Part shown: one piece after another, positions 1 to 64,000 of the stretch | Numbering within the stretch: position 1 is the stretch's first letter | Layout: every line of letters begins with the position of its first letter | From: Candidatus Accumulibacter cognatus | GTDB taxonomy: Bacteria; Pseudomonadota; Gammaproteobacteria; Burkholderiales; Rhodocyclaceae | Assembly: GCA_013414765.1 (NCBI GenBank) | Contig: CP058708.1 | Span: 5,066,748 to 5,130,747 of the forward strand | Direction: 5' to 3' | Length of the DNA: 64,000 nucleotides | Program-made: the position numbers and the translations under genes | The notes under the pieces: generated by a model | What the model saw: only the letters and a program-made list of their open reading frames with translations | Database searches by the model: none | What the model was told of the DNA's origin: nothing

Positions 1-201
1 TTCTCTGCGGGCCTGGAAACCCTCGAAACAGCACTCTTCTCGGAAGTTGCCATTCCATGGCAGGATCTCGCCTTTCAGAGCGTTACCCTATGCCTGAAAG
101 CCTATTTTTCCGATCGCAGTGCGGGCCGGTTCGTGTTCCATGAAGAAACACTGCAGCCTCACCAAGATTGGCACAGGGTTAGCGATCATCCGAAAGGGTG
201 A
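1..201 (+). CDS. NUDIX hydrolase, C-terminal fragment (cut by window edge)
   Basis: The reading frame is open from base 1 to the TGA at 199-201 and gives 66 residues. The stretch AIPWQDLAFQSV followed by CLKAYFSDRSAGRF matches the C-terminal tail of betaproteobacterial NUDIX hydrolases, where an 'IPWD.IAF..v' segment precedes a 'yF.Dr..G.f' helix. The catalytic Nudix box would lie upstream, outside the window, so the substrate cannot be guessed. The gene converges on the tonB-like gene of the opposite strand and the two coding ends overlap by 23 nt, leaving no room for a conventional terminator between them. Confidence 0.7.
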   Translation, partial: FSAGLETLETALFSEVAIPWQDLAFQSVTLCLKAYFSDRSAGRFVFHEETLQPHQDWHRVSDHPKG

Positions 202-904
202 ATTCAATCGGTAGCAATACCCGGAAATCCTTACCCCTGAGACTTTCAGGCAAGGTCGTGATGGCCGAGGCTTGTTCGATCATCGAAAGCGCCTGTTCAT
301 CGAGTTCGGAATGCCCACTTGACTGGGACAGAGAGAATCGCGGGCTTGGCTGCCACGAACTCAGGTTCACCGCGACCTCGACCCGACCTGCCCAGCCACG
401 CTCCCGTGCCACCGGCGGGTATCGCTTGAAACGGCGTGCAGCGATCGCCAGCGCGACACGATACTGGCGCAGGTCGTCGGCACTGGCTCCTTCACTCAGT
501 ACATTGGACGTACCAGCGGGCGATGCTCCCCCCTCTGACACTGACGGCGATGGCGATGGCGATGGCGATGGCGATGGCGACGAGCGCTCAGCTTTGCCGT
601 GCGCCGGGAACGCCAGTACTGCCGGGTCGACCGGGCGCCCCCGCGTTTCCTTGCGGACAGGTTGCACAGGAATCGACTGCGGCGCCGTTCTGGGGCGCGC
701 CGACGAATGGATGGAGGTAGGCAACGGCACGGCAACATCCGCCGGCAGCGCCTGATTTGGCATCTTGAGCACCGCCATGATCGGCTTCGTGGCCACTGCA
801 AGGCGCAATGGCAAAATTTCGACGACCATGGTCAACAAGCCCACATGTGCTAAAGCGGACACCACCAAGGCAGACCACAAGCGAGAATGGGCCGATTCGA
901 GCAT
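179..904 (-). CDS. TonB-family protein (energy transducer C-terminal domain)
   Basis: The product is 241 residues from the ATG at 904, chosen because it is preceded by a GGGAGG ribosome site and starts just after the fixH stop; a longer frame reaching 1033 would overlap fixH heavily. Seen: a short cytoplasmic N-terminus, one hydrophobic anchor (LVVSALAHVGLLTMVVEIL), a Pro/Ser-rich linker with an (SP)n run, and a C-terminal TonB-like domain (RYPPVARERGWAGRVEVAV, then ELDEQALSMIEQAS). TonB proteins carry proton-motive force from ExbB/ExbD to outer-membrane receptors. No exbB or exbD lies nearby. Its position as last gene of the ccoG-fixH unit suggests cotranscription with oxidase assembly genes, perhaps for copper or iron uptake (inference). 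Confidence 0.8.
   Translation of the reverse strand: MLESAHSRLWSALVVSALAHVGLLTMVVEILPLRLAVATKPIMAVLKMPNQALPADVAVPLPTSIHSSARPRTAPQSIPVQPVRKETRGRPVDPAVLAFPAHGKAERSSPSPSPSPSPSPSVSEGGASPAGTSNVLSEGASADDLRQYRVALAIAARRFKRYPPVARERGWAGRVEVAVNLSSWQPSPRFSLSQSSGHSELDEQALSMIEQASAITTLPESLRGKDFRVLLPIEFTLSDDR
546..581. repeat. hexanucleotide tandem repeat (GGCGAT)n inside the tonB-like gene
   Basis: Five GGCGAT units and a sixth ending in C lie head to tail. On the minus strand they encode the Ser-Pro run of the TonB linker. Because the unit is a multiple of three, copy-number changes would lengthen or shorten the periplasmic linker without shifting the frame. Confidence 0.9.
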
Positions 905-927
905 CGACCTGCTCTGACCCTCCCACT

Positions 928-1482
928 CTAATCGGAATTTCCCTTTGTCGCTGCCGTTCCCGTTCCGACGACAGCCACGGGCAATCGCAGAACCGATTCC
1001 TTCTCGGCCATCCATTCGCCCACCAACCGCCACTGCTGCCCGTCGTCCTCAAGCGTAATGTGCCAGCGGCCAGCAAACGGCTTCACGGTTCCAGTATAGA
1101 CCGCCCCTCCGCCGGAGGAACGTAGGAGCACCTGCTGATCAAAACCCTGACGCGTCGGGTGAGCGATGCGCAGCTTCAGCGTTTCCGGTAGGCGGACCCC
1201 GTCCTTGCCGCGTAGCAGCGCACGAATCCGATTCCCATCGGTACCCATGAGCAATTCGGCCTCGATTCCCAGCTCGATAGCCCGATGATCGCGTGCAAAG
1301 CGCTGATTGACCGTCAGGCCCTGCCTATAGTAGTCGTCTTCTACCAGGCCATCACTGCTGACCACAGCCAGATAGGTGGTCAAAATACCTGCGACGATGA
1401 CGATCAGAGGACCCAACATCAAAATCCACGGCCACGGCTCGCGATACCACACCGAGGTGCCGACATTCAGTCTGGAGTTCAT
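928..1482 (-). CDS. fixH: FixH/CcoH family cbb3 oxidase assembly protein
   Basis: 184 residues. One N-terminal transmembrane helix (PWILMLGPLIVIVAGILTTY) is followed by the FixH signature around residues 45-60 (DDYYRQGLTVNQ) and a periplasmic beta-rich domain. FixH/CcoH proteins are membrane factors needed for assembly and stability of the cbb3 oxidase. The start overlaps the end of ccoG by 4 nt (ATGA), so translation is coupled. The tonB-like gene follows 23 nt after the stop. Confidence 0.88.
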   Translation of the reverse strand: MNSRLNVGTSVWYREPWPWILMLGPLIVIVAGILTTYLAVVSSDGLVEDDYYRQGLTVNQRFARDHRAIELGIEAELLMGTDGNRIRALLRGKDGVRLPETLKLRIAHPTRQGFDQQVLLRSSGGGAVYTGTVKPFAGRWHITLEDDGQQWRLVGEWMAEKESVLRLPVAVVGTGTAATKGNSD

Positions 1483-2897
1483 GGCAGGAAGAAACTCGTC
1501 TTCTCACGCACGGCGATTTTTTCGTTCTGTTCGGCCCGTACTTCAAAGAAGATCGGATTCGAACCCTTCTTGCCCGCCGCCGGCTCAACACGCGCAGACA
1601 GCGCCACCGTCTTCGATGAAGCTGATGGGAGTTCCACGCTGCGTTCACCCACAATATCGATACCATCAATACCGCTGACGTTGATCGAATAGCGATGTGG
1701 TGCTTCGTCGGTATTCGAAATGTGCAATCTGAACACGTTCTCGATGCGTCCATCGTCCGCCTCGCGTGACAAGGTCGAACGGTCACGCAGGACATCCACT
1801 TTCAAGGGCACCCGGTGGGCGAGACTCCACGCTGCTGCCAGAACGATCGCCAGCAGGATGCTCGAGTACAGCAGCGTCCGCGGTCGCAGAAGGTGGGAAA
1901 ACATCTCGCCGACTGTATAGTGCTTGGCCAGGGCATTTTCGGTCGAGTAGCGGATCAGTCCACGCGGGGAACCCACCTTGTCCATCACCTGGTCGCAGGC
2001 ATCGATGCAGGCTGCACACGCAATACATTCGAGTTGCAGACCATTACGGATATCAATACCGGTTGGACAAACCTGAACACAGATGCTGCAGTCCACGCAG
2101 TCGCCGAGTGGCTTCGCTGTGGAAGCTACGGTACCTTTCCGACGCCCCCCCCGTGGCTCACCTCGTTCGGGATCATAGCTGATGATCAGAGTATCCGGAT
2201 CGAACATCACCCCCTGGAAGCGCGCATACGGACACATGTATTTGCAGACCTGCTCGCGCAGGAAACCGGCCATCAGATAGAGGAAAGCCATGTAGAACAA
2301 TATCCAGAAAGCCTCCCATGGCCCCAGTTCGAAAGCCGCGATTTCGTTGAGCAATTCCTTGATCGGCGTGAAATAGCCGACAAAGGTGATTCCTGTCCAC
2401 AAGGCCACCAGCAGCCACAGCGAATGTTTGATGAACTTGAGACGAAACTTGCGCGGAGACATCGGCTGCGAGTCGAGCTTCATTCGCGCCGGGCGTTCGC
2501 CCTCGATCTTACGTTCGATCCACATCAGGATTTCAGTGTAGACCGTCTGCGGACAGACATAACCGCAGAACAGACGACCACCCACGGCCGTCACCAGGAA
2601 CAACCCGTACGCAGAAATCACCAGTAGTACGGCCAGGTAGATCACATCTTGCGGCCAGAAAACCAGGCCAAAAATGTAAAACTTGCGTTCGGTAATGTGG
2701 AAGAGCACCGCCTGCCGACCGCCCCATTCGATCCAGCATAGCCCATAGAACAAGGCCTGGGTCACGCAGACCATCACCCACCGCCAACTGTTGAAAAACC
2801 CGGTTACGCTCCGGGCATAAACGGTATGATGTTTCTCATACAAACCATCAACTTGGACAGGAATTGCCTTGGCCTTGCCACTGGCCATCTGGTTCAT
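1479..2897 (-). CDS. ccoG: cytochrome c oxidase accessory protein CcoG (FixG), polyferredoxin
   Basis: 472 residues, the usual family length. Membrane helices lie in the N-terminal half and include the conserved CGYVCPQTVYTE segment. Two 4Fe-4S cluster motifs follow (CVDCSICVQVCPTGID and CIACAACIDACD), and a C-terminal periplasmic Ig-like domain ends the protein. CcoG is a membrane iron-sulfur protein involved in copper reduction during biogenesis of the CuB centre of cbb3 oxidases. The gene is separated from ccoP by about 180 nt that hold its own FNR-type promoter, so it can be transcribed apart from ccoNOQP. Confidence 0.95.
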   Translation of the reverse strand: MNQMASGKAKAIPVQVDGLYEKHHTVYARSVTGFFNSWRWVMVCVTQALFYGLCWIEWGGRQAVLFHITERKFYIFGLVFWPQDVIYLAVLLVISAYGLFLVTAVGGRLFCGYVCPQTVYTEILMWIERKIEGERPARMKLDSQPMSPRKFRLKFIKHSLWLLVALWTGITFVGYFTPIKELLNEIAAFELGPWEAFWILFYMAFLYLMAGFLREQVCKYMCPYARFQGVMFDPDTLIISYDPERGEPRGGRRKGTVASTAKPLGDCVDCSICVQVCPTGIDIRNGLQLECIACAACIDACDQVMDKVGSPRGLIRYSTENALAKHYTVGEMFSHLLRPRTLLYSSILLAIVLAAAWSLAHRVPLKVDVLRDRSTLSREADDGRIENVFRLHISNTDEAPHRYSINVSGIDGIDIVGERSVELPSASSKTVALSARVEPAAGKKGSNPIFFEVRAEQNEKIAVREKTSFFLP

Positions 2898-2938
2898 GAT
2901 CTCAGCTCCGATCTATTTCAGAATTACATCGAACGCTG

Positions 2939-2980
2939 ATATTACCTCTTTGGCGAGAACATGGCGTTGATTTGAATCAG
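2939..2980 (-). promoter_or_regulatory. FNR/ANR-type box and -10 element upstream of ccoG
   Basis: Reading the minus strand, TTGAT-TTGA-ATCAG (2980-2967) matches the FNR consensus TTGAT-N4-ATCAA at nine of ten positions. A TAATAT hexamer lies at 2944-2939, its centre 32 bp downstream of the box centre. That is the spacing of a class II FNR promoter (box at -41.5). The predicted start would be near 2932, about 35 nt before the ccoG ATG. Confidence 0.75.
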
Positions 2981-3030
2981 GGAGAGCGCATTGCAGGTTC
3001 TGTAGCAAAGCAGCGGCGCAGCGCAAACTA

Positions 3031-3060
3031 GAAAGGGGCGGAGCAGCCCGAGCCGCTCCG
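3031..3060 (-). terminator. possible weak terminator after ccoP
   Basis: On the minus strand a 6-bp stem (CGGAGC/GCTCCG, 10-nt loop) is followed by CCCCTTTC. It lies 17 nt beyond the ccoP stop. The T-tract is short, so this is tentative, but it would separate the ccoNOQP and ccoG units. Confidence 0.35.
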
Positions 3061-3076
3061 CGATGATCGACCTTGA

Positions 3077-3976
3077 CTATTTGCTGCCTGTGCTCAGACT
3101 CAACACATAGGCGGCCAGGACGTGCACCTTTTCTTCTCCGAGAAAATCCTTCCAGGCCGGCATCTGGTTGGTGCGGCCCTTGGTAATGGTCTCGATAATC
3201 GACGATTCTGCGCTACCGTAGAGCCAGATCTTGTCGGTCAGATTCGGGGCACCCAGGGCTTGCATGCCCTTTGCATCCGGACCATGACAGCCCGAACATC
3301 CGACGCTGTTGAAAGCCTCCTGCCCCTTGGCCACGCGCAGTGAATCCGCAGGCAACCCCGACAGAGATCGCACGTAATTGGCAAGATCCTTGATGGTTTC
3401 GGCCCCGATCTGGGCATGTGGCGGCATCATTCCGACCCGGCCGGCGCTGATCGTCTGGACAATGGCCTCCGGCTCGCCACCCCACTGCCAATCATGGTCA
3501 GCCAGATTCGGGAAACCCTTCGAGCCGCGTGCGTCGGCTCCATGACACTGCATGCAGTAGGTCAGATACAGACGCTTACCGGTCTCGTTGCCTTCCTTAT
3601 CGGCCGCCAGTGTCCGCAGGTCCATTTTCATGTACTTGTCGTAGAGTGGTTTGGTCTGTTCATCCGCCTTGGCCAATTCTTTTGTCAGTTGTCCACTCGA
3701 CGACCAGCCCAGCATGCCCTGGAAACTGCCCAGCGCCGGATAGAACGCGCAGTAAACCAGTCCGAATATGACAGTAATGTAGAACAGCCACATCCACCAC
3801 TTTGGCAGCGGGTTGTTGTATTCCTCCAGGGTCTCGTCCCAGACATGCCCAGTGGTATCGCCCTTGCCACCGGTGGGAACACTTTGCATCCATAGCAGCA
3901 CACCGCAAGCGATGATACTGACCAGCACGAAGAGAATAACGTACCAGTTCCAAAACTGATTCACAAAATCGTTCAT
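3077..3976 (-). CDS. ccoP: cbb3-type cytochrome c oxidase subunit III (dihaem CcoP)
   Basis: 299 residues. Two N-terminal transmembrane helices flank the conserved HVWDETLEEYNNPLPKWW segment of CcoP. Two cytochrome c domains follow, with haem-binding YCMQCHG at about residue 140 and GCSGCHG at about 228; distal methionines appear in GMMPPH and NQMPAW. CcoP receives electrons from soluble cytochrome c and passes them to CcoO. The start overlaps ccoQ by 4 nt. Confidence 0.96.
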   Translation of the reverse strand: MNDFVNQFWNWYVILFVLVSIIACGVLLWMQSVPTGGKGDTTGHVWDETLEEYNNPLPKWWMWLFYITVIFGLVYCAFYPALGSFQGMLGWSSSGQLTKELAKADEQTKPLYDKYMKMDLRTLAADKEGNETGKRLYLTYCMQCHGADARGSKGFPNLADHDWQWGGEPEAIVQTISAGRVGMMPPHAQIGAETIKDLANYVRSLSGLPADSLRVAKGQEAFNSVGCSGCHGPDAKGMQALGAPNLTDKIWLYGSAESSIIETITKGRTNQMPAWKDFLGEEKVHVLAAYVLSLSTGSK

Positions 3977-4167
3977 GATGCTTTCCTTTGTCCGTTACGG
4001 TCCAGGCCCAATTCGGCCAGATCCGCCTCTTCATCGGCGAACGGCAGCATTGCCGCTTCTTCAAAGCGCTTCTTGTTGCCCTTCACGCCGTAGGCCCACC
4101 AGACTATCCCAAGGAAAGTCAGCAGGGAAACGACGGTTACGATGGCTCGCAGATCGTTGATGTCCAT
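3973..4167 (-). CDS. ccoQ: cbb3 oxidase small subunit CcoQ
   Basis: 64 residues: a single transmembrane helix (about residues 8-28) and a charged C-terminal tail with the KKRFEEAA segment typical of FixQ/CcoQ. This small membrane subunit stabilises the core complex, chiefly the CcoP association. It lies 7 nt after ccoO and overlaps ccoP by 4 nt. Confidence 0.9.
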   Translation of the reverse strand: MDINDLRAIVTVVSLLTFLGIVWWAYGVKGNKKRFEEAAMLPFADEEADLAELGLDRNGQRKAS

Positions 4168-4174
4168 GCGCTGA

Positions 4175-4789
4175 TTACTTGACGTTCTTCATTTCGATGC
4201 CCATCCCCTGCAGATAAGCGATGAGTACGTCCAGTTCGCTCTTGCCTTCCAGCTGTTTTCTGGCCCCGGCAATTTCATCATCGGTATAGGGCACTCCAAC
4301 CTTGCGCAAGGCGTGCATCTTGGCCTCGATGCTGTTCGCATCAGCAGGCGCCTTCTCGAGAAAAGCGAAGGCAGGCATGTTGGACTCGGGAACCAGGTCA
4401 CGCGGATTGATCAGGTGCGCACGGTGCCATTCATCCGAATAGCGGCCCCCGACCCGATGCAGGTCTGGACCGGTACGCTTCGAACCCCACTGGAACGGAT
4501 GGTCGTAAACGAACTCACCGGCGACCGAATAATGCCCATAACGCTCGGTTTCCGCACGGAACGGGCGAATCATTTGCGAATGACAAAGGAAGCAACCTTC
4601 GCGAATGTATACATCCCGACCGGTCAGACGCACCGGATCGTAAGGCTTGAGCCCAGCCACCGGCTCGGTGGTGGACTTCTGGAAATAAAGCGGCACGATT
4701 TCGGCCAAGCCGCCGATGCTGACCACCAACAGGGTGAGTACCACCATCAAGGTCACATTGCGTTCGATTGCATCATGCGTAAGTTTCAT
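4175..4789 (-). CDS. ccoO: cbb3 oxidase subunit II (monohaem CcoO)
   Basis: 204 residues from the ATG at 4789, which has a GGAGAAA ribosome site; an upstream extension to 4861 would run into ccoN and is rejected. One N-terminal helix (residues 10-30) anchors a periplasmic cytochrome c domain with [12 protein letters not shown] as haem site, the [13 protein letters not shown] motif, and a methionine in SNMPAF. CcoO carries electrons from CcoP to the catalytic subunit. The ccoN stop is 13 nt upstream. Confidence 0.96.
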
Positions 4790-4802
4790 ATTGTTTCTCC
4801 GG

Positions 4803-6236
4803 TCAGGCGTGATGAGCGGCTGGCACGAGGACGACGCGTGCATCATCGACCGAACGGCCACTGGCGATCGTCTTGACCATGTTGTATGCCATGATCAGCA
4901 TGCCGAACAGGAAGAGAAAGCCGCCGAGAAAACGGATCGCCCAGAACGGATACGAAGCCTTGACCGATTCCACGAAGCTGTAGGTCAGGGTTCCGTCGAG
5001 ATTGACCGCACGCCACATCAGCCCCTGCATCACCCCGGCAATCCACATCGAGGCGATATAGAGAACGACGCCGATTGTCGATACCCAGAAGTGCACGGTA
5101 ATCAGCTTGACGCTGAACATTTCGGACTTGCCATATAGGCGCGGCAACAAATAGTAGATCGCACCGATCGAGATCATCGCCACCCAGCCCAGCGCACCCG
5201 AATGCACGTGACCAATCGTCCAGTCGGTGTAGTGCGACAGCGCATTAACCGTCTTGATGGACATCATCGGACCCTCAAAGGTTGACATGCCGTAGAATGA
5301 CAGAGACGTAATCAGAAACTTGAGGATCGGGTCGTCACGCAGTTTGTACCAGGCACCCGAGAGGGTCATCACCCCGTTGATCATGCCTCCCCACGAAGGG
5401 GCCAGCAGAATCAGCGAGAAAAGCATGCCCACCGATTGGGTCCAGTCCGGCAGTGCCGTGTAATGCAGATGGTGCGGACCGGCCCACATATAGGTGAAAA
5501 TCAGCGCCCAGAAATGCACCACCGATAAGCGATATGAATAGACCGGGCGACCGGCCTGCTTCGGGACAAAGTAGTACATCATTCCCAGGAAGCCTGCCGT
5601 AAGAAAGAAGCCAACCGCGTTATGGCCATACCACCACTGCACCATCGCGTCCTGCACACCAGCATAGACTGAATAGGATTTGGTCAGCGAGACCGGAATG
5701 GCGGCGCTGTTGACCACGTGCAGCAGAGCAACGGCGAGAATGAAGCCGCCGTAGAACCAGTTCGCCACATAGATATGGGTGACCTTGCGCTTGGCAATGG
5801 TACCGAAGAACACGATCGCATAAGCGACCCAGACCACGGTGATCAGAATGTCGATCGGCCATTCGAGTTCGGCGTATTCCTTGCCCGACGTGAAACCCAA
5901 CGGCAGGGTGATCGCGGCCAGGACGATGATCAGTTGCCAGCCCCAGAAGGTGAACGCCGCTAGACCATCCGAAAAGATCCTCGCATGGCTGGTGCGTTGA
6001 ACAACGTAGTAGGAGGTCGCAAACAAGGCGCAGCCACCAAAGGCAAAAATAACCGCGTTGGTATGCAATGGCCGCAGGCGACCGAAATGCAGATACGGCC
6101 CGAAGTTGAGATCAGGCCAGACCAGTTGGGCGGCAATGATCACCCCCACCAGCATTCCGACAATCCCCCAGATGACGGTCATCACGGCAAACTGCCGCAC
6201 CACCTTGTAGTTGTATGTTGACTGAGCTTCCAACAT
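4803..6236 (-). CDS. ccoN: cbb3 oxidase catalytic subunit I (CcoN)
   Basis: 477 residues, normal length, with about 12 membrane helices. Conserved haem-copper oxidase histidines are visible: [12 protein letters not shown] (low-spin haem), [13 protein letters not shown] (CuB site) and THWTIGHVH-like [14 protein letters not shown] near the C-terminal haem ligands; QWWYGHNAV is typical of the cbb3 class. The enzyme reduces O2 with high affinity and pumps protons, serving microaerobic respiration. It heads the ccoNOQP operon behind an FNR-type box. Confidence 0.97.
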
Positions 6237-6311
6237 GGACTCACCTCGTTTTTGACTAGAAACCGGCTTTCACCGCCCTGAATGCCCTTATGCCGAGCAT
6301 TGACTATATGG

Positions 6312-6353
6312 ATGCTATTCTAACCTTTCGGGCTCCAATTTGACACAGATCAA
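6312..6353 (-). promoter_or_regulatory. FNR/ANR-type box and -10 element upstream of ccoN
   Basis: TTGAC-ACAG-ATCAA at 6340-6353 matches the FNR consensus at nine of ten positions; read on the minus strand it is TTGAT-CTGT-GTCAA. A TAGCAT hexamer on the minus strand (6317-6312) is centred 32 bp downstream of the box centre, giving class II geometry. The predicted start is near 6305, leaving a leader of about 70 nt before ccoN. Confidence 0.72.
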
Positions 6354-6387
6354 GCGCCACGGCCTTCGCCAGCGAATCATGCCGCAC

Positions 6388-6416
6388 AAAAAAGGGGGCG
6401 TTGCAACGCACCCCCC
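6388..6416 (-). terminator. rho-independent terminator of the ccoI-ccoS transcript
   Basis: Read on the minus strand, a G/C-rich hairpin (GGGGGTGCGTT, GCAACGCCCCC) is followed directly by six T residues (6393-6388). It lies between ccoS and the ccoN promoter, so it would end the ccoIS transcript and insulate ccoNOQP. Confidence 0.75.
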
Positions 6417-6512
6417 CACCCCAACAAAGCAACATCCCTCATCCCCCTACGCATTGGATCCATCAGCAAACCCACCATCGACGGATAAATTATCCCAAGC
6501 CGTTGGAGAATC

Positions 6513-6532
6513 CTCTTGACTTGCGTCAAGAG
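6513..6532. promoter_or_regulatory. perfect 8-bp inverted repeat containing an FNR/DNR-like site at the end of ccoS
   Basis: CTCTTGAC-TTGC-GTCAAGAG is perfectly symmetrical. Its core TTGAC-N4-GTCAA resembles relaxed ANR/DNR boxes (TTGAT-N4-GTCAA). It overlaps the ccoS stop codon and lies about 280 bp upstream of ccoN. It could be a second CRP/FNR-family site, or simply a hairpin in the ccoS mRNA. Confidence 0.45.
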
Positions 6533-6783
6533 TCGCACAGATTGGCCGCCGGGCCTGGCCTACAACTATCCGAGGCGGGCACCCCATCCGGTTCCCCCTT
6601 GGTAACGTTCTCCGAAGCTTGCGATGACAGATCTGATGAGCGATCGTCATCCATCAGAATGCGGTAGGCCGGCCCTTCGAGGTCATCGAACTGGCCGTTG
6701 CGCAGTGACCACCAAAAGGCAATGGCGATCAGGAAGACCAGCGCCACGGAAATCGGAATCAGCAAGTACAGCGTTTCCATCAT
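6526..6783 (-). CDS. ccoS: cbb3 oxidase assembly protein CcoS
   Basis: 85 residues. An N-terminal helix (LYLLIPISVALVFLIAIAFW) is followed by the diagnostic CcoS segment SLRNGQFDDLEGPAYRILMD. CcoS is needed for cofactor (haem and CuB) maturation of CcoN. It begins 3 nt after the ccoI stop. The C-terminal 35 residues after the conserved part are variable and probably unstructured. Confidence 0.92.
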   Translation of the reverse strand: MMETLYLLIPISVALVFLIAIAFWWSLRNGQFDDLEGPAYRILMDDDRSSDLSSQASENVTKGEPDGVPASDSCRPGPAANLCDS

Positions 6784-6786
6784 CGA

Positions 6787-9243
6787 TCAGCCCTTGCAGC
6801 CTTTCTGCAGCCGTAACGAATTGGCAACCACCAGCAATGAACTCCCGGACATGCCGATGCCGGCCATCCACGGCGTAATGAAGCCACTCATCGCCAGTGG
6901 CAAGGCAACCAGGTTATAGGCAAAAGACCATAACAGATTCTGCCGAATCACGTGCAAAGTACGCCGCGCAACGACCACGCCGCGCCAGAGATGATCCAGG
7001 TTTTCGGAAAGCAGCACCAGATCGGCCTGTGTGCGTGCCAATTGCGACCCACCCCCCATGGCTACCGAAACCTGCGCCTGCGCCAATACCGGGGCATCAT
7101 TGACGCCGTCACCGACCATCGCCACCACCGCCCCGTTGGCCTGCAAGTGGCGCACATAGTCGTGCTTGGCCTGTGGTGACGCGTTCGCCAGCACCTCGTC
7201 GATACCCAGTGCCTGCGCAACACGATGGGCAGCCGGTGCAGCGTCACCAGTCAACAGCGCCACCTGTCGCCCTCCGGCACGCAGTGCCGCGACCATCGCC
7301 GCCGCTTCCGGCCGTGTTTTGTCGCCAAGGCGAAACAGTGCAATCCAGTCCGACTCGTCGCCGAGCGCGATCACCGTATCGCTACTCGTAAGCAGAGACT
7401 GTGCAGCGTCCGGCAGGGGCTTGCCATGCAGCACCTGAACATAGTCCGGGCGGCCGAGACGCACCGACCGTCCGGCATTCTGGGCGTTCATGCCGGACCC
7501 CGGCTCGTTGCTCGGCTCGTCGACCGCCGGCAGCAACTTGCCCCCGGTGGCCTGCCGCAAGGCGGCGGCGATCGGATGCTCCGACGCCTGCTCGAGAGCC
7601 GCCGCCAGCGCCAGACTGTCTTGCTGATCGAGTCTGCCAAGAGGCAGTATTTCAAGCACCTGCATTTCGCCGGTGGTCAACGTCCCGGTTTTGTCGAAAA
7701 CGAAATGACTGGCCTGCGCCAGGGATTCAACGGCATGACTGTGCGTCACCAGCAGGCCGATCCTGGCCATTGCTCCACTGGCCACCGTCAACGCTACCGG
7801 GGTGGCCAGCGATAAGGCACAGGGACAGGTGACGACCAGCACCGAAACTGTGATCCACAGCATCTGCCGAGGGTCGATGAACCACCAGGCGAGAGCCACC
7901 GCCGCAGCAAGAAACAGCAGCGTGACGATGAAGTGGCTGGCAATGCGGTCCGCCAGTTCAACGATACGCGGCTTCTCGGAGGCCGCGCGCTCCATCAGAC
8001 GGACAATTGCCGACAGTCGAGTCGCATCGCCGACCTGCGTCACCTCGATCAGCAACGGGCTCTCGATATTTACCGCACCAGCAGTGACCGATACACCCGG
8101 GCGTTTCTGCACCGGCGCACTTTCCCCCGTCAACAACGCCTCGCTGGCACTACTCTCGCCTTCAATGACTTGCCCGTCCGCCGGAATCGTCTCGCCAGGT
8201 CTGACCAGGACGACATCACCACGCTGCAGATCGGCGGCCATCACCTGTTCGAAGTCGCGACTCGCCGGGTACGCCGATACTCGCGCCGCCACCACCGGCA
8301 TCAGCCGGGCCAGTGCCTCGGTGACGCTGACCGCGCGCTGGCGAGCGGTCATTTCCAGGAATCGACCGCTCAGCAGAAAGAAGACGAACATCGTCACCGA
8401 GTCGAAATAGACCTCGCCACTTGCAGTCAGCGTCGCCCAGACGCTGGCTGCGAAGGCAGCCCCAACTCCCAGTGCCACCGGCACATCCATTCCTGCACGG
8501 TGCAGCCGGAGATCGCGCCAGGCATTGCGAAAGAAGGGCGCGGCCGAATAGCAGACCACAGGCACTGTCAGGACCAGACTGGCCCAGCGCAACAATTGTT
8601 CAGCCGCCGGCATCATTTCGCCGGCCCCCGCGAAATATACCGGCACGGCGTACATCATCACCTGCATCATGCCGAAACCGGCGACGAACACTCGCCACAG
8701 CGCGCCGCGCCGTTCCTGGCGCGCCAGTTCCTCGCTTCTCGCGGTGTCGTAGGGATAAGCTCGATATCCGATCGCCGATATTGCCGCGAGAATGTCCGAC
8801 AGCTTGATCCGCCTCTCGTCCCAACGCACTCGCGCACGCCGCGTCGCGTAATTGATATCGACTGCAGTCACCCCCGCGAGGCGGCAAAGCTGCTGCTCGT
8901 TGAGCCAGATGCACGCTGAACAGGTGATCCCCTCGAGAATCAGCGAGGCCTCGCGCTCGCTACTGTCGGGACCGCCGTCGAGGTCCCGTACAAAGCCCTT
9001 CTGGAAATCGGCGTGATCGTAGAATCGCAGGCTCTCGACGATCTCCGGCAGAGCTTCGTGTGGCGCATTCGGCAAGGTATCGCGATGACGGTAGTAGTCG
9101 GTCAGTCCGTTGTCTACTATAGTCTGTGCCACTGCCTGGCATCCACCGCAGCACATGGCGCGCGGCTGCCCGTCGATGTTGACCGCAAGATCTACTGAAG
9201 TGGGTATGGGCTGACCGCAATGGTAGCAATTGCTGACCTTCAT
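6787..9243 (-). CDS. ccoI: CcoI/FixI-type copper-transporting P1B ATPase
   Basis: 818 residues from the ATG at 9243 (AAGG ribosome site; a TTG 30 nt upstream is less likely). Seen in order: an N-terminal CYHCG and CCGGC cysteine region (residues 6-35) typical of the FixI class, a metal-binding domain with GITCSACIW, membrane CPC motif (CPCALSLATPVAL), phosphorylation site DKTGTLT, SEHPIAAAL and the hinge GDGVNDAPVLAQA. It exports Cu(I) towards the periplasm for insertion into CcoN rather than for detoxification. ccoS follows directly, and the gene is divergent from ribF. Confidence 0.94.
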   Translation of the reverse strand: MKVSNCYHCGQPIPTSVDLAVNIDGQPRAMCCGGCQAVAQTIVDNGLTDYYRHRDTLPNAPHEALPEIVESLRFYDHADFQKGFVRDLDGGPDSSEREASLILEGITCSACIWLNEQQLCRLAGVTAVDINYATRRARVRWDERRIKLSDILAAISAIGYRAYPYDTARSEELARQERRGALWRVFVAGFGMMQVMMYAVPVYFAGAGEMMPAAEQLLRWASLVLTVPVVCYSAAPFFRNAWRDLRLHRAGMDVPVALGVGAAFAASVWATLTASGEVYFDSVTMFVFFLLSGRFLEMTARQRAVSVTEALARLMPVVAARVSAYPASRDFEQVMAADLQRGDVVLVRPGETIPADGQVIEGESSASEALLTGESAPVQKRPGVSVTAGAVNIESPLLIEVTQVGDATRLSAIVRLMERAASEKPRIVELADRIASHFIVTLLFLAAAVALAWWFIDPRQMLWITVSVLVVTCPCALSLATPVALTVASGAMARIGLLVTHSHAVESLAQASHFVFDKTGTLTTGEMQVLEILPLGRLDQQDSLALAAALEQASEHPIAAALRQATGGKLLPAVDEPSNEPGSGMNAQNAGRSVRLGRPDYVQVLHGKPLPDAAQSLLTSSDTVIALGDESDWIALFRLGDKTRPEAAAMVAALRAGGRQVALLTGDAAPAAHRVAQALGIDEVLANASPQAKHDYVRHLQANGAVVAMVGDGVNDAPVLAQAQVSVAMGGGSQLARTQADLVLLSENLDHLWRGVVVARRTLHVIRQNLLWSFAYNLVALPLAMSGFITPWMAGIGMSGSSLLVVANSLRLQKGCKG

Positions 9244-9280
9244 CGCCGACCTTAAACAAGGAGAAGAAGACAAAACTGGT

Positions 9281-9286
9281 TATAAT
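9281..9286 (+). promoter_or_regulatory. candidate -10 box of the ribF-ileS-lspA-fkpB-ispH operon
   Basis: A perfect TATAAT lies 32 bp before the ribF ATG in the 74-bp divergent gap with ccoI. No good -35 element is visible 16-18 bp upstream, so strength is uncertain. Confidence 0.4.
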
Positions 9287-9317
9287 CGCATGTTTTGTCC
9301 GCTCCCACTCGCTCCTG

Positions 9318-10241
9318 ATGCTCGTCTATCGCGGTTTTTCACAGATAGCGCCCAGTGCCACCGTCCTGACCGTTGGCAACTTCGACGGCGTGCACCTTGG
9401 CCATCGCGCACTGCTCGCTCGTCTGACGGCGGCGGCGAAAAGCTTCGGCCTACCGGCAGCAGTGCTCACCTTTGAACCACATCCGCGCGAATTCTTTGTA
9501 CCCGAATCGGCACCATCAAGGTTGTCCACACTACGTGAGAAGCTTGAATTACTCGCCGACGACGGCGTCAACATGGTGCACGTCTGCCATTTCAATGCTC
9601 GTTTCGCCGCCTTGAGCGCCGAAGAATTCATCGAACGGGTGCTGGTTGACGCGCTGCGCGTCCGGCATCTGATTGTCGGCGACGATTTTCGCTTCGGCGC
9701 TGGGCGCGCCGGCGACTTTGCAACGCTGCGCAACGCCGGCGCCAGGCTCGGTTTTCAGGTCGAGTCCATGGAAAGCATCACTCTCGATGGCGAGCGCGCT
9801 TCGAGTTCGGCTGTTCGCAACGCCCTGCAGTCCGGGCGGCTTGAACACGCGGCGCGTCTGCTCGGCCGTCCCTATTCGATCGACGGACGCGTCATGCACG
9901 GCGATCAGATCGGACGACAACTCGGTTTTCACACTGCGAACATTCGCATCAAACACGAACGACCACCGCTGCAAGGAGTCTTTGCGGTCGAAGTCAAAGG
10001 CCTGCCAGGTGGCCCACACCGAGGCGCCGCCAACCTCGGCTACCGGCCGAGTGCCCAGCAAGTGGTACGGCCACTGCTTGAAGTGCATCTTCTTGATTTC
10101 TGCGCCGACATCTATGGCGCCCATCTGAACGTCCGCTTCCTGCACAAGTTGCGGGATGAAATGAAATTTCCTGACTATGGCGCTCTCAAGGCGCAGATCG
10201 CCAGCGATGTTGCCGCCGTGAAACAGTACTTCCAGTTGTGA
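9318..10241 (+). CDS. ribF: bifunctional riboflavin kinase / FAD synthetase
   Basis: 307 residues. The N-terminal nucleotidyltransferase domain shows [15 protein letters not shown] and [17 protein letters not shown]; the C-terminal riboflavin kinase domain shows [16 protein letters not shown] and NLGYRPS. The enzyme converts riboflavin to FMN and then FAD in the cytoplasm. It heads a chain of overlapping or nearly abutting genes (ribF-ileS-lspA-fkpB-ispH), an order conserved across many proteobacteria. Confidence 0.95.
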
Positions 10242-10249
10242 GAACCAAC

Positions 10250-13078
10250 ATGGCCGACTACAAGAAAACCCTCAATCTCACCGATACGCCCTTCCCGATG
10301 CGTGGCGACCTCGCACGCCGCGAGCCGCAATGGGTTGCCGCCTGGCAACAGACCCGGCTCTACGAGCGCATCCGCGAGGTCTCGCAGGGGCGCCCGCGCT
10401 TCGTCCTGCACGATGGCCCCCCCTACGCCAACGGCGACATTCACATTGGCCATGCGGTCAACAAGATCCTCAAGGACATGATCGTCCGCGCCAGGACGCT
10501 GGCCGGCTTCGACGCGCCCTATGTCCCAGGCTGGGACTGCCATGGCCTGCCAATCGAACACCAGATCGAAAAACTGCACGGCAAGCATGTCCCAGCCGAC
10601 CGTGTACGCGAGCTGTGCAGGGCCTTCGCCAATGAACAGATCGAGCGCCAGAAGAAGGATTTCATCCGCCTTGGCATTCTCGGAGAATGGGACCAGCCTT
10701 ATCTGACAATGAACTTCAAGACCGAGGCCGACGAGATTCGCGCGCTCGGCAGGATTCTCGAGAAGGGCTACCTTTATCAGGGTCTGAAGCCGGTCAACTG
10801 GTGTCTCGATTGCGGTTCCGCACTGGCCGAAGCCGAGGTCGAATACGAAGATAAGACTTCGGCTGCGATCGACGTCGCCTTTGAAGTACATCCGAATCAT
10901 TCCGACAAGGTGGCCAGGGCTTTCGGTCTGACGCACCTGCGCGGGCCGGCTTTCGCGGTGATCTGGACGACGACGCCGTGGACGCTGCCAGCCAACGAGG
11001 CTGTCTGTGCGCACCCGGAATTCGACTACCAGTTGATCGATACCCCAAAAGGTACGCTGATCCTCGTGCGTGAGCTCGCCGAAGCCTGCCTGCAGCGTTA
11101 TGGGTTGACCGGCACGGTGATCGGCGCTGCGAAGGGCGTCGCGCTCAAGCAGGTGCTGCTCAAACACCCGTTCCAGCCGCGCGACGTGGCAATCATCTGC
11201 GGCCTGCATGTCACCATCGAAGCCGGTACCGGTCTGGTACACACCGCACCAGCGCACGGCACCGACGACTACCTGATCGGCAAGGTCTACGGTCTGCCGG
11301 TTAACAATCCGGTCGGTGATGACGGGCGCTTCGTTGCCGGCACGCCAGCGCTGGCCGTTGGCGAACTTGCAGGGAAGACGGTCTGGGAGGCCAACCCGCT
11401 CATCCTGCAGGAACTCGCCAGCAACGGTCACCTGCTCAAGTCCGAAAAAATCCAGCACAGCTACCCTCACTGCTGGCGCCACAAGACTCCGATCATTTTC
11501 CGTGCCACAACACAGTGGTTCATCGGCATGGAGCACCGCCCCAACTCACCCGGCACGACTTCGGCCCCGCCTGGTGATGAGCAGCCGACACTACGCTGGT
11601 GTGCCGAGCGTGCGGTCGACGAAACGCAGTTCTTCCCATCCTGGGGTCGTGCGCGCCTCGAAGCGATGATGCGCACACGCCCCGACTGGTGCGTTTCACG
11701 GCAGCGCAACTGGGGGGTTCCCCTGCCCTTCTTCCTGCATCGGGAAACGGCGGCGCTGCATCCACGCACCGGCGAACTCATCGAAGCCGTCGCACAACGC
11801 GTCGAAAAAGCCGGTATCGAAGCGTGGTTCGCGCTCGACGCCAGCGAACTGCTCGGCACCGAAGCCAGCGAGTATCGCAAGATGAGCGACACCCTCGACG
11901 TCTGGTTCGACTCCGGGTCGACACACTCGAGTGTCCTGCGCGGCTCGCATCGCAGCCAACTGGCTTATCCGGCCGACCTCTATCTGGAAGGCTCGGATCA
12001 GCATCGCGGCTGGTTCCAGAGTTCGCTGCTGATCGGCTGCGCGCTGGACGGCCGCGCGCCATACAAGGCCTTGCTGACGCATGGCTTCGTCGTTGACGGC
12101 AAGGGCCTGAAGATGTCGAAATCAAAAGGCAATGTGATCGCACCACAGAAGATTGCCGATACCCTCGGCGCCGAGATCCTTCGCCTGTGGGTCGCGGCTA
12201 CCGACTACTCGGGAGAACTGTCGATCTCCGACGAGATTCTCAAACGCGTCGTCGAAGCCTACCGCCGCATTCGCAACACGCTGCGCTTTCTGCTCGCCAA
12301 CACCTCGGACTTCGATGCCAGCCGCGACGGACTGCCGATTGAGGAATGGCTGGAGATCGACCGTTACGCCCTGGCCATGACCAGGCAAATGCAAGCGCAA
12401 TGCGAAGCCGACTACGAACGCTTCGAGTTCCACCGCGTCGTGCAGTCGCTACAGACCTTCTGTTCCGAGGATCTCGGCGGCTTCTACCTCGATATCCTCA
12501 AGGACCGCCTATACACCACGGCCACTGCTTCCCCGGCGCGCCGCTCGGCGCAGAACGCTCTGTGGCACATCCTGCAAAGCCTGACCAAGGCGATGGCACC
12601 GATCCTCTGCTTCACTGCCGAAGAGATCTGGCAACTACAGACTGGTGACCGCGAACAGTCGGTGATGCTGCACACCTGGCAAGCGCTGCCGTCACCGGCG
12701 TCTGAAGGCGAACTGCTCGAAAAATGGTACAAAATCCGTAATTATCGCGCCGAAGTCATGCGCGCCCTCGAGGAACTGCGCATCGCTGGCAAAATCGGTT
12801 CACCGTTGCAGGCCGAGGTGAGCCTCTACTGCGATGGCGAGAAGTACGAGATTCTTTCTTCACTGGGGGACGACCTGCGCTTTGTCCTGATCTGCTCGCA
12901 GACCCAAGTCATTCGCGACGCCAATGACCGGCTTCTCTGTGCGCCACTGGCCCATGCCAAATGCGAGCGCTGCTGGCACCTGCGCCCGGATGTAGGGGTT
13001 CACCCCGATCACCCCGGCCTCTGCGGTCGCTGCATCGAAAACCTGTATGGTGAGGGCGAGACCCGTGCCTTCGCGTAA
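10250..13078 (+). CDS. ileS: isoleucyl-tRNA synthetase
   Basis: 942 residues from the ATG at 10250; a GTG at 10238 overlapping the ribF stop is a less likely alternative. Class I motifs are clear: [15 protein letters not shown] (HIGH) and [11 protein letters not shown] (KMSKS). The editing domain contains [12 protein letters not shown] and a GTDDY segment ([11 protein letters not shown]). The C-terminus ends with the zinc-binding CERCWHLRP ... CGRCIENL. It charges tRNA-Ile and edits misactivated valine. lspA starts inside its last codons (32-nt overlap). Confidence 0.97.
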
Positions 13079-13577
13079 TATCGACCGCTGGCTGTGGCTA
13101 GCCGGCATCATTGTCGGCGTCGACCAGATCAGCAAGTGGCTGGTTCTCGCATGGCTGCAACCTGGCGACTCGATCTACTTCGCACCTTTCTTCAACTGGG
13201 TACTAACCTTCAACCCCGGTGCCGCCTTCAGTTTCCTGTCCGACGCCGGCGGTTGGCAACGCTGGTTTTTCACGGTCCTGGCGCTGTGCATCTCGGTCTG
13301 GATCGTCAGCATCCTGCCGCGTCACAGCGGTGAGTTCAGACTCTCGCTGGCCCTCACCCTGATCCTCGGCGGTGCGCTGGGAAACGTCATCGACCGCCTG
13401 CGCTTCGGCGCCGTGGTTGACTTCATTCAATGGCACGCTGCGGGTTTCTACTGGCCAGCCTTCAACATCGCCGACTCGGCCATCTGTATCGGTGCGCTGC
13501 TGATGGCTTGGGACCAGTTTGCGCGCAAACCGGGCACGCCCGATTCCATGCACACCCGCCACCAGGAGCCGTCTTGA
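13047..13577 (+). CDS. lspA: lipoprotein signal peptidase (signal peptidase II)
   Basis: 176 residues, four membrane helices. Conserved segments include [32 protein letters not shown] (one catalytic Asp) and FNIADSAI (the second catalytic Asp). This inner-membrane aspartic peptidase cleaves prolipoprotein signal peptides. The ATG at 13047 overlaps ileS by 32 nt; a GTG 18 nt later is an alternative start. The C-terminal tail beyond the last helix is polar. Confidence 0.95.
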
Positions 13578-14044
13578 TCGACATACCAAACGCCGACTCA
13601 CTGCCTGCTGCCGTCGCTACAGTGAGGTCCGACAGCTTCCTGACGCTGCACTACCGCCTCTCTGCCGATGACGGCGGAGATTACGTCAGCACTTTCGACC
13701 TCTCGCCGGCCACTCTCCAGATGGGCAGTGGCCAGCTTGCCGACTCGCTCGAAAGCTGCCTGCTCGGCCTTGCCGCCGGCAAGCGTCACGTTTTCCATCT
13801 TGCCGGTCTGGACGCCTTTGGATCCCACAACCCACGCCTCGTCGAACGCATCGCCCGTAGTGCGTTGCCGCCGGAAATCGAACTTCGGGTCAACTCTCTG
13901 ATCGAGTTCAGCTCCCCGAACGGGTCAACCAGCTTTGCCGGTTTTCTGCGCGAGCTGACCGACAGCGGTGCGCTCTTCGATTTCAACCATCCACTTGCCG
14001 GCAAGCCGATCCGTTTCGAAGTCGAAATCATCGCCATCATGTGA
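13574..14044 (+). CDS. fkpB: FKBP-type peptidyl-prolyl isomerase, SlpA/FkpB class
   Basis: 156 residues if a TTG at 13574 is the start; it overlaps the lspA stop by 4 nt and follows an AGGAG ribosome site at 13564. A GTG at 13622 is the alternative. FKBP features are [29 protein letters not shown] and an inserted flap domain ([15 protein letters not shown]...). Family members act as prolyl isomerase and chaperone in the cytoplasm. The position between lspA and ispH is the classical one. Confidence 0.9.
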
Positions 14045-14052
14045 GGCCCCGC

Positions 14053-14973
14053 ATGCAAGTCATTCTTGCCAATCCACGTGGTTTCTGCGCTGGTGTCGAG
14101 CGCGCCATCGCCATCGTCGAACGCGCCATCGAAACCCTCGGTGCACCGATCTACGTCCGCCATGAAGTGGTGCATAACCAGTTCGTCTGTGACGATCTGC
14201 GTGCCAAGGGCGCCATCTTCATTGACGAACTGGCTCAGGCACCCGCCGGCAGTACAGTCATATTCAGTGCCCACGGCGTCTCGAAGGCAGTCCGTGAAGA
14301 GGCCGCAGCACTCGGCCTCAAGGTCTTCGATGCCACCTGTCCACTGGTCACCAAGGTGCATGCCGAAGTCGCCAAGATGCGCAAGGAGGGCCGCGAGATC
14401 GTGATGATTGGCCACAAGGGGCATCCTGAGGTCGAGGGAACCATGGGACAAAGCCCTGATGGCATGTATCTCGTCGAGACAGTCGTCGACGCGCGCCAGT
14501 TGCAGGTCAACGCGCCGGCCCGCCTGGCGTACGTTACACAGACCACCCTGTCGGTCGACGACGCCGCCCAGGTAGTGGCGGCCTTGAAGGCGCGTTTTCC
14601 CGAGATCATCGGCCCGAAGAAGGACGACATCTGCTACGCCACGCAGAACCGACAGGATTCGGTCAAGCAGCTAGCCAGATCCACCGAAGTCATCCTCGTC
14701 ATCGGCAGTCGGTCGAGTTCCAATTCCAACCGCCTGCGTGAAGTCGCTGAACTGATTGGCAGCCGCGCTTATCTCATCGACCAGGCCGAACAGATTGACC
14801 CGGCCTGGCTCGCTGGCGCCAGCCGGGTTGGCGTCACCGCCGGCGCCTCCGCCCCGGAGGTGCTGGTCCAGGAGGTCGTTGATCGCCTGTCGGGTGGCGA
14901 CCCGGCCAAGGTAGGCCAACTCGACGGCACTGAAGAAAACGTGACCTTCGCCCTGCCGCGCGAACTACAGTAG
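14053..14973 (+). CDS. ispH: 4-hydroxy-3-methylbut-2-enyl diphosphate reductase
   Basis: 306 residues from the ATG at 14053, preceded by GAGG; a GTG at 14041 overlapping the fkpB stop is possible. The three cluster cysteines are visible in [24 protein letters not shown] and [14 protein letters not shown]; the catalytic Glu lies in [11 protein letters not shown]. It is the last enzyme of the MEP isoprenoid pathway (4Fe-4S), giving IPP and DMAPP. ispD and ispF of the same pathway lie 26 kb away in this window. Confidence 0.97.
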
Positions 14974-15258
14974 TCATCACCCCGGGCGAACTACTACCCG
15001 GTGGTTCGCTCATTGGGATGGCGGCTGACGATTTTCTTGCCATTAAATACGTCGGATATGATCTCGAAAAATGCCTGGTTCGACCACTGCCAGCCCTTCG
15101 ATCTCAGCCGAACGATACCCCCCGCACCACTCATCTCCCACAAGCCGCCGTATATCGTGCCGTGCTTGCTCGCAGCCCACCCTCGACTATGATGAGCTGT
15201 GTCTGGGCCCCGCCCGACCCGCTTGAGGCCATGCCCAACACGTTACCTCCCAGGCAAA
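14974..15258 (+). promoter_or_regulatory. intergenic region with candidate promoter of the minor-pilin operon
   Basis: No gene is visible in these 285 nt. TTGCTC (15166-15171) and TATGAT (15188-15193) are separated by 16 bp and would start transcription about 60 nt before the first pilin gene. No RpoN -24/-12 site was found here. An imperfect G/C-rich hairpin just after ispH lacks a T-tract. Confidence 0.35.
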
Positions 15259-15723
15259 ATGATGATCAATCATCCAAGAGAACCCAACAGTTCCGGCTTT
15301 ACGCTGATTGAATTAATGATGGTTGTGGCGATCATCAGCATTTTGCTGGCGATTGCCGTACCGGCCTACAACGAGTATATCCGTCGAGCCCATCGTGCCG
15401 CCGCCCAGCAATTCTTGCTCGATGTTGCGCAGCGTCAGGAGCAGTATCTGCTTGACAATCGGCAATACGCAACCCTGCTCGGTGTCGGCGCTGGCGGACT
15501 GGGCATGAGCACTCCGACAGACGTTGCCACAGACTACGCCGACCCCGATTTTACCGGCGTGAATAATGCGGCCACGCCTCCTGCCTTCCTGCTGTTCATG
15601 GCCCCGAAGGCAGGCGCCAGAATGGCTGGGGACGGAAATCTGGTGATCAACAACAGAACCCTGAAGTGGCGAGACACCGATGGAGATAATGTCTACACGG
15701 CAGGCACGGACAAGCCATGGTAA
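15259..15723 (+). CDS. pilE: type IV pilin-like protein, PilE minor-pilin class
   Basis: 154 residues from tandem ATGs at 15259/15262. A short leader with prepilin peptidase site SSG|FTLIELMMVVAII (Gly before Phe, Glu at +5) leads into the hydrophobic alpha-helix, followed by PAYNEYIRRAHRAAAQQFL and a segment typical of PilE-type minor pilins (LLDNRQYA). It is cleaved by PilD and incorporated into, or primes, type IV pili. The end overlaps fimT by 7 nt. Expression as a major pilin cannot be excluded, but the operon context argues for a minor pilin. Confidence 0.88.
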   Translation: MMINHPREPNSSGFTLIELMMVVAIISILLAIAVPAYNEYIRRAHRAAAQQFLLDVAQRQEQYLLDNRQYATLLGVGAGGLGMSTPTDVATDYADPDFTGVNNAATPPAFLLFMAPKAGARMAGDGNLVINNRTLKWRDTDGDNVYTAGTDKPW

Positions 15724-16274
15724 CGGCCAGCAAACCAGGGCTGAATCACGGCTTCAGCCTGATTGAACTGATCGTCGTCATTGTCATCCTCGGGATTCTG
15801 ATGAGCATGGCCACGCTTCCCTTTCAGGAAATGATCGCCAATCAACGCCTCAGGACAGTGACTTCGGACCTCACGGCTGACCTGGCTCTGGCGCGCATCG
15901 AAGCGATCAAGCGCGGCACCCGCGTCGGCATCACGCGTACTACGTCCCAGTGGATTGGTGGCTGGCAGGTCTTTGACGATGCCGACCGCGACGGGGTGTG
16001 GGACGCAGGTGAAGGAGTCCTCATCTCCCGACCGGCCCTCGACAATACCGTCAGAGTCTGCAGCGTTGGTACGAATGTGGACAATTCGATCGACGTTCTG
16101 AGCTTTGGAGGAGACGGCCGGGTGCGTACCTATAATGCCGGCGCCGAAAAAACGGGGATTCGGGGGATCACCGTCAGTTCCACGCTCATTTCCCCGAGCG
16201 TACCGGCACGCCTGCTGGAGTTCAGCCCGACGGGTCGTGTCACGACTGTCAGCGGCGTTGCCGGTTGCCCTTGA
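15717..16274 (+). CDS. fimT: type IV pilus minor pilin, FimT/GspH family
   Basis: 185 residues with prepilin site HG|FSLIELIVVIVILGIL and the GspH/FimT signature (LRTVTSDLTADLALARIEAI, then a GGWQVFDD segment). FimT-like pilins prime pilus assembly, and some bind DNA during natural transformation. The region TRVGITRTTSQWIGGWQVF carries basic residues, but whether it binds DNA is unknown. The start overlaps the previous gene by 7 nt. Confidence 0.9.
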   Translation: MVTASKPGLNHGFSLIELIVVIVILGILMSMATLPFQEMIANQRLRTVTSDLTADLALARIEAIKRGTRVGITRTTSQWIGGWQVFDDADRDGVWDAGEGVLISRPALDNTVRVCSVGTNVDNSIDVLSFGGDGRVRTYNAGAEKTGIRGITVSSTLISPSVPARLLEFSPTGRVTTVSGVAGCP

Positions 16275-16283
16275 GGACGCGCC

Positions 16284-16922
16284 ATGAAATTCTTTCAGCA
16301 GGCCACGCGCGGATTCACCCTTCTTGAGGTGCTGATTTCCCTGCTCATCCTCATGATTGCTTTGCTCGGCATTGCAGCCCTCATGCTCAAGGGGCAGCGC
16401 GCTGGGTTTGAGGCCTATCAACGCCAACAGGCGCTGGCCATGGCACAGGAAATGGCCGAAAAAATTCGCGCCAATCAGGGCGGAGCCCCGTTCTACGTGA
16501 CGGGGGTCACCGAAGGGACGGGCATGCCTGGACGAGGAGGCTTGTTCGCAACGTACAAGGCGCTTGCCAGCGACGCCAAGTGTTTGAGCGGTCCCAGCTG
16601 CACCAGCCAGCAGATTGCGCAGAATCACCTCGCCACCTGGGACGGCGTGCTTGCTGGTGAATCGGAAATCAAGGATGCTGCGACCAATCGTGTTGGCGGC
16701 ATCATCGGAGCCAGGGGATGTATCGAGAGACCCGCCGCCACTCAACCAGTATTCCTGGTCAGCGTGGCATGGCAGGGTGAGAGCGATACCGTCGCCCCTG
16801 ACGCCACAACGGCCTCGGCATGCGGCGCGGGACTTTACGGAACTGCTGCGCGCCGCCGCTTGGTCACCCTCACGGTTGTCACCTGCCAGTTGAACGCCGC
16901 CGCACCCTGGGGATGTTCATGA
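16284..16922 (+). CDS. pilV: type IV pilus minor pilin PilV
   Basis: 212 residues. Prepilin motif RG|FTLLEVLISLLILMIA, followed by LLGIAALMLKGQRAG and MAQEMAEKIRANQ, which is characteristic of PilV. It is part of the minor-pilin priming complex with PilW, PilX and PilY1. It starts 9 nt after fimT and its stop overlaps the pilW start (ATGA). Confidence 0.9.
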   Translation: MKFFQQATRGFTLLEVLISLLILMIALLGIAALMLKGQRAGFEAYQRQQALAMAQEMAEKIRANQGGAPFYVTGVTEGTGMPGRGGLFATYKALASDAKCLSGPSCTSQQIAQNHLATWDGVLAGESEIKDAATNRVGGIIGARGCIERPAATQPVFLVSVAWQGESDTVAPDATTASACGAGLYGTAARRRLVTLTVVTCQLNAAAPWGCS

Positions 16923-17965
16923 TGATCATGCGCAAGTTCATTCGGCCCACAGCACATGCGCGACAACGCGGTATGACCTTGGTCGAAGTCATGGTCGCCA
17001 TGACGATCGGCATCATCCTGCTGCTCGCCCTGGGCGGTCTATTCGCCAATTCCACCCGCGTGTTCAAGGTCAATGACGAATTCTCCCGCATGCAGGAGAA
17101 CGGCGCCTATGCACTCAATACCATTGGCGCCGACCTTCGTATGGCGGGCTTCTATGGCCACATGGCCACGAACGACCTGACCATTCCGGTGGCCATTGCC
17201 ATTACCAACGATTGTGGCACCAACTGGGCCATCAATTTCGCGCAAGCGCTCGGTACGGACACGCTTGCCGGCATGTCCTGCATCAATTCGGCCAATTTCC
17301 TCACTGGCAGCTTCATTCTCGTGGTGCGCGGAGCCACGGGAATCGCGGTGCTGCCTGCCGCCCTGAACGCCGGGACATTGTATGTGCAGTCGGATCCAAG
17401 CGGCGGGATCCTGTTCCGGGGCGACCAATATGCCGGTTTAGGGACACCGCCCAAACGACTTTTTCTGGGTGGAACCGAGGCGCCAATCTATCCCTATCAG
17501 GCCAGGGCATACTATCTTCGCCCCTGCAGTCGTCCTACCGGTACGGGCGGAGCCTGTCTTGCCTCCGATGACGGCAACCAGCCAATTCCCACATTGGTAC
17601 GGCAGGAACTTGCCGGCACGACCATGTCCGAGGTCGCTATCGCGGAAGGTATCGAAGCGGTACGGATTCTCTATGGTCTCGGCACCGGCGGCACGGGTGC
17701 GCCGGTGACCTACACCGAGACACCGACGGCCGCACAGTTTGCGGAGCGGGTGGTGACAGCGAGGATCTCCCTGTTGGTTCGCTCGCCCAAGCCGAGCAAC
17801 GACTATGACGATCGCAGCCGCTCCTACGATCTGGATGGTGACGGGACTGCCGAAGTGAACTGCCAGGAGGACGGTCTGCCCTGCAACTATCATCGACATG
17901 TCTTCACGCAATCCTTTCAGGTTCGCAACATCGCTCAACGGCTTGCATTTTTACCCTCATCATGA
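16919..17965 (+). CDS. pilW: type IV pilus minor pilin PilW
   Basis: 348 residues from the ATG at 16919, which overlaps the pilV TGA; in-frame ATGs at 16913, 16922 and 16928 are also possible. Prepilin motif RG|MTLVEVMVAMTIGIIL, then ENGAYALNTIGADLRMAGFYG, typical of PilW. The large C-terminal head contains cysteine pairs and a Gly/Thr-rich stretch. It is a minor pilin of the priming complex and overlaps pilX by 4 nt. Confidence 0.9.
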   Translation: MMIMRKFIRPTAHARQRGMTLVEVMVAMTIGIILLLALGGLFANSTRVFKVNDEFSRMQENGAYALNTIGADLRMAGFYGHMATNDLTIPVAIAITNDCGTNWAINFAQALGTDTLAGMSCINSANFLTGSFILVVRGATGIAVLPAALNAGTLYVQSDPSGGILFRGDQYAGLGTPPKRLFLGGTEAPIYPYQARAYYLRPCSRPTGTGGACLASDDGNQPIPTLVRQELAGTTMSEVAIAEGIEAVRILYGLGTGGTGAPVTYTETPTAAQFAERVVTARISLLVRSPKPSNDYDDRSRSYDLDGDGTAEVNCQEDGLPCNYHRHVFTQSFQVRNIAQRLAFLPSS

Positions 17966-18450
17966 CCATCCCCATGAAAACAACCGCTCAATCACAAGCC
18001 GGCGTGGTATTGATGTTCAGCCTGATCATGATGGTGATCATGACGCTGCTGGTGATCTCCATGCTGCGCACCGGCGTCATCGAACTGAGAATCGGTGGCG
18101 CCAGCCAGATTTCGGCCCAGAACCTGGCCAATGCAGAGGCCGCCATCTGGGATTTCATGAACAGGAACCGAGGAAATTTCTTCCATGGCGCCGTCCTGGA
18201 CGTCAATCTGAGCGATGACTTCGATTTTACTTCCCGACAATTCAGCCACCTGACGAATGTCACCTTGACCGCCAACGAAGTGGCGTGCACCGACTTTGCC
18301 GGGGTGGGCAGCGGCAACATGCTGGGTCCAAGCGCCCTGCAGGCCGTCTATTTCGACGTTCGGGCGGATGCCAGAGACCCGGTTTTTGCCGGCAGAACCA
18401 TTGTCAATCAGGGGATTCGCGGCATCTTGCCGCCCGGCGGTTGCTCCTGA
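17962..18450 (+). CDS. pilX: type IV pilus assembly protein PilX
   Basis: 162 residues with an N-terminal hydrophobic helix (AGVVLMFSLIMMVIMTLLVI) followed by SMLRTGVIELRIGGASQ, as in PilX N-terminal domains; the usual Glu5 is absent, as is common in PilX relatives. It links PilV/PilW to PilY1 in the pilus tip complex. It overlaps pilW by 4 nt and ends 34 nt before pilY1. Confidence 0.88.
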   Translation: MTIPMKTTAQSQAGVVLMFSLIMMVIMTLLVISMLRTGVIELRIGGASQISAQNLANAEAAIWDFMNRNRGNFFHGAVLDVNLSDDFDFTSRQFSHLTNVTLTANEVACTDFAGVGSGNMLGPSALQAVYFDVRADARDPVFAGRTIVNQGIRGILPPGGCS

Positions 18451-18484
18451 TCATTCAACAGATGACGATAAGCGAGGCACGATC

Positions 18485-21400
18485 ATGCTAGCCCCCAACC
18501 CGACCCAGAATACCCTCAGGCCCTGGCAACGACGTGTCGCGTGGACCCTGATTGCGGCATTGGCCAACCCGTTGAACGTGCTGCCACTGTCCCTGTTCTC
18601 CAGTACTGCCTCGGCACGAGATACGGACATCTATCTGTCGACGACTTACGCCGGCAGCACCGCGGAACCCGCGGTACTGCTGCTTCTCGACACTTCCGAC
18701 TCGATGAACACCCCGGAAGGATGGCGCGAGTATCCCGGCGCCTACGATTCGCATGTGGAGTATCTGTGGAACGACTCCAACATGATCGATTCCCAAATAT
18801 CGGATACCGTATTGGATCCTGGCAACGTGAACGCCAAATACGGATACTGGGCAGGGGATACGGCTGAGCGTGCAAGACAGAAGGATGCCGCCTCGGTTTA
18901 CTCCAAAGCCACCGAAACAGGCGATCCCGGTGTACGCAATATCTATCGCAACTACAAAAATGCCGGATGGATCTACTGGCTGCCAACCGATACCCCGGAA
19001 ACGGACAAGCGACTGTGGTCGAATTCCTTCAATCGTTGGCTGGGTGGTGTGGCGCAGAGTGGTTTTCCCGCCAACGTGCGTGCGGGGATCGACTATGGGC
19101 CGCTCGCTGATTCACGTAGCTACAACCAATGTAATGATTCTCTGGAGAAGCTTCTCCCCTCGACAGTCTTTGCGCCAACGCCCTATCCGCGCAATACGGG
19201 GAAATACGAAAAACAGCCATGGCAACGCTGGGAACCCTATCTGGACCTGATTAACGGGCGTGTAATGAATGGCGACAGCACCTACCCCAATAGCCTCGGT
19301 GGCACCCGGACGGCTACCGTGGAGATCGTGGCGGGCAGCGTGGTGGGCACGATCGGCAGCAAAATCCGCGCACGCAGCGAGTTTCTGGGCACCGCAGGTG
19401 GCGGATCACCCTACCCAATACGCGACAGTTACCCGCGGTCGGCGCCATTTAGCAGTCGCGACGACATTGGCGACCAGGGACAACCCATTCGCACCCAAGG
19501 CACCTCCTCGCGTTCGGGCTGGACTGATCTCAAGGCCGACATGGGGGGGTTCAATTTCCAGAATTTCGCAGGAGAGTCGCCAACGAATTCGGTCGTGGTC
19601 GAATTGCTGAAACTTTATGATATCAGCGCCGATACCACGACGGCCTTGCACAAGGCCTGGAAAGGCAATCGCGATGCCTCGCCAACACCGGCCTTCGGTA
19701 AGATGACCGGCACTCCTGCCTATTACGATCAGCCGGGGACCCTGCTCAGGCTAAGTGCGACTGGCGCAATTACCACCACGCTGTGCACGCGTACCTGTGT
19801 GCTCGATGCCGATCCAGGAACGGATGGTAACCAGGGCGCTTACTCGGCGCATGATTCGGGCACCCCTCCGCAAGATGGCACCGGCACCATCAAGTATTGG
19901 GTCAAGAATGGTGCCACCTGCCAAAGCACCGGCACCAGTGGTAGCGATTGCAGCACGGAGCCTGCCGCTTGCGGTACCCCACAGAACCTGAACAATTCCT
20001 ACACATCCGCCAACCCCCATGGCTGCAGTTGGTCTGGCCGAAGCTCGATCCTGGTTGAGGGGACCGGCACCTATTACTATGGCGGCACCTGCAGCGGTTC
20101 TTGCACTGGTCAGGGCAACGTCCTGGGCGCCAGCGCCTGTGCATCTGGCGGGAGCAGCCCCAACTACTGCGACATGACTTTGGGTAATATCACCATTGGT
20201 TCCACGGTCTATCCCAATGCCGCACTCAACAGTGGGAATGGCACCAGCGTCGGGTGCACCAGCAAATCCGATACCACCACCACCTGCGAAGTCCGTGAAG
20301 GCTCTCCCGCATGTCGCTACCTCCCCAATCCCACCAGTGCCTGCACCAATCAGACCATATCTTCCACCACCCCAGGCGATTCAGCCGATTACATCGTCTA
20401 TCCGTTTGCTGCCGGTACCAACCATCTTGTGCACGACTGCAAGGCCGATAACGGCACGACGGGCAATCCCGGCAACAGCTTCATGACTGCGGCCATCGAC
20501 CGTACTTTTGGCCAGGACTGGAATGCCACCAACTCCGCCACAGGAACGACGGCGGCCTATACGCCAACCGACCCGTCGGCGAGCTATCCCAATGCGGTCG
20601 ACATGTACTCGGTCAATTACCTCAACTGGAAATACGGAGCGAAAGGGGCAACAGGTGCCCCGATCGGGCGCAAGACACGCTTGCAGATCGCCAAGGATGC
20701 CTTGACTGACCTGGTCGCCAAAACGAATGGTATCCGCTTCGGCCTGATGGTTTACAACAAACTGCCCAACGACATTACCATCCGTAACACTCAAGGTAGC
20801 CAGGGAGGCAATATCGTCTATCCGATCCGTCGCATGGGGTCCAGCGAAACGGACTCCGATTATGTCAATCGCGTAAGCATCTCGCGTGCAATCAACAGTG
20901 TAGTGGCCACCGGCACGACCCCGCTGACGGAAGTGATGTACGAAGCTTACCTGTACTTTCGTGGAGAACCCCCCCTGTTCGGAACCAATGCCACCCCCGC
21001 CGTCGGCGGTGGCACGGTATCGGCCGACAGTGACCCCTCAGCCATTGTCGCAGGAAAATACGACTCGCCCATGATGAGCAACCCGAATCGCTCGACCCCT
21101 GCGGTTTGCCAGAAGAACTATGTGGTTCTGATTTCGGATGGCGGCCCCGAGAACGACAATCAGGCGGATACCCAGGTTCAGGCACTCATCCAGGGCCCGC
21201 CTTACCGGGCGGACACGATCAAGACGCTGCAAGCCACTCCCTCAACGCAGTTCGAAAATGCCGGCCTACCGTATGGCCCAACAGATATTGCTTACCCCAG
21301 CAATTATGTCTGGCTGGACGAGCTGACCTATTTCATGGCCAATGGCGACATGTCTCCCGGTGGTGCCACAGCCACTGACTCGCTTGTGGGCATTCAATCA

Positions 21401-23881
21401 GTCGCCACCTACACGGTGGGTTTTGCCGGTGGCTCCTCGCCTGTCCTTGAAAAAGCCGCCACGAGCGGCGGCGGCGCGTTCTACGAGGCAAAAGACAGTG
21501 GCGAACTGTCGACTGCACTGGCCAAAGCGATCGATACTATCCGCGACTGGAATCCGACGCTTGCTGCGCCAACCGTGCCCATCTCGGCTACCAACCGTTC
21601 CGAGAGTTCGGACGACATTTTTCTGGCCTTCTTCCGTCCCAGCCTGCAACAGTCCTGGGAAGGTACGGTCAAGAAATTCAAGCTTAGCAGCAATGCCACG
21701 GCTTGTGGTCTTGACGTCGACAACGTTCAAATCCCGCTTTGCCTGACCGGGCAAACGACCTTTACCGCAGATGGCCTGAGAAACATCGAGGAATTCGACA
21801 GGATCCTGAAAATAGCCAGGGTGCGGGACGAGGCCGTGAGTTACTGGAGTGATACGACTGCTCCGGACGGTAGCAAACCCAATCAGGGAGGAACCGGATA
21901 TGTATTGAAGACAGCGTCCGGATCCACGCCCTCTTCGCGTAAGCTTTACACGCATCTCTCCAGCAGCAGCGAGCCACTCCTGACCAACGCCAGCAATGCC
22001 ATGTCGGAAGTCAATTCGACAATCACCAAGGATTTGCTGGGCGACGCCTCGATGACTGATGCAATGCGGGCAACCATCCTCAACCATGCCCGTGGGGGTG
22101 ATCCAGCCAATGCAGGATGCAAGGACGCCGATTCAACAACCGTTTGCTCCACATGGCGAACCTGGCCACATGGGGATGTGCTGCATTCCAGCCCGAGCAT
22201 CCTTACATACGACGGCACGACCGTTCCCCCGGTCACCGATATGTTCTACATGTCCAATGATGGGCTGTTGCATGCCGTGGATACGGCGACGGGCAAGGAG
22301 CAATGGGCTTTCATGCCGGAAGAGTACATCCCGAAACTCAAGTCGATGTATGAAAACCCGGTCGGCGAGCATCTCATCACAGGCGACGGCAGCCCGAGGA
22401 TTTACCTTGAGGATCTTGATGATGATGGCAAGATCACCTCGAGCGACAAGGCTTATCTGGTCTTCGGCATGCGCCGTGGTGGCCGTGCAGTTTACGTTCT
22501 CGACATTTCCGACCGTGCGGCACCCAAGTTCATGTGGAAAATCGACCATAGTACTTCCGGGTTTAATGAACTGGGTGAAACCTGGTCCACACCGGCCTTC
22601 ACCAGGATGCGCGCAAGTTCCGACCCAGTGCTGATTTTTGGTGCCGGTTATGATCCGGTCGCCAATGACCAGATCTCGGTGACGATCACGCGATCGGGAA
22701 CGACGGCAACGGCCACCACCCCCGTGGATCATGGTTTCACCACGGGTGATTCGGTGCAGGTCTCGGGCGCGACGCCGGATGGCTATAACGGCGCCAAAAC
22801 CATCACGGTCACAGGTGCCCGAAGCTTTACCTATACGGTGAGTGATTCATTACACACGCCCCCGACGGGCACGGTCAGGGTCGAAAGTATTACGAGCACG
22901 AGCACACCAATGGGTCGCGGCGTATTTTTTGTGAACGGCAGAACCGGCGAACTGATCAGGAGCTTCACACCGGCGGCCAGTGCCGGAGCCAACACCCAGG
23001 TGTCCGGGATGTTGTTCAGCATTCCTTCGGATGCCGCTCCTCTCAACACCGATCTCGATTCAAATGGTTATACCGATCGATTGTATCTTGGCGATTTGGG
23101 TGGAAACGTCTGGCGTTTCGATGTCGACAGTGACACGCCGTCAAGCTGGACCGCCACCAAGTTTGCTGATCTGACCAATGGTGCAACACCGCGGCGAAGA
23201 ATTTTCTTCCCTCCCGCCGTAGTGAAACAGAAATACCAGGGGCAGCGCTTTGACGCGGTATACGTCGGGACTGGGGACAAGGAAAATCCTTTGCGCACCG
23301 ATAACCATGATCTGATGTTCATGATCAAGGATTTCGATACGGGTTTGGCGACGACCGGGAGGTCTCTCATCAAATACTCTTCTGACCCAAGCACGAGTGA
23401 TTTCTATGATCTGACTGACAACCTGATTCAGTTTGGCACCACAGAACAGCAGACGGTGGCGCAAACTGCACTTGTCGACAAACTCGGCTGGGTGATGAGA
23501 CTTGAAACTGGCGGAGTGGATGGCGGCGAGAAGGTGGTCAATGCCCCAACGGTCTTCTTCAACGTACTGCGTTTCGGAACCTATAGTCCGCTTGCTTCGG
23601 CATCTGTCTGCCTGCCGCCTGGGAAAGGAACGACGTACGCCATGAACGCTCTCGAAGGCAGCGTGGTGATTGATACCGACCACAGCGGTAGCATCACCAG
23701 CAGCGATTCGCGCGTTTCCTCCAATTTTGCAATACGCGGTTTTCCATCAGATACCATCACCATCTTCCATGACAAGAAGATTTTTAGTGAATCCTGCAGT
23801 GACGGCAACTGCAAGGCCGATCTGCTCGGCACGCTTGGTGTGGGTCAGCGTACCTACTGGTTCCAGGAACCCGAGAGATGA
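18485..23881 (+). CDS. pilY1: pilus tip adhesin PilY1
   Basis: 1798 residues from the ATG at 18485 (GAGG ribosome site); the frame is open upstream within pilX but that extension is a shadow. It has an N-terminal signal sequence ending near ASARDTD, then a von Willebrand A-like domain beginning LLLLDTSDSM (MIDAS-type Asp at residue 69), interrupted by long Thr/Gly/Cys-rich loops, with VVLISDGGPENDN as a second metal-site element. The C-terminal PilY1 beta-propeller shows calcium loops DLDDDGKITSSDK, DLDSNGYTDRLYLGDLGG and DTDHSGSITSSDS. PilY1 sits at the pilus tip, controls retraction and adheres to surfaces. About 75 extra residues interrupt the propeller near 22672-22905. Confidence 0.95.
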   Translation: MLAPNPTQNTLRPWQRRVAWTLIAALANPLNVLPLSLFSSTASARDTDIYLSTTYAGSTAEPAVLLLLDTSDSMNTPEGWREYPGAYDSHVEYLWNDSNMIDSQISDTVLDPGNVNAKYGYWAGDTAERARQKDAASVYSKATETGDPGVRNIYRNYKNAGWIYWLPTDTPETDKRLWSNSFNRWLGGVAQSGFPANVRAGIDYGPLADSRSYNQCNDSLEKLLPSTVFAPTPYPRNTGKYEKQPWQRWEPYLDLINGRVMNGDSTYPNSLGGTRTATVEIVAGSVVGTIGSKIRARSEFLGTAGGGSPYPIRDSYPRSAPFSSRDDIGDQGQPIRTQGTSSRSGWTDLKADMGGFNFQNFAGESPTNSVVVELLKLYDISADTTTALHKAWKGNRDASPTPAFGKMTGTPAYYDQPGTLLRLSATGAITTTLCTRTCVLDADPGTDGNQGAYSAHDSGTPPQDGTGTIKYWVKNGATCQSTGTSGSDCSTEPAACGTPQNLNNSYTSANPHGCSWSGRSSILVEGTGTYYYGGTCSGSCTGQGNVLGASACASGGSSPNYCDMTLGNITIGSTVYPNAALNSGNGTSVGCTSKSDTTTTCEVREGSPACRYLPNPTSACTNQTISSTTPGDSADYIVYPFAAGTNHLVHDCKADNGTTGNPGNSFMTAAIDRTFGQDWNATNSATGTTAAYTPTDPSASYPNAVDMYSVNYLNWKYGAKGATGAPIGRKTRLQIAKDALTDLVAKTNGIRFGLMVYNKLPNDITIRNTQGSQGGNIVYPIRRMGSSETDSDYVNRVSISRAINSVVATGTTPLTEVMYEAYLYFRGEPPLFGTNATPAVGGGTVSADSDPSAIVAGKYDSPMMSNPNRSTPAVCQKNYVVLISDGGPENDNQADTQVQALIQGPPYRADTIKTLQATPSTQFENAGLPYGPTDIAYPSNYVWLDELTYFMANGDMSPGGATATDSLVGIQSVATYTVGFAGGSSPVLEKAATSGGGAFYEAKDSGELSTALAKAIDTIRDWNPTLAAPTVPISATNRSESSDDIFLAFFRPSLQQSWEGTVKKFKLSSNATACGLDVDNVQIPLCLTGQTTFTADGLRNIEEFDRILKIARVRDEAVSYWSDTTAPDGSKPNQGGTGYVLKTASGSTPSSRKLYTHLSSSSEPLLTNASNAMSEVNSTITKDLLGDASMTDAMRATILNHARGGDPANAGCKDADSTTVCSTWRTWPHGDVLHSSPSILTYDGTTVPPVTDMFYMSNDGLLHAVDTATGKEQWAFMPEEYIPKLKSMYENPVGEHLITGDGSPRIYLEDLDDDGKITSSDKAYLVFGMRRGGRAVYVLDISDRAAPKFMWKIDHSTSGFNELGETWSTPAFTRMRASSDPVLIFGAGYDPVANDQISVTITRSGTTATATTPVDHGFTTGDSVQVSGATPDGYNGAKTITVTGARSFTYTVSDSLHTPPTGTVRVESITSTSTPMGRGVFFVNGRTGELIRSFTPAASAGANTQVSGMLFSIPSDAAPLNTDLDSNGYTDRLYLGDLGGNVWRFDVDSDTPSSWTATKFADLTNGATPRRRIFFPPAVVKQKYQGQRFDAVYVGTGDKENPLRTDNHDLMFMIKDFDTGLATTGRSLIKYSSDPSTSDFYDLTDNLIQFGTTEQQTVAQTALVDKLGWVMRLETGGVDGGEKVVNAPTVFFNVLRFGTYSPLASASVCLPPGKGTTYAMNALEGSVVIDTDHSGSITSSDSRVSSNFAIRGFPSDTITIFHDKKIFSESCSDGNCKADLLGTLGVGQRTYWFQEPER

Positions 23882-23918
23882 CCGGTAAGCTGCTCCCATC
23901 CCGGAGGCGCCTCTGCCG

Positions 23919-24638
23919 ATGACACGGCAACTGGCAGGCTGGCTGCTGCTGTCAGCCTTGCTGCATGCCGAGATGCTTTTCATCCTGGGGCCCGCAAGGG
24001 CCCCGACCCTGTCCACAGCACCCGCTCGTCTGGAGATCCGAATCGAGAATTCCCCGAAGACGGGAAGCAGCGAGCCAACGCTACCCTTTGAAACAGCAGC
24101 CCCGCGATTAGCTCCGTTCACAATCGCCGAGGCCAACGGTCAGTGGCTATCCGCCCCACCCAGTGCGTCCCCTGAGACTCAGCTTCGGTTTCCAGCGCCA
24201 CTCACAGAAACAGAGGCAAACGACCCGCTATCGATTCCGCAGGAAATAGCTCAAGCCAGCAATCAGGATTCCGCCTGGTCACCCAATACCTCCCCGACGA
24301 TTCAGCTCCCAATCAAGGAATATTTCTTCAAATCATCCGAACTCGATGAACAACCGTATCCCTTGATCTCCGTGGTACCCGCCTATCCACCGCACGCTCA
24401 AGTCCATAACATTGAAGGGTGGGTTCGCTTATTGTTATTGATCGATGAAAGTGGCCAGTTGCGTCATCTGGAGATTCTGGAGGCCAACCCCCCCGGCATT
24501 TTCGAAGAATCGGCCCGGGCAGCCTTCCGCATCACACCGTTCTCACCGGGGCAACGTGGAGGAGAAGCAGTGAAGTGTCGGATGATCGTCAAGATTGACT
24601 TCACCCTCACGGGAATCGAAGGAACGAGACTCGAATAG
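23919..24638 (+). CDS. TonB C-terminal domain protein downstream of pilY1
   Basis: 239 residues. An N-terminal hydrophobic anchor (LAGWLLLSALLHAEMLFIL), a Pro/Ser/Thr-rich spacer, and a C-terminal TonB-like fold: YPLISVVPAYPPHAQVHN, GWVRLLLLIDESGQ, IFEESARAAFRITPFSPG. It starts 37 nt after pilY1 and is likely in the same transcript. Its role is uncertain: it could energise an outer-membrane transporter or be a stand-alone periplasmic TonB-like protein. It converges on the histidine kinase with only 18 nt between the stops. Confidence 0.75.
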   Translation: MTRQLAGWLLLSALLHAEMLFILGPARAPTLSTAPARLEIRIENSPKTGSSEPTLPFETAAPRLAPFTIAEANGQWLSAPPSASPETQLRFPAPLTETEANDPLSIPQEIAQASNQDSAWSPNTSPTIQLPIKEYFFKSSELDEQPYPLISVVPAYPPHAQVHNIEGWVRLLLLIDESGQLRHLEILEANPPGIFEESARAAFRITPFSPGQRGGEAVKCRMIVKIDFTLTGIEGTRLE

Positions 24639-24656
24639 TCTTCGTCCATGCATGGA

Positions 24657-26078
24657 TCATGACTGCGGGCCGTGGACCAGGGTCTTGGTCGCTTCAGCCT
24701 TCGCTAGCGGCAAGGTCAGGGTGAACCGAGCGCCGCCCTCCTCTCTGTTGGCCGCTTCGAGTCGACCGCCGTGGCGTTCGACAATGCCATAGCTGATCGA
24801 CAGGCCAAGCCCGGTTCCCTGCCCGATCGGCTTGGTCGTGAAGAAAGGGTCAAACAGCCGCGACAGATTCTCGGGTGTGATTCCTGGCCCGTTGTCCGCG
24901 AAGTGCACCCTGATCATGCCATCGCATTGCTCGGCGCTGATCTCGAGGCTGGGTGATTCGCCGCTGCTGCAGGCGTCACGGGCGTTCTGCACGAGATTCA
25001 TCAGCACCTGCTGCATCTGGCCGGAAGAACCCATGACCGACAACTCCTGCGGCAGATCGATCGTCACCCGAAAATTGCGCGGATCCGCGCGTGTCACCCA
25101 GCGTACCGCACGCGCAAGGACTTCAGCGAGGTTGAAGGGCTCGGCAGCGCTGCGATCGATGGCCGTAAAGCGCTTCAGTCCATCGACAATGTCGCGCGTA
25201 CGCTCGGCCCCTTCGCTCATACCGTCGAGCAGCGGCGGCAGGTCGGCCATGATGCGGTCAATGCGCAGTTCCTGGCGCAATTCTTCGAGTTTCGTCGAGC
25301 GCGTGCAAAGGTCCGAGTGCATCGCTTGCAGATAGGTCTGCAAGCGCGCGGTGTAACGCCGGAGGGCCAGAACATTGCCGAGAACAAAGCTGATCGGATT
25401 GTTCAACTCATGCGCGACACCAGCCACCAGACGTCCGAGTGAAGCCATTTTCTCTGCCTGCAGAAGTTGTTGCTGGGTGCGCTTGAGATCGTCGTGTGCC
25501 TGCTGCAGCGCGTGATAGGCACGCCGCAACTCGCCGACCGGGCGACCGGTGAGCACCATCCCAACCAGCTTGCCTGTTCCCGAAAGACGTGGCGTGCAAT
25601 TCAGCGAGACCGGAAGTGGGCTGCCATCGCGGCCGCAGATCAGCAGTTCGCAATCCTGAACGGGTGCCGGGCGTGCCGGCGAGAAGAAATCGCGAGCACG
25701 TTGCTGCGACGCGGTATCGGCGAAAAGATTGCAGAGGGGTTGCCCACGCAAGACGGTCTCGTCCTGCCCGATAAAGCGGCACAGCGAATCGTTAACCTCC
25801 TGAATCGCACCGTGCCGGTTACAGACGATCAGGATGTCCGACATCGACGCCAGAACGCTCTCGATGAAGTGCTGCGAGTCCTCGAGCGCGGCGTTCTTCT
25901 GTTCGAGGACCACCTCGTATTGCAGGAGATCGTTGTAAACCTCATCCATCTTGCGGATCACCTCGACCCAAACCGTCTCGTCCACGCCCTCAATAGCTGA
26001 AGGCAACTCGGGCAGGGAGTCAGGGGTGAGCAAGGGACGCCGCAGCGGTCGCCCGGCGGATGACTCAGGGTTGGACAT
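24657..26078 (-). CDS. soluble PAS-domain sensor histidine kinase, orphan
   Basis: 473 residues from the ATG at 26078; a GTG at 26120 is possible. There are no membrane helices. Order: coiled coil (about 40-70), PAS domain (about 70-180), second coiled coil (185-210), HisKA with GRLVAGVAHELNNPISF (phospho-His about 223), and an HATPase domain with LMNLVQNARDACSS (N box), FADNGPGITPENLSRLFDPF and GTGLGLSISYGIVERHGG. The type resembles NtrB/DctB-like kinases. No response regulator is adjacent, so its partner and signal are unknown; a cytoplasmic cue such as redox or a small ligand on the PAS domain is likely. Confidence 0.9.
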   Translation of the reverse strand: MSNPESSAGRPLRRPLLTPDSLPELPSAIEGVDETVWVEVIRKMDEVYNDLLQYEVVLEQKNAALEDSQHFIESVLASMSDILIVCNRHGAIQEVNDSLCRFIGQDETVLRGQPLCNLFADTASQQRARDFFSPARPAPVQDCELLICGRDGSPLPVSLNCTPRLSGTGKLVGMVLTGRPVGELRRAYHALQQAHDDLKRTQQQLLQAEKMASLGRLVAGVAHELNNPISFVLGNVLALRRYTARLQTYLQAMHSDLCTRSTKLEELRQELRIDRIMADLPPLLDGMSEGAERTRDIVDGLKRFTAIDRSAAEPFNLAEVLARAVRWVTRADPRNFRVTIDLPQELSVMGSSGQMQQVLMNLVQNARDACSSGESPSLEISAEQCDGMIRVHFADNGPGITPENLSRLFDPFFTTKPIGQGTGLGLSISYGIVERHGGRLEAANREEGGARFTLTLPLAKAEATKTLVHGPQS

Positions 26079-26116
26079 GGCGCAATCGTAGAGCCAATCG
26101 ACACATGCTGCAACGA

Positions 26117-26239
26117 TCACGCTCGGCGTATGGCGCGCGAGTAAGCCTCTATGGTCCTGGGTTGCAGCCCCTCGCGCTGCAGGTACGGCAGAAGCAACGG
26201 GTAGTTGCGATCAAAATTTGCTGAGAACAAGGCTTCCAT
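26117..26239 (-). pseudogene. truncated tyrosine recombinase/integrase, N-terminal 40 residues only
   Basis: An ATG at 26239 with an AGGAGG ribosome site opens a 40-codon frame reading MEALFSANFDRNYPLLLPYL and then REGLQPRTIEAYSRAIRR before TGA. This is the start of the SAM-like core-binding domain of XerD-type integrases found with mobile elements ('L..KGLQPKTIEAYSRAIRRIGEYF'). The catalytic domain is absent: the frame stops 38 nt from the kinase start codon. It is a remnant of a mobile element end. Confidence 0.55.
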
Positions 26240-26334
26240 TTTATGATGACCTCCTGGTTCGACCAGTCGTTGGAGCGGACGCCTCCGTACTTCGTACTCT
26301 GGCGCCAATCGAAGGCACGTTAGGCACTCCCGAT

Positions 26335-26570
26335 CATGAAAGTCATGACTCTTTCCCTCCCTTGCAGGGCGCATTCCGATGTGCACGCCGGAATCATTCA
26401 ATGGGCGCAGAGCATGCTCTGCGAATTTCTCCTCTCAACCCCCTACTCCTCCCACGGCCCGCGCTGCGTCGCGGGCTGGCTGCGGCGGCGCGGAGCAGTG
26501 CTCCGCGAAACCCCGCCTTCGTTCCCGCGCGTGAGGCGGGGAGATTCATGAGTCGCTGATGCGACTTTCA
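26335..26570. repeat. interspersed intergenic repeat, copy A
   Basis: It begins with CATGAAAGTCATGAC and ends with GAGTCGCTGATGCGACTT, the same two borders as the shorter copy at 40359-40447. Its inner block 26451-26517 is nearly identical, in inverse orientation, to 44515-44581. It contains several hairpins (for example CGCGGAGCA/TGCTCCGCG). It fills the gap between the integrase remnant and the TauE-like gene; no gene is supported in it. Confidence 0.8.
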
Positions 26571-26575
26571 CACTG

Positions 26576-27259
26576 ATGCCTGAATCCAGCCATCTCGCCC
26601 TGTTGTTGATCGGTCTGCTGGGAGGTACGCACTGTGTCGGCATGTGCGGCGGCATCGTCGGCGCGCTGTCGATGGGTGCACCGGCAAGCCTTTCCATGCA
26701 CATGGCATACAACACCGGACGCATCGTCAGCTATGCCACCGCCGGTGCCATGGCTGGTGCGCTCGGTGAAGCCAGCATGGCCCTTTCCGCTCAATGGCCG
26801 GTTCGCACCGTCCTTTATCTGCTTGCCAACGGGATGTTGATCGCGCTGGGTCTCTACCTGATGGGCGTCACCCGGGTATTGGCATTCAGCGAGCGCTGCG
26901 GCCAGAAGCTGTGGCGGCATCTGCAACCGCTGAGCCGCCGCTATCTGCCTGCACACAGCGTGGCGCAGGCCTTTCCGCTCGGTCTGGTATGGGGTTGGCT
27001 ACCCTGCGGCCTGGTCTATAGTGCCCTGGCAACTGCCCTCACCAGCGGTTCTGCGGTGCATGGGGCCGGCCTGATGCTGGCCTTCGGTGTCGGCACCCTG
27101 CCCAATTTGCTGCTCGCCGGCCTGCTCGCCGCCCGCCTCCAGGCCTATGCCATGAAACGAGGGGTTCGCCTGGCTTGCGGGCTGCTGATTCTCGGTTTTG
27201 GCATCTGGGGACTGCTCGGGGTGCTGGGACTGGCGCCACGGGTACTCCGCAGCGGATGA
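26576..27259 (+). CDS. sulfite exporter TauE/SafE-family (DsbD_2/UreH-like) membrane protein
   Basis: 227 residues, about six membrane helices. The first carries [18 protein letters not shown], the HCxGMCGG cysteine motif of the heavy-metal-associated subgroup found beside copper ATPases and cbb3 oxidase genes. [16 protein letters not shown] holds the second conserved Pro-Cys. Members near copper genes have been linked to cbb3 biogenesis or copper homeostasis, though the substrate is not settled. The stop overlaps the copA start (ATGA), implying coupled expression. Confidence 0.85.
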
Positions 27260-29532
27260 GCGAATCAGGCTCCGATTCTCGGCTACCCAGCGATCTGCCA
27301 CCGCAGACTCTTGAGCTGGCCATCGCCGGCATGAGCTGCGCGGCCTGCTCGGCACGGCTGGAAAAAATGCTCAACCGTCTGCCGGGGGTAGACGCAGTGG
27401 TCAATCTGGCGACCGAGCAAGCGACGGTTCGTTACCTTCCCAGCGTCGTAGCACCAGCGCTATTGATCGCCACTGTCAAGCGCGCCGGCTTCACAGGCCG
27501 GTTGGCCGATGATCGTTCTCAGGCGGAAGAAAAGGCAAGAAAACGCGCCAGCGAGCAGGCCGAATTGCGTCGTTTATGGATCTCGGCCGCACTGACGCTG
27601 CCGCTGGCCGCGCAAATGCTAAGCATGTTCGATTCTGACGTTCACGCCCACCAGGATTTCCTGCCCCGCTGGCTGCAACTGCTGCTGGCGACACCGGTAC
27701 AATTCTGGATCGGCTGGCGTTTTTACGATAGCGCCTGGAAAGCCCTGCGCGCTGGCGGCGCCAATATGGACGTGCTGGTCGCGCTCGGTACCAGCATGGC
27801 TTACGGCTTCAGCCTGGTCGTCACCCTGTCGCTTGCTACAGACCTGCATGTTTACTTCGAGGCCTCGGCGGCAGTGATCACGCTGGTGCTGCTCGGCAAG
27901 CTGCTCGAGGCACGCGCCAAGGCAAAGACCAGCGAGGCCATCGAGGCGCTGATCCGCCTGCAACCGAGAATGGCCCGTGTCGAACGCGACGGACAACTGC
28001 TCGACATCGACGCCGCTCTGCTGGTACCAGGGGACATCTTCATTGTCCGTCCCGGCGAAAGCCTGCCGGTAGACGGCGAGGTGATCGACGGTTCGTCGAA
28101 CGTCAATGAAGCCATGCTCACCGGTGAAAGCATGCCGCTGGCCAAGCGCCGCGGCGACCGCGTCTTTGCCGCCACCACCAACGGCGAGGGAATGCTGCGT
28201 TGCCGGGCCACCAGCGTTGGCGAGCACACCCTGCTCGCCGGAATCATTCGCATGGTGGCCGAAGCGCAGGGGTCGAAAGCGCCGGTGCAGAGACTCGCTG
28301 ACCGGGTTTCGGCAATATTCGTACCGGTCGTCTGCGCCATCGCCTTGCTTACCTTGATCGCCTGGTGGGCTTATTCCGGCGTTTTCAGCAGCGCGTTGGT
28401 CAATGCCGTGGCGGTGCTGGTGATTGCCTGTCCCTGCGCCCTCGGACTGGCCACGCCGACGGCGATCATGGTCGCCAGCGGTCAGGGCGCCGCAGCCGGC
28501 ATCCTGGTCAGGAATGCCGAAGCGCTCGAGCGCGCCGAGAAGGTCAGCATACTGGCAATCGACAAGACCGGGACCCTGACGCGAGGCGAACCGGTCGTCA
28601 CCGATCTCGTCCCTTTGTCGACGTCTGCCGAGGAAGCGCTGGCGCTGGCTGCTGGCCTGGAACAGGGATCGGAACATCCGCTGGGGCGGGCAATCCTGCA
28701 GCACGCTCAGGCCGCCGGGACGATCTTGCCGGAACTTGACGAGTTTCGGGCGATTCCCGGTCGTGGCGTCGAAGGCCGGGTCGCCGGGCGCTGGCTGCGG
28801 CTGGCTGCGCCGGACAGCTGCCATGGCCTGGCTTTGCCCGAGGATCTGATCAACACTCTGCAACGGACCGGCAAGACCGTCGTGGTCCTGACTGAGCAGC
28901 GCAGCACCCCATGTGCCGGGGACGATGGCTCCCTGGCCCTAGCGCTCCTGGCCATCGCCGACCCGCTCCGCGAGACCTCGCGTGCCGCCGTGGCTCGCCT
29001 CCATGGCATGGGAATCCGCGTCGTGATGCTGACCGGTGACCATCCTGGAACCGCCACGGCGATTGCCCAGGAGACCGGTATCGATGATTTCCAGGCCGGC
29101 ATCCTGCCCGCGGACAAAGCGGCAGCGGTCAATGCGCTGAAGACCGGCAAGGCTGTGGTGGCGATGGTCGGCGACGGGATCAACGACGCACCGGCGCTGG
29201 CGGCTGCCGACGTCAGCTTCGCCATTGGCGCAGGTTCCGATGCAGCCATCGCGGCAGCCGACGTGACGCTGGTGCGCAGCGATCTCAACGGAATCGCCGA
29301 CGCCATCCTGCTTTCGCGTGCGACGCTACGGAAAATCAGGCAAAATCTGTTCTGCGCATTCATTTACAATGTGCTTGGCATTCCCCTGGCGGCGCTGGGA
29401 ATGCTCAGTCCGGTGATCGCAGGCGCCGCGATGGCAATGAGTTCGGTCTCTGTGGTGTCCAACTCGCTGCTCCTCAAACGCTGGCACGCCGGAGACAGGC
29501 CCGGGGCCGGACTCTCTAATCGGAAGGTCTGA
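27256..29532 (+). CDS. copA: copper-translocating P1B-type ATPase (CopA type)
   Basis: 758 residues from the ATG at 27256, overlapping the preceding stop. It has one N-terminal metal-binding domain ([13 protein letters not shown], Cys 28 and 31), then [17 protein letters not shown] with the CPC ion site, [23 protein letters not shown] (HP motif) and [18 protein letters not shown]. The C-terminal helices contain the MSS-type [15 protein letters not shown]. It exports Cu(I) from the cytoplasm. It differs from the FixI-class pump at 6787-9243, so the window encodes both the detoxifying and the oxidase-supplying copper ATPase. Confidence 0.94.
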
Positions 29533-29738
29533 TGGAAAAAATCGTGATTGCGGTAGCCGGAATGAGTTGCCAGGGTTGCGTGCAGAGTGTCACCGCAGCC
29601 CTCCAGGCGCTGCCCGGTGTCGAGCAGGTAGAGGTATCCCTCGCTTCTGGGCAAGCCAGCATCGCCTGTGACCCAGCGCTGGTAAGCGCCGCGGAGTTGC
29701 GGCAGGTGGTCGAAGAAGCGGGATTTGACGCTAGTTAA
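29532..29738 (+). CDS. copZ: CopZ-like copper chaperone (HMA domain)
   Basis: 68 residues forming a single ferredoxin-like metal-binding domain with GMSCQGCVQSVTAALQAL; the CxxC follows the first strand as in CopZ/Atx1. It begins on the A of the copA stop (1-nt overlap), so the two are coupled. It likely carries Cu(I) to the ATPase. Confidence 0.88.
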   Translation: MEKIVIAVAGMSCQGCVQSVTAALQALPGVEQVEVSLASGQASIACDPALVSAAELRQVVEEAGFDAS

Positions 29739-29745
29739 TGGGAAA

Positions 29746-29767
29746 GTCACTTCAGCGACTCATGAAT
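29746..29767 (-). repeat. short copy of the intergenic repeat border
   Basis: The reverse complement reads TTCATGAGTCGCTGAAGTGA, matching the end of copy A (TTCATGAGTCGCTGATGCGA, 26546-26565) at 18 of 20 positions. It lies between copZ and selD; the rest of this gap shows no gene. Confidence 0.6.
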
Positions 29768-29836
29768 GTTTTCGCGTAGAGATGGTCTTCGCCATCGCCT
29801 GCGACACCGCACATCCGCCCTGCGTGGTCAAGAAAA

Positions 29837-30949
29837 ATGTCCAGAAAAAAAACCGGAACCAACGAAGCTGCTGCACCGCAAGTCCCCTCGACCGCAGCGC
29901 TCAGACTGACGCAGTTCTCGCACGGCGGCGGTTGCGGATGCAAGATCGCTCCCGGCGTACTCGAACAGATCCTCGCCAAGACCTCGTCAGCGATCGTGCC
30001 TCGGCAATTGCTGGTGGGTATCGAAACCAGCGATGACGCTGCCGTCTATCAACTCAGCGCCGAGCAGGCGCTGGTGGCGACCACCGACTTTTTCATGCCG
30101 ATCGTCGATGATCCTTTCGACTTTGGCTGCATCGCCGCGACCAACGCACTCTCCGATGTCTATGCGATGGGAGGCGTGCCGCTGTTGGCCCTGGCAATCG
30201 TCGGCATGCCGGTCAACAAGCTGCCGCTGGCCACCATCAAACGAATCCTCGAAGGCGGTGAATCCATCTGTACCAGGGCGGGCATTCCAATTGCCGGCGG
30301 ACATACCATCGACTCTGTCGAGCCGATTTACGGCCTGGTTGCCATTGGTCTGGTGCATCCGGACAACCTCAAACGCAATTCCGGCGCCCGCCCTGGCGAC
30401 CAGCTGATTCTAGGCAAGGCACTCGGGGTGGGCTTCTTCAGCGCGGCGCTGAAGAAAGGACTGTTGTCGCACGCCTGCTACACCGCGATGATCGCCGAAA
30501 CGACACAGCTCAACACGCCGGGTCGTGCACTCGCCTGCCTGTCCGGTGTGCACGCGATGACCGACGTCACCGGTTTTGGCCTGCTCGGCCACCTGGTCGA
30601 AATCTGCAAGGCCTCGGGCGTTGCGGCAAAGATCGATTTCACGGCCCTGCCCTTGTTGCCGAATGCGCTCGGTTACGCAGCAAAAGGCTGTATCACCGGC
30701 GCTTCCGGGCGCAACTGGGTGAGCTATGGCGAGCACGTCAGTCTCCAGAAGAAATCATTCAGCGACCCCGAACAGGCACTGCTGACCGACCCGCAGACCA
30801 GTGGTGGCCTGCTGGTCGCCTGTGCGCCCGAAGTGGTCACCGAAGTCCTGGCGATTTTCCTGCAGGAGGGATTCGACCACGCCACGGTGATTGGAGAAAT
30901 CTGCGAAGGCAAGCCGCAGGTATCCGTGCTCAAGAGCCAAGCCGGCTGA
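29837..30949 (+). CDS. selD: selenide, water dikinase (cysteine form)
   Basis: 370 residues. The catalytic region reads FSHGGGCGCKIAPG, with Cys (TGC) where some SelD proteins have selenocysteine. ATP-site segments TSDDAAVY, TTDFFMPIVDDPFDFG and GGHTIDSVEPIYGL are present, and DVTGFGLLGHL lies in the C-terminal half. SelD makes selenophosphate for selenocysteine and/or 2-selenouridine tRNA. No selA, selB or mnmH is in the window, so the downstream use cannot be told from here. Confidence 0.95.
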   Translation: MSRKKTGTNEAAAPQVPSTAALRLTQFSHGGGCGCKIAPGVLEQILAKTSSAIVPRQLLVGIETSDDAAVYQLSAEQALVATTDFFMPIVDDPFDFGCIAATNALSDVYAMGGVPLLALAIVGMPVNKLPLATIKRILEGGESICTRAGIPIAGGHTIDSVEPIYGLVAIGLVHPDNLKRNSGARPGDQLILGKALGVGFFSAALKKGLLSHACYTAMIAETTQLNTPGRALACLSGVHAMTDVTGFGLLGHLVEICKASGVAAKIDFTALPLLPNALGYAAKGCITGASGRNWVSYGEHVSLQKKSFSDPEQALLTDPQTSGGLLVACAPEVVTEVLAIFLQEGFDHATVIGEICEGKPQVSVLKSQAG

Positions 30950-30977
30950 AAAAATGGGGACACCTTGCAGTGTCCCC
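30947..30977 (-). terminator. rho-independent terminator of the giant adhesin gene
   Basis: Read on the minus strand, an 8-bp stem GGGGACAC/GTGTCCCC with a 6-nt loop is followed by ATTTTTTC. It lies 117 nt past the adhesin stop and abuts the selD stop; on the + strand the T-tract is missing, so it mainly serves the minus strand. Confidence 0.75.
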
Positions 30978-31056
30978 CCTTGCAACCCATCGACTTCAGC
31001 CGAAGGAAAAACGCCCGCGGTATTCTCCCGCGCTTGTCTCCGCTTGAAGGCAGCTA

Positions 31057-31081
31057 GCCAGCGCGATGGCTGCGCGCTGGC
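31057..31081. other. strong 9-bp hairpin between adhesin stop and terminator
   Basis: GCCAGCGCG and CGCGCTGGC flank a 7-nt loop. There is no T-tract, so it is not a typical terminator; it might stabilise the 3' end of the long adhesin mRNA (inference). Confidence 0.5.
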
Positions 31082-31093
31082 AGCTTGCAGCGC

Positions 31094-34000
31094 CTATGAG
31101 AACAACCACCCCGCGTCGACCGGCGTTTGGCCACCATTTGCGTTCAGCAATTCGGCGATCCCGGTCAGCGTGACGCCAGCAGCGGCAGCGTCCTGAGCCG
31201 CCACGCTGAAGTACACGTCGGTCATGTCCACCGTCTGCCCATCGGACATCGTGGCACTGCTGCGCTCGAGGTGCACGTTGCCCTGACGGTCCAGGAACGG
31301 CAGCTCGGTGTAGGCGGTGGCAAGCTCGCTCACACCGGCCTCGGCGAGTGTCATCAGTTCACCGTCGTCGGTCTGGTGGTTGCCGTTGGCGTCCCGCCAG
31401 ATCCTCAGATCAGCAAAGGCTGCGTCGGCAGCATTGACCAGACCATCGCCATTGCTGTCGTATTCTGCGAGCTGTGCAAAACCCGCCCCCTTGGCTGTGC
31501 CGCCGAACAGTTCGCTGATGCTGTCGACCTTGCCATTGCCGTTCTTGTCGACCGCCAGGAAACCGTCGCCACCCGAGAGCCACCCCGAAGCGACCGCACC
31601 GCCATTGCCGAAAAGGTCGAAACTGCCACCTGAATCGGCGCGGCTGACGGTCTGGATACCATTGCCGTCGAGGTCGATGGCGATCGGCGTGATGCCGGCG
31701 TCACGGGTCAGGTCATTCTGGCCGGAAACCAACGTAAATGCGCTGGTCTTGGTGACATTGGTGGTGGCTATGGCGTCACCGGCGACGTCGGAGTCGATTG
31801 AGTCATTGCTCCCCGTGTCCTTGACCGCCCACTTCCAGTTGCTCATGTTGTTCCACTGCCCGTAGTTATAGTGCTGGACATTGGTCTTGTCGAACTGAAG
31901 GACGTAGGTGCCTGGATCGAGGTTGCTGAACAGGTAGTTACCGCTGCTATTGGTGGTGGTCGTGGCCAGTACCGTGGTGCCGGCGGCATTCATCAGTTTG
32001 ACGGTGATGCCTTTGATACCGGGTTCGCTGGCATCCTGGACATTGTCGTGATCCATGTCATCCCAGACCTTGTCGCCAACCGAAGCCTTCCGGTAGAGGC
32101 CCGCATCCCAGCTCAGGTCGTTTTCACCGCTGATCAGTGTCGTGAGAACAGTCTTGCCAGTTGTCGAATCGATATCGGAGTCGGTCGCATCATTTCCGCC
32201 CTGATCCTTCGGCGAAACGTAATAACCCGTCGGCGCGACAACCTGTACCTTGTAGTCACCCGGAGTGAGGTTGCTGAATAGGTAATTGCCGCTGGCATTG
32301 GTGGTGGTCGTAGCGACGGTGCCATCCGACGAGTTGAGCAACTTGACGGTCACCCCACTGATCCCGTTTTCGCCCGTATCTTGAACCCCGTTGGCGTTGA
32401 GATCCTCCCAGACGCGGTCGCCGAGCGAGGCCAGAATGGGTTGCGCAGCCGGATTCTTGTAATGGCTGAGGTCGGAGTCGGAAGTAGCGCCCGGAGCCGT
32501 CACTGTCGCCTTGTTCTCATAAACGCCCGGGGAGGATTGCCGAACCGTCAGATTCTCGATCTTGAACCGATCCTCCGGCGTGGTATCGCCCGTCCAGCCG
32601 GAAATCACCAGCACGTTGCCGGATACATTGCCCGCGTTCAGGTCGGCCAGTCGGGTCGAGCTGAGGTCGGTCAGATTGACCTCGGTGAATCCCAACGCGG
32701 TGAGATCGGCGTCACTGAGCATCGTGTCATGGTTGTTGAACGGGTCGCTGCGCGTGCCGATCCACACCGACATGTCGCTATCGCCGACGACATAGCCCAG
32801 GAAGGCCGAATCGACGACCACATTCTGATTGAACTCGAACAGCACGTAGTTGTCCCGCCCGCCCAGGTTGTCCACCGTATGCGTGTCGCCACTGCCGCTC
32901 TCGCTGCTGTCGGTCACGCCAAGTCCGCCACCGTAGCTGCCGAGGTAGGCTTGCGCCCAAGTGCCGGTGCTTTGATCGCGGCTGAAGGCGCTGGTCTTGA
33001 CCGACAGGGCACCGGAGGTGAAGGTGCGAACGTTGCCGTCGCTCCCGTCCGTAGCGCTGCTGCCCGAAAAGTCGAAGGTGGTCGCGGCGCCCGCAGCCGT
33101 AAGGTTCTGGACAGTGCCGGTCGCCTTGTATAGCCAAGCCTCGCCCGGGTCCAGCAGATTGTTGGTATTGGTGTCACCCGATTGATAGGTGATCTTGCCG
33201 TTGGCCACCGAGAGGTCGTCCGCTGTGTTCCCGGTCGTGCCGTTGTCGTCGACAATCGCCACATCATTTTTCGCAAACGCCACGTTGCCCGTATTGGTCA
33301 CCTTGTAGGTCCAGGTGACGCTCGAACCGGGTGTCAGGACCGGCACCCCCGCGCCATTGGCAGCATCCTCGTTGTCGTAGTCGGGAGCAGTCGCATTGCT
33401 GTTGCTCGGCCCGTTGGTGGTCTTCTCGATGTCGATCTTCGGCGTTGGGGTCGGCACAACCGGATTCTTGTAATGGCTGAGGTCGGAGTCGGAAGTAGCG
33501 CCCGGAGCCGTCACTGTCGCCTTGTTCTCATAAACACCCGAGACCGGCTGGACCGTCAGATTCTCGATCTTGAACCGATCCTCCGGCGTGGTATCGCCCG
33601 TCCAGCCGGAAATCACCAGCACGTTGCCGGATACATTGCCCGCGTTCAGGTCGGCCAGTCGGGTCGAGCTGAGGTCGGTCAGATTGACCTCGGTGAATCC
33701 CAACGCGGTGAGATCGGCGTCACTGAGCATCGTGTCATGGTTGTTGAACGGGTCGCTGCGCGTGCCGATCCACACCGACATGTCGCTATCGCCGACGACA
33801 TAGCCCAGGAAGGCCGAATCGACGACCACATTCTGATTGAACTCGAACAGCACGTAGTTGTCCCGCCCGCCCAGGTTGTCCACCGTATGCGTGTCGCCAC
33901 TGCCGCTCTCGCTGCTGTCGGTCACGCCAAGTCCGCCACCGTAGCTGCCGAGGTAGGCTTGCGCCCAAGTGCCGGTGCTTTGATCGCGGCTGAAGGCGCT

Positions 34001-37000
34001 GGTCTTGACCGACAGGGCACCGGAGGTGAAGGTGCGAACGTTGCCGTCGCTCCCGTCCGTAGCGCTGCTGCCCGAAAAGTCGAAGGTGGTCGCGGCGCCC
34101 GCAGCCGTAAGGTTCTGGACAGTGCCGGTCGCCTTGTATAGCCAAGCCTCGCCCGGGTCCAGCAGATTGTTGGTATTGGTGTCACCCGATTGATAGGTGA
34201 TCTTGCCGTTGGCCACCGAGAGGTCGTCCGCTGTGTTCCCGGTCGTGCCGTTGTCGTCGACAATCGCCACATCATTTTTCGCAAACGCCACGTTGCCCGT
34301 ATTGGTCACCTTGTAGGTCCAGGTGACGCTCGAACCGGGTGTCAGGACCGGCACCCCCGCGCCATTGGCAGCATCCTCGTTGTCGTAGTCGGGAGCAGTC
34401 GCATTGCTGTTGCTCGGCCCGTTGGTGGTCTTCTCGATGTCGATCTTCGGTGTCACCAGGATCACGCCCGCATCGAGCGTCGGGTTGTGTTCGCCCGAGC
34501 CCAGCGTGACGATCTGCGTCTTGCCGGTCGTGGTGTCGGCGTCGGAGTCGGAGGCGTCGTTGCCGACATTCTGACCGGTGAACACGGTGCCGGCCGGGGC
34601 GGCAAACTGCACCTGGTATTCCACGCCCGGCTTCAGGCCCGTGAATTGATAGAAACCATCCGTGCCGGTGGTGGTGGTCGCCGTGGTGTTGTCGCCCGCC
34701 GTGGCGATCAGGCCGTCGGCCCCGCCGCCGATCAGGGTCACGGTCTTGCCGCTGATGCCGGTCGCGCCGTCGTCCTGCTGGCCGTTGGCGTTGCTGTCGA
34801 GCCACAGCCGGTCGCCCAGGCTGGCGGGAACATAGACGCCCGCATCGAGCGTCGGGTTGTGTTCGCCCGAGCCCAGCGTGACGATCTGCGTCTTGCCGGT
34901 CGTGGTGTCGGCGTCGGAGTCGGAGGCGTCATTGCCGACGTTCTGGCTGGTGAACAGATAGCCCGCCGGTAGGTCGCTGAACTGCACCTGATATTCGACG
35001 CCCGGTGTCAGGCCCGTGAATTCGTAGAAACCATCCGTGCCGGTGGTGGTGGTCGCCGTGGTGTTGTCGCCCGCCGTGGCGATCAGGCCGTCGGTCCCGC
35101 CGCCGATCAGGGTCACGGTCTTGCCGCTGATGCCGGTCGCGCCGTCGTCCTGCTGGCCGTTGGCGTTGCTGTCGAGCCACAGCCGGTCGCCCAGGCTGGC
35201 GGGAGGAATCACCACGCCCGCGTCCAGCGTCGGGTTGTGTTCGCCCGGCGCCAGCGTGACGATCTGCGTCTTGCCGGTCGTGGTGTCGGCGTCGGAGTCG
35301 GAGGCGTCATTGCCGACGTTCTGGCTGGTGAACAGATAGCCCGCCGGTAGGTCGCTGAACTGCACCTGATATTCGACGCCCGGTGTCAGGCCCGTGAATT
35401 CGTAGAAACCGTCGGTGCCGGTGGTGGTGGTCGCCGTGGTGTCGCCCACACCGTTGATCAGCCCGTCGGCCCCGCCGCCGATCAGGGTCACGGTCTGGCC
35501 GCTGATGCCGGTCGCGCCGTCGTCCTGCTGGCCGTTGGCGTTGCTGTCGAGCCACAGCCGGTCGCCCAGGCTGGCGGGAGGAATCACCACGCCCGCATCC
35601 AGCGTCGGGTTGTGTTCGCCCGGCGCCAGCGTGACGATCTGCGTCTTGCCGGTCGTGGTGTCGGCGTCGGAGTCGGAGGCGTCATTGCCGACGTTCTGGC
35701 TGGTGAACAGATAGCCCGCCGGTAGGTCGCTGAACTGCACCTGATATTCGACGCCCGGTGTCAGGCCCGTGAATTCGTAGAAACCGTCGGTGCCGGTGGT
35801 GGTGGTCGCCGTGGTGTCGCCCACACCGTTGATCAGCCCGTCGGCCCCGCCGCCGATCAGGGTCACGGTCTGGCCGCTGATGCCGGTCGCGCCGTCGTCC
35901 TGCTGGCCGTTGGCGTTGCTGTCGAGCCACAGCCGGTCGCCCAGGCTGGCGGGAGGAATCACCACGCCCGCATCCAGCGTCGGGTTGTGTTCGCCCGGCG
36001 CCAGCGTGACGATCTGCGTCTTGCCGGTCGTGGTGTCGGCGTCGGAGTCGGAGGCGTCATTGCCGACGTTCTGGCTGGTGAACAGATAGCCCGCCGGTAG
36101 GTCGCTGAACTGCACCTGATATTCGACGCCCGGTGTCAGGCCCGTGAATTCGTAGAAACCATCCGTGCCGGTGGTGGTGGTCGCCGTGGTGTTGTCGCCC
36201 GCCGTGGCGATCAGGCCGTCGGTCCCGCCGCCGATCAGGGTCACGGTCTTGCCGCTGATGCCGGTCGCGCCGTCGTCCTGCTGGCCGTTGGCGTTGCTGT
36301 CGAGCCACAGCCGGTCGCCCAGGCTGGCGGGAGGAATCACGACGCCCGCATCCAGCGTCGGGTTGTGTTCGCCCGGCGCCAGCGTGACGATCTGCGTCTT
36401 GCCGGTCGTGGTGTCGGCGTCGGAGTCGGAGGCGTCATTGCCGACGTTCTGGCTGGTGAACAGATAGCCCGCCGGTAGGTCGCTGAACTGCACCTGATAT
36501 TCGACGCCCGGTGTCAGGCCCGTGAATTCATAGAAACCATCCGTGCCGGTGGTGGTGGTCGCCGTGGTGTTGTCGCCCGCCGTGGCGATCAGGCCGTCGG
36601 TCCCGCCGCCGATCAGGGTCACGGTCTTGCCGCTGATGCCGGTCGCGCCGTCGTCCTGCTGGCCGTTGGCGTTGCTGTCGAGCCACAGCCGGTCGCCCAG
36701 GCTGGCGGGAGGAATCACGACGCCCGCATCCAGCGTCGGGTTGTGTTCGCCCGGCGCCAGCGTGACGATCTGCGTCTTGCCGGTCGTGGTGTCGGCGTCG
36801 GAGTCGGAGGCGTCATTGCCGACGTTCTGGCTGGTGAACAGATAGCCCGCCGGTAGGTCGCTGAACTGCACCTGATATTCGACGCCCGGTGTCAGGCCCG
36901 TGAATTCATAGAAACCATCCGTGCCGGTGGTGGTGGTCGCCGTGGTGTTGTCGCCCGCCGTGGCGATCAGGCCGTCGGTCCCGCCGCCGATCAGGGTCAC

Positions 37001-38443
37001 GGTCTGGCCACTGATGCCGGTCGCGCCGTCGTCCTGCTGGCCGTTGGCGTTGCTGTCGAGCCACAGCCGGTCGCCCAGGCTGGCGGGAGGAATCACCACG
37101 CCCGCATCCAGCGTCGGGTTGTGTTCACCCGAGCCCAGCGTGACGATCTGCGTCTTGCCGGTCGTGGTGTCGGCGTCGGAGTCGCTCATGTCGTTGCCGA
37201 CGTTCTGACCGGTGAACACGGTGCCCGCCGGGGCGGCAAACTGTACCTGGTATTCCACGCCCGGTGTCAGGCCCGTGAATTCGTAGAAACCATCCGTGCC
37301 GGTGGTGGTGGTCGCCGTGGTGTTGTCGCCCGCCGTGGCGATCAGGCCGTCGGTCCCGCCGCCGATCAGGGTCACGGTCTGGCCGCTGATGCCGGTCGCG
37401 CCGTCGTCCTGCTGGCCGTTGGCGTTGCTGTCGAACCACAGCCGGTCGCCCAGGCTGGCGGGCTGGACCAGCCCGGCGTCGATGGTCTGATTCGACCCTC
37501 CTGGGGGAAGTGTAACGACATGACTGAATCCAGAAGTTACATGTGCGTCGCTGTCGGCCGCATCCTGAGCGTTGCCGTTTGCATCCTTCGTAGTGAACTG
37601 ATATGAGGTCGGCGCAATGAATTTCACCTGATAGTTACCCGCCTTGAGGCCAGTGAACTGGTAGTAACCATGCTCGACTGCTGCGGTACTGAAATCGTCG
37701 CCGGTCTTGGTGCTCGAAATGAAATTGCCGCTGCCGTCGTACAATTCGACGACCACATTGTCGACGCCAGCCTCATTGGAATCCTGAAGGCCGTTGCCAT
37801 TACCATCAAACCAAACGTAGTCGCCGAGTCTGGCACTCTGCAGCTGGATGATCAGCGGCTGTACGTTGCCCGTCGGGTCAATGAATGTCGTGAAGAACGC
37901 ATCGGTTGGCAATACGCCGTTACCGCTGGCGATGGCGATGGCGGATTGAGACACCAGGAAGTCGATGTCAGCGGAGCTGACCACGTTATTGCCGCCGTCA
38001 TTCAGGAAGGGCGTCTGGCCTGCAGCGATAATCTGGGCATCGGTAAAGCCGTTGATCTTCCAGATGGCGGTCTGCACTTCACCGTAGTTGAATTGGCCAC
38101 CGAACTTGGGATCGGAAGTCAGATTTTGCGCCAGCAGCCAGTTGATTCGATCGGTCTGTAGCTGCGTCATCACCAGCGAACCGGATGGATCAAACGATGG
38201 TACCGTATTGCCAGGGTAGTTCGTCGTGCCGGAATAGGTGGTCGGCGACAAATTGATGTCGATCAAGGGGGTAAGGCAATAGGCGTCATACACGCCATTG
38301 GGAAGCAACGGGTCTGTGCTGTTCGTGACGATCAGGTCAAGGAAACTCGGCGCACCCTGGTCTGGCTGCTGGGTTGCCGGATTGAATGAAGTGCCGGCCG
38401 CGTTGGTCGCTGGAGAGGTGACACGGATAGTGAATGTGCTCAT
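31094..38443 (-). CDS. giant SdrD_B-repeat surface protein with putative thioester head domain
   Basis: 2449 residues without an obvious Sec signal peptide. Order: N-terminal domain (1-205) with YCLTPL (Cys56) and YGEVQTAIWKI (Gln124), resembling Cys-Gln thioester domains; one divergent SdrD_B repeat; eight nearly identical SdrD_B repeats (about 327-1330; each begins ASLGDRLWLDSNANGQQDDG); two 330-residue repeats (about 1331-2000) combining a DUF11-like half (VTWTYKVTNTGNVAF) with a half resembling PEP-CTERM surface proteins (GGLGVTDSSESGSG, VDNLGGRDNYVLFEF); two more SdrD_B repeats; and a C-terminal region with Ca-binding loops (DLDGNGIQT, DKNGNGKVDSISELFG, DSNGDGLVNAAD). The glycine/aspartate-rich C-terminus and missing signal peptide fit type I secretion (inference). 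It is likely an adhesin or biofilm matrix protein. No secretion genes are adjacent. Confidence 0.88.
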   Translation of the reverse strand: MSTFTIRVTSPATNAAGTSFNPATQQPDQGAPSFLDLIVTNSTDPLLPNGVYDAYCLTPLIDINLSPTTYSGTTNYPGNTVPSFDPSGSLVMTQLQTDRINWLLAQNLTSDPKFGGQFNYGEVQTAIWKINGFTDAQIIAAGQTPFLNDGGNNVVSSADIDFLVSQSAIAIASGNGVLPTDAFFTTFIDPTGNVQPLIIQLQSARLGDYVWFDGNGNGLQDSNEAGVDNVVVELYDGSGNFISSTKTGDDFSTAAVEHGYYQFTGLKAGNYQVKFIAPTSYQFTTKDANGNAQDAADSDAHVTSGFSHVVTLPPGGSNQTIDAGLVQPASLGDRLWFDSNANGQQDDGATGISGQTVTLIGGGTDGLIATAGDNTTATTTTGTDGFYEFTGLTPGVEYQVQFAAPAGTVFTGQNVGNDMSDSDADTTTGKTQIVTLGSGEHNPTLDAGVVIPPASLGDRLWLDSNANGQQDDGATGISGQTVTLIGGGTDGLIATAGDNTTATTTTGTDGFYEFTGLTPGVEYQVQFSDLPAGYLFTSQNVGNDASDSDADTTTGKTQIVTLAPGEHNPTLDAGVVIPPASLGDRLWLDSNANGQQDDGATGISGKTVTLIGGGTDGLIATAGDNTTATTTTGTDGFYEFTGLTPGVEYQVQFSDLPAGYLFTSQNVGNDASDSDADTTTGKTQIVTLAPGEHNPTLDAGVVIPPASLGDRLWLDSNANGQQDDGATGISGKTVTLIGGGTDGLIATAGDNTTATTTTGTDGFYEFTGLTPGVEYQVQFSDLPAGYLFTSQNVGNDASDSDADTTTGKTQIVTLAPGEHNPTLDAGVVIPPASLGDRLWLDSNANGQQDDGATGISGQTVTLIGGGADGLINGVGDTTATTTTGTDGFYEFTGLTPGVEYQVQFSDLPAGYLFTSQNVGNDASDSDADTTTGKTQIVTLAPGEHNPTLDAGVVIPPASLGDRLWLDSNANGQQDDGATGISGQTVTLIGGGADGLINGVGDTTATTTTGTDGFYEFTGLTPGVEYQVQFSDLPAGYLFTSQNVGNDASDSDADTTTGKTQIVTLAPGEHNPTLDAGVVIPPASLGDRLWLDSNANGQQDDGATGISGKTVTLIGGGTDGLIATAGDNTTATTTTGTDGFYEFTGLTPGVEYQVQFSDLPAGYLFTSQNVGNDASDSDADTTTGKTQIVTLGSGEHNPTLDAGVYVPASLGDRLWLDSNANGQQDDGATGISGKTVTLIGGGADGLIATAGDNTTATTTTGTDGFYQFTGLKPGVEYQVQFAAPAGTVFTGQNVGNDASDSDADTTTGKTQIVTLGSGEHNPTLDAGVILVTPKIDIEKTTNGPSNSNATAPDYDNEDAANGAGVPVLTPGSSVTWTYKVTNTGNVAFAKNDVAIVDDNGTTGNTADDLSVANGKITYQSGDTNTNNLLDPGEAWLYKATGTVQNLTAAGAATTFDFSGSSATDGSDGNVRTFTSGALSVKTSAFSRDQSTGTWAQAYLGSYGGGLGVTDSSESGSGDTHTVDNLGGRDNYVLFEFNQNVVVDSAFLGYVVGDSDMSVWIGTRSDPFNNHDTMLSDADLTALGFTEVNLTDLSSTRLADLNAGNVSGNVLVISGWTGDTTPEDRFKIENLTVQPVSGVYENKATVTAPGATSDSDLSHYKNPVVPTPTPKIDIEKTTNGPSNSNATAPDYDNEDAANGAGVPVLTPGSSVTWTYKVTNTGNVAFAKNDVAIVDDNGTTGNTADDLSVANGKITYQSGDTNTNNLLDPGEAWLYKATGTVQNLTAAGAATTFDFSGSSATDGSDGNVRTFTSGALSVKTSAFSRDQSTGTWAQAYLGSYGGGLGVTDSSESGSGDTHTVDNLGGRDNYVLFEFNQNVVVDSAFLGYVVGDSDMSVWIGTRSDPFNNHDTMLSDADLTALGFTEVNLTDLSSTRLADLNAGNVSGNVLVISGWTGDTTPEDRFKIENLTVRQSSPGVYENKATVTAPGATSDSDLSHYKNPAAQPILASLGDRVWEDLNANGVQDTGENGISGVTVKLLNSSDGTVATTTTNASGNYLFSNLTPGDYKVQVVAPTGYYVSPKDQGGNDATDSDIDSTTGKTVLTTLISGENDLSWDAGLYRKASVGDKVWDDMDHDNVQDASEPGIKGITVKLMNAAGTTVLATTTTNSSGNYLFSNLDPGTYVLQFDKTNVQHYNYGQWNNMSNWKWAVKDTGSNDSIDSDVAGDAIATTNVTKTSAFTLVSGQNDLTRDAGITPIAIDLDGNGIQTVSRADSGGSFDLFGNGGAVASGWLSGGDGFLAVDKNGNGKVDSISELFGGTAKGAGFAQLAEYDSNGDGLVNAADAAFADLRIWRDANGNHQTDDGELMTLAEAGVSELATAYTELPFLDRQGNVHLERSSATMSDGQTVDMTDVYFSVAAQDAAAAGVTLTGIAELLNANGGQTPVDAGWLFS
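32451..34452 (-). repeat. two tandem copies of a ~1-kb segment in the adhesin gene
   Basis: Copy one (32451-33447) and copy two (33462-34452) are almost identical at the nucleotide level, with differences concentrated where the copies join (around 32528-32545 and 33535-33552). The near-perfect identity, including synonymous sites, indicates recent duplication or ongoing gene conversion. Confidence 0.92.
34453..37462 (-). repeat. array of eight 375-378-bp tandem repeats in the adhesin gene
   Basis: The marker GCCACAGCCGG recurs at 34801, 35176, 35551, 35926, 36304, 36682 and 37060, and as ACCACAGCCGG at 37435, giving periods of 375 or 378 bp. Each unit encodes one SdrD_B domain of 125-126 residues. 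The 3-bp difference reflects two variants of a loop (GGTDGLIATAGDN or GGADGLINGVGD). Units are mosaics of a few variant segments. Confidence 0.95.
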
Positions 38444-38589
38444 GGCTTGGGTTTCTGGGTCAAAGATAAGTAGTCAGAACAGCCATTTTGCATCCTGCTG
38501 CGAATTTCACCAGGACTTCTTCCACAGACGCTGAAGATGATGGCAGTCGGCTTGATGATCGGCACCTAACGCCGAAAACGCCGGGAATC

Positions 38590-38615
38590 AAGGGGCAGGA
38601 ATCGAAATGCCCCTT
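38590..38615 (-). terminator. probable terminator after the mini PEP-CTERM gene
   Basis: AAGGGGCA and TGCCCCTT form an 8-bp stem with a 10-nt loop. On the minus strand the stem ends in TT and is followed by GATTCC, a short T-poor tail. It lies 23 nt after the stop at 38639 and before the adhesin gene. Confidence 0.5.
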
Positions 38616-38638
38616 CTCCAGGCGTGAGTGACTCGGCT

Positions 38639-38788
38639 TTACTTCTTGTTACGCCGGGCTACCAGCATCGCGACAGCTGCAGCGGCTACCAGCGCCAGCG
38701 ATTCGGGCTCCGGAACGTGCAGCACAGGAGCCGCAACAGCAGAAATTGCAGTAGACATCAGGACAGCGATAGAGAACAGTGCGCGCAT
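38639..38788 (-). CDS. 49-residue mini PEP-CTERM protein
   Basis: The ATG at 38788 follows an AGGAG ribosome site 8 nt away; the frame ends at TAA 38639. The product has a signal peptide (MRALFSIAVLMSTAISAVAA) and, nine residues later, a PEP-CTERM sorting signal: VPEPESLALVAAAAVAMLVA followed by RRNKK. In exosortase systems this tail (VPEP, hydrophobic helix, basic end) is recognised and cut by EpsH-type exosortase, so the mature peptide would be only a handful of residues. A strong RpoN promoter lies upstream. It precedes the adhesin gene on the same strand but a hairpin separates them. Function unknown. Confidence 0.82.
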   Translation of the reverse strand: MRALFSIAVLMSTAISAVAAPVLHVPEPESLALVAAAAVAMLVARRNKK

Positions 38789-38869
38789 GGGAAAACTCCT
38801 CTTGAGAACAGTTGATCATTGATTAACACTTTTACTGCCCACTGATTGAGCGGCAGCCAAAGCGCACAA

Positions 38870-38886
38870 AGCATCAATCGTGCCAA
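38870..38886 (-). promoter_or_regulatory. sigma-54 (RpoN) -24/-12 promoter of the mini PEP-CTERM gene
   Basis: The minus strand reads TTGGCACGATTGATGCT, matching YTGGCACGRNNNTTGCW at all specified positions but one, with GG and GC exactly 10 nt apart. The predicted start is about 70 nt upstream of the ATG at 38788. An upstream activator (PrsR-type in known exosortase systems) would be needed; none is in the window. Confidence 0.8.
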
Positions 38887-38983
38887 CTGATCTCATGATC
38901 TGGTTTAAAAATGAATCTCGTCTTCGGCGACAGGATCGTCCCACCGAACTGTAAGAAATTCCGACACCTGGTCGGCAGCGATG

Positions 38984-39011
38984 TTGACGACCAACTATTT
39001 CAGACTAAACT
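38984..39011 (+). promoter_or_regulatory. candidate promoter of the toxin-antitoxin pair
   Basis: TTGACG (38984-38989) and TAAACT (39006-39011) are 16 bp apart, placing a start about 28 nt before the antitoxin ATG. No clear operator palindrome was identified. Confidence 0.35.
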
Positions 39012-39045
39012 AAGCGGACTAGATTTACAGGCGCAGGAGCCGTTC

Positions 39046-39297
39046 ATGCAAACGTTCAACATTCACGATGCCAAGACCCAGCTATCTCGCCTGGTCGAAC
39101 AAGCCGCCAAGGGTGAGTCATTCGTGATCGCCAAAGCCGGTAAGCCTATGGTCAAGGTGATGGCGCTCAATGCACCAGAGTCCTCTCAAATGAAACGGAT
39201 CGGCTTTCTGGCCGGTCAGGTCACTGTGCCGGCAGCCAGGGTATTCAATGCGTTGGGAAGCGAAGAAATCGTAGCGATGTTCGCTTGTGAGGAATGA
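39046..39297 (+). CDS. Phd/YefM-family antitoxin
   Basis: 83 residues from the ATG at 39046, preceded by CAGGAG; the frame is open upstream but without a ribosome site. The Phd/YefM fold signature is FNIHDAKTQLSRLVEQAAKG, then SFVIAKAGKPMVKVM. These antitoxins bind their own promoter and neutralise a PIN-domain or RelE-type toxin. The stop overlaps the toxin ATG by 4 nt, the usual TA arrangement. Confidence 0.9.
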   Translation: MQTFNIHDAKTQLSRLVEQAAKGESFVIAKAGKPMVKVMALNAPESSQMKRIGFLAGQVTVPAARVFNALGSEEIVAMFACEE

Positions 39298-39698
39298 AGC
39301 TCCTGCTCGATACTCATCTGCTGCTTTGGAGCGGGGTGTCGGGAAACGACACGGCGAGCGGATCTCTGCCGACGGAGGTGTCCGCACTGATCAAGGACGA
39401 GACGAATGCCTTGTATTTCAGCCCCGCCAGCATTTGGGAGGTCGCCATCAAGAATGCGCTCGCCAGGGCCGACTTTCGTGTTGACCCGCACCTGTTCCGG
39501 CGCGCACTCCTCGACAACGGCTATATCGAGCTGCCCATCAACAGCGAGCACACCGCAGGGTTGGCAAATTTGCCTGATCATCACCAAGATCCTTTCGACC
39601 GACTTCTGATTGCCCAGGCGACGGTCGAAGGCATCACTCTGCTGACCAATGACGTCCAGGTGGCCGCCTACCGCATGAGTCCGATTCGGCTGGTCTAA
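39294..39698 (+). CDS. vapC: VapC-like PIN-domain toxin
   Basis: 134 residues. Acidic PIN residues are in LLLDTHLLLW (Asp6), SPASIWEVAIK (Glu), DPFDRLLIAQA (Asp) and LLTNDVQ (Asp). It is expected to be a Mg-dependent endoribonuclease acting on tRNA or rRNA, held in check by the upstream antitoxin. The subgroup with Phd/YefM partners and the opening MKLLLDTHLLLW is widespread. It looks intact. Confidence 0.9.
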   Translation: MKLLLDTHLLLWSGVSGNDTASGSLPTEVSALIKDETNALYFSPASIWEVAIKNALARADFRVDPHLFRRALLDNGYIELPINSEHTAGLANLPDHHQDPFDRLLIAQATVEGITLLTNDVQVAAYRMSPIRLV

Positions 39699-39853
39699 GA
39701 GCGATCGACCTCCCGTGCGGCTGCCAGTCCGCTCGCCTGCCCGCCCTCTGCCGTGCATACCCCAGACTCATGACGTTTCCTGCTTCAAGGACGACCGCAA
39801 GGTGGCACATCGGGATCACCACGAAACTCACGCAGTCGCCCCTCAAGAAGACC

Positions 39854-40336
39854 TCAAGCCCCCCGGCAGATCAGCACCACCGCCTCGGTGGCGATGCCCT
39901 CACCACGGCCGACAAAGCCCAGCCGTTCGGCGGTCTTGGCCTTGATGTTCACACAGCTTGCAGGCACCTGCAGGTCGGCAGCGATGTTGGCGACCATCTG
40001 CGGCAGGTGTGGTGCCATCTTCGGCTGCTCCGCGATGATCGTCGCGTCGACATTGCCCACCCGCCAGCCGGCCTGCGCCAGCAGCGCAAGTGTCGCGCGC
40101 AGCAACTGCCGACTGTCGGCACCCCGATGGCGGGCATCGGTATCGGGAAAATGACGACCGATGTCACCGAGCGCAGCGGCGCCGAGCAGTGCGTCGGTGA
40201 TCGCGTGCAGCAGCGCATCCGCATCGGAATGGCCGAGCAGGCCGCAGACATGCGGAATGTCGACACCGCCGAGGATCAGCTTGCGTCCTGGAACCAGTGC
40301 GTGAATGTCGCAACCTTGTCCGATACGAACGGTCAT
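39854..40336 (-). CDS. ispF: 2-C-methyl-D-erythritol 2,4-cyclodiphosphate synthase
   Basis: 160 residues from the ATG at 40336 (an ATG 15 nt upstream at 40351 is also in frame). Metal and substrate residues are in [34 protein letters not shown] and [10 protein letters not shown]; the end has [19 protein letters not shown]. It makes MEcPP in the MEP pathway. ispD lies upstream on the same strand but is separated by 124 nt that contain an intergenic repeat, whereas the two genes are usually abutting. Confidence 0.96.
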
Positions 40337-40358
40337 GACTTTTCCAGACACCTTCGAC

Positions 40359-40447
40359 CATGAAAGTCATGACCGTTTCCCTCTCCCCCGACCCCTCCCC
40401 CGCGAGGAGGTAGGGAAGATTCGTGAGTCGCTGACGCGACTTCCACA
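40359..40447. repeat. interspersed intergenic repeat, copy B, between ispF and ispD
   Basis: Starts CATGAAAGTCATGAC, contains a C-rich core (ACCCCTCCCCCGCGAG), and ends GAGTCGCTGACGCGACTT. The borders match copy A at 26335-26570, but the interior is much shorter, so the family varies in length. Confidence 0.8.
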
Positions 40448-40460
40448 TTAATCATTGGCA

Positions 40461-41159
40461 TCATTGGCCCCCCTGCATTCTCGCCAGCAGGATCAGTTCC
40501 GCCAGTCGCAGATCGACCGGATAGGTGACCTTGAGGTTGCTGGCGTCACCCTGCACCAGTTTCGGCCTGAAACCGGCGGCTTCGACGGCCGACGCCTCAT
40601 CGGTACTGGCGAGCGGCTCGACCAGAACCCGGGCCAACAGGCCATAACGAAACATCTGCGGTGTCTGCGCCTGCCACAGGCCGTCGCGCGGCTCGGTACC
40701 GGCCACGCGCTCGCCGGCGTCGGCGCGTTTCAGCGTGTCCGCCACCGGCACCGCGAGAAGGCCGCCGATGGGATCGTCGGCGAGTTCGTCGCAAAGGGCC
40801 GTCAACATCGCCTGCGAAAGACAGGGTCGCGCGGCATCATGCACCAGCACCCAGTCTTCGTCATCGGCAGCCGTCGCCGCAGCGTCGAGGCCATTGCGGA
40901 CGCTGGCGGATCGCGTCGCACCTCCACAATAAATGGTTTCAAGTTTATAGCCTAGACTTGTCCAATCATGCTGTCGCCACCATCTATCCTCTGGCGACAG
41001 CACCACCCAGACACGCTCGATGCGCGGATGGTGACAAAGAACCGCGAGACTGTGATAGATCAATGGTTGACCGGCAAGCATCTGATATTGTTTGGGCGTC
41101 TCGCCGCCAAAGCGCGATCCCGAACCGGCGGCAGGAACGATTGCGTAGTAGTTTGGCAT
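40461..41159 (-). CDS. ispD: 2-C-methyl-D-erythritol 4-phosphate cytidylyltransferase
   Basis: 232 residues. CTP-binding signature at the N-terminus ([18 protein letters not shown]), [11 protein letters not shown] in the middle, and [10 protein letters not shown]-type segment ([10 protein letters not shown]), then [15 protein letters not shown]-like [15 protein letters not shown]. It attaches CMP to MEP. It is divergent from the MEMO1 gene, with about 137 nt between them. Confidence 0.96.
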
Positions 41160-41296
41160 GGCGTAATTTTAACCAGTTATACGCACAGGGATGGCGAAAT
41201 GAATCCGCGGTGTTGCGGCCAGACGATCACTGCCACGCCCATCCCGTGGTCACGGCGGCCCTCTGGTCGAGCCGCCCTTCATCGAGGAGCAAGCAC

Positions 41297-42115
41297 GTGA
41301 CGCACTCAACCCAGCCAATCCGTCCGGCCGCAGTTGCCGGCATGTTCTACCCCGGCTCCCCTTCGGCTCTGGCGCGCGACCTCCAGCAAATGCTGAGCCA
41401 CCCGCCACCGGCACCCGGCATCCGCCCGAAGGCGATCATTGCCCCGCATGCCGGCTATGTCTATTCGGGCCCGATCGCGGCCAGCATCTATGCGCCGCTC
41501 GCGAACCTGCGCGAGCGCATTCGTCGCGTGATCCTGCTCGGACCGACCCACCGGGTCGCGGTCGATGGGCTGGCGCTGCCCTCCTCCCGCGCCTTCGCCA
41601 CCCCGCTCGGCGTCGTCCAGCTCGACCAGGAAGCCATGGCCAGCATCGAACCATTGCCGCAGGTCATCGTCAGCGACGCCGCGCATGCCCTCGAACACTC
41701 GCTGGAAGTGCAGCTTCCTTTCCTGCAGACGGTGCTTGCCGGGTTCACGCTGTTGCCGCTCGCGGTCGGCCGCGCTTCGGCTGCAGCGGTGGCGGAAGTG
41801 CTCGAATGCGTGTGGGGAGGAGATGAGACGCTGATCGTGATCAGCTCCGATCTTTCGCACTACCTGCCCTACGCGCTGGCCCGGGAGACCGACAGCAACA
41901 CCGCGCGACACATTGTCGCGCTCGATGCGCACCTCGACCATCAACAGGCGTGTGGCGCGACACCGGTCAATGGCCTGTTGCTGGCTGCGCGTCGGCACGG
42001 ATTGCAGGCCAGACTGATCGATCTGCGCAATTCCGGCGACACCGCCGGCGACCGGTCGCGAGTCGTCGGCTACGGCGCCTTCAGTTTCAGCGCGGAGCCC
42101 GCACATGCCCACTGA
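41297..42115 (+). CDS. amrB: AmmeMemoRadiSam system protein B (MEMO1 family)
   Basis: 272 residues from a GTG at 41297 preceded by GAGGAG; an ATG at 41342 would cut the conserved start. MEMO features: RPAAVAGMFYPGSP, IAPHAGYVYSGPIAASIY, LLGPTHRVAVDGLALP, DAAHALEHSLEVQLPFLQ and VISSDLSHYLPYALA. The fold resembles class III extradiol dioxygenases, and metal-site histidines are present (APHAGY, GPTH, EHSLEVQ). It is one of three genes that co-occur across bacteria and archaea; the biochemical role is not established. It overlaps the next gene by 11 nt. Confidence 0.93.
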   Translation: MTHSTQPIRPAAVAGMFYPGSPSALARDLQQMLSHPPPAPGIRPKAIIAPHAGYVYSGPIAASIYAPLANLRERIRRVILLGPTHRVAVDGLALPSSRAFATPLGVVQLDQEAMASIEPLPQVIVSDAAHALEHSLEVQLPFLQTVLAGFTLLPLAVGRASAAAVAEVLECVWGGDETLIVISSDLSHYLPYALARETDSNTARHIVALDAHLDHQQACGATPVNGLLLAARRHGLQARLIDLRNSGDTAGDRSRVVGYGAFSFSAEPAHAH

Positions 42116-42653
42116 CGCCTTGGGCAGCGCTTTGCTGTCGATCGCCCGCAACGCGATCGCCAAGCGTTTCGGACTCGCCGCGCGGGCCGTTGATCCGCTC
42201 CCGGAACTTGCCGAACCGGCAGCGACGTTCGTCACCCTCACCCAGGACGGTCGGTTGCGCGGTTGCATCGGCAGCCTCGAAGCACACCGGCCGCTCGCCA
42301 CCGACGTCGCTGAAAACGCCGTTGCCGCGGCCTTTCTTGATACGCGCTTTGCGCCCTTGAGTCAGGCGGAGTTTGTACGCACGTGCGTCGAGGTTTCACT
42401 GCTGACGCCGGCCGAGCCCTTCGCCATCGTCGACGAGGCCGACGCGCTGGCGCGTCTGCGACCCGGCATCGACGGCCTGATTGTGAGTTACGGCAGGCGG
42501 CGCGCGACCTTCCTGCCGCAGGTCTGGGAGTCGCTCCCCGAGCCCCGCCAATTCCTGGCACAACTGAAACTCAAAGCCGGGCTGCCCGCCGACTTCTGGC
42601 ACGAGCAGCTCGTCCTCGCGCGTTATGGAGTCCGAAAATGGAAAGAGAACTAG
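42105..42653 (+). CDS. amrA: AmmeMemoRadiSam system protein A (AMMECR1 domain)
   Basis: 182 residues. AMMECR1 signature: FVTLTQDGRLRGCIGSLEAHRPL, then AFLDTRFAPLSQAEF, VEVSLLTPAEP and a C-terminal YGRRRATFLPQVWESLP. The LRGCIG motif is the invariant core of the family. It overlaps amrB by 11 nt and the radical SAM gene by 16 nt, so the three are translated together. Confidence 0.94.
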   Translation: MPTDALGSALLSIARNAIAKRFGLAARAVDPLPELAEPAATFVTLTQDGRLRGCIGSLEAHRPLATDVAENAVAAAFLDTRFAPLSQAEFVRTCVEVSLLTPAEPFAIVDEADALARLRPGIDGLIVSYGRRRATFLPQVWESLPEPRQFLAQLKLKAGLPADFWHEQLVLARYGVRKWKEN

Positions 42654-43747
42654 ACCATTCACCCAAGGTGCCGGAATCGGCACATCCGGGTCGCTGGTGG
42701 CACGCCATCGAAGACGAACGCATTCAGTGCGACCTCTGTCCGCGTGACTGTAGACTGCATGAGGGTCAGCGCGGCGCCTGCTTCGTTCGCCAGAACCTCG
42801 GTGGTCAGATGGTGCTGACCACCTACGGGCGTTCGTCGGGCTTCTGCATCGATCCGATCGAGAAAAAGCCGCTCAACCACTTCTATCCCGGCTCGTCGAT
42901 CCTCTCCTTCGGCACTGCCGGTTGCAATCTCGCCTGCAAATTCTGTCAGAACTGGGACATCTCGAAGTCGAAAGACATGGACCGACTGCTCGACGCCGCG
43001 ACTCCCGAGGGCATCGCCGCCGCAGCGGTTGCCTACGGCGCCCAGTCGGTAGCCTTCACCTACAACGACCCGGTCATCTTCGCCGAATACGCGATCGACA
43101 CTGCGCGGGCCTGCCATGAACGCGACGTCAGGACCGTGGCTGTCACTGCCGGCTACATCCATCCCGAGCCGGCGCGCGAGTTCTACGCCGTTCTGGACGC
43201 CGCCAACGTCGATCTCAAGGCCTTCACCGACGATTTCTACTTCAGGCTCTGCGGAGGCCACCTGCAACCGGTACTCGACATCCTCGCCTACATCCATCAT
43301 GAAACGAAGTGCTGGCTCGAAATCACCACCCTGCTGATTCCGGGCAAGAACGATTCCGCTGACGAAATCAAGGCACTCGCCGACTGGGTGGCGCGCGAAC
43401 TGGGGCCGGAAGTCCCGCTGCACTTCACCGCCTTCCATCCCGACTGGAAAATGAGCGACTTGCCTCGGACCCCGCCGTCGACACTGACACAGGCGCGGCG
43501 CATCGCCATCGACGCCGGCCTGCACTACGTGTACACCGGCAATGTGCACGACAGCGAAGGTGGAACCACCTTCTGCCCGTCTTGCCAGGCTGCCCTGATC
43601 GAGCGCGACTGGTACAGCATCCGGCATTACGACCTGCCGAGCGATGGCCGCTGCCCCCACTGCGGAACCTTGATTGCCGGCCACTTCACCCGTTTCGGCA
43701 AGCCTTTCGGACCGCGTCGCGTGCCGGTGCGGCTGGAGCGGCGGTGA
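42638..43747 (+). CDS. amrS: AmmeMemoRadiSam system radical SAM enzyme
   Basis: 369 residues from the ATG at 42638 (GGAG ribosome site). N-terminal cysteines CDLCPRDCRL; radical SAM cluster TAGCNLACKFCQNWDISK (CxxxCxxC); VAFTYNDPVIFAEYA; and a C-terminal zinc-ribbon-like pair (CPSCQAAL and CPHCGTL). It is related to the pyruvate formate-lyase-activating enzyme class. The gene overlaps amrA and is followed by a GTG start that overlaps its stop by 4 nt. Confidence 0.95.
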   Translation: MERELDHSPKVPESAHPGRWWHAIEDERIQCDLCPRDCRLHEGQRGACFVRQNLGGQMVLTTYGRSSGFCIDPIEKKPLNHFYPGSSILSFGTAGCNLACKFCQNWDISKSKDMDRLLDAATPEGIAAAAVAYGAQSVAFTYNDPVIFAEYAIDTARACHERDVRTVAVTAGYIHPEPAREFYAVLDAANVDLKAFTDDFYFRLCGGHLQPVLDILAYIHHETKCWLEITTLLIPGKNDSADEIKALADWVARELGPEVPLHFTAFHPDWKMSDLPRTPPSTLTQARRIAIDAGLHYVYTGNVHDSEGGTTFCPSCQAALIERDWYSIRHYDLPSDGRCPHCGTLIAGHFTRFGKPFGPRRVPVRLERR

Positions 43748-44406
43748 ACGAAGCCATCAGTTTTCCGGGTGATGCGCCAATCTCCATCCCCACCGGGCAG
43801 GCTCTACTGCAAGGCTTGCTGACCCTGCCGGCGCGCTTGTCGGCCCTGGTCGTGCTGACGCATGCCGGCGAGAATCCCGAGGCGCGCGACGACGCTCTGG
43901 CCGTGGTCCTGCAGCACGCCGGCATCGGCACGCTGACGCTCGACCTGCTGACGCACGCCGAAGAACGCTTCGCCGACATTCACCACAACGTCTCGCTGCT
44001 CGCCAGACGCCTGCTCGACACACTCACGCTGATCAAGCAACGGATGCTGCTGGGTGAATTGCCGACCCTGCCGATCGGCCTCTGCGCCGCTGGCGACTGT
44101 TCTCCGGTGGCGCTGCGCGTTGCCGCCCTGCGCGACCATGACATCTTTGCCATCGTCTGCCGCGGTGGTCTGATCGATCTGGCCGGCATGCTCTACCTGC
44201 GCTCGCTCAGCGCTCCGCTGCTGGTTCTCGTCGGCGAGGACGACGAACGTGTGACGGCCAGCAATCGACGCGCCCTGCACCAGTTGAGCTGCCACCATGA
44301 ACTGAAACTGCTGCCGCCCGTGTCGCCCGATCCGGCCGCCGCTCTCGGGGCCGTCGCCCGCGAGACGGCGCTCTGGTTTGTCCAGCACCGGCCCACACTG
44401 GCCTGA
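43744..44406 (+). CDS. alpha/beta hydrolase of the dienelactone-hydrolase type, nucleophile apparently missing
   Basis: 220 residues from a GTG at 43744 that overlaps the amrS stop. The fold shows LVVLTHAGENPEARDD (oxyanion-side loop), TLTLDLLTHAEERFAD, and SAPLLVLVGEDDERVTASNR (acid strand). Where relatives have GxSxG or GASTGAAAAL after the central strand, this protein has LPIGLCAAGDCSPVALRVAA: the position aligned with the nucleophile is Gly, with Cys residues two before and two after. It may use a Cys, be a binding protein, or be inactive. The stop codon lies in a repeated motif (TGAGAGGT). Confidence 0.7.
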   Translation: MNEAISFPGDAPISIPTGQALLQGLLTLPARLSALVVLTHAGENPEARDDALAVVLQHAGIGTLTLDLLTHAEERFADIHHNVSLLARRLLDTLTLIKQRMLLGELPTLPIGLCAAGDCSPVALRVAALRDHDIFAIVCRGGLIDLAGMLYLRSLSAPLLVLVGEDDERVTASNRRALHQLSCHHELKLLPPVSPDPAAALGAVARETALWFVQHRPTLA

Positions 44407-44731
44407 GAGGTTGTGGGGAAATCGTCGCGAGCAGGCCGAGATGTTGGTCGAAGCCCCTCGTTCGATGGAGATGCGTTGACCTCGGTAATCGCCCCTCCCC
44501 CTTGCGGGGGCGAAGGCGGGGTTTCGCGGAGCACTGCTCCGCGCCGCCGCAGCCGGCCCGCGATGCAGCGTGGGCCGTGGAAGGGGTTGGGGAGAGGGGG
44601 CCATCGTTGCACACGAATTCGTCGAATTCTTGCGAAACCATATGACCAAAGCCGTCAGTCGACCCTGTTGGCCTCTGCAAGGGCATGGAGCCCCCCCTCT
44701 CCCCAACCCCTCCCCCGCGAGGGGGGAGGGG
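44404..44731. repeat. interspersed intergenic repeat, copy C (composite)
   Basis: It begins at the stop codon of the hydrolase gene (TGAGAGGTTGTGG...ATCGTCGCGAGCAGGC), contains a 67-bp block at 44515-44581 nearly identical to the inverse of 26451-26517, and holds an inverted pair (AGGGGTTGGGGAGAGGGGGC near 44582 and its complement near 44691). The following bases to 44995 include a TATATATT stretch near 44802 that might be a promoter for the DUF2760 gene. No gene is supported between 44407 and 44995. Confidence 0.75.
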
Positions 44732-44995
44732 CCTATCGGTACCTCCCAACACTTTCATTCACACCCTCCGGCCCGGCGCTACCCGGAAACGAAAAAATCG
44801 TATATATTGCACCGCAACAGGCTTGCCGGAAGGGCCAGCACCGACTCGGACCCCGGCGACGGCCAGCATGCGCAAACCACAAAGCGATTGCCCCTCTTCG
44901 AAGAAGACCCGGCACAACGTTTGCTTGCCAGCCGTGACGGAGTCTTGCAGCCCCTTACCGCGCCGCTTCAGCGGCAGACCCACCAGGACCATTTT

Positions 44996-45556
44996 ATGAA
45001 ACCAGCCAATCCTTCCCTGTTGAGCAGGATCTCCCTTGCCTTTGGCACCTTCTTCTCGATCCTTTCCGATGGCCAGTTTGCCGCGCGCGTTCAGGCGCTG
45101 CGTTCCGGAGAACAGCGCGCTGAACCTTCGGCACCGGCGCCGGCCCCCAAACCGGTTGTCGTGCCGCTCCGGGAAGCCGCTCCCGACGGCGCACTGCAAC
45201 TCCTTGGCCTGCTGCAGCGAGAGGCGCGCTTCATCGACTTCATCCAGGAGGATGTCGCCGCCTATGCCGACGCCGACATCGGCGCTGCGGTGCGCGTCGT
45301 GCATGAAGGCTGTCGCAAGGTGCTGCACGACAATTTCACGATCAGCCCGGTCCGCGATGAAGCCGAAGGCAGCCGGATCACGCTGCCGGCAGGCTTCGAC
45401 GCTGCGGCGATTCGCGTCACCGGCAACGTCGTCGGCCAGCCGCCCTTCCACGGCAGCATCACTCACCGCGGCTGGCGGGTGGTCGACACGCGCCTGCCCA
45501 GGCTGAGCGGCAGTCATCAACTGAACATCGTTGCCCCCGCGGAGGTGGAACTATGA
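44996..45556 (+). CDS. DUF2760 protein
   Basis: 186 residues from the ATG at 44996. An N-terminal helix (SLAFGTFFSILSDGQFAARV), an Ala/Pro linker, then the conserved domain: ALQLLGLLQREARFIDFIQE, AYADADIGAAVRVVHEGCRK, and near the end GWRVVDTRLPRLSG. The domain's function is unknown. It is recurrently found immediately upstream of Hsp70-family genes, as here, with a 4-nt overlap (ATGA), suggesting that it works with that chaperone. Confidence 0.85.
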   Translation: MKPANPSLLSRISLAFGTFFSILSDGQFAARVQALRSGEQRAEPSAPAPAPKPVVVPLREAAPDGALQLLGLLQREARFIDFIQEDVAAYADADIGAAVRVVHEGCRKVLHDNFTISPVRDEAEGSRITLPAGFDAAAIRVTGNVVGQPPFHGSITHRGWRVVDTRLPRLSGSHQLNIVAPAEVEL

Positions 45557-47400
45557 GCGAGCCAAAATTTTCGATCGGCATCGATCTGGGCACCACGCAC
45601 TGCGCCCTCTCCTACGTCGATATCGGCGCCTGCGATGGCGAACAGGTCGTGCAGGAGGTGCTGCAGGTACCCCAGTTGACCGCACCCGGCTCGGTCGAGG
45701 CGCTTGGCCTGCTGCCGTCGTTCATCTACCTGCCGCACCCGAGCGAGCTCGCCGCCGGCGATCTGGACCTTCCGTGGACCAACGAACAGGACCATGCGGT
45801 TGGTGAAATGGCGCGCAGCCGCGGTGCAGCGACGCCGATCCGTCTGGTGTCGAGCGCCAAGAGCTGGCTCTGTCACGCCGGCGTCGATCGGCGCGCAGCG
45901 ATCCTGCCCAACGACGCACCGCCGGAAGTGACGCGCCTGTCACCGCTCGAAGCCTCGCTGCGCTATCTCGGCCACCTGCGCTCCGCCTGGGATCAGGCGC
46001 AGCCGGAGGTCCCTTTCGTCGAGCAGGAGATCGTCGTCACGATTCCCGCCTCCTTCGACCCTGCAGCCCGCGAACTGACTGCCGAAGCGGCGCGCGCCGC
46101 CGGCTGCGAGCGCATGACCCTGCTCGAAGAACCGCAAGCGGCGCTCTACAGCTGGATTCAGCAGAGTGCCGGCGGCTGGCGCAAACAGGTACGGCCCGGC
46201 GACATCATCCTGGTCGTCGATGTCGGCGGCGGCACCAGCGACTTTTCGCTGATCGCCGTGCTCGAACGCGAAGGTAACCTCGAACTGCATCGCGTCGCCG
46301 TCGGCGAGCACATCCTGCTCGGCGGTGACAACATGGACCTGGCGCTGGCCTATGCCGTCGCCGGCAAGCTGTCCGCCCAGGGCAGCAAGCTCGACGCCTG
46401 GCAACTGCGGGCGCTGACGCACGCCTGCCGAGATGCCAAAGAAACGCTGCTCAGCGATCCTGAAATTGCTGTCGTGCCGCTGGTGATCGCCAGCCGTGGC
46501 GCCAAGCTGATCGGCGGATCGATCCGCACCGAACTGACGCGTGCTGAACTCTCCGCGACACTGCTCGAAGGTTTCTTCCCGCCCGCAGCCATCGCCGATC
46601 GCCCACAGGGCCGTGGGCGTGGCGGTCTGACGCAGCTCGGCCTGCCCTACGCGCAGGACGCCGCCGTCACCCGTCACCTGGCCGCTTTTCTCGCCCGCCA
46701 GGTCGCCGCGACCGCTGATCTCGCGGGTTTCATCGGCGAGTTGCCCGAAGACGCAACCTTTCTGCATCCGACCGCCGTACTTTTCAACGGCGGCGTCTTC
46801 AAGTCCGAACTGCTCGCCGAACGTACCCTGGCGACGATCAATTCCTGGCTCAGTGCCGAGGCTGCCCCGGCCGCACGCCTGCTCGAAGGCGCCGACCTTG
46901 ACCTCGCCGTTGCGCGCGGGGCCGCTTATTACGGCTACGTCCGGCGCGGCCAGGGCGTGCGCATCCGTGGCGGCACGGCACAGGCATACTACGTCGCGGT
47001 CGAATCGGTGATGCCCGCGGTACCCGGCCTGCAACCGCCGGTGCAAGCACTGTGCCTGGCGCCGTTCGGCATGGAGGAAGGCAGCGAGGCCGCCTTGTCG
47101 GAGCAGGAATTCGGCCTGGTCGTCGGCGAACAGGTGCGCTTTCGCTTCTTCGGATCTTCGGTTCGCCGTCAGGACCAGGTGGGCACCCTGCTTGACGATT
47201 GGGAACCCGAAGAACTGCAGGAACTCGACGAAATCCAGACCACGCTGCCGAGCGAAGGCCGTGCCGCCGGCGAAGTGGTACGCGTCAGGCTGCATGCGCG
47301 CATCACCGAAGCCGGCACCCTCGAACTCGAAGCCCTGCCGCACGACGGCCCGCAGCACTGGAAAGTCGAGTTCGACGTGCGCGCCGGCGCCAGCGACTGA
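45553..47400 (+). CDS. Hsp70-family ATPase (non-DnaK)
   Basis: 615 residues. Nucleotide-binding motifs: SIGIDLGTTHCALSYVDIG (phosphate 1), LVVDVGGGTSDFSLIAV (phosphate 2) and AVLFNGGVFKSELL (adenosine). A short beta-rich substrate-like domain follows (from about residue 480), but the helical lid of DnaK is absent. It overlaps the DUF2760 gene. In related genomes a second, larger Hsp70-like gene often follows; here a beta-propeller gene does. The client is unknown. Confidence 0.92.
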   Translation: MSEPKFSIGIDLGTTHCALSYVDIGACDGEQVVQEVLQVPQLTAPGSVEALGLLPSFIYLPHPSELAAGDLDLPWTNEQDHAVGEMARSRGAATPIRLVSSAKSWLCHAGVDRRAAILPNDAPPEVTRLSPLEASLRYLGHLRSAWDQAQPEVPFVEQEIVVTIPASFDPAARELTAEAARAAGCERMTLLEEPQAALYSWIQQSAGGWRKQVRPGDIILVVDVGGGTSDFSLIAVLEREGNLELHRVAVGEHILLGGDNMDLALAYAVAGKLSAQGSKLDAWQLRALTHACRDAKETLLSDPEIAVVPLVIASRGAKLIGGSIRTELTRAELSATLLEGFFPPAAIADRPQGRGRGGLTQLGLPYAQDAAVTRHLAAFLARQVAATADLAGFIGELPEDATFLHPTAVLFNGGVFKSELLAERTLATINSWLSAEAAPAARLLEGADLDLAVARGAAYYGYVRRGQGVRIRGGTAQAYYVAVESVMPAVPGLQPPVQALCLAPFGMEEGSEAALSEQEFGLVVGEQVRFRFFGSSVRRQDQVGTLLDDWEPEELQELDEIQTTLPSEGRAAGEVVRVRLHARITEAGTLELEALPHDGPQHWKVEFDVRAGASD

Positions 47401-47488
47401 GTACTGATGGATAGCCTGTCGCACATGGTCTGAACGAAGGCGAAGGGCCTTATACTTGGTGGAATCTTTTGCTCTCCTTTTACTCGCG

Positions 47489-48475
47489 ATGATCTCCCGC
47501 CTGGCCAATTCCCTCCGCCGTCTTGCCGGATGGCTATTGATCGTTCCACTGCTGTGCCCGGCCATCGCCGCGCATGCCGGGCTGGCGATCGCCCTCAATT
47601 CGGCAGACGGCACGCTCAGCCTGATCGATACCGAAACCTATCAGGTCACTGGCAAGGTAGCCGTCTGCAAGGAACCGCACCACCTGATGCCGACACCCGA
47701 CGACAAGTCGCTGATTGTGGCCTGTGCCGCTTCCAACCAACTGGTCTTCTTCGACCCGAACACCGGTCAGGAGCAGAAACGCATCCGCAACATCTCGGAC
47801 CCCTATCAACTGGGCTTTTCGCCGAACCGCAAATGGTTCGTCGCCACCTCCTTACGCCTTGACCGCGTCGACCTCTACGACCCCAGGGACTTCCGACTGG
47901 TCGCCCGCCTGCCCGCACCGAAAACACCATCACACATGGCTTTTGACAACGACAGCCAGTTTGTCTTCGTGACCCTCCAGGACTCCAACGAAATCATGGC
48001 CATCAGCCTCGGCACGCAGACCATCGCCTGGGTCATACCGGTTGCCGCGACACCGGCCGGAATCATGATGGCCCCCGACAACCGCCATCTCCTGGTGGCC
48101 TGCATGGGCGCAGGCGTCGTCGAGGTCATCGAATGGCGCACTCGCAAGAGCGTGATGAAGATCGCCACCGGCACCGCGGCCCACAATCTGCAACCCAAGG
48201 GCGATGGACGCCATTACTATGTTTCCAACCGTACGATCGATGGCAGCATTTCGCTGCTCGATACGCAGACGATGACGGTGGTGGAAAAATACGAGGTCCC
48301 TGGCGGACCGGACGACATGATCGTCCGCGCCGACGGCAAGGAACTCTGGACAACCGCACGCTTCGCCCGCAAAGTGCAGGTTCTCGATCTGGTCACCAAG
48401 AAAATCAAACAGTCGATCACGGTCGGCAGTTCGCCGCACGGCGTGTTCTTTACCAACCACGCCGGCCTGAGATGA
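47489..48475 (+). CDS. secreted YVTN/NHL-type beta-propeller protein
   Basis: 328 residues from the ATG at 47489; a TTG at 47456 extends the frame, and no clear ribosome site precedes either. Signal peptide with core WLLIVPLLCPAIAAHAG, then about seven 40-residue blades with repeated features (GTLSLIDTETYQVTGKVAV, PDDKSLIVACAASNQLVFFD, PDNRHLLVACMGAGVVEV, GSISLLDTQTMTVVEKYEV). It is probably periplasmic. The stop overlaps the start of the deacetylase gene (ATGA), and that gene overlaps the membrane hydroxylase, so a joint envelope role is likely. Confidence 0.82.
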   Translation: MISRLANSLRRLAGWLLIVPLLCPAIAAHAGLAIALNSADGTLSLIDTETYQVTGKVAVCKEPHHLMPTPDDKSLIVACAASNQLVFFDPNTGQEQKRIRNISDPYQLGFSPNRKWFVATSLRLDRVDLYDPRDFRLVARLPAPKTPSHMAFDNDSQFVFVTLQDSNEIMAISLGTQTIAWVIPVAATPAGIMMAPDNRHLLVACMGAGVVEVIEWRTRKSVMKIATGTAAHNLQPKGDGRHYYVSNRTIDGSISLLDTQTMTVVEKYEVPGGPDDMIVRADGKELWTTARFARKVQVLDLVTKKIKQSITVGSSPHGVFFTNHAGLR

Positions 48476-49215
48476 AACCTGACCTTCGCCACCTGCTTCC
48501 GATTTTGCTGACGACCCTGCCGGCGCTGATCATTCCTGCCGCACATGCCGATGCCTGCAAGAGGACGCTCTACCTGACCTTTGACACCGGCAATATGCGC
48601 CATGCCGAATTGATCGCCGAGACTCTGGCCAGGCACGGGGTCAAAGCGACCTTCTTTCTGGCGCAGGAAGCCACCAGCCGTGGCGATCACGCTCTCGATG
48701 CCAGTTGGGCACCCTACTGGCAGGCACGCGTCGCAGAAGGCCACGCCTTCGGCAGCCATACCTGGCGACACGGAAGTTTTCGTGGCGACAGCGGCGAGGA
48801 GGTGCGCTACCGGCTGCCGAATGGCCTCACCGAGAACCTCGACGCGCGCGCCATCTGCAAGGAATTGCAAGGTCCCGATCAGCGCTTCCAGGAACTCACC
48901 GGTCGTCGACTCGACCCCCTCTGGCGTGCTCCAGGAGGCCGCACCACACCGAACACGCTGTCCGCAGCACGAGCCTGTGGCTACCAGCATGTTGGCTGGG
49001 CCCCGGCGGGCTTTCTCGGCGACGAACTGCCCTCCGACACCTACCCCAACCCGGTATTGCTGCAGCGCGCCCTCGACCGTCTCAAGGATGGCGACATCGT
49101 CATGGCCCACCTCGGCATCTGGTCACGCAAGGATCCCTTTGCACCGATGCTGGACCCCCTGATCTCTGGCCTCAAGAACAAGGGCTTCTGTTTTGCCACG
49201 CGGCGGTCATCATGA
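48472..49215 (+). CDS. secreted polysaccharide deacetylase (NodB domain)
   Basis: 247 residues from the ATG at 48472. Signal peptide (HLLPILLTTLPALIIPAAHA). NodB motifs: LYLTFDTGNMRHAELIAETL (motif 1 with Asp; DTG rather than DDG), FGSHTWRHGSF (HxxxH metal site), and LWRAPGGRTTPNT. It should deacetylate an N- or O-acetylated envelope polysaccharide. The change of the second motif-1 Asp to Thr is seen in some active relatives but may lower metal dependence. It overlaps both neighbours by 4 nt. Confidence 0.87.
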   Translation: MKPDLRHLLPILLTTLPALIIPAAHADACKRTLYLTFDTGNMRHAELIAETLARHGVKATFFLAQEATSRGDHALDASWAPYWQARVAEGHAFGSHTWRHGSFRGDSGEEVRYRLPNGLTENLDARAICKELQGPDQRFQELTGRRLDPLWRAPGGRTTPNTLSAARACGYQHVGWAPAGFLGDELPSDTYPNPVLLQRALDRLKDGDIVMAHLGIWSRKDPFAPMLDPLISGLKNKGFCFATRRSS

Positions 49216-50201
49216 TTAACGCCTGCATTGAAGCGTTTGTCGAACTGCAGGGCTGGCTACTGGCGCATCTGCTGCAACCCGTGCTGCTGGCCACGGGCAT
49301 GGGCAGCTATCTGGAAATGGCTTTCGACGGCATCGAGTTCTTCCTCTGCGGGGTATTGCAGATCACCGCCGCTTTCCTGCTGCTGCGCCCCCTGGAGGCA
49401 CTGCGACCGATCGAGGTCTGGCCAGACCGCAAGGCGGTGCGGGTGGACGTGCTGTATTCCTTTCTGGACCGCCTGGGAATCATTCCGCTGTTCGTTTTCG
49501 CCCTGCTGGCCCCGCTGTTCGGCACCCTCGAAGGCTGGTTGCGCTTCAACGACATCATCCCGCCGCAACTCGAGGATCTGTTCCCCGCCCTGGAAGCCTG
49601 GCCATTGCTCAGTTTCCTGGTCTATCTGTGCATCCTGGACTTTACCGAATACTGGCGCCATCGCCTTTCGCACACCTTCCGCTGGTGGTGGGCACTGCAC
49701 GCGATTCACCATAGCCAACGCCAAATGACGCTGTGGACGGACAGCCGCAACCATCTCCTCGACGACCTGGTGGGCGGTGCCTGGTTTGCCATCGTTGCGC
49801 TGCTGGTCGGCGTCCCACCGGGTCACTTCGTTGGCCTGCTGATCGTCGTCAAGACCATCGAAAACCTGTCGCATGTCAATGCCCGGCTATCGTTCGGACA
49901 CTTTGGCGAACTCCTGCTGGTCAGCCCCCGCTATCATCGCTGGCATCATGCCATCGACCTGCCGGCTGGCCGGCAATACCGCTTTGGCTGCAATTTCGCG
50001 GTCCTCCTGCCTATCTGGGATCAAATCTTCGGCACCCAGTATCGCGGCCAGACGATGCCACCCTGTGGCCTCAGGCCAGGGCCGCTGCCGGAATCGGCCG
50101 CACAGAGTGGCTTCTGGCGACAGCAATGGGAAGGACTGTGCGCCCTCGCGGTCTCGTTCTCCCCGGCCAATAGTCATCGCGAACAACACCAACACGAATG
50201 A
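49212..50201 (+). CDS. sterol desaturase / fatty acid hydroxylase family membrane protein
   Basis: 329 residues, about five membrane helices. Three histidine clusters bind the di-iron centre: FTEYWRHRLSHTF, WWALHAIHHSQRQM and YHRWHHAIDLP, together with NLSHVNARLSFG. Such enzymes oxidise lipid tails or related alkyl chains using O2. It is coupled by a 4-nt overlap to the deacetylase gene. The lipid substrate is unknown. Confidence 0.88.
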   Translation: MINACIEAFVELQGWLLAHLLQPVLLATGMGSYLEMAFDGIEFFLCGVLQITAAFLLLRPLEALRPIEVWPDRKAVRVDVLYSFLDRLGIIPLFVFALLAPLFGTLEGWLRFNDIIPPQLEDLFPALEAWPLLSFLVYLCILDFTEYWRHRLSHTFRWWWALHAIHHSQRQMTLWTDSRNHLLDDLVGGAWFAIVALLVGVPPGHFVGLLIVVKTIENLSHVNARLSFGHFGELLLVSPRYHRWHHAIDLPAGRQYRFGCNFAVLLPIWDQIFGTQYRGQTMPPCGLRPGPLPESAAQSGFWRQQWEGLCALAVSFSPANSHREQHQHE

Positions 50202-50213
50202 TGAGACCTGCCC

Positions 50214-50738
50214 ATGCTTGATGAAGCCCGCTCTTTTGCGCTGACGGCGCACGGCAACCAGATGTACGGTGACCGGCCATACGCCTTTCATCTCGAAGCC
50301 GTTGTCGGTCTTCTGTCGCCCTACGGCGCCGAAGCCCAGATCGTCGGCTATCTCCACGATGTTGTCGAGGATACAAAAATCCGCGAAAGCGATATACGCG
50401 AGCGCTTCGGATCCCTGATTGCCGACTGCGTCAGCCTGCTGACCGACGCTCCCGGTGCCAACCGGGCCGAGCGCAAGGCCAGCACCTACGCCAGACTGGC
50501 AACGGTCAGCGGCGCCACCGAACTGGCCCTGGTGGTCAAGGCTGCCGACCGCTTGGCCAACGTCAGGAGCTGCATCGCCGACCAGCGGCACCGTCTGTGG
50601 GAGGTCTACCGTAAAGAGCACCCAGATTTCCGGCAGGCCGCTTTCCGTGACGGCCTCTGTGACCCCCTGTGGGCGGAACTCGACGCATTGCTGGAGGTTT
50701 CGTCACTGATCCTCCCAAAGAAATCGACCCGTGTTTGA
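50214..50738 (+). CDS. small HD-domain phosphohydrolase (SpoT-hydrolase-like)
   Basis: 174 residues. N-terminal ALTAHGNQMYGDRPYAFHLE and VGYLHDVVEDTKI give the H...HD...ED metal site of RelA/SpoT-like HD hydrolases; VKAADRLANVRSC supplies the last Asp. It lacks synthetase and regulatory domains, as in MESH1-type small alarmone hydrolases, so (p)ppGpp or another nucleotide is a possible substrate (inference). It starts 12 nt after the preceding gene and overlaps the LysE gene by 8 nt. Confidence 0.82.
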   Translation: MLDEARSFALTAHGNQMYGDRPYAFHLEAVVGLLSPYGAEAQIVGYLHDVVEDTKIRESDIRERFGSLIADCVSLLTDAPGANRAERKASTYARLATVSGATELALVVKAADRLANVRSCIADQRHRLWEVYRKEHPDFRQAAFRDGLCDPLWAELDALLEVSSLILPKKSTRV

Positions 50739-51351
50739 AATCCAGAACTACGAGAGCTTCGTCGCTGCGATTCTCGTCTTCCAGTTGATACCCGGTCCCG
50801 GCACACTGGCGATTCTCAACGCCACGGCACGCAACGGCATCACCGCCGGCCTGGGAGCCGTCCTCGGAACACTGCTCGGCGATATGGCCTATATGATCGC
50901 GGCGATTGTCGGCCTGGCCGCCGTGATGAAGGCAAACCCCGCCCTTTTCCAGGGCCTGCAGTGGTTTGGCGTCGCTTATCTGGGCTGGATGGGGCTGCAA
51001 CTGCTGCGCCAGCCAGTCAGCAGTTGCAACAGCAGCCCGGAGACCAGAAAAAGCGCCTGGGTGTATTTCCGACAGGCCTTCACGGTCAGTCTCACCAACC
51101 CGAAGGTGGTACTCTTCTTCGTGGCCTTCTTCCCGCTCTTTCTGCGCGCCGACGCTTCAGCCTTGACGCTCGGGGTGATGATCGCGCACGTGACCCTGAT
51201 CAGTTTTCTCTACCAGGCTGGCCTGGTACTGGTTGGCAACGCGGTCGCGCGCAGGCTGCGGTCGCTGCCCCTGGTACGCAAGCTGGCAACCCGCCTGGCA
51301 GGCACCGCACTGCTCGGTTTCGGCGTCAAGCTGGCGCTCGACAATCGCTGA
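50731..51351 (+). CDS. LysE/RhtB-family amino acid exporter
   Basis: 206 residues from a GTG at 50731. LysE signature near the N-terminus (FQLIPGPGTLAILNATARNG), GTLLGDMAYMIAAIVGLA, and FTVSLTNPKVVLFFVAFFP. About six membrane helices. Members export amino acids or small toxic metabolites; the substrate is not predictable. It overlaps the HD hydrolase gene by 8 nt and ends about 107 nt before the ABC-F gene. Confidence 0.88.
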   Translation: MFEIQNYESFVAAILVFQLIPGPGTLAILNATARNGITAGLGAVLGTLLGDMAYMIAAIVGLAAVMKANPALFQGLQWFGVAYLGWMGLQLLRQPVSSCNSSPETRKSAWVYFRQAFTVSLTNPKVVLFFVAFFPLFLRADASALTLGVMIAHVTLISFLYQAGLVLVGNAVARRLRSLPLVRKLATRLAGTALLGFGVKLALDNR

Positions 51352-51411
51352 ACAACAGACTGCGCCGCACCCCCCAAGCCAGAAGCAACAGCGCCTCGAC
51401 AGCCGCTGGGG

Positions 51412-51417
51412 TACAAT
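51412..51417 (+). promoter_or_regulatory. candidate -10 box of the ABC-F gene
   Basis: TACAAT lies 41 bp before the GTG start; a matching -35 is not evident. Confidence 0.3.
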
Positions 51418-51458
51418 ATCGATCTTTTGCAACCTGATGATTTTACCGAGGTTTATTC

Positions 51459-53081
51459 GTGCTCGTCGCCAACAACATCACTATGCAGTTCGGGGTCAAA
51501 CCCCTTTTTGAAAACGTTTCGATCAAGTTCGGCGAAGGCTATCGCTACGGGCTGATCGGCGCCAATGGCTCTGGTAAATCGACCTTCATGAAAATCCTGG
51601 CCGGGGAGCTCGAACCCACTGCCGGCAACGTCTCGAAGGATCTGCACGAACGCATGGCCTATCTGCGCCAGGACCAGTTCGCCTTTGAAGCACAGCGCGT
51701 GATCGACGTGGTGATGATGGGTCACGAGCAGATGTGGGCCTGCATGCTCGAAAAGGATGCAATCTACGCCAACCCGGAAGCGAGCGAGGAAGACTATATG
51801 CATGCCGCCGACCTCGAGGCCAGATTCGCCGAGTACGGCGGCTACACGGCCGAAGCGCGCGCCGGCGAACTGCTGCTGGGCGTCGGCATCCCGGCCGCAC
51901 AGCACTTTGGCCCGATGAGCGATGTCGCTCCCGGCTGGAAGCTGCGCGTCCTATTGATCCAGGCGCTGTTTGCCGACCCGGACATCCTGTTGCTCGACGA
52001 ACCGACCAACAACCTCGACATTGCCACCATCCGCTGGCTGGAAAACACGATCAACGAGCGCAACAGCACGATGATCATCATTTCCCATGATCGACACTTC
52101 CTCAACCAGGTCTGTACGCATATGGCCGACCTGGATTACGGCAAGATCTCCGTCTATCCGGGTAACTACGACGACTTCATGGAAGCCTCGACACAGGCCC
52201 GCGAGCGCCAGCAGAGCGCCAACGCCAAGGCCAAGGAGCGCATCGCCGAACTGCAGAATTTTGTTCGCCGCTTCTCGGCCAACGCTTCCAAGGCCAAACA
52301 GGCGACTTCTCGCCTGAAGCTGATCGACAAGCTGAAACCGGAAGACGTCAAACCTTCATCGCGCCAGTACCCGTGGATCCGCTTCGAGTTTGACGAGAAA
52401 GAGAAGCTGCACCGGCAAGCCGTCGAAATCCAGAACCTGAGCTTCGGCTATCACGACAGCGAGCGAAAGATCTTCAACAAGCTCGACCTGACGCTCAACG
52501 GCGGCGACCGTCTGGCCATCATCGGCGAAAACGGCGTCGGCAAGACCACCCTGCTGAAGTTGCTGATGGGCGAATTGTCACCCCAGCGCGGCAGCATCAA
52601 ATGGGCGGATAAAGCCCGCCCCGGCTACTATGCGCAGGATCACGCCAACGAATTCAACAGCGACCTCAGTCTGACTGCCTGGATCTCCGGCTATGCACGC
52701 AGCAGCGCCGGCGACGGCGATGACCTGTCGACGCTGGTCCGCGGCACGCTCGGACGCCTGCTATTCTCGGGCAACGAAGTGCAAAAAGCGGTCAAGGTGA
52801 TCTCGGGCGGAGAGCAGGGACGGATGATCTTCGGCAAATTGATGCTCATGCGACCGAACGTGCTGGTCCTCGATGAGCCCACCAACCATCTCGACATGGA
52901 ATCGATCGAGTCGCTCAATACCGCGCTCGAGAAGTTCAAGGGAACCTTGATTTTCGTCTCGCACGACCGCGAGTTCGTGTCATCGCTCGCCACCCGTATC
53001 CTCGAAGTACGTACCGACGGCAAGGCGATCAGCTACCTCGGCAACTACGAAGAGTATCTGGCCAGCCAGGGGATCGCCTGA
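51459..53081 (+). CDS. ybiT: ABC-F family ATPase, YbiT type
   Basis: 540 residues from a GTG at 51459 with GAGG upstream. Two ABC domains: Walker [13 protein letters not shown] and [12 protein letters not shown]; Walker [15 protein letters not shown] and [14 protein letters not shown]; the signature of the first domain is [14 protein letters not shown], as in YbiT relatives, and the second is [13 protein letters not shown]. The linker (residues about 240-310) is the charged P-site tRNA-interaction motif. ABC-F proteins act on ribosomes, not in transport. The stop codon sits in a TGAGAGGT motif shared with two other gene ends. Confidence 0.94.
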
Positions 53082-53106
53082 GAGGTCGTAAAGCACGGAG
53101 AGCGCC

Positions 53107-54355
53107 ATGCCGGAACTGAATTTCAAGGGCAAGGAATTCGTCTTTAACCACCATCTGGCCGTGCCGCACCGCCCTTTGCTGCCAAACGCCGCCAAGTCGG
53201 TCGGCGAACCACGTCTGGATGGCAATCTCGTCATCCACGGCGACAACCTGCACGCGCTCGAGTCACTGCTGCCGATGGTCGCCGGCAAGGTCGATTGCGT
53301 GTTCATCGACCCGCCGTACAACACCGGCAACGAGGGCTGGTGCTACAACGACAACGTGAACAGCCAGATGATGCAGCAGTGGCTGAGCGAGAACCCGGTC
53401 GGGATCGAGGACGGCCTGCGGCACGACAAATGGTGCGCGATGATGTGGCCGCGCTTGCGATTGCTGCACGACCAGCTGGGCCAGGCCGGCAGCCTCTGGG
53501 TGACGCTGGACGACAACGAGATTCATCGTGCGCGGGCGATGCTGGATGCGATCTTCGGCGAACAGAACTTCGTCGCGACCTGCATTTTGCACAAGAACTT
53601 TTCCCCAAAACCGTCGGCAAAGTTCTTCTCCGAAGATCACGATTACTTGCTGATCTATGCCAAGAAAAAGGACAAATGGCGTCCAGACCTGCTGGAACGC
53701 ACCCAAGATATGGATGAGTGATCAAGGGCTATGCCTTTCAGGGGACACAGCGCGAAACGCTGCTGCAACAATCCCTCACGTTCAGCGACCTGAAAAAGGC
53801 TGACAGCTCGACCAGATTGCCGACATCGAAAACCTCGAAGGCCATCGCTTCGACCGGATCGAACAGAAGGTCAGGGACGACGAGTTGCGGGTGGAAGGGG
53901 TGAAGTCCGTCACCGAACGGGTGGCAGGCCTGGGCGGCCGTTATACCTACTGCATACTGGGCAAAGCCGTCAACCTGGACCACCTGCTGACCGGCGACGC
54001 GCTGCCGGATTTTGCACAGCTTGGCGCGCTGCTCTTCCACATGGCGACCAACGAAGCCATCGACCCCGCCAAGGTGTCTGAACAGGACGGTCACGGTTAT
54101 CTGGGCGAATCGTCGGCATTCCATGTTTGGCTGATCTACAAGCCGGAACTGGACTTCCTCAAGTCCCGCGCATCGGCGCTGACGCTGGCCAAGGCCAAGG
54201 CCCTGTCGGAAAGCAAACCGGGCAAGAAACCTCTGGTGTTTGCGCCGGTGAAGTTCGTCTCGCAAAAGATGCTGAACGAAGCGGGCCTGCCGGTCGAATT
54301 CGCACCGCTGCCGTGGGCGCTGTACCGTGTCGAGCGAAAAGGACAAGGAGACTGA
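53107..54355 (+). pseudogene. mod: type III restriction-modification methyltransferase (mod), broken
   Basis: The N-terminal 204 codons (53107-53721) hold the start of an adenine methyltransferase with LVIHGDNLHALESLL and FIDPPYNTGNEGW (motif IV). The frame then ends and the next segment (from 53722, GYAFQGTQRETLLQQSLTFS) is in another frame and corresponds to a part far downstream in intact Mod proteins, so the middle is deleted. A further shift near 53811 moves to the frame reading ADIENLEGHRFDRIEQKV and on to the normal C-terminus (WALYRVERKGQGD, stop 54355). The enzyme cannot be functional as read. Confidence 0.88.
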
Positions 54356-55721
54356 TATGCAAGCCATCCGCATCTATGGGTTTGGAACCGAGACGTCGCC
54401 GATTTGACATCGAGATTCTGCTGCTTTCCGCCTTGACGAGCTGGTGATGAAATGTTGCGCGATCTCGACTACCAAGGCCGCGTGCTGGCGCGGCTGGGGG
54501 ACAATCTGACCGAATTGTCCGGCCAGAAACTGAAGGCGGACAAGATCGTGGCCTCCAACGCGCAGGAGACTGACCCTGACCTGAAGCGCCCGGTCCCAGA
54601 TTTCCCCCTGAAAACCTGGGAGGTGCTTTGCGCCAGCGGAAAACTGCCGGATTCCCGCCTCGCCGTTCCGTATTCCACCCGGCAGGACGGCATCTGCCGG
54701 GCGGTGCCGGATATCGTTTTCAAGGTGCCCACGGGCGGCGGCAAGACCTTCCTGGCAGTGGCCGCGCTGTCGAAGATTTTTGGCCAGTATCTCGGCCGAA
54801 AGGAAGGCTTTGTGCTGTGGATCGTGCCCAACGAGGCGATCTACACACAGACCAGGCGGCAACTGGCGGACCGGCATCACCCGTACCGGCAAATGCTCGA
54901 CGTGTTGTCCGGAAATGCGGTTCGCCTGTTGGAAAAGGCCGATCAGCTTGATGCTCGTGATGTCGAAAGCCATCTGTGCGTGATGTTGCTGATGCTGCAA
55001 GCGGGCAATCGCGAGAACAAGGATTCGCTGAAGATGTTCCGCGACCGGGGCGACGTGGATGGGTTCTGCCCGCCTGAATGGGAGCAGCACGCCCATGCGG
55101 CGGCGCTTGCGGCAAACCCCAACCTCGACATTTACGATCTGGCCGGGTCAAGCTACCCATGGCCGCAGGTGAAGGATTCGCTGGGCAATGCGCTGCGCCT
55201 CATTCGGCCGGTCGTGGTCATGGACGAAGGGCACAAGGCGGTATCCGAACTGGCGTTTTCGACGCTCTACGGTTTCAACCCCTGCTTCGTCCTTGAACTG
55301 ACCGCCACACCGAAGGACGTTGCGCCGACCGGCGGCAAAAACCCGAAGCCGGGTCATCACGCCAATGTGCTGGTCGAAGTCAAAAGCATCGCCCTGGACC
55401 GGGGAGGCATGATCAAGATGCCCTTGAACCTTGATCCGCGCAGTGGCACCGACAGGCGCACCGCACTGGACCGCCTGCGCGATCTGGACGCCTCGGCGTA
55501 AACGCTGCACGCCAATACCAGCACTCCCATTCGACCGATCCTGCTGGTGCAGGTAGAACGCACCGGCGGTGACCAGCGCGATGGCAACCATATTCACGCG
55601 CTCGACGCCAAGGAATGGCTGATCAACGTCGGCGTGCTGGATGAGGCGGAAATCGCCATCAAGACAGCCGATACCAACGATCTGGCCGCCCCCGAAAACC
55701 AGTACCTGATGAGCCCGACTA

Positions 55722-56856
55722 TACCGTGCGCGGTCACGATTGAATCTTCTGGAAGGTTTGGAAGTTCAGGGTCAATAGGGACTGTAGCGCCTTGGCGTGG
55801 ATGGTGTGGGTATCTTGCAAGCAGCGTTCGATGGCCGTCGTGAAGGAATGGAAGTCGGGGTAGTACTTGGCGTAGAGGCACTGCTTTTTGACGAACTTCC
55901 ACAAACGCTCGATGAGGTTCAAATTTGGGGAGTAGGTGGGTAAAAAGAGCAACTCGATCTTCAGTTTCTCGGCGCAGGTTTTCACCAACGCACAACGCTG
56001 ATAGCGGGCGTTGTCCAGGACGACCGTCATAGGCAGCGTGGGCCGTAGGGTAACCAGTTTCTCCAGCAAAGCACAGACGCTGAGCGAATTGATGTAGGTG
56101 GAATTGACGACGGTGACGACCTCTTTGGTGACGGCGTCGAGCGCACCCAGTACGTTGAAGCGCTGCCGGCCCGAGGGCGCCTTGATCCAGACCCGAGCAA
56201 GGCACCACACCACCGACAGGAAGGCGCCCAAGACAAAGTGTGCCGCGTCTACGAAGAACACGGCACGTTGGCCCGCTTGGGCTTCTGCCAAACGCGGTTC
56301 AAGTTCTTTTTTTTAAAGGCTTCCTGGACCTCGGGATCCGCCTTGGCCGGCAGGGTGCCGGTCTTCAGGCGTCTCATCCCGCACTTCTCTCGCAGGAAAA
56401 GCCGCACCTGAGTCGGCGAGCGGCTCAAACCCGTGAGCTTTCTGATCGCATCCACGGCCTCATGGATCGAAGCCGGCGGATGGGTGAGAAAATAAGCCCC
56501 GATCGTCTCCTGATGCGCCACCAGTTCGCTCTGCGGCCGACGGAAATGCAGTTCCTTCAGCCCGGCGACGCCGCCCTCCACCTACTGCTGGAGGTAGGTG
56601 CGAAGCGTCTTGCCGCTCACGCCCGCGAGCCGCGCGATATCTTGATGCGCAAGCCCCTGGCTTTTCAGCCACAGCGCTTCCATCTTGCGTCGCACGTGGG
56701 GATGCGGATGGTGAAATCGCTCGTGCTCTAAGGCGTCCGCCTCCGCCGGGGTAAAGGTCAGTCTCAGCATCGCAGCCTGTCCCTACAGAAAGCAATGCTC
56801 GAATTCTACAGCCCATTACACCAGACAGTTAAAGTCGTTTGTTACCTATTTCAGTA
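55722..56856 (-). mobile_element. IS630-family insertion sequence with TA target duplication
   Basis: 1135 bp. TA dinucleotides flank it (55720-55721 and 56857-56858). Removing the element and one TA restores the res reading frame ...MSPT-NRVRVII... exactly, which fixes both ends. The ends (TACCGTGCGCGGTCAC and, from the other end, TACTGAAATAGGTAAC) are imperfect inverted repeats, matching at 13 of the first 22 positions. The transposase lies on the minus strand. TA targeting and a DDE transposase are hallmarks of the IS630/Tc1-mariner group. Confidence 0.9.
55734..56770 (-). pseudogene. IS630-family transposase with internal TAG and a -1 frameshift site
   Basis: Read from 56770: a helix-turn-helix part ends in GKTLRTYLQQ then TAG (56584-56582); the same frame resumes with EGGVAGLKELHFRRPQSEL. 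At a run of eight A (minus strand, 56314-56307) a -1 shift at A-AAA-AAG links it to the frame that starts AEAQAGQRAVFFVDAAHF and holds the DDE catalytic domain (VFFVDAAHF, MTVVLDNARYQ, LPTYSPNLNLIERLWK), ending at 55734. The frameshift is probably programmed; the TAG most likely inactivates this copy unless suppressed. Confidence 0.8.
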
Positions 56857-56932
56857 TAACCGGGTGCGCGTCATCATCACCAAGCAGGCGTTGCAGGAAG
56901 GCTGGGATTGGCCCTTTGCCTATGTGCTGTGA

Positions 56933-57167
56933 TTCGGGCGACGAGCTGATCGTCGCCGAGTTGGGTGAGCAGTCGCAGGAGCCATAGGTGTTCAACCCCC
57001 ACCTATCCGACCAGCATGATTGTTGCTTCGCTTGGCAGCGATATCGGAAAGCTTGAATTGGTGATTGAGGACGGAACCAGCGTTGCATGCGAACTGGTGT
57101 TGATGCCCGACTGGAAAACGCGGTTGCCGTGCCTCTGAGAGGTGGTAAAGAAATCGTCGCAAACAGG
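56933..57167 (+). other. decayed sequence after the res remnant
   Basis: No intact gene is seen. Short frames such as SGDELIVAELGEQSQEP and, nearer the end, GKLELVIEDGTSVACEL with a TGA at 57136-57138 look like pieces of unidentified genes. The last stop is again in a TGAGAGGTGGTAAAG motif, followed by AAATCGTCGCAAACAGGC as at the end of the hydrolase gene near 44417-44436. Confidence 0.5.
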
Positions 57168-57273
57168 CTAAGGAACGTTTCAAAAACAATTTGCGAAAGC
57201 TGATCAATGGAATCCCAGCATTTTCCCAGTCCAGCAATGAATTTCCACAGATTGATTATTGAACATTCCTAAG
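57168..57273. mobile_element. 106-bp MITE-like element with long imperfect inverted ends
   Basis: The left end CTAAGGAACGTTTCAAAAAC and the reverse complement of the right end CTTAGGAATGTTCAATAATC are similar for about 35 bp. No coding capacity. It lies 3' of the dead restriction locus; bases 57274-57378 beyond it show nothing recognisable. Confidence 0.5.
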
Positions 57274-57378
57274 ATGCAAGGCGCCAGCGAACGACGAGAC
57301 ATATCAGACAGATAGGCGCTGAGTGAGCGAGCGCGCAACGTCACGGTTCGGTCGCGCGGTAGATTGATTCACCCCGTC

Positions 57379-57963
57379 TCAGTCGGCGGCGGCCCCGCCG
57401 GCTGGCTTGCCCGCTTCCCTGGCAGCCTGCCTGGCTTCGCGCTCGGTCTCCTGCTGCGCCCGCTTCTCGAGTTTGGCCTGTCTCTTGGCCTGCCTGGCCG
57501 CTTCTTTGCGGTGCCCTTCTTCGGCCTTGGCCGCCTTGGTGGCCAGCTTCTGCTCGCGTGCAGCGGCCTGCGCCGCCTCCTCGGCACGAAAGCGCTCGGC
57601 ACTCTCCTGCTGCCCTGCTTCGCGGCGAGGCTGATCGGCAAGCCGCTGTGCTTCCTTCGCCTCGACTTCCTGCCTCTTCACCGCGCGCTCGAAGTCACGG
57701 GCCGGTTGATCGAGCTGACGAGCCTCGATGATCGCTGCCGTATAGTGCTTCTTGGCAGCTGCGAGACAATCATTGACCATAAACTTGGTATAGCAATTCT
57801 TTTGCTCGGTCTCGTAGCGACGCTCCGCCTCGGCGCGCATCGACGCGGCTCTCTGCCGCTGTGCGCCGGCCTCTTCGAGCGTTTGCGGCAGCGGCGGTGA
57901 AACCTCAGCCCAGGCCGCGCAACTGATCAACAATGAAACCACCAGCCATCTGCCAGCACGCAT
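57379..57963 (-). CDS. secreted Ala/Glu/Arg-rich coiled-coil protein
   Basis: 194 residues from the ATG at 57963 with a perfect AGGAGG site. Signal peptide (WLVVSLLISCAAWA), a small conserved part with a cysteine pair (QKNCYTKFMVNDCLAAAKK) that may form a disulfide, then a long charged helix (EAKEAQRLADQ, AAREQKLATKAAKAEEGH) ending in Gly/Ala. Likely periplasmic. The family is not recognised; similar small coiled-coil proteins are common in Rhodocyclales. Divergent from the DUF3300 gene. Confidence 0.75.
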   Translation of the reverse strand: MRAGRWLVVSLLISCAAWAEVSPPLPQTLEEAGAQRQRAASMRAEAERRYETEQKNCYTKFMVNDCLAAAKKHYTAAIIEARQLDQPARDFERAVKRQEVEAKEAQRLADQPRREAGQQESAERFRAEEAAQAAAREQKLATKAAKAEEGHRKEAARQAKRQAKLEKRAQQETEREARQAAREAGKPAGGAAAD

Positions 57964-58322
57964 TGCATCCTCCTGTCCGGCAGCCGAGTGCCACTGACGA
58001 GTGAACTTCGTGGCCAGCGAGGCCGCACCCGACATACCTCTAGAATGGGGCACTCTAATCGGCGCAAGCGTCTCTTGGCTATTGACCAGCTTAATCCTTC
58101 AACAGGTGTTCTTTTGAACACCGATAGTCTACCGGAAAGCCAGAAAATAAGGGCCTTCCACGCGATTAATGTAGTTCCAGTCGTAGCATCTGGTTGCCAT
58201 GCATACCGGTCTGCGCTTATGCTCACATTTGTTTGCCAAATGTCGTCCGTCGTTTGTTCCTGGTCAATACGAGTTGTTGGATTTTGAATCTTTCCGTGAT
58301 GGTTAACGCCCGAGGAGGTTTG
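57964..58322 (+). promoter_or_regulatory. divergent intergenic region with a candidate promoter for the DUF3300 gene
   Basis: No gene is supported in these 359 nt. TTGCCA (58194-58199) and TATGCT (58218-58223), 18 bp apart, are a possible sigma-70 promoter about 95 nt before the DUF3300 start. Confidence 0.3.
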
Positions 58323-59690
58323 ATGGAATCAACCCCTACCCGATCCTGTGCGCTTGTCATGGCACTGATGCTCGCCTGGTCAACGGTGCTGGCGCAGCAT
58401 TCCCAAACTACTCTGGCACCTGGAGCGACGGTAGGAAATCCGCCGGCCAAGACCTTCTCCCAACAGGATCTTGATCGGCTCCTGGCACCGATCGCCCTCT
58501 ATCCGGATCCGCTGCTGGCGCAGATTCTGATGGCGTCCACCTATCCCCTCGAAGTGGTTCAGGCAGCGCGCTGGGTGAAAGCCAATCCCAAGGTCAGCGG
58601 AGCGACGCTGGAGACGGCGATGGCCAAGCAGTCCTGGGACCCGGCGGTCAAATCGCTGACCGCCGTACCGCAGGTGGTACAGCAGATGAGCGACAATCTC
58701 GACTGGATGCAGAAGCTAGGCGACGCCTTCCTGGCGCAGCAGCAGGATGTGCTGGACACCGTGCAGAGCCTGCGTGCCCGAGCCGACACGACTGGACATC
58801 TCAAGACCACCGAACAGCAGGTAGTGAGAATCGAGACGCAGGGCAGCCAGAAGATCTACGTAATCGAATCGCCCCAGCCCGAGGTGGTATATGTGCCCAG
58901 CTATAACCCGACCGTCGTTTATGGCAGTTGGTGGTATTCCACGCCACCGTATTACGTCTACCCACCGGCCTATGTCTATCCACCTGGCCTCGCTTTCGCC
59001 ACCGGCGTGGTCGTCGGCGCGGCGATCTGGGGCAGTTGCAACTGGGCTTGGGGCCGCGGCAACGTCGATATCAACGTCAATCGTTACAATTCCTTCAATC
59101 GCACCAACATCAGCAGCAACCGCTGGAACCACAACGTCGATCACCGCGGGGGAGTCGCCTACCGCGATCAGAACGTCGCCCGCCAGTACAACCGTGGCGG
59201 AAATGCGCAGGCGGTACAGGCGCGCGAGAATTTTCGTGGCCATGCCGATGCCGGGCGCACTGAACTCAAAAGCATGGATCGCGACCAGTTGAACGAGCGC
59301 GTCGGGCAGGCTGATGGCCGATCGCGCGAGTCTCTGGGTGCTCGCGGTGAAGCTGGGCGACCAGAGAACCGGGGACCGGAGCGTGCCGTGTCGAGCGACC
59401 GCAGGCTGAGTGATGATCGGGGTGCTGGGACCTCGACACGTGACCGCTTCGAGGGTGGCGCGCGGCCGCGCAGCGCCGGAATGCACGAGCCTGCGGGTAG
59501 CAGCGGCTTCTCTGGAGTGGGCAACGGTGCTTCGACGCGTGAGGCCAGCCAGCGCGGCAGTGCCAGCAGGGCAGACATGGGAGGTCGAGGTGGGGGTCAT
59601 GCAGCCTTCTCCAGTGGCGGCGGATATCGTGGTGGCGGCGGAGGCGGAGGTGGTGGCGGCTTCCGCGGTGGCGGCGGCCGTGGTCGCTGA
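58323..59690 (+). CDS. DUF3300 secreted protein with Gly/Arg-rich tail
   Basis: 455 residues from the ATG at 58323 (GAGGAGG site). Signal peptide (LVMALMLAWSTVLAQ). DUF3300 core: LLAPIALYPDPLLAQILMAS, TYPLEVVQAARWVKANP, SWDPAVKSLTAVPQVVQQM, PEVVYVPSYNPTVVYGSWW. A Tyr/Pro stretch (PPYYVYPPAYVYPPG) and a long disordered Arg/Gly/Ser tail ending in glycine runs follow. The function is unknown. It is commonly adjacent to DUF2950 genes, as here (36 nt spacing). Confidence 0.9.
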   Translation: MESTPTRSCALVMALMLAWSTVLAQHSQTTLAPGATVGNPPAKTFSQQDLDRLLAPIALYPDPLLAQILMASTYPLEVVQAARWVKANPKVSGATLETAMAKQSWDPAVKSLTAVPQVVQQMSDNLDWMQKLGDAFLAQQQDVLDTVQSLRARADTTGHLKTTEQQVVRIETQGSQKIYVIESPQPEVVYVPSYNPTVVYGSWWYSTPPYYVYPPAYVYPPGLAFATGVVVGAAIWGSCNWAWGRGNVDINVNRYNSFNRTNISSNRWNHNVDHRGGVAYRDQNVARQYNRGGNAQAVQARENFRGHADAGRTELKSMDRDQLNERVGQADGRSRESLGARGEAGRPENRGPERAVSSDRRLSDDRGAGTSTRDRFEGGARPRSAGMHEPAGSSGFSGVGNGASTREASQRGSASRADMGGRGGGHAAFSSGGGYRGGGGGGGGGGFRGGGGRGR

Positions 59691-59726
59691 GAAGGTCCGT
59701 CCCCCCTTTCTGCGGAGAAAAATACG

Positions 59727-60674
59727 ATGAACTTCCATAACACGATGCAAGCGCTCGCGCTCGGGCTGCTGCTGGTGACATCACCCATGATCAATGCTGC
59801 AGAGACTGTACCGGCGACGCAGAAGCCTGCTCAGCAAGGCTTTACCCAGCCTGAAGATGCCGTCAGGGCGCTGGCTGAAGCCGTGCGCGCCAAGGACGTA
59901 AACGCGCTGTTGGCCGTGCTCGGTCCGGCATCGCGAAGCTGGCTGGCAAGTGGCGATACAATTGCCGACCGTCGGGACTGGGAGAAATTCCTGGCTGCTT
60001 ATGACCGCAAGCACGCTATCAGCCTGACATCGGATGGCCGAGCGGTGATTCTTGTCGGCGATGATGACTGGCCCTTCCCCGCTCCTCTGGTACGCCGGGG
60101 TGATCGCTGGGTCTTCGATGCGGCGGCCGGACGCGAGGAAATCATCAACCGACGTATCGGTCGGAATGAACTGGATACGATCCAGACGCTGCTGGCGATC
60201 GTCGATGCGCAACGGGAGTATGCTGCCGATGACCTGGATGGCAATGGATCAAACGACTTCGCCCAGCGTTTTGTCTCCAGTGAGGGCACTCGCGACGGTC
60301 TTTTCTGGCCGGTCGAGACAGACCAGCGGCCAAGTCCGCTGGGACCGCTGGTTGGCGCAGCGACGCGCGAAGGCTACGTCGCGAAAACCGCTAGCGTGCA
60401 GCCGACGGCATATCATGGCTACCGTTACCGGATGCTGACCGCACAGGGCAAGGATGCGCCAGGCGGCGCCTATGACTATCTGGTCAATGACAAATTAATC
60501 GGCGGCTTTGCCGTCGTTGCCTATCCAGCGAAATATGGGGTCTCCGGGATAATGACCTTCATCGTCAATCACGACGGCACGGTCTTTCAGAAAAACCTGG
60601 GCAAGAATACCGAAACTGCTGCGCTCAGGATGAGCCGCTTCAACCCGGATAAGAGCTGGCAGAAAGCCGAATAG
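59727..60674 (+). CDS. DUF2950 secreted protein
   Basis: 315 residues. Signal peptide (MQALALGLLLVTSPMINAAE). DUF2950 features: GFTQPEDAVRALAEAVRAKD, WVFDAAAGREEIINRRIGRN, FRYRMLTAQG-like GYRYRMLTAQGKDAPGGA and GVSGIMTFIVNHDGTVFQKNLG. Function unknown; envelope location likely. Its recurrent pairing with DUF3300 suggests a shared complex or pathway (inference). Confidence 0.9.
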   Translation: MNFHNTMQALALGLLLVTSPMINAAETVPATQKPAQQGFTQPEDAVRALAEAVRAKDVNALLAVLGPASRSWLASGDTIADRRDWEKFLAAYDRKHAISLTSDGRAVILVGDDDWPFPAPLVRRGDRWVFDAAAGREEIINRRIGRNELDTIQTLLAIVDAQREYAADDLDGNGSNDFAQRFVSSEGTRDGLFWPVETDQRPSPLGPLVGAATREGYVAKTASVQPTAYHGYRYRMLTAQGKDAPGGAYDYLVNDKLIGGFAVVAYPAKYGVSGIMTFIVNHDGTVFQKNLGKNTETAALRMSRFNPDKSWQKAE

Positions 60675-60745
60675 AACGCCACGCGGGACCGGCTCGTGAT
60701 CGCCGTCTGGTACCCCCGATCATTGATCATTGCTCAAGGATTACC

Positions 60746-61162
60746 ATGCGAGCGCAGATGGAATTCATCTCTGCTGATTTTCCGCCCTATCCAGGCGAGG
60801 ACAACCAAATCAATCCTGGTCGTTACGGCCTCCGCCTGGCAGAGTACCTGTCCCAGCAGTTGCCGGCACACGGCTTCCTGATCCGCACGGTCGGAGTCGA
60901 GGACTGGGGGGTGATGGTCGAACTGGTCAACCCTGACTACCCGCTCTGGATTGGTTGCAGCAACTACGAAGAGAAAGAGAACGGCTTCCTGTGTTTCATT
61001 GAGCCATCCACGCCATTCGTGCGCAAGTGGTTGAAGAAATTTGCCAATGCCCCAACGGTTGAAAGACTGGCGAACGCCATGGAAATGATCCTGCTGTCCA
61101 GTGGCAAAGTGTCGAACCTCCGCTGGTGGTCTGAAAACGAACTGCTCGCCAAAGATCGTTGA
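60746..61162 (+). CDS. uncharacterised 138-residue cytoplasmic protein
   Basis: No signal peptide or membrane helix. A compact acidic protein with FPPYPGEDNQINPGRYGLRL, a central beta-rich part (VEDWGVMVELVNPDYPLWIG) and a helical end. The shape and length resemble small stand-alone proteins of the immunity or house-cleaning type, but I do not recognise the family. The ATG at 60746 follows a weak AAGGA. Neighbours do not reveal a role. Confidence 0.65.
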   Translation: MRAQMEFISADFPPYPGEDNQINPGRYGLRLAEYLSQQLPAHGFLIRTVGVEDWGVMVELVNPDYPLWIGCSNYEEKENGFLCFIEPSTPFVRKWLKKFANAPTVERLANAMEMILLSSGKVSNLRWWSENELLAKDR

Positions 61163-61210
61163 TTCTCTTCAGTCACGGCATTCGATCACTCCAAGGATTT
61201 GTACACCATC

Positions 61211-61996
61211 ATGCGTACCCGCCGCGTCTTCCTGAATCGTCTTGATCCAACCAACGAGCCCACCGATGCCGTAGTGGTGATCGACGTGCTGCGCTCCTTC
61301 ACTACTGCTGCCTATGCTATTGCCGCCGGTGTCAGCAGGATTTACCCTGTGGAAACGATTTCTGGAGCCTTCCGCCTGCTGAGACGTTTGCCGGACGCGG
61401 TCACCACCGGCGCCATCGGCGGAGGGGACCCGATCCCCGGTTTTGATTTCGGCAATTCGCCGTTGGCCCTGCAAGGCGCTGACCTGACTGGCCGGCCGCT
61501 GATTCAGACCACCGCCGCGGGTGTCCGCGGTCTTGGCCGTTTTCGCGACGCACGGGCGCTGTTCGCCGGCAGTCTTGTCTTGGGCCGTGCCACGGCAAAA
61601 GCGCTGTTGGCGTTAAAACCGGAGGAGGTATGCTTCGTGATCACCGGCGAATGGGTCGATCGCGACGGTGATGAGGATATCGCCTGTGCGGACTATCTCG
61701 ATGCACTGCTGCACGGCGAAAACCCCGACCCGGAACTCTACGCCGCCCGCGTACGCAACTCCGATTTCGGTCGCCGCTTTCAGGCTGACAACAACCCTAA
61801 TCTGCCCATCGGCGATCTCGTTCTGTGCGCACAACCCGACCGCTTCGATTTCGCACTGCAGGCTTCGCACGCAAACGGGCAGCTGCAGCTAAGGCAGACG
61901 CGCACTGGCCAGGCGGATTCCCTTCGTGTATCCGGAGCACTCCGCAACGGCCTGAGATTACACGAAAATGGGTACGCCGAACACATCCAGGCCTAG
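61211..61996 (+). CDS. 2-phosphosulfolactate phosphatase (ComB) family protein
   Basis: 261 residues from the ATG at 61211 (a TTG at 61199 is an alternative). ComB motifs: AVVVIDVLRSFTTAAYAIAAG, GGGDPIPGFDFGNSP, LIQTTAAGVRGL, and EDIACADYLDALL. In coenzyme M-forming organisms ComB dephosphorylates 2-phospho-3-sulfolactate. No other coenzyme M or sulfolactate genes are in the window, so here it may act on a related phosphoester. Confidence 0.85.
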   Translation: MRTRRVFLNRLDPTNEPTDAVVVIDVLRSFTTAAYAIAAGVSRIYPVETISGAFRLLRRLPDAVTTGAIGGGDPIPGFDFGNSPLALQGADLTGRPLIQTTAAGVRGLGRFRDARALFAGSLVLGRATAKALLALKPEEVCFVITGEWVDRDGDEDIACADYLDALLHGENPDPELYAARVRNSDFGRRFQADNNPNLPIGDLVLCAQPDRFDFALQASHANGQLQLRQTRTGQADSLRVSGALRNGLRLHENGYAEHIQA

Positions 61997-62184
61997 GCCT
62001 TGAAGCCCCGAACCAAGGTGAATTTGTTCTCTTCGAGAGATCGTCCTGCAGCGCCGGCCGAACCTTTGCTGACAGAATAGCGCCGGCTTCCCCGTACTGC
62101 TGTTCCGGTCGGCCGCTGGCCAGTCCGGCTACTGCCGGGCCGGTTGTCGCGGTCACACGGTTTCCCGCCCCATGGAGTTGTGTA

Positions 62185-63810
62185 ATGCTCGCCGCCGTCC
62201 GTCACTGGTTTGCCGACAACATTCTCGAACTCGTCCGTGCAATGCGGCTTTCCTACCTGCCACCACTGCTGGTCTATGCCGCAGCGGGGGTGTCCGGGTT
62301 GACCGAGATCGTTGGCACTTTCTTCGTCAAGGAGTACCTCGGCTTGTCCGCAGCCTTCCTCGCTGCTCTGGGCTTCTGGGCAGGGATTCCCTGGGCCTTG
62401 AAGATGCCGCTCGGACACCTGGTCGACCTGATTTGGCGGTACAAGGCCGGGCTGGTATGGCTGGGCGCCGGACTGATCGCCACCAGCCTGCTGATCATGC
62501 TCGGCATGGTGGCCAAACCGCGGCGCATGGCTGAGCTGATGTCCCTCGAGGCCTGGTTCGTTGTCGCCACCCTGCTTTCACCGGTCGGCTATGTCTTGCA
62601 GGACGTCGTTGCCGACGCAATGACCGTCGAAGCCGTGCCGCGCGTCAATGAACACGGGCAGCCGCTGTCACCGGAAACACGACGACTGATGAATACCACG
62701 CTGCAGACCCTCGGTCGCATCGCCATCATTGCCGGCGGTATCCTGGTCTCGCTGGTCAATGTATTCATGTTCCAAGGGACCGAGACTCTGGTGAAAGAGG
62801 CCAAGGTGGGAATTTATACCGAGGTCTTTGGCATGGCATTGGTGATCCCGGCGATCTCGGTTGCCGGCGTGCTGCTGGCGGCACTGCTCAAACGCTTCGA
62901 TGCAAGGCGGCTGCGCGCCCGTGGTTTTGACGAGACCAGATTGTACGGCGAGCTCGAACCGCCACCGGATCCCGTCCGGCCCGACTGGTGGATCCTCGGT
63001 GGCAGCGCAGTGTTCGTTGCCATCAGTCTGTCGGTCGGACTCTCGGGGCTGGCTTTCGGAGAAGAGATCATCTTTGCCGGCTCTTTCGCGGTGATTGCTT
63101 TCCTGATGGCGAGGCTGCTCAGGGCACTCGATGTGGAGTCGCGGCGAACGCTGCTCGGAACCGCGATCGTGATCTTTGTCTTTCGCGCCATGCCGGGTCC
63201 CGGTGTCGGTTCCACCTGGTGGATGATCGACGTGCTCGGTTTCGACCAGTCCTTCCTTGCGCAGCTTTCGCTGATCGCCAGTGTGCTCACGCTGTGCGGT
63301 CTGTTCGCCTTCCGCCGCTTCATGGGCGAGCGTTCGATCGCCTATATTGTCGGTTTTCTGACGCTCACCGACGCGCTGTTGAGCTTGCCCACCCTCGGCA
63401 TGTACTTTGGCCTGCACGAATGGACCGCAGCGCACACCGGCGGCGTCATCGACGCACGCTTCATCGTGCTGATCGACACTGCGCTGGAGTCACCTCTCGG
63501 GCAGATCGCCATGGTGCCGATGCTGGCGTGGATTGCCAATTCGGCACCGGCCAATCTCAAGGCCACCTACTTCGCGGTGATGGCATCCTTTACCAACCTC
63601 GCACTGTCAGCTGCACAACTCGGCACCAAGTACCTGAACCAGTTTTTCGAGGTCAGCCGCGAGATTCGCGATCCGCAGACCCACGCTCTCAAGGTGCCGG
63701 CAGATTATAGTCAGCTCGGCGGGTTGCTCACCGTGTCGATCATACTCAGCCTATTCATGCCCTTCGCAGCGATCTGGGTGACGCAGAGGCTCAAGCTGCG
63801 CAGTGCCTGA
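62185..63810 (+). CDS. BT1/folate-biopterin-type major facilitator transporter
   Basis: 541 residues from the ATG at 62185 (GGAG site); the frame is open far upstream but only as a shadow of the previous gene. About 12 membrane helices. Segments AAAGVSGLTEIVGTFFVKEYL, FWAGIPWALKMPLGHLVDLI, VGYVLQDVVADAMTVEAVPR and GLHEWTAAHTGG fit the BT1 family (folate, pterin or related carriers), which in bacteria has mostly unknown substrates. It is a lone gene between comB-like and macro-domain genes. Confidence 0.78.
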   Translation: MLAAVRHWFADNILELVRAMRLSYLPPLLVYAAAGVSGLTEIVGTFFVKEYLGLSAAFLAALGFWAGIPWALKMPLGHLVDLIWRYKAGLVWLGAGLIATSLLIMLGMVAKPRRMAELMSLEAWFVVATLLSPVGYVLQDVVADAMTVEAVPRVNEHGQPLSPETRRLMNTTLQTLGRIAIIAGGILVSLVNVFMFQGTETLVKEAKVGIYTEVFGMALVIPAISVAGVLLAALLKRFDARRLRARGFDETRLYGELEPPPDPVRPDWWILGGSAVFVAISLSVGLSGLAFGEEIIFAGSFAVIAFLMARLLRALDVESRRTLLGTAIVIFVFRAMPGPGVGSTWWMIDVLGFDQSFLAQLSLIASVLTLCGLFAFRRFMGERSIAYIVGFLTLTDALLSLPTLGMYFGLHEWTAAHTGGVIDARFIVLIDTALESPLGQIAMVPMLAWIANSAPANLKATYFAVMASFTNLALSAAQLGTKYLNQFFEVSREIRDPQTHALKVPADYSQLGGLLTVSIILSLFMPFAAIWVTQRLKLRSA

Positions 63811-63939
63811 GGTGTGTACATCTCTGAACCTGACGCGGACGCAGGCCATTCCACCAGCGAACATGCTTGCCTACTCGGAAAATGCTGGGCATACTTTCTG
63901 GGCAGTTTGTTATTGGAGAATCTTCGGGTTCCGCTGACC

Positions 63940-64000
63940 ATGCCAACCCTGTTACGTGCCCGGCAGGCCGACATCACCACGCTTGCGGTCGACGCGATCG
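63940..64000 (+). CDS. macro-domain protein, N-terminal fragment (cut by window edge)
   Basis: The frame from the ATG at 63940 reads MPTLLRARQADITTLAVDAI and runs off the window. 'QaDITtL.vDAIVNAAN' is the typical opening of macro-domain proteins of the O-acetyl-ADP-ribose deacetylase (YmdB) type. The start is not certain, as the GGAGA at 63915 is rather far away. Confidence 0.65.
   Translation, partial: MPTLLRARQADITTLAVDAI

Follow-up and report, generated by a model that had tools for sequence, protein, structure and literature searches.

A near cargo-free 49-residue PEP-CTERM protein of Candidatus Accumulibacter and the large adhesin-like gene that recurs beside it

The window analyzed here, that is, the whole stretch of 64,000 nucleotides from Candidatus Accumulibacter cognatus, contains on its minus strand a very short gene for a PEP-CTERM protein (the micro gene), preceded by promoter motifs and followed by a very long gene (the partner gene). 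In the order of transcription, the features are:

38950..38966, minus strand: PEP-CTERM box (Haft motif 1) TGTCGGAATTTCTTACA, ending in CTTACA, 64 nt upstream of the sigma-54 site
38870..38885, minus strand: sigma-54 −24/−12 site TGGCACGATTGATGCT, agreeing with 10 of 11 consensus positions
38797..38804, minus strand: Shine-Dalgarno sequence AAGAGGAG of the micro gene, 8 nt before the ATG, recognized from the sequence
38639..38788, minus strand: micro PEP-CTERM open reading frame of 49 aa, translation MRALFSIAVLMSTAISAVAAPVLHVPEPESLALVAAAAVAMLVARRNKK, based on TIGR02595/PF07589, homologs and dN/dS; signal peptide at residues 1-19, linker APVLHV at 20-25, tail at 26-49 (PEPES, hydrophobic helix, RRNKK)
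38590..38615, minus strand: stem-loop AAGGGGCA / TGCCCCTT after the micro-gene stop codon, z −2.15 for 38560-38645, no U-tract
31094..38443, minus strand: partner gene of 2449 aa, 195 nt downstream of the micro gene, with a thioester-domain-like N-terminus and SdrD_B repeats
37829..38443, minus strand: thioester-domain-like region, partner residues 1-205, with Cys56, Q124 of EVQTAIW and Q195 of VQPLI

On the plus strand, divergent from the micro gene, lie genes for a Phd/YefM-type antitoxin and a PIN-domain toxin (38911-39698). The antitoxin frame as listed runs into the PEP-CTERM box, which makes the in-frame ATG at 39046 the probable true start.

The micro-protein scores 25.1 bits against TIGR02595 (cutoff 16) and 24.9 bits against PF07589 (cutoff 20.7). 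These scores and the architecture bear out the claim of an earlier note on this DNA that the encoded PEP-CTERM protein has hardly any mature part; the same note had counted nine residues between signal peptide and tail, and the linker before the PEP motif has six (APVLHV), with signal cleavage placed by eye after AVA (residue 19). A signal peptide with a basic start, a hydrophobic core and [AV]xA at positions 17-19 was likewise recognized by eye in the 16 members of the family examined. Among the TIGR02595 matches listed for the genome of the window, 36 in number and 35 of them over the cutoff, the only other short frames have 62 and 66 aa, with no signal-peptide start visible by eye in either, and the next shortest frame has 196 aa, so that the micro gene stands apart in its own genome. 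With a good ribosome-binding site, an intact frame and full-length relatives, the 49-aa frame is confirmed as a real gene. Exosortase genes are present in the same genome, and the product is probably cleaved by exosortase.

A search of 61 genomes with the single sequence returned the query itself and nine full-length relatives from the same genus, at E-values of 5.1e-23 to 2.7e-4. The 10-sequence profile, run over 28 genus genomes, recovered the ten at 1.9e-25 to 4.1e-20, a range that is partly by construction, the profile having been built from these sequences; the next match (E 2e-7) was confined to the tail and lay in a long frame. The micro gene is present in 10 of the 28 Accumulibacter genomes and absent from 18. 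The family search (199 genomes) added one member in another genus (G217), and a contig scan of GTDB species gave nine loci, comprising two repeats of genus members, one long PEP-CTERM gene and six new short frames, in Chromatium okenii, C. weissei, a Gallionellaceae MAG and three further proteobacterial MAGs. The family thus counts 17 loci of 47-52 aa, with the frame length kept. Candidates were dropped as an ordinary long PEP-CTERM gene (L082), for lack of a signal-peptide start by eye (G046, G483, G416, G134, G105:C9, G016, G026:C154, G004:C150 and two short frames of the genome of the window) or for lack of a PEP-CTERM tail (G007:C143), and three loci were duplicates (L075 = G026, L076 = G004, L103 = L077). 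Plasmid records contained no match, and the titles and abstract openings of the open-access literature name no PEP-CTERM protein this short.

The expectation of the earlier note that the frame be conserved in close relatives therefore holds at full length in the 10 of 28 genus genomes, and its concern that the tail might belong to a larger frameshifted gene is answered by the occurrence of the same short frame at 17 loci, by which a frameshifted or truncated longer gene is ruled out; none of the ten genus members belongs to a longer protein with another start at the conserved site. A remnant of a longer PEP-CTERM gene that has lost its middle, or a chance frame, would accord with the fast turnover of PEP-CTERM genes mentioned in passages of Haft 2006, but is contradicted by conservation, that is, by equal length, alignable sequence across genera, purifying selection and promoter motifs in place, and we regard it as scarcely credible.

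Searches at the level of the order (399 genomes) and class (369 genomes) revealed more distant PEP-CTERM proteins that are likewise short (about 47-63 aa) and whose linkers are unrelated, and 16 such loci, picked by eye and including G012, G017 and G105 from the genus and family searches, were examined for their neighbors. Distant short loci in this size range occur in other Proteobacteria (L084, L088, L091, L101, L104, L106, L107, L109, L121, L085, L105, L110, L059, L060, L072), some with what looks by eye like a box upstream; of these loci, just L084 and L088 adjoin a large partner within the 0.9-1.5 kb looked at. A further locus, L115:1501-1653, encodes a 50-aa micro-protein in which PIPG replaces PEP and the large partner is still next, a variant that may point to a different sorting enzyme. 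Genes this small are easily dropped by gene finders, so that the class of micro PEP-CTERM proteins may be under-counted.

In all nine micro-gene pairs compared, dN/dS lies between 0.04 and 0.45 (every value below 1; the pairs overlap), and the micro gene is under purifying selection. Summed over the nine overlapping pairs, the tail has 23 nonsynonymous changes in 458 sites (~0.05 per site), the signal peptide 28 in 359 (~0.08) and the linker 32 in 102 (~0.31); the linker, of 5-8 residues, drifts at four to six times the rate of the other two. The pair L078/L079, with saturated synonymous sites, has 1 change in 50 sites in the tail, 3.5 in 40 in the signal peptide and 4 in 11.8 in the linker. 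It is the segments presumably removed by cleavage that are kept, and the one presumably left over that drifts. The earlier note had looked to both linker and promoter for conservation; the promoter motifs are retained (box at 14 of the 17 loci), and the linker is the fastest-changing part of the gene. A linker that is not conserved fits a product whose use lies in its tail and the processing of that tail. It also speaks against a secreted peptide signal in which the residues left after both cleavages are the message: such a reading can point to an architecture that leaves only a short peptide, yet the linker changes fastest even between the close relatives G013 and G015 (4 changes in 10.7 sites), and no receptor gene was seen beside the micro gene, where none was searched by name, making a message of this kind very improbable.

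The tails were also set against those of ordinary PEP-CTERM proteins from the same genome pairs, drawn from 6 orthologous pairs among 20 long genes each of G013 and G015 and from one triple among 31 long genes of three MAGs. Per ~50 sites, micro tails have 0-1 nonsynonymous changes versus 0-5.5 in ordinary tails; in pairs that include G023, up to 6.5 changes occur in the micro tail. Special conservation of the tail as a sign of special use was rejected, ordinary tails being nearly as conserved, and does not separate the readings considered here; the micro tail is constrained as sorting signals usually are, or slightly more.

According to passages of Haft 2006, 99 of 167 proteobacterial PEP-CTERM genes are preceded by a 17-nt motif ending in TTTACA and, after a spacer of 32-92 nt, by a sigma-54 site. 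Such a box lies upstream of 14 of the 17 family members and is accompanied in 13 of the 14 by a GG-N10-GC sigma-54 site; in G027 the site picked by the script agrees at 7 of 11 positions and a better-placed one lacks the GG, hence the count of 13 rather than 14. Two of the 14 boxes score 9-10 of 11 positions, both Chromatium boxes are of a variant form, and no box was found upstream of the micro gene in G020, G013 and G217. In every one of the 14 cases all 200 shuffles scored lower, a result that overstates the case somewhat because the pattern, though it follows Haft's motifs, was set after these upstream regions had been viewed. In the genome of the window the box pattern occurs 27 times, compared with 3 for the reversed control, and for 18 of the 27 a PEP-CTERM tail follows within 4 kb, the random mean being 0.35 (35 of the 36 tails were used, one under the cutoff being dropped). 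PrsR scores over the cutoff in 27 of the 28 genus genomes, 25 of the 28 contain an exosortase, and the genome of the window belongs to both sets; G022 has the micro gene, with exosortase missing in the draft. With box, spacer, sigma-54 site and gene in succession, the micro gene has the sequence features of the PrsK/PrsR/RpoN regulon and is a putative member of it. Elsewhere in the same genome, a second, divergent exosortase-like gene (G000:C1:4540438-4541157) lies on the same strand as a nearby PEP-CTERM tail (4541214-4541291), and the two are possibly a dedicated pair.

That the promoter class is the same as that of long PEP-CTERM genes (18 of the 27 boxes precede a PEP-CTERM tail) is compatible with the simplest rival explanation, in which the micro-protein acts as a decoy or flux buffer for exosortase: induced together with the long substrates, it would occupy the enzyme or report its load to PrsK, the partner being irrelevant. 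A free linker with a kept tail, and the existence of many other short PEP-CTERM frames, also speak for a decoy.

The partner of the window contains 11 SdrD_B stretches, and three of the N-terminal pieces from seven loci extend into SdrD_B. The frame reaches 3203 aa in G010, and several partners are truncated where the contig or locus stops or have a shorter or broken frame (833 aa in L077, 851 aa in L080, 713 aa in G022). In the N-terminal domain, the Cys is conserved in 21 of 21 sequences and the Gln of the VQxAIW helix and that of the C-terminal Q-P-hydrophobic motif in 20 of 21 each; in the helix motif, TQxx-phi-W, the Thr is Val and the Trp falls below 85%. The Pfam thioester domain TED (PF08341) was listed for one of seven members, at E 0.061, without reaching the gathering score, and a sequence-profile comparison of the partner N-terminus with solved structures gave no match. 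Since the three TED motifs occur in order and the Pfam match is not significant, we call the region thioester-domain-like. All three motifs of Gram-positive thioester domains are thus present in a Gram-negative protein (37829-38443); the passages of the eLife 2015 survey (PMC4450167) on this point place thioester domains exclusively in Gram-positive bacteria. Titles and abstract openings in the open-access literature mention no pairing of PEP-CTERM and thioester proteins, and two of these papers (PMC12617251, PMC9210967) might report Gram-negative thioester domains. By eye, the partner (31094-38443) also contains two nearly identical segments of ~330 aa that hold DUF7507 and XDP1-like matches, and these, together with the many near-identical SdrD_B repeats, suggest recent internal duplication.

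The partner has no N-terminal signal peptide by eye and no match to a PEP-CTERM model, and export by a type I system may therefore be plausible. Type I export genes (the outer-membrane factor OEP, HlyD and ABC) were found divergently upstream in a scan of L078; L079 and L081 have reading frames resembling them, HlyD- and ABC-like frames were recognized by eye in G020, and none was recognized by eye in the window.

A gene of the partner type is the next gene on the same strand at 12 of the 17 family loci, six in Accumulibacter (G000, G026, G022, G010, G004 and G020, the last with its contig ending within the gene) and six elsewhere, both Chromatium species among them. The searches for the micro gene never drew on the neighboring gene; the linked loci are interrelated, and 12 of 17 is not a count of independent pairings. 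Three of the 16 distant short loci (G467, G306, G051) also have the partner beside them, in G051 next to a micro-protein with PIPG instead of PEP. Approached from the partner side, the class search found the domain in 4 of 369 genomes, with a short gene directly upstream in three; of these, the window and G734 (= L077) had already been in the profile, and the two new genomes are G051, with the short gene, and G707, without it, where the protein has 367 aa and another build. The association does not extend beyond adjacency: the partner domain is present in 12 of the 28 genus genomes, of which 6 have both genes, 4 the micro gene only, 6 the partner only and 12 neither, and genus-wide co-occurrence, considered as a further line of support, gave no clear association (one-sided hypergeometric ~0.17). 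In four genomes with the micro gene (G013, G015, G023 and G027) the draft contains no partner domain at all, and none lies beside the micro gene in G217. Conversely, no hidden micro gene was seen by eye before the lone partners of G025, G024, G005, G014 and G001, nor found by pattern in these five and before the two G009 copies. Accumulibacter thioester-like proteins without a micro gene occur at L200, L201, L208, L209, L210 and L212, and a box precedes 6 of 7 such loci. As lone partners stand behind a PEP-CTERM box, the large protein itself appears to belong to the PrsR regulon.

Members lacking a partner (G013, G015, G023 and G027 in their drafts, G217 by position) are explained by an exosortase decoy, but a decoy leaves unexplained why the same type of neighboring gene is found in Accumulibacter and Chromatium, two far-apart lineages, and we consider it unlikely, though to be taken seriously.

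The spacers between micro gene and partner contain no second box or strict sigma-54 site at any of 11 loci (a bare GG-N10-GC occurs in 7 of them), and a stem-loop after the micro stop codon folds with z at or below −2 at 7 of 9 loci, mostly without a U-tract. The arrangement resembles a single transcription unit whose two genes differ in output. These same observations would suit a leader frame of which only the translation and the stem-loop matter, setting the expression of the next gene, with the peptide itself irrelevant. Purifying selection at the protein level and the exact PEP-CTERM architecture argue against such a leader, as do micro genes that occur without a partner and partners that stand behind the same box without a micro gene; we judge it rather improbable.

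The micro frame, its conservation, its promoter motifs and its neighbor can be read directly from the DNA. The picture drawn by the earlier note, of an almost cargo-free PEP-CTERM protein that is conserved and is no frameshift fragment, stands apart from the linker length (6, not 9), and the box, the sigma-54 site and the repeated pairing with an adhesin-like gene are additions to it. Because of that repeated pairing, a role in surface adhesion is now the leading reading, ahead of the candidate roles offered in the note (decoy, signal, lipid-like anchor or regulator of exosortase). We tentatively propose, at the level of sequence, that micro gene and partner may form a single, regulated surface module, with the short protein helping to place or anchor the adhesin. 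The unit would be of the PrsR/RpoN type with the micro gene first, in the order PEP-CTERM box, sigma-54 site, micro-protein, stem-loop, large adhesin-like protein. The micro-protein, a putative exosortase-type substrate without cargo, would share a transcript with the large protein, be produced in larger amounts than it and be exported by Sec; its tail would sit in the inner membrane with the PEP motif at the periplasmic face, where exosortase would engage and probably cut it. The large protein, in which neither a signal peptide nor a PEP-CTERM tail is visible, may leave by a type I system and would then be placed, retained or anchored with the help of the micro-protein. On this model the exported tail and its processing would matter and the sequence of the 5-8-residue linker would not; as the linker is free to vary, the use of the micro-protein should be to occupy or mark an envelope site served by exosortase, thereby holding the partner.

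A more specific version would be a covalent two-part anchor, in which the thioester-like domain of the partner bonds to the amine of the micro-peptide freed by signal peptidase while exosortase fixes the other end; the micro-peptide may then be a docking stub that keeps the secreted adhesin on the cell. Such an anchor needs only an amine, which would explain the linker drift; Lys is absent from all 16 linkers examined. We consider this chemistry a long shot.

To our knowledge, the action of exosortase on its substrates, and the acceptor to which they are joined, are still open questions. A near-bare signal peptide plus sorting tag is a ready-made minimal probe of the enzyme, and with a product of 49 residues the cleaved end and the acceptor could be read by mass spectrometry. 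A cargo-free tag kept, often beside a giant adhesin, suggests that a sorting tag can be useful on its own, and if the pairing is functional it would link two anchoring chemistries in Gram-negative formers of flocs and granules that are relevant to wastewater treatment.

Among known systems, the micro-protein shares with ordinary PEP-CTERM/exosortase substrates (TIGR02595, PF07589; Haft 2006) the signal peptide, PEP motif, hydrophobic helix, basic end, and box with sigma-54 site, and differs from them in having no cargo domain, with only 5-8 residues between signal peptide and PEP, a spacing kept across genera. Passages of an Accumulibacter secretome paper report a cluster of short proteins with an abundant PEP-CTERM member; they do not identify the micro-protein. 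For PepA, the RpoN-dependent floc protein of Aquincola tertiaricarbonis, the relevant passages of Xia et al. (PMC9850573) report a mapped −24/−12 promoter and a stem-loop before the next gene, as here; the neighbor is prsT there and a large adhesin-like gene here, and the floc PepA model NF033554 (261 positions) is matched by the micro-protein in the tail only, at 21.5 bits against a cutoff of 80. The partner resembles the Gram-positive TED adhesins (PF08341), as presented in parts of PMC4450167, in carrying [YW]C, VQxAIW and a Q-P-hydrophobic motif in the same succession as a TED, with repeats after them, but it is Gram-negative, no LPXTG was noted in it and its Pfam TED match is not significant; the micro-protein itself is not a TED. 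The two genes together recall XDP1 (NF041927): partner residues 1780-1985 are XDP1-like (E 1.2e-28) and the micro-protein resembles the XDP1 tail, and, whereas both matches here are under the cutoff of that model and fall in two proteins, in XDP1 both parts belong to one.
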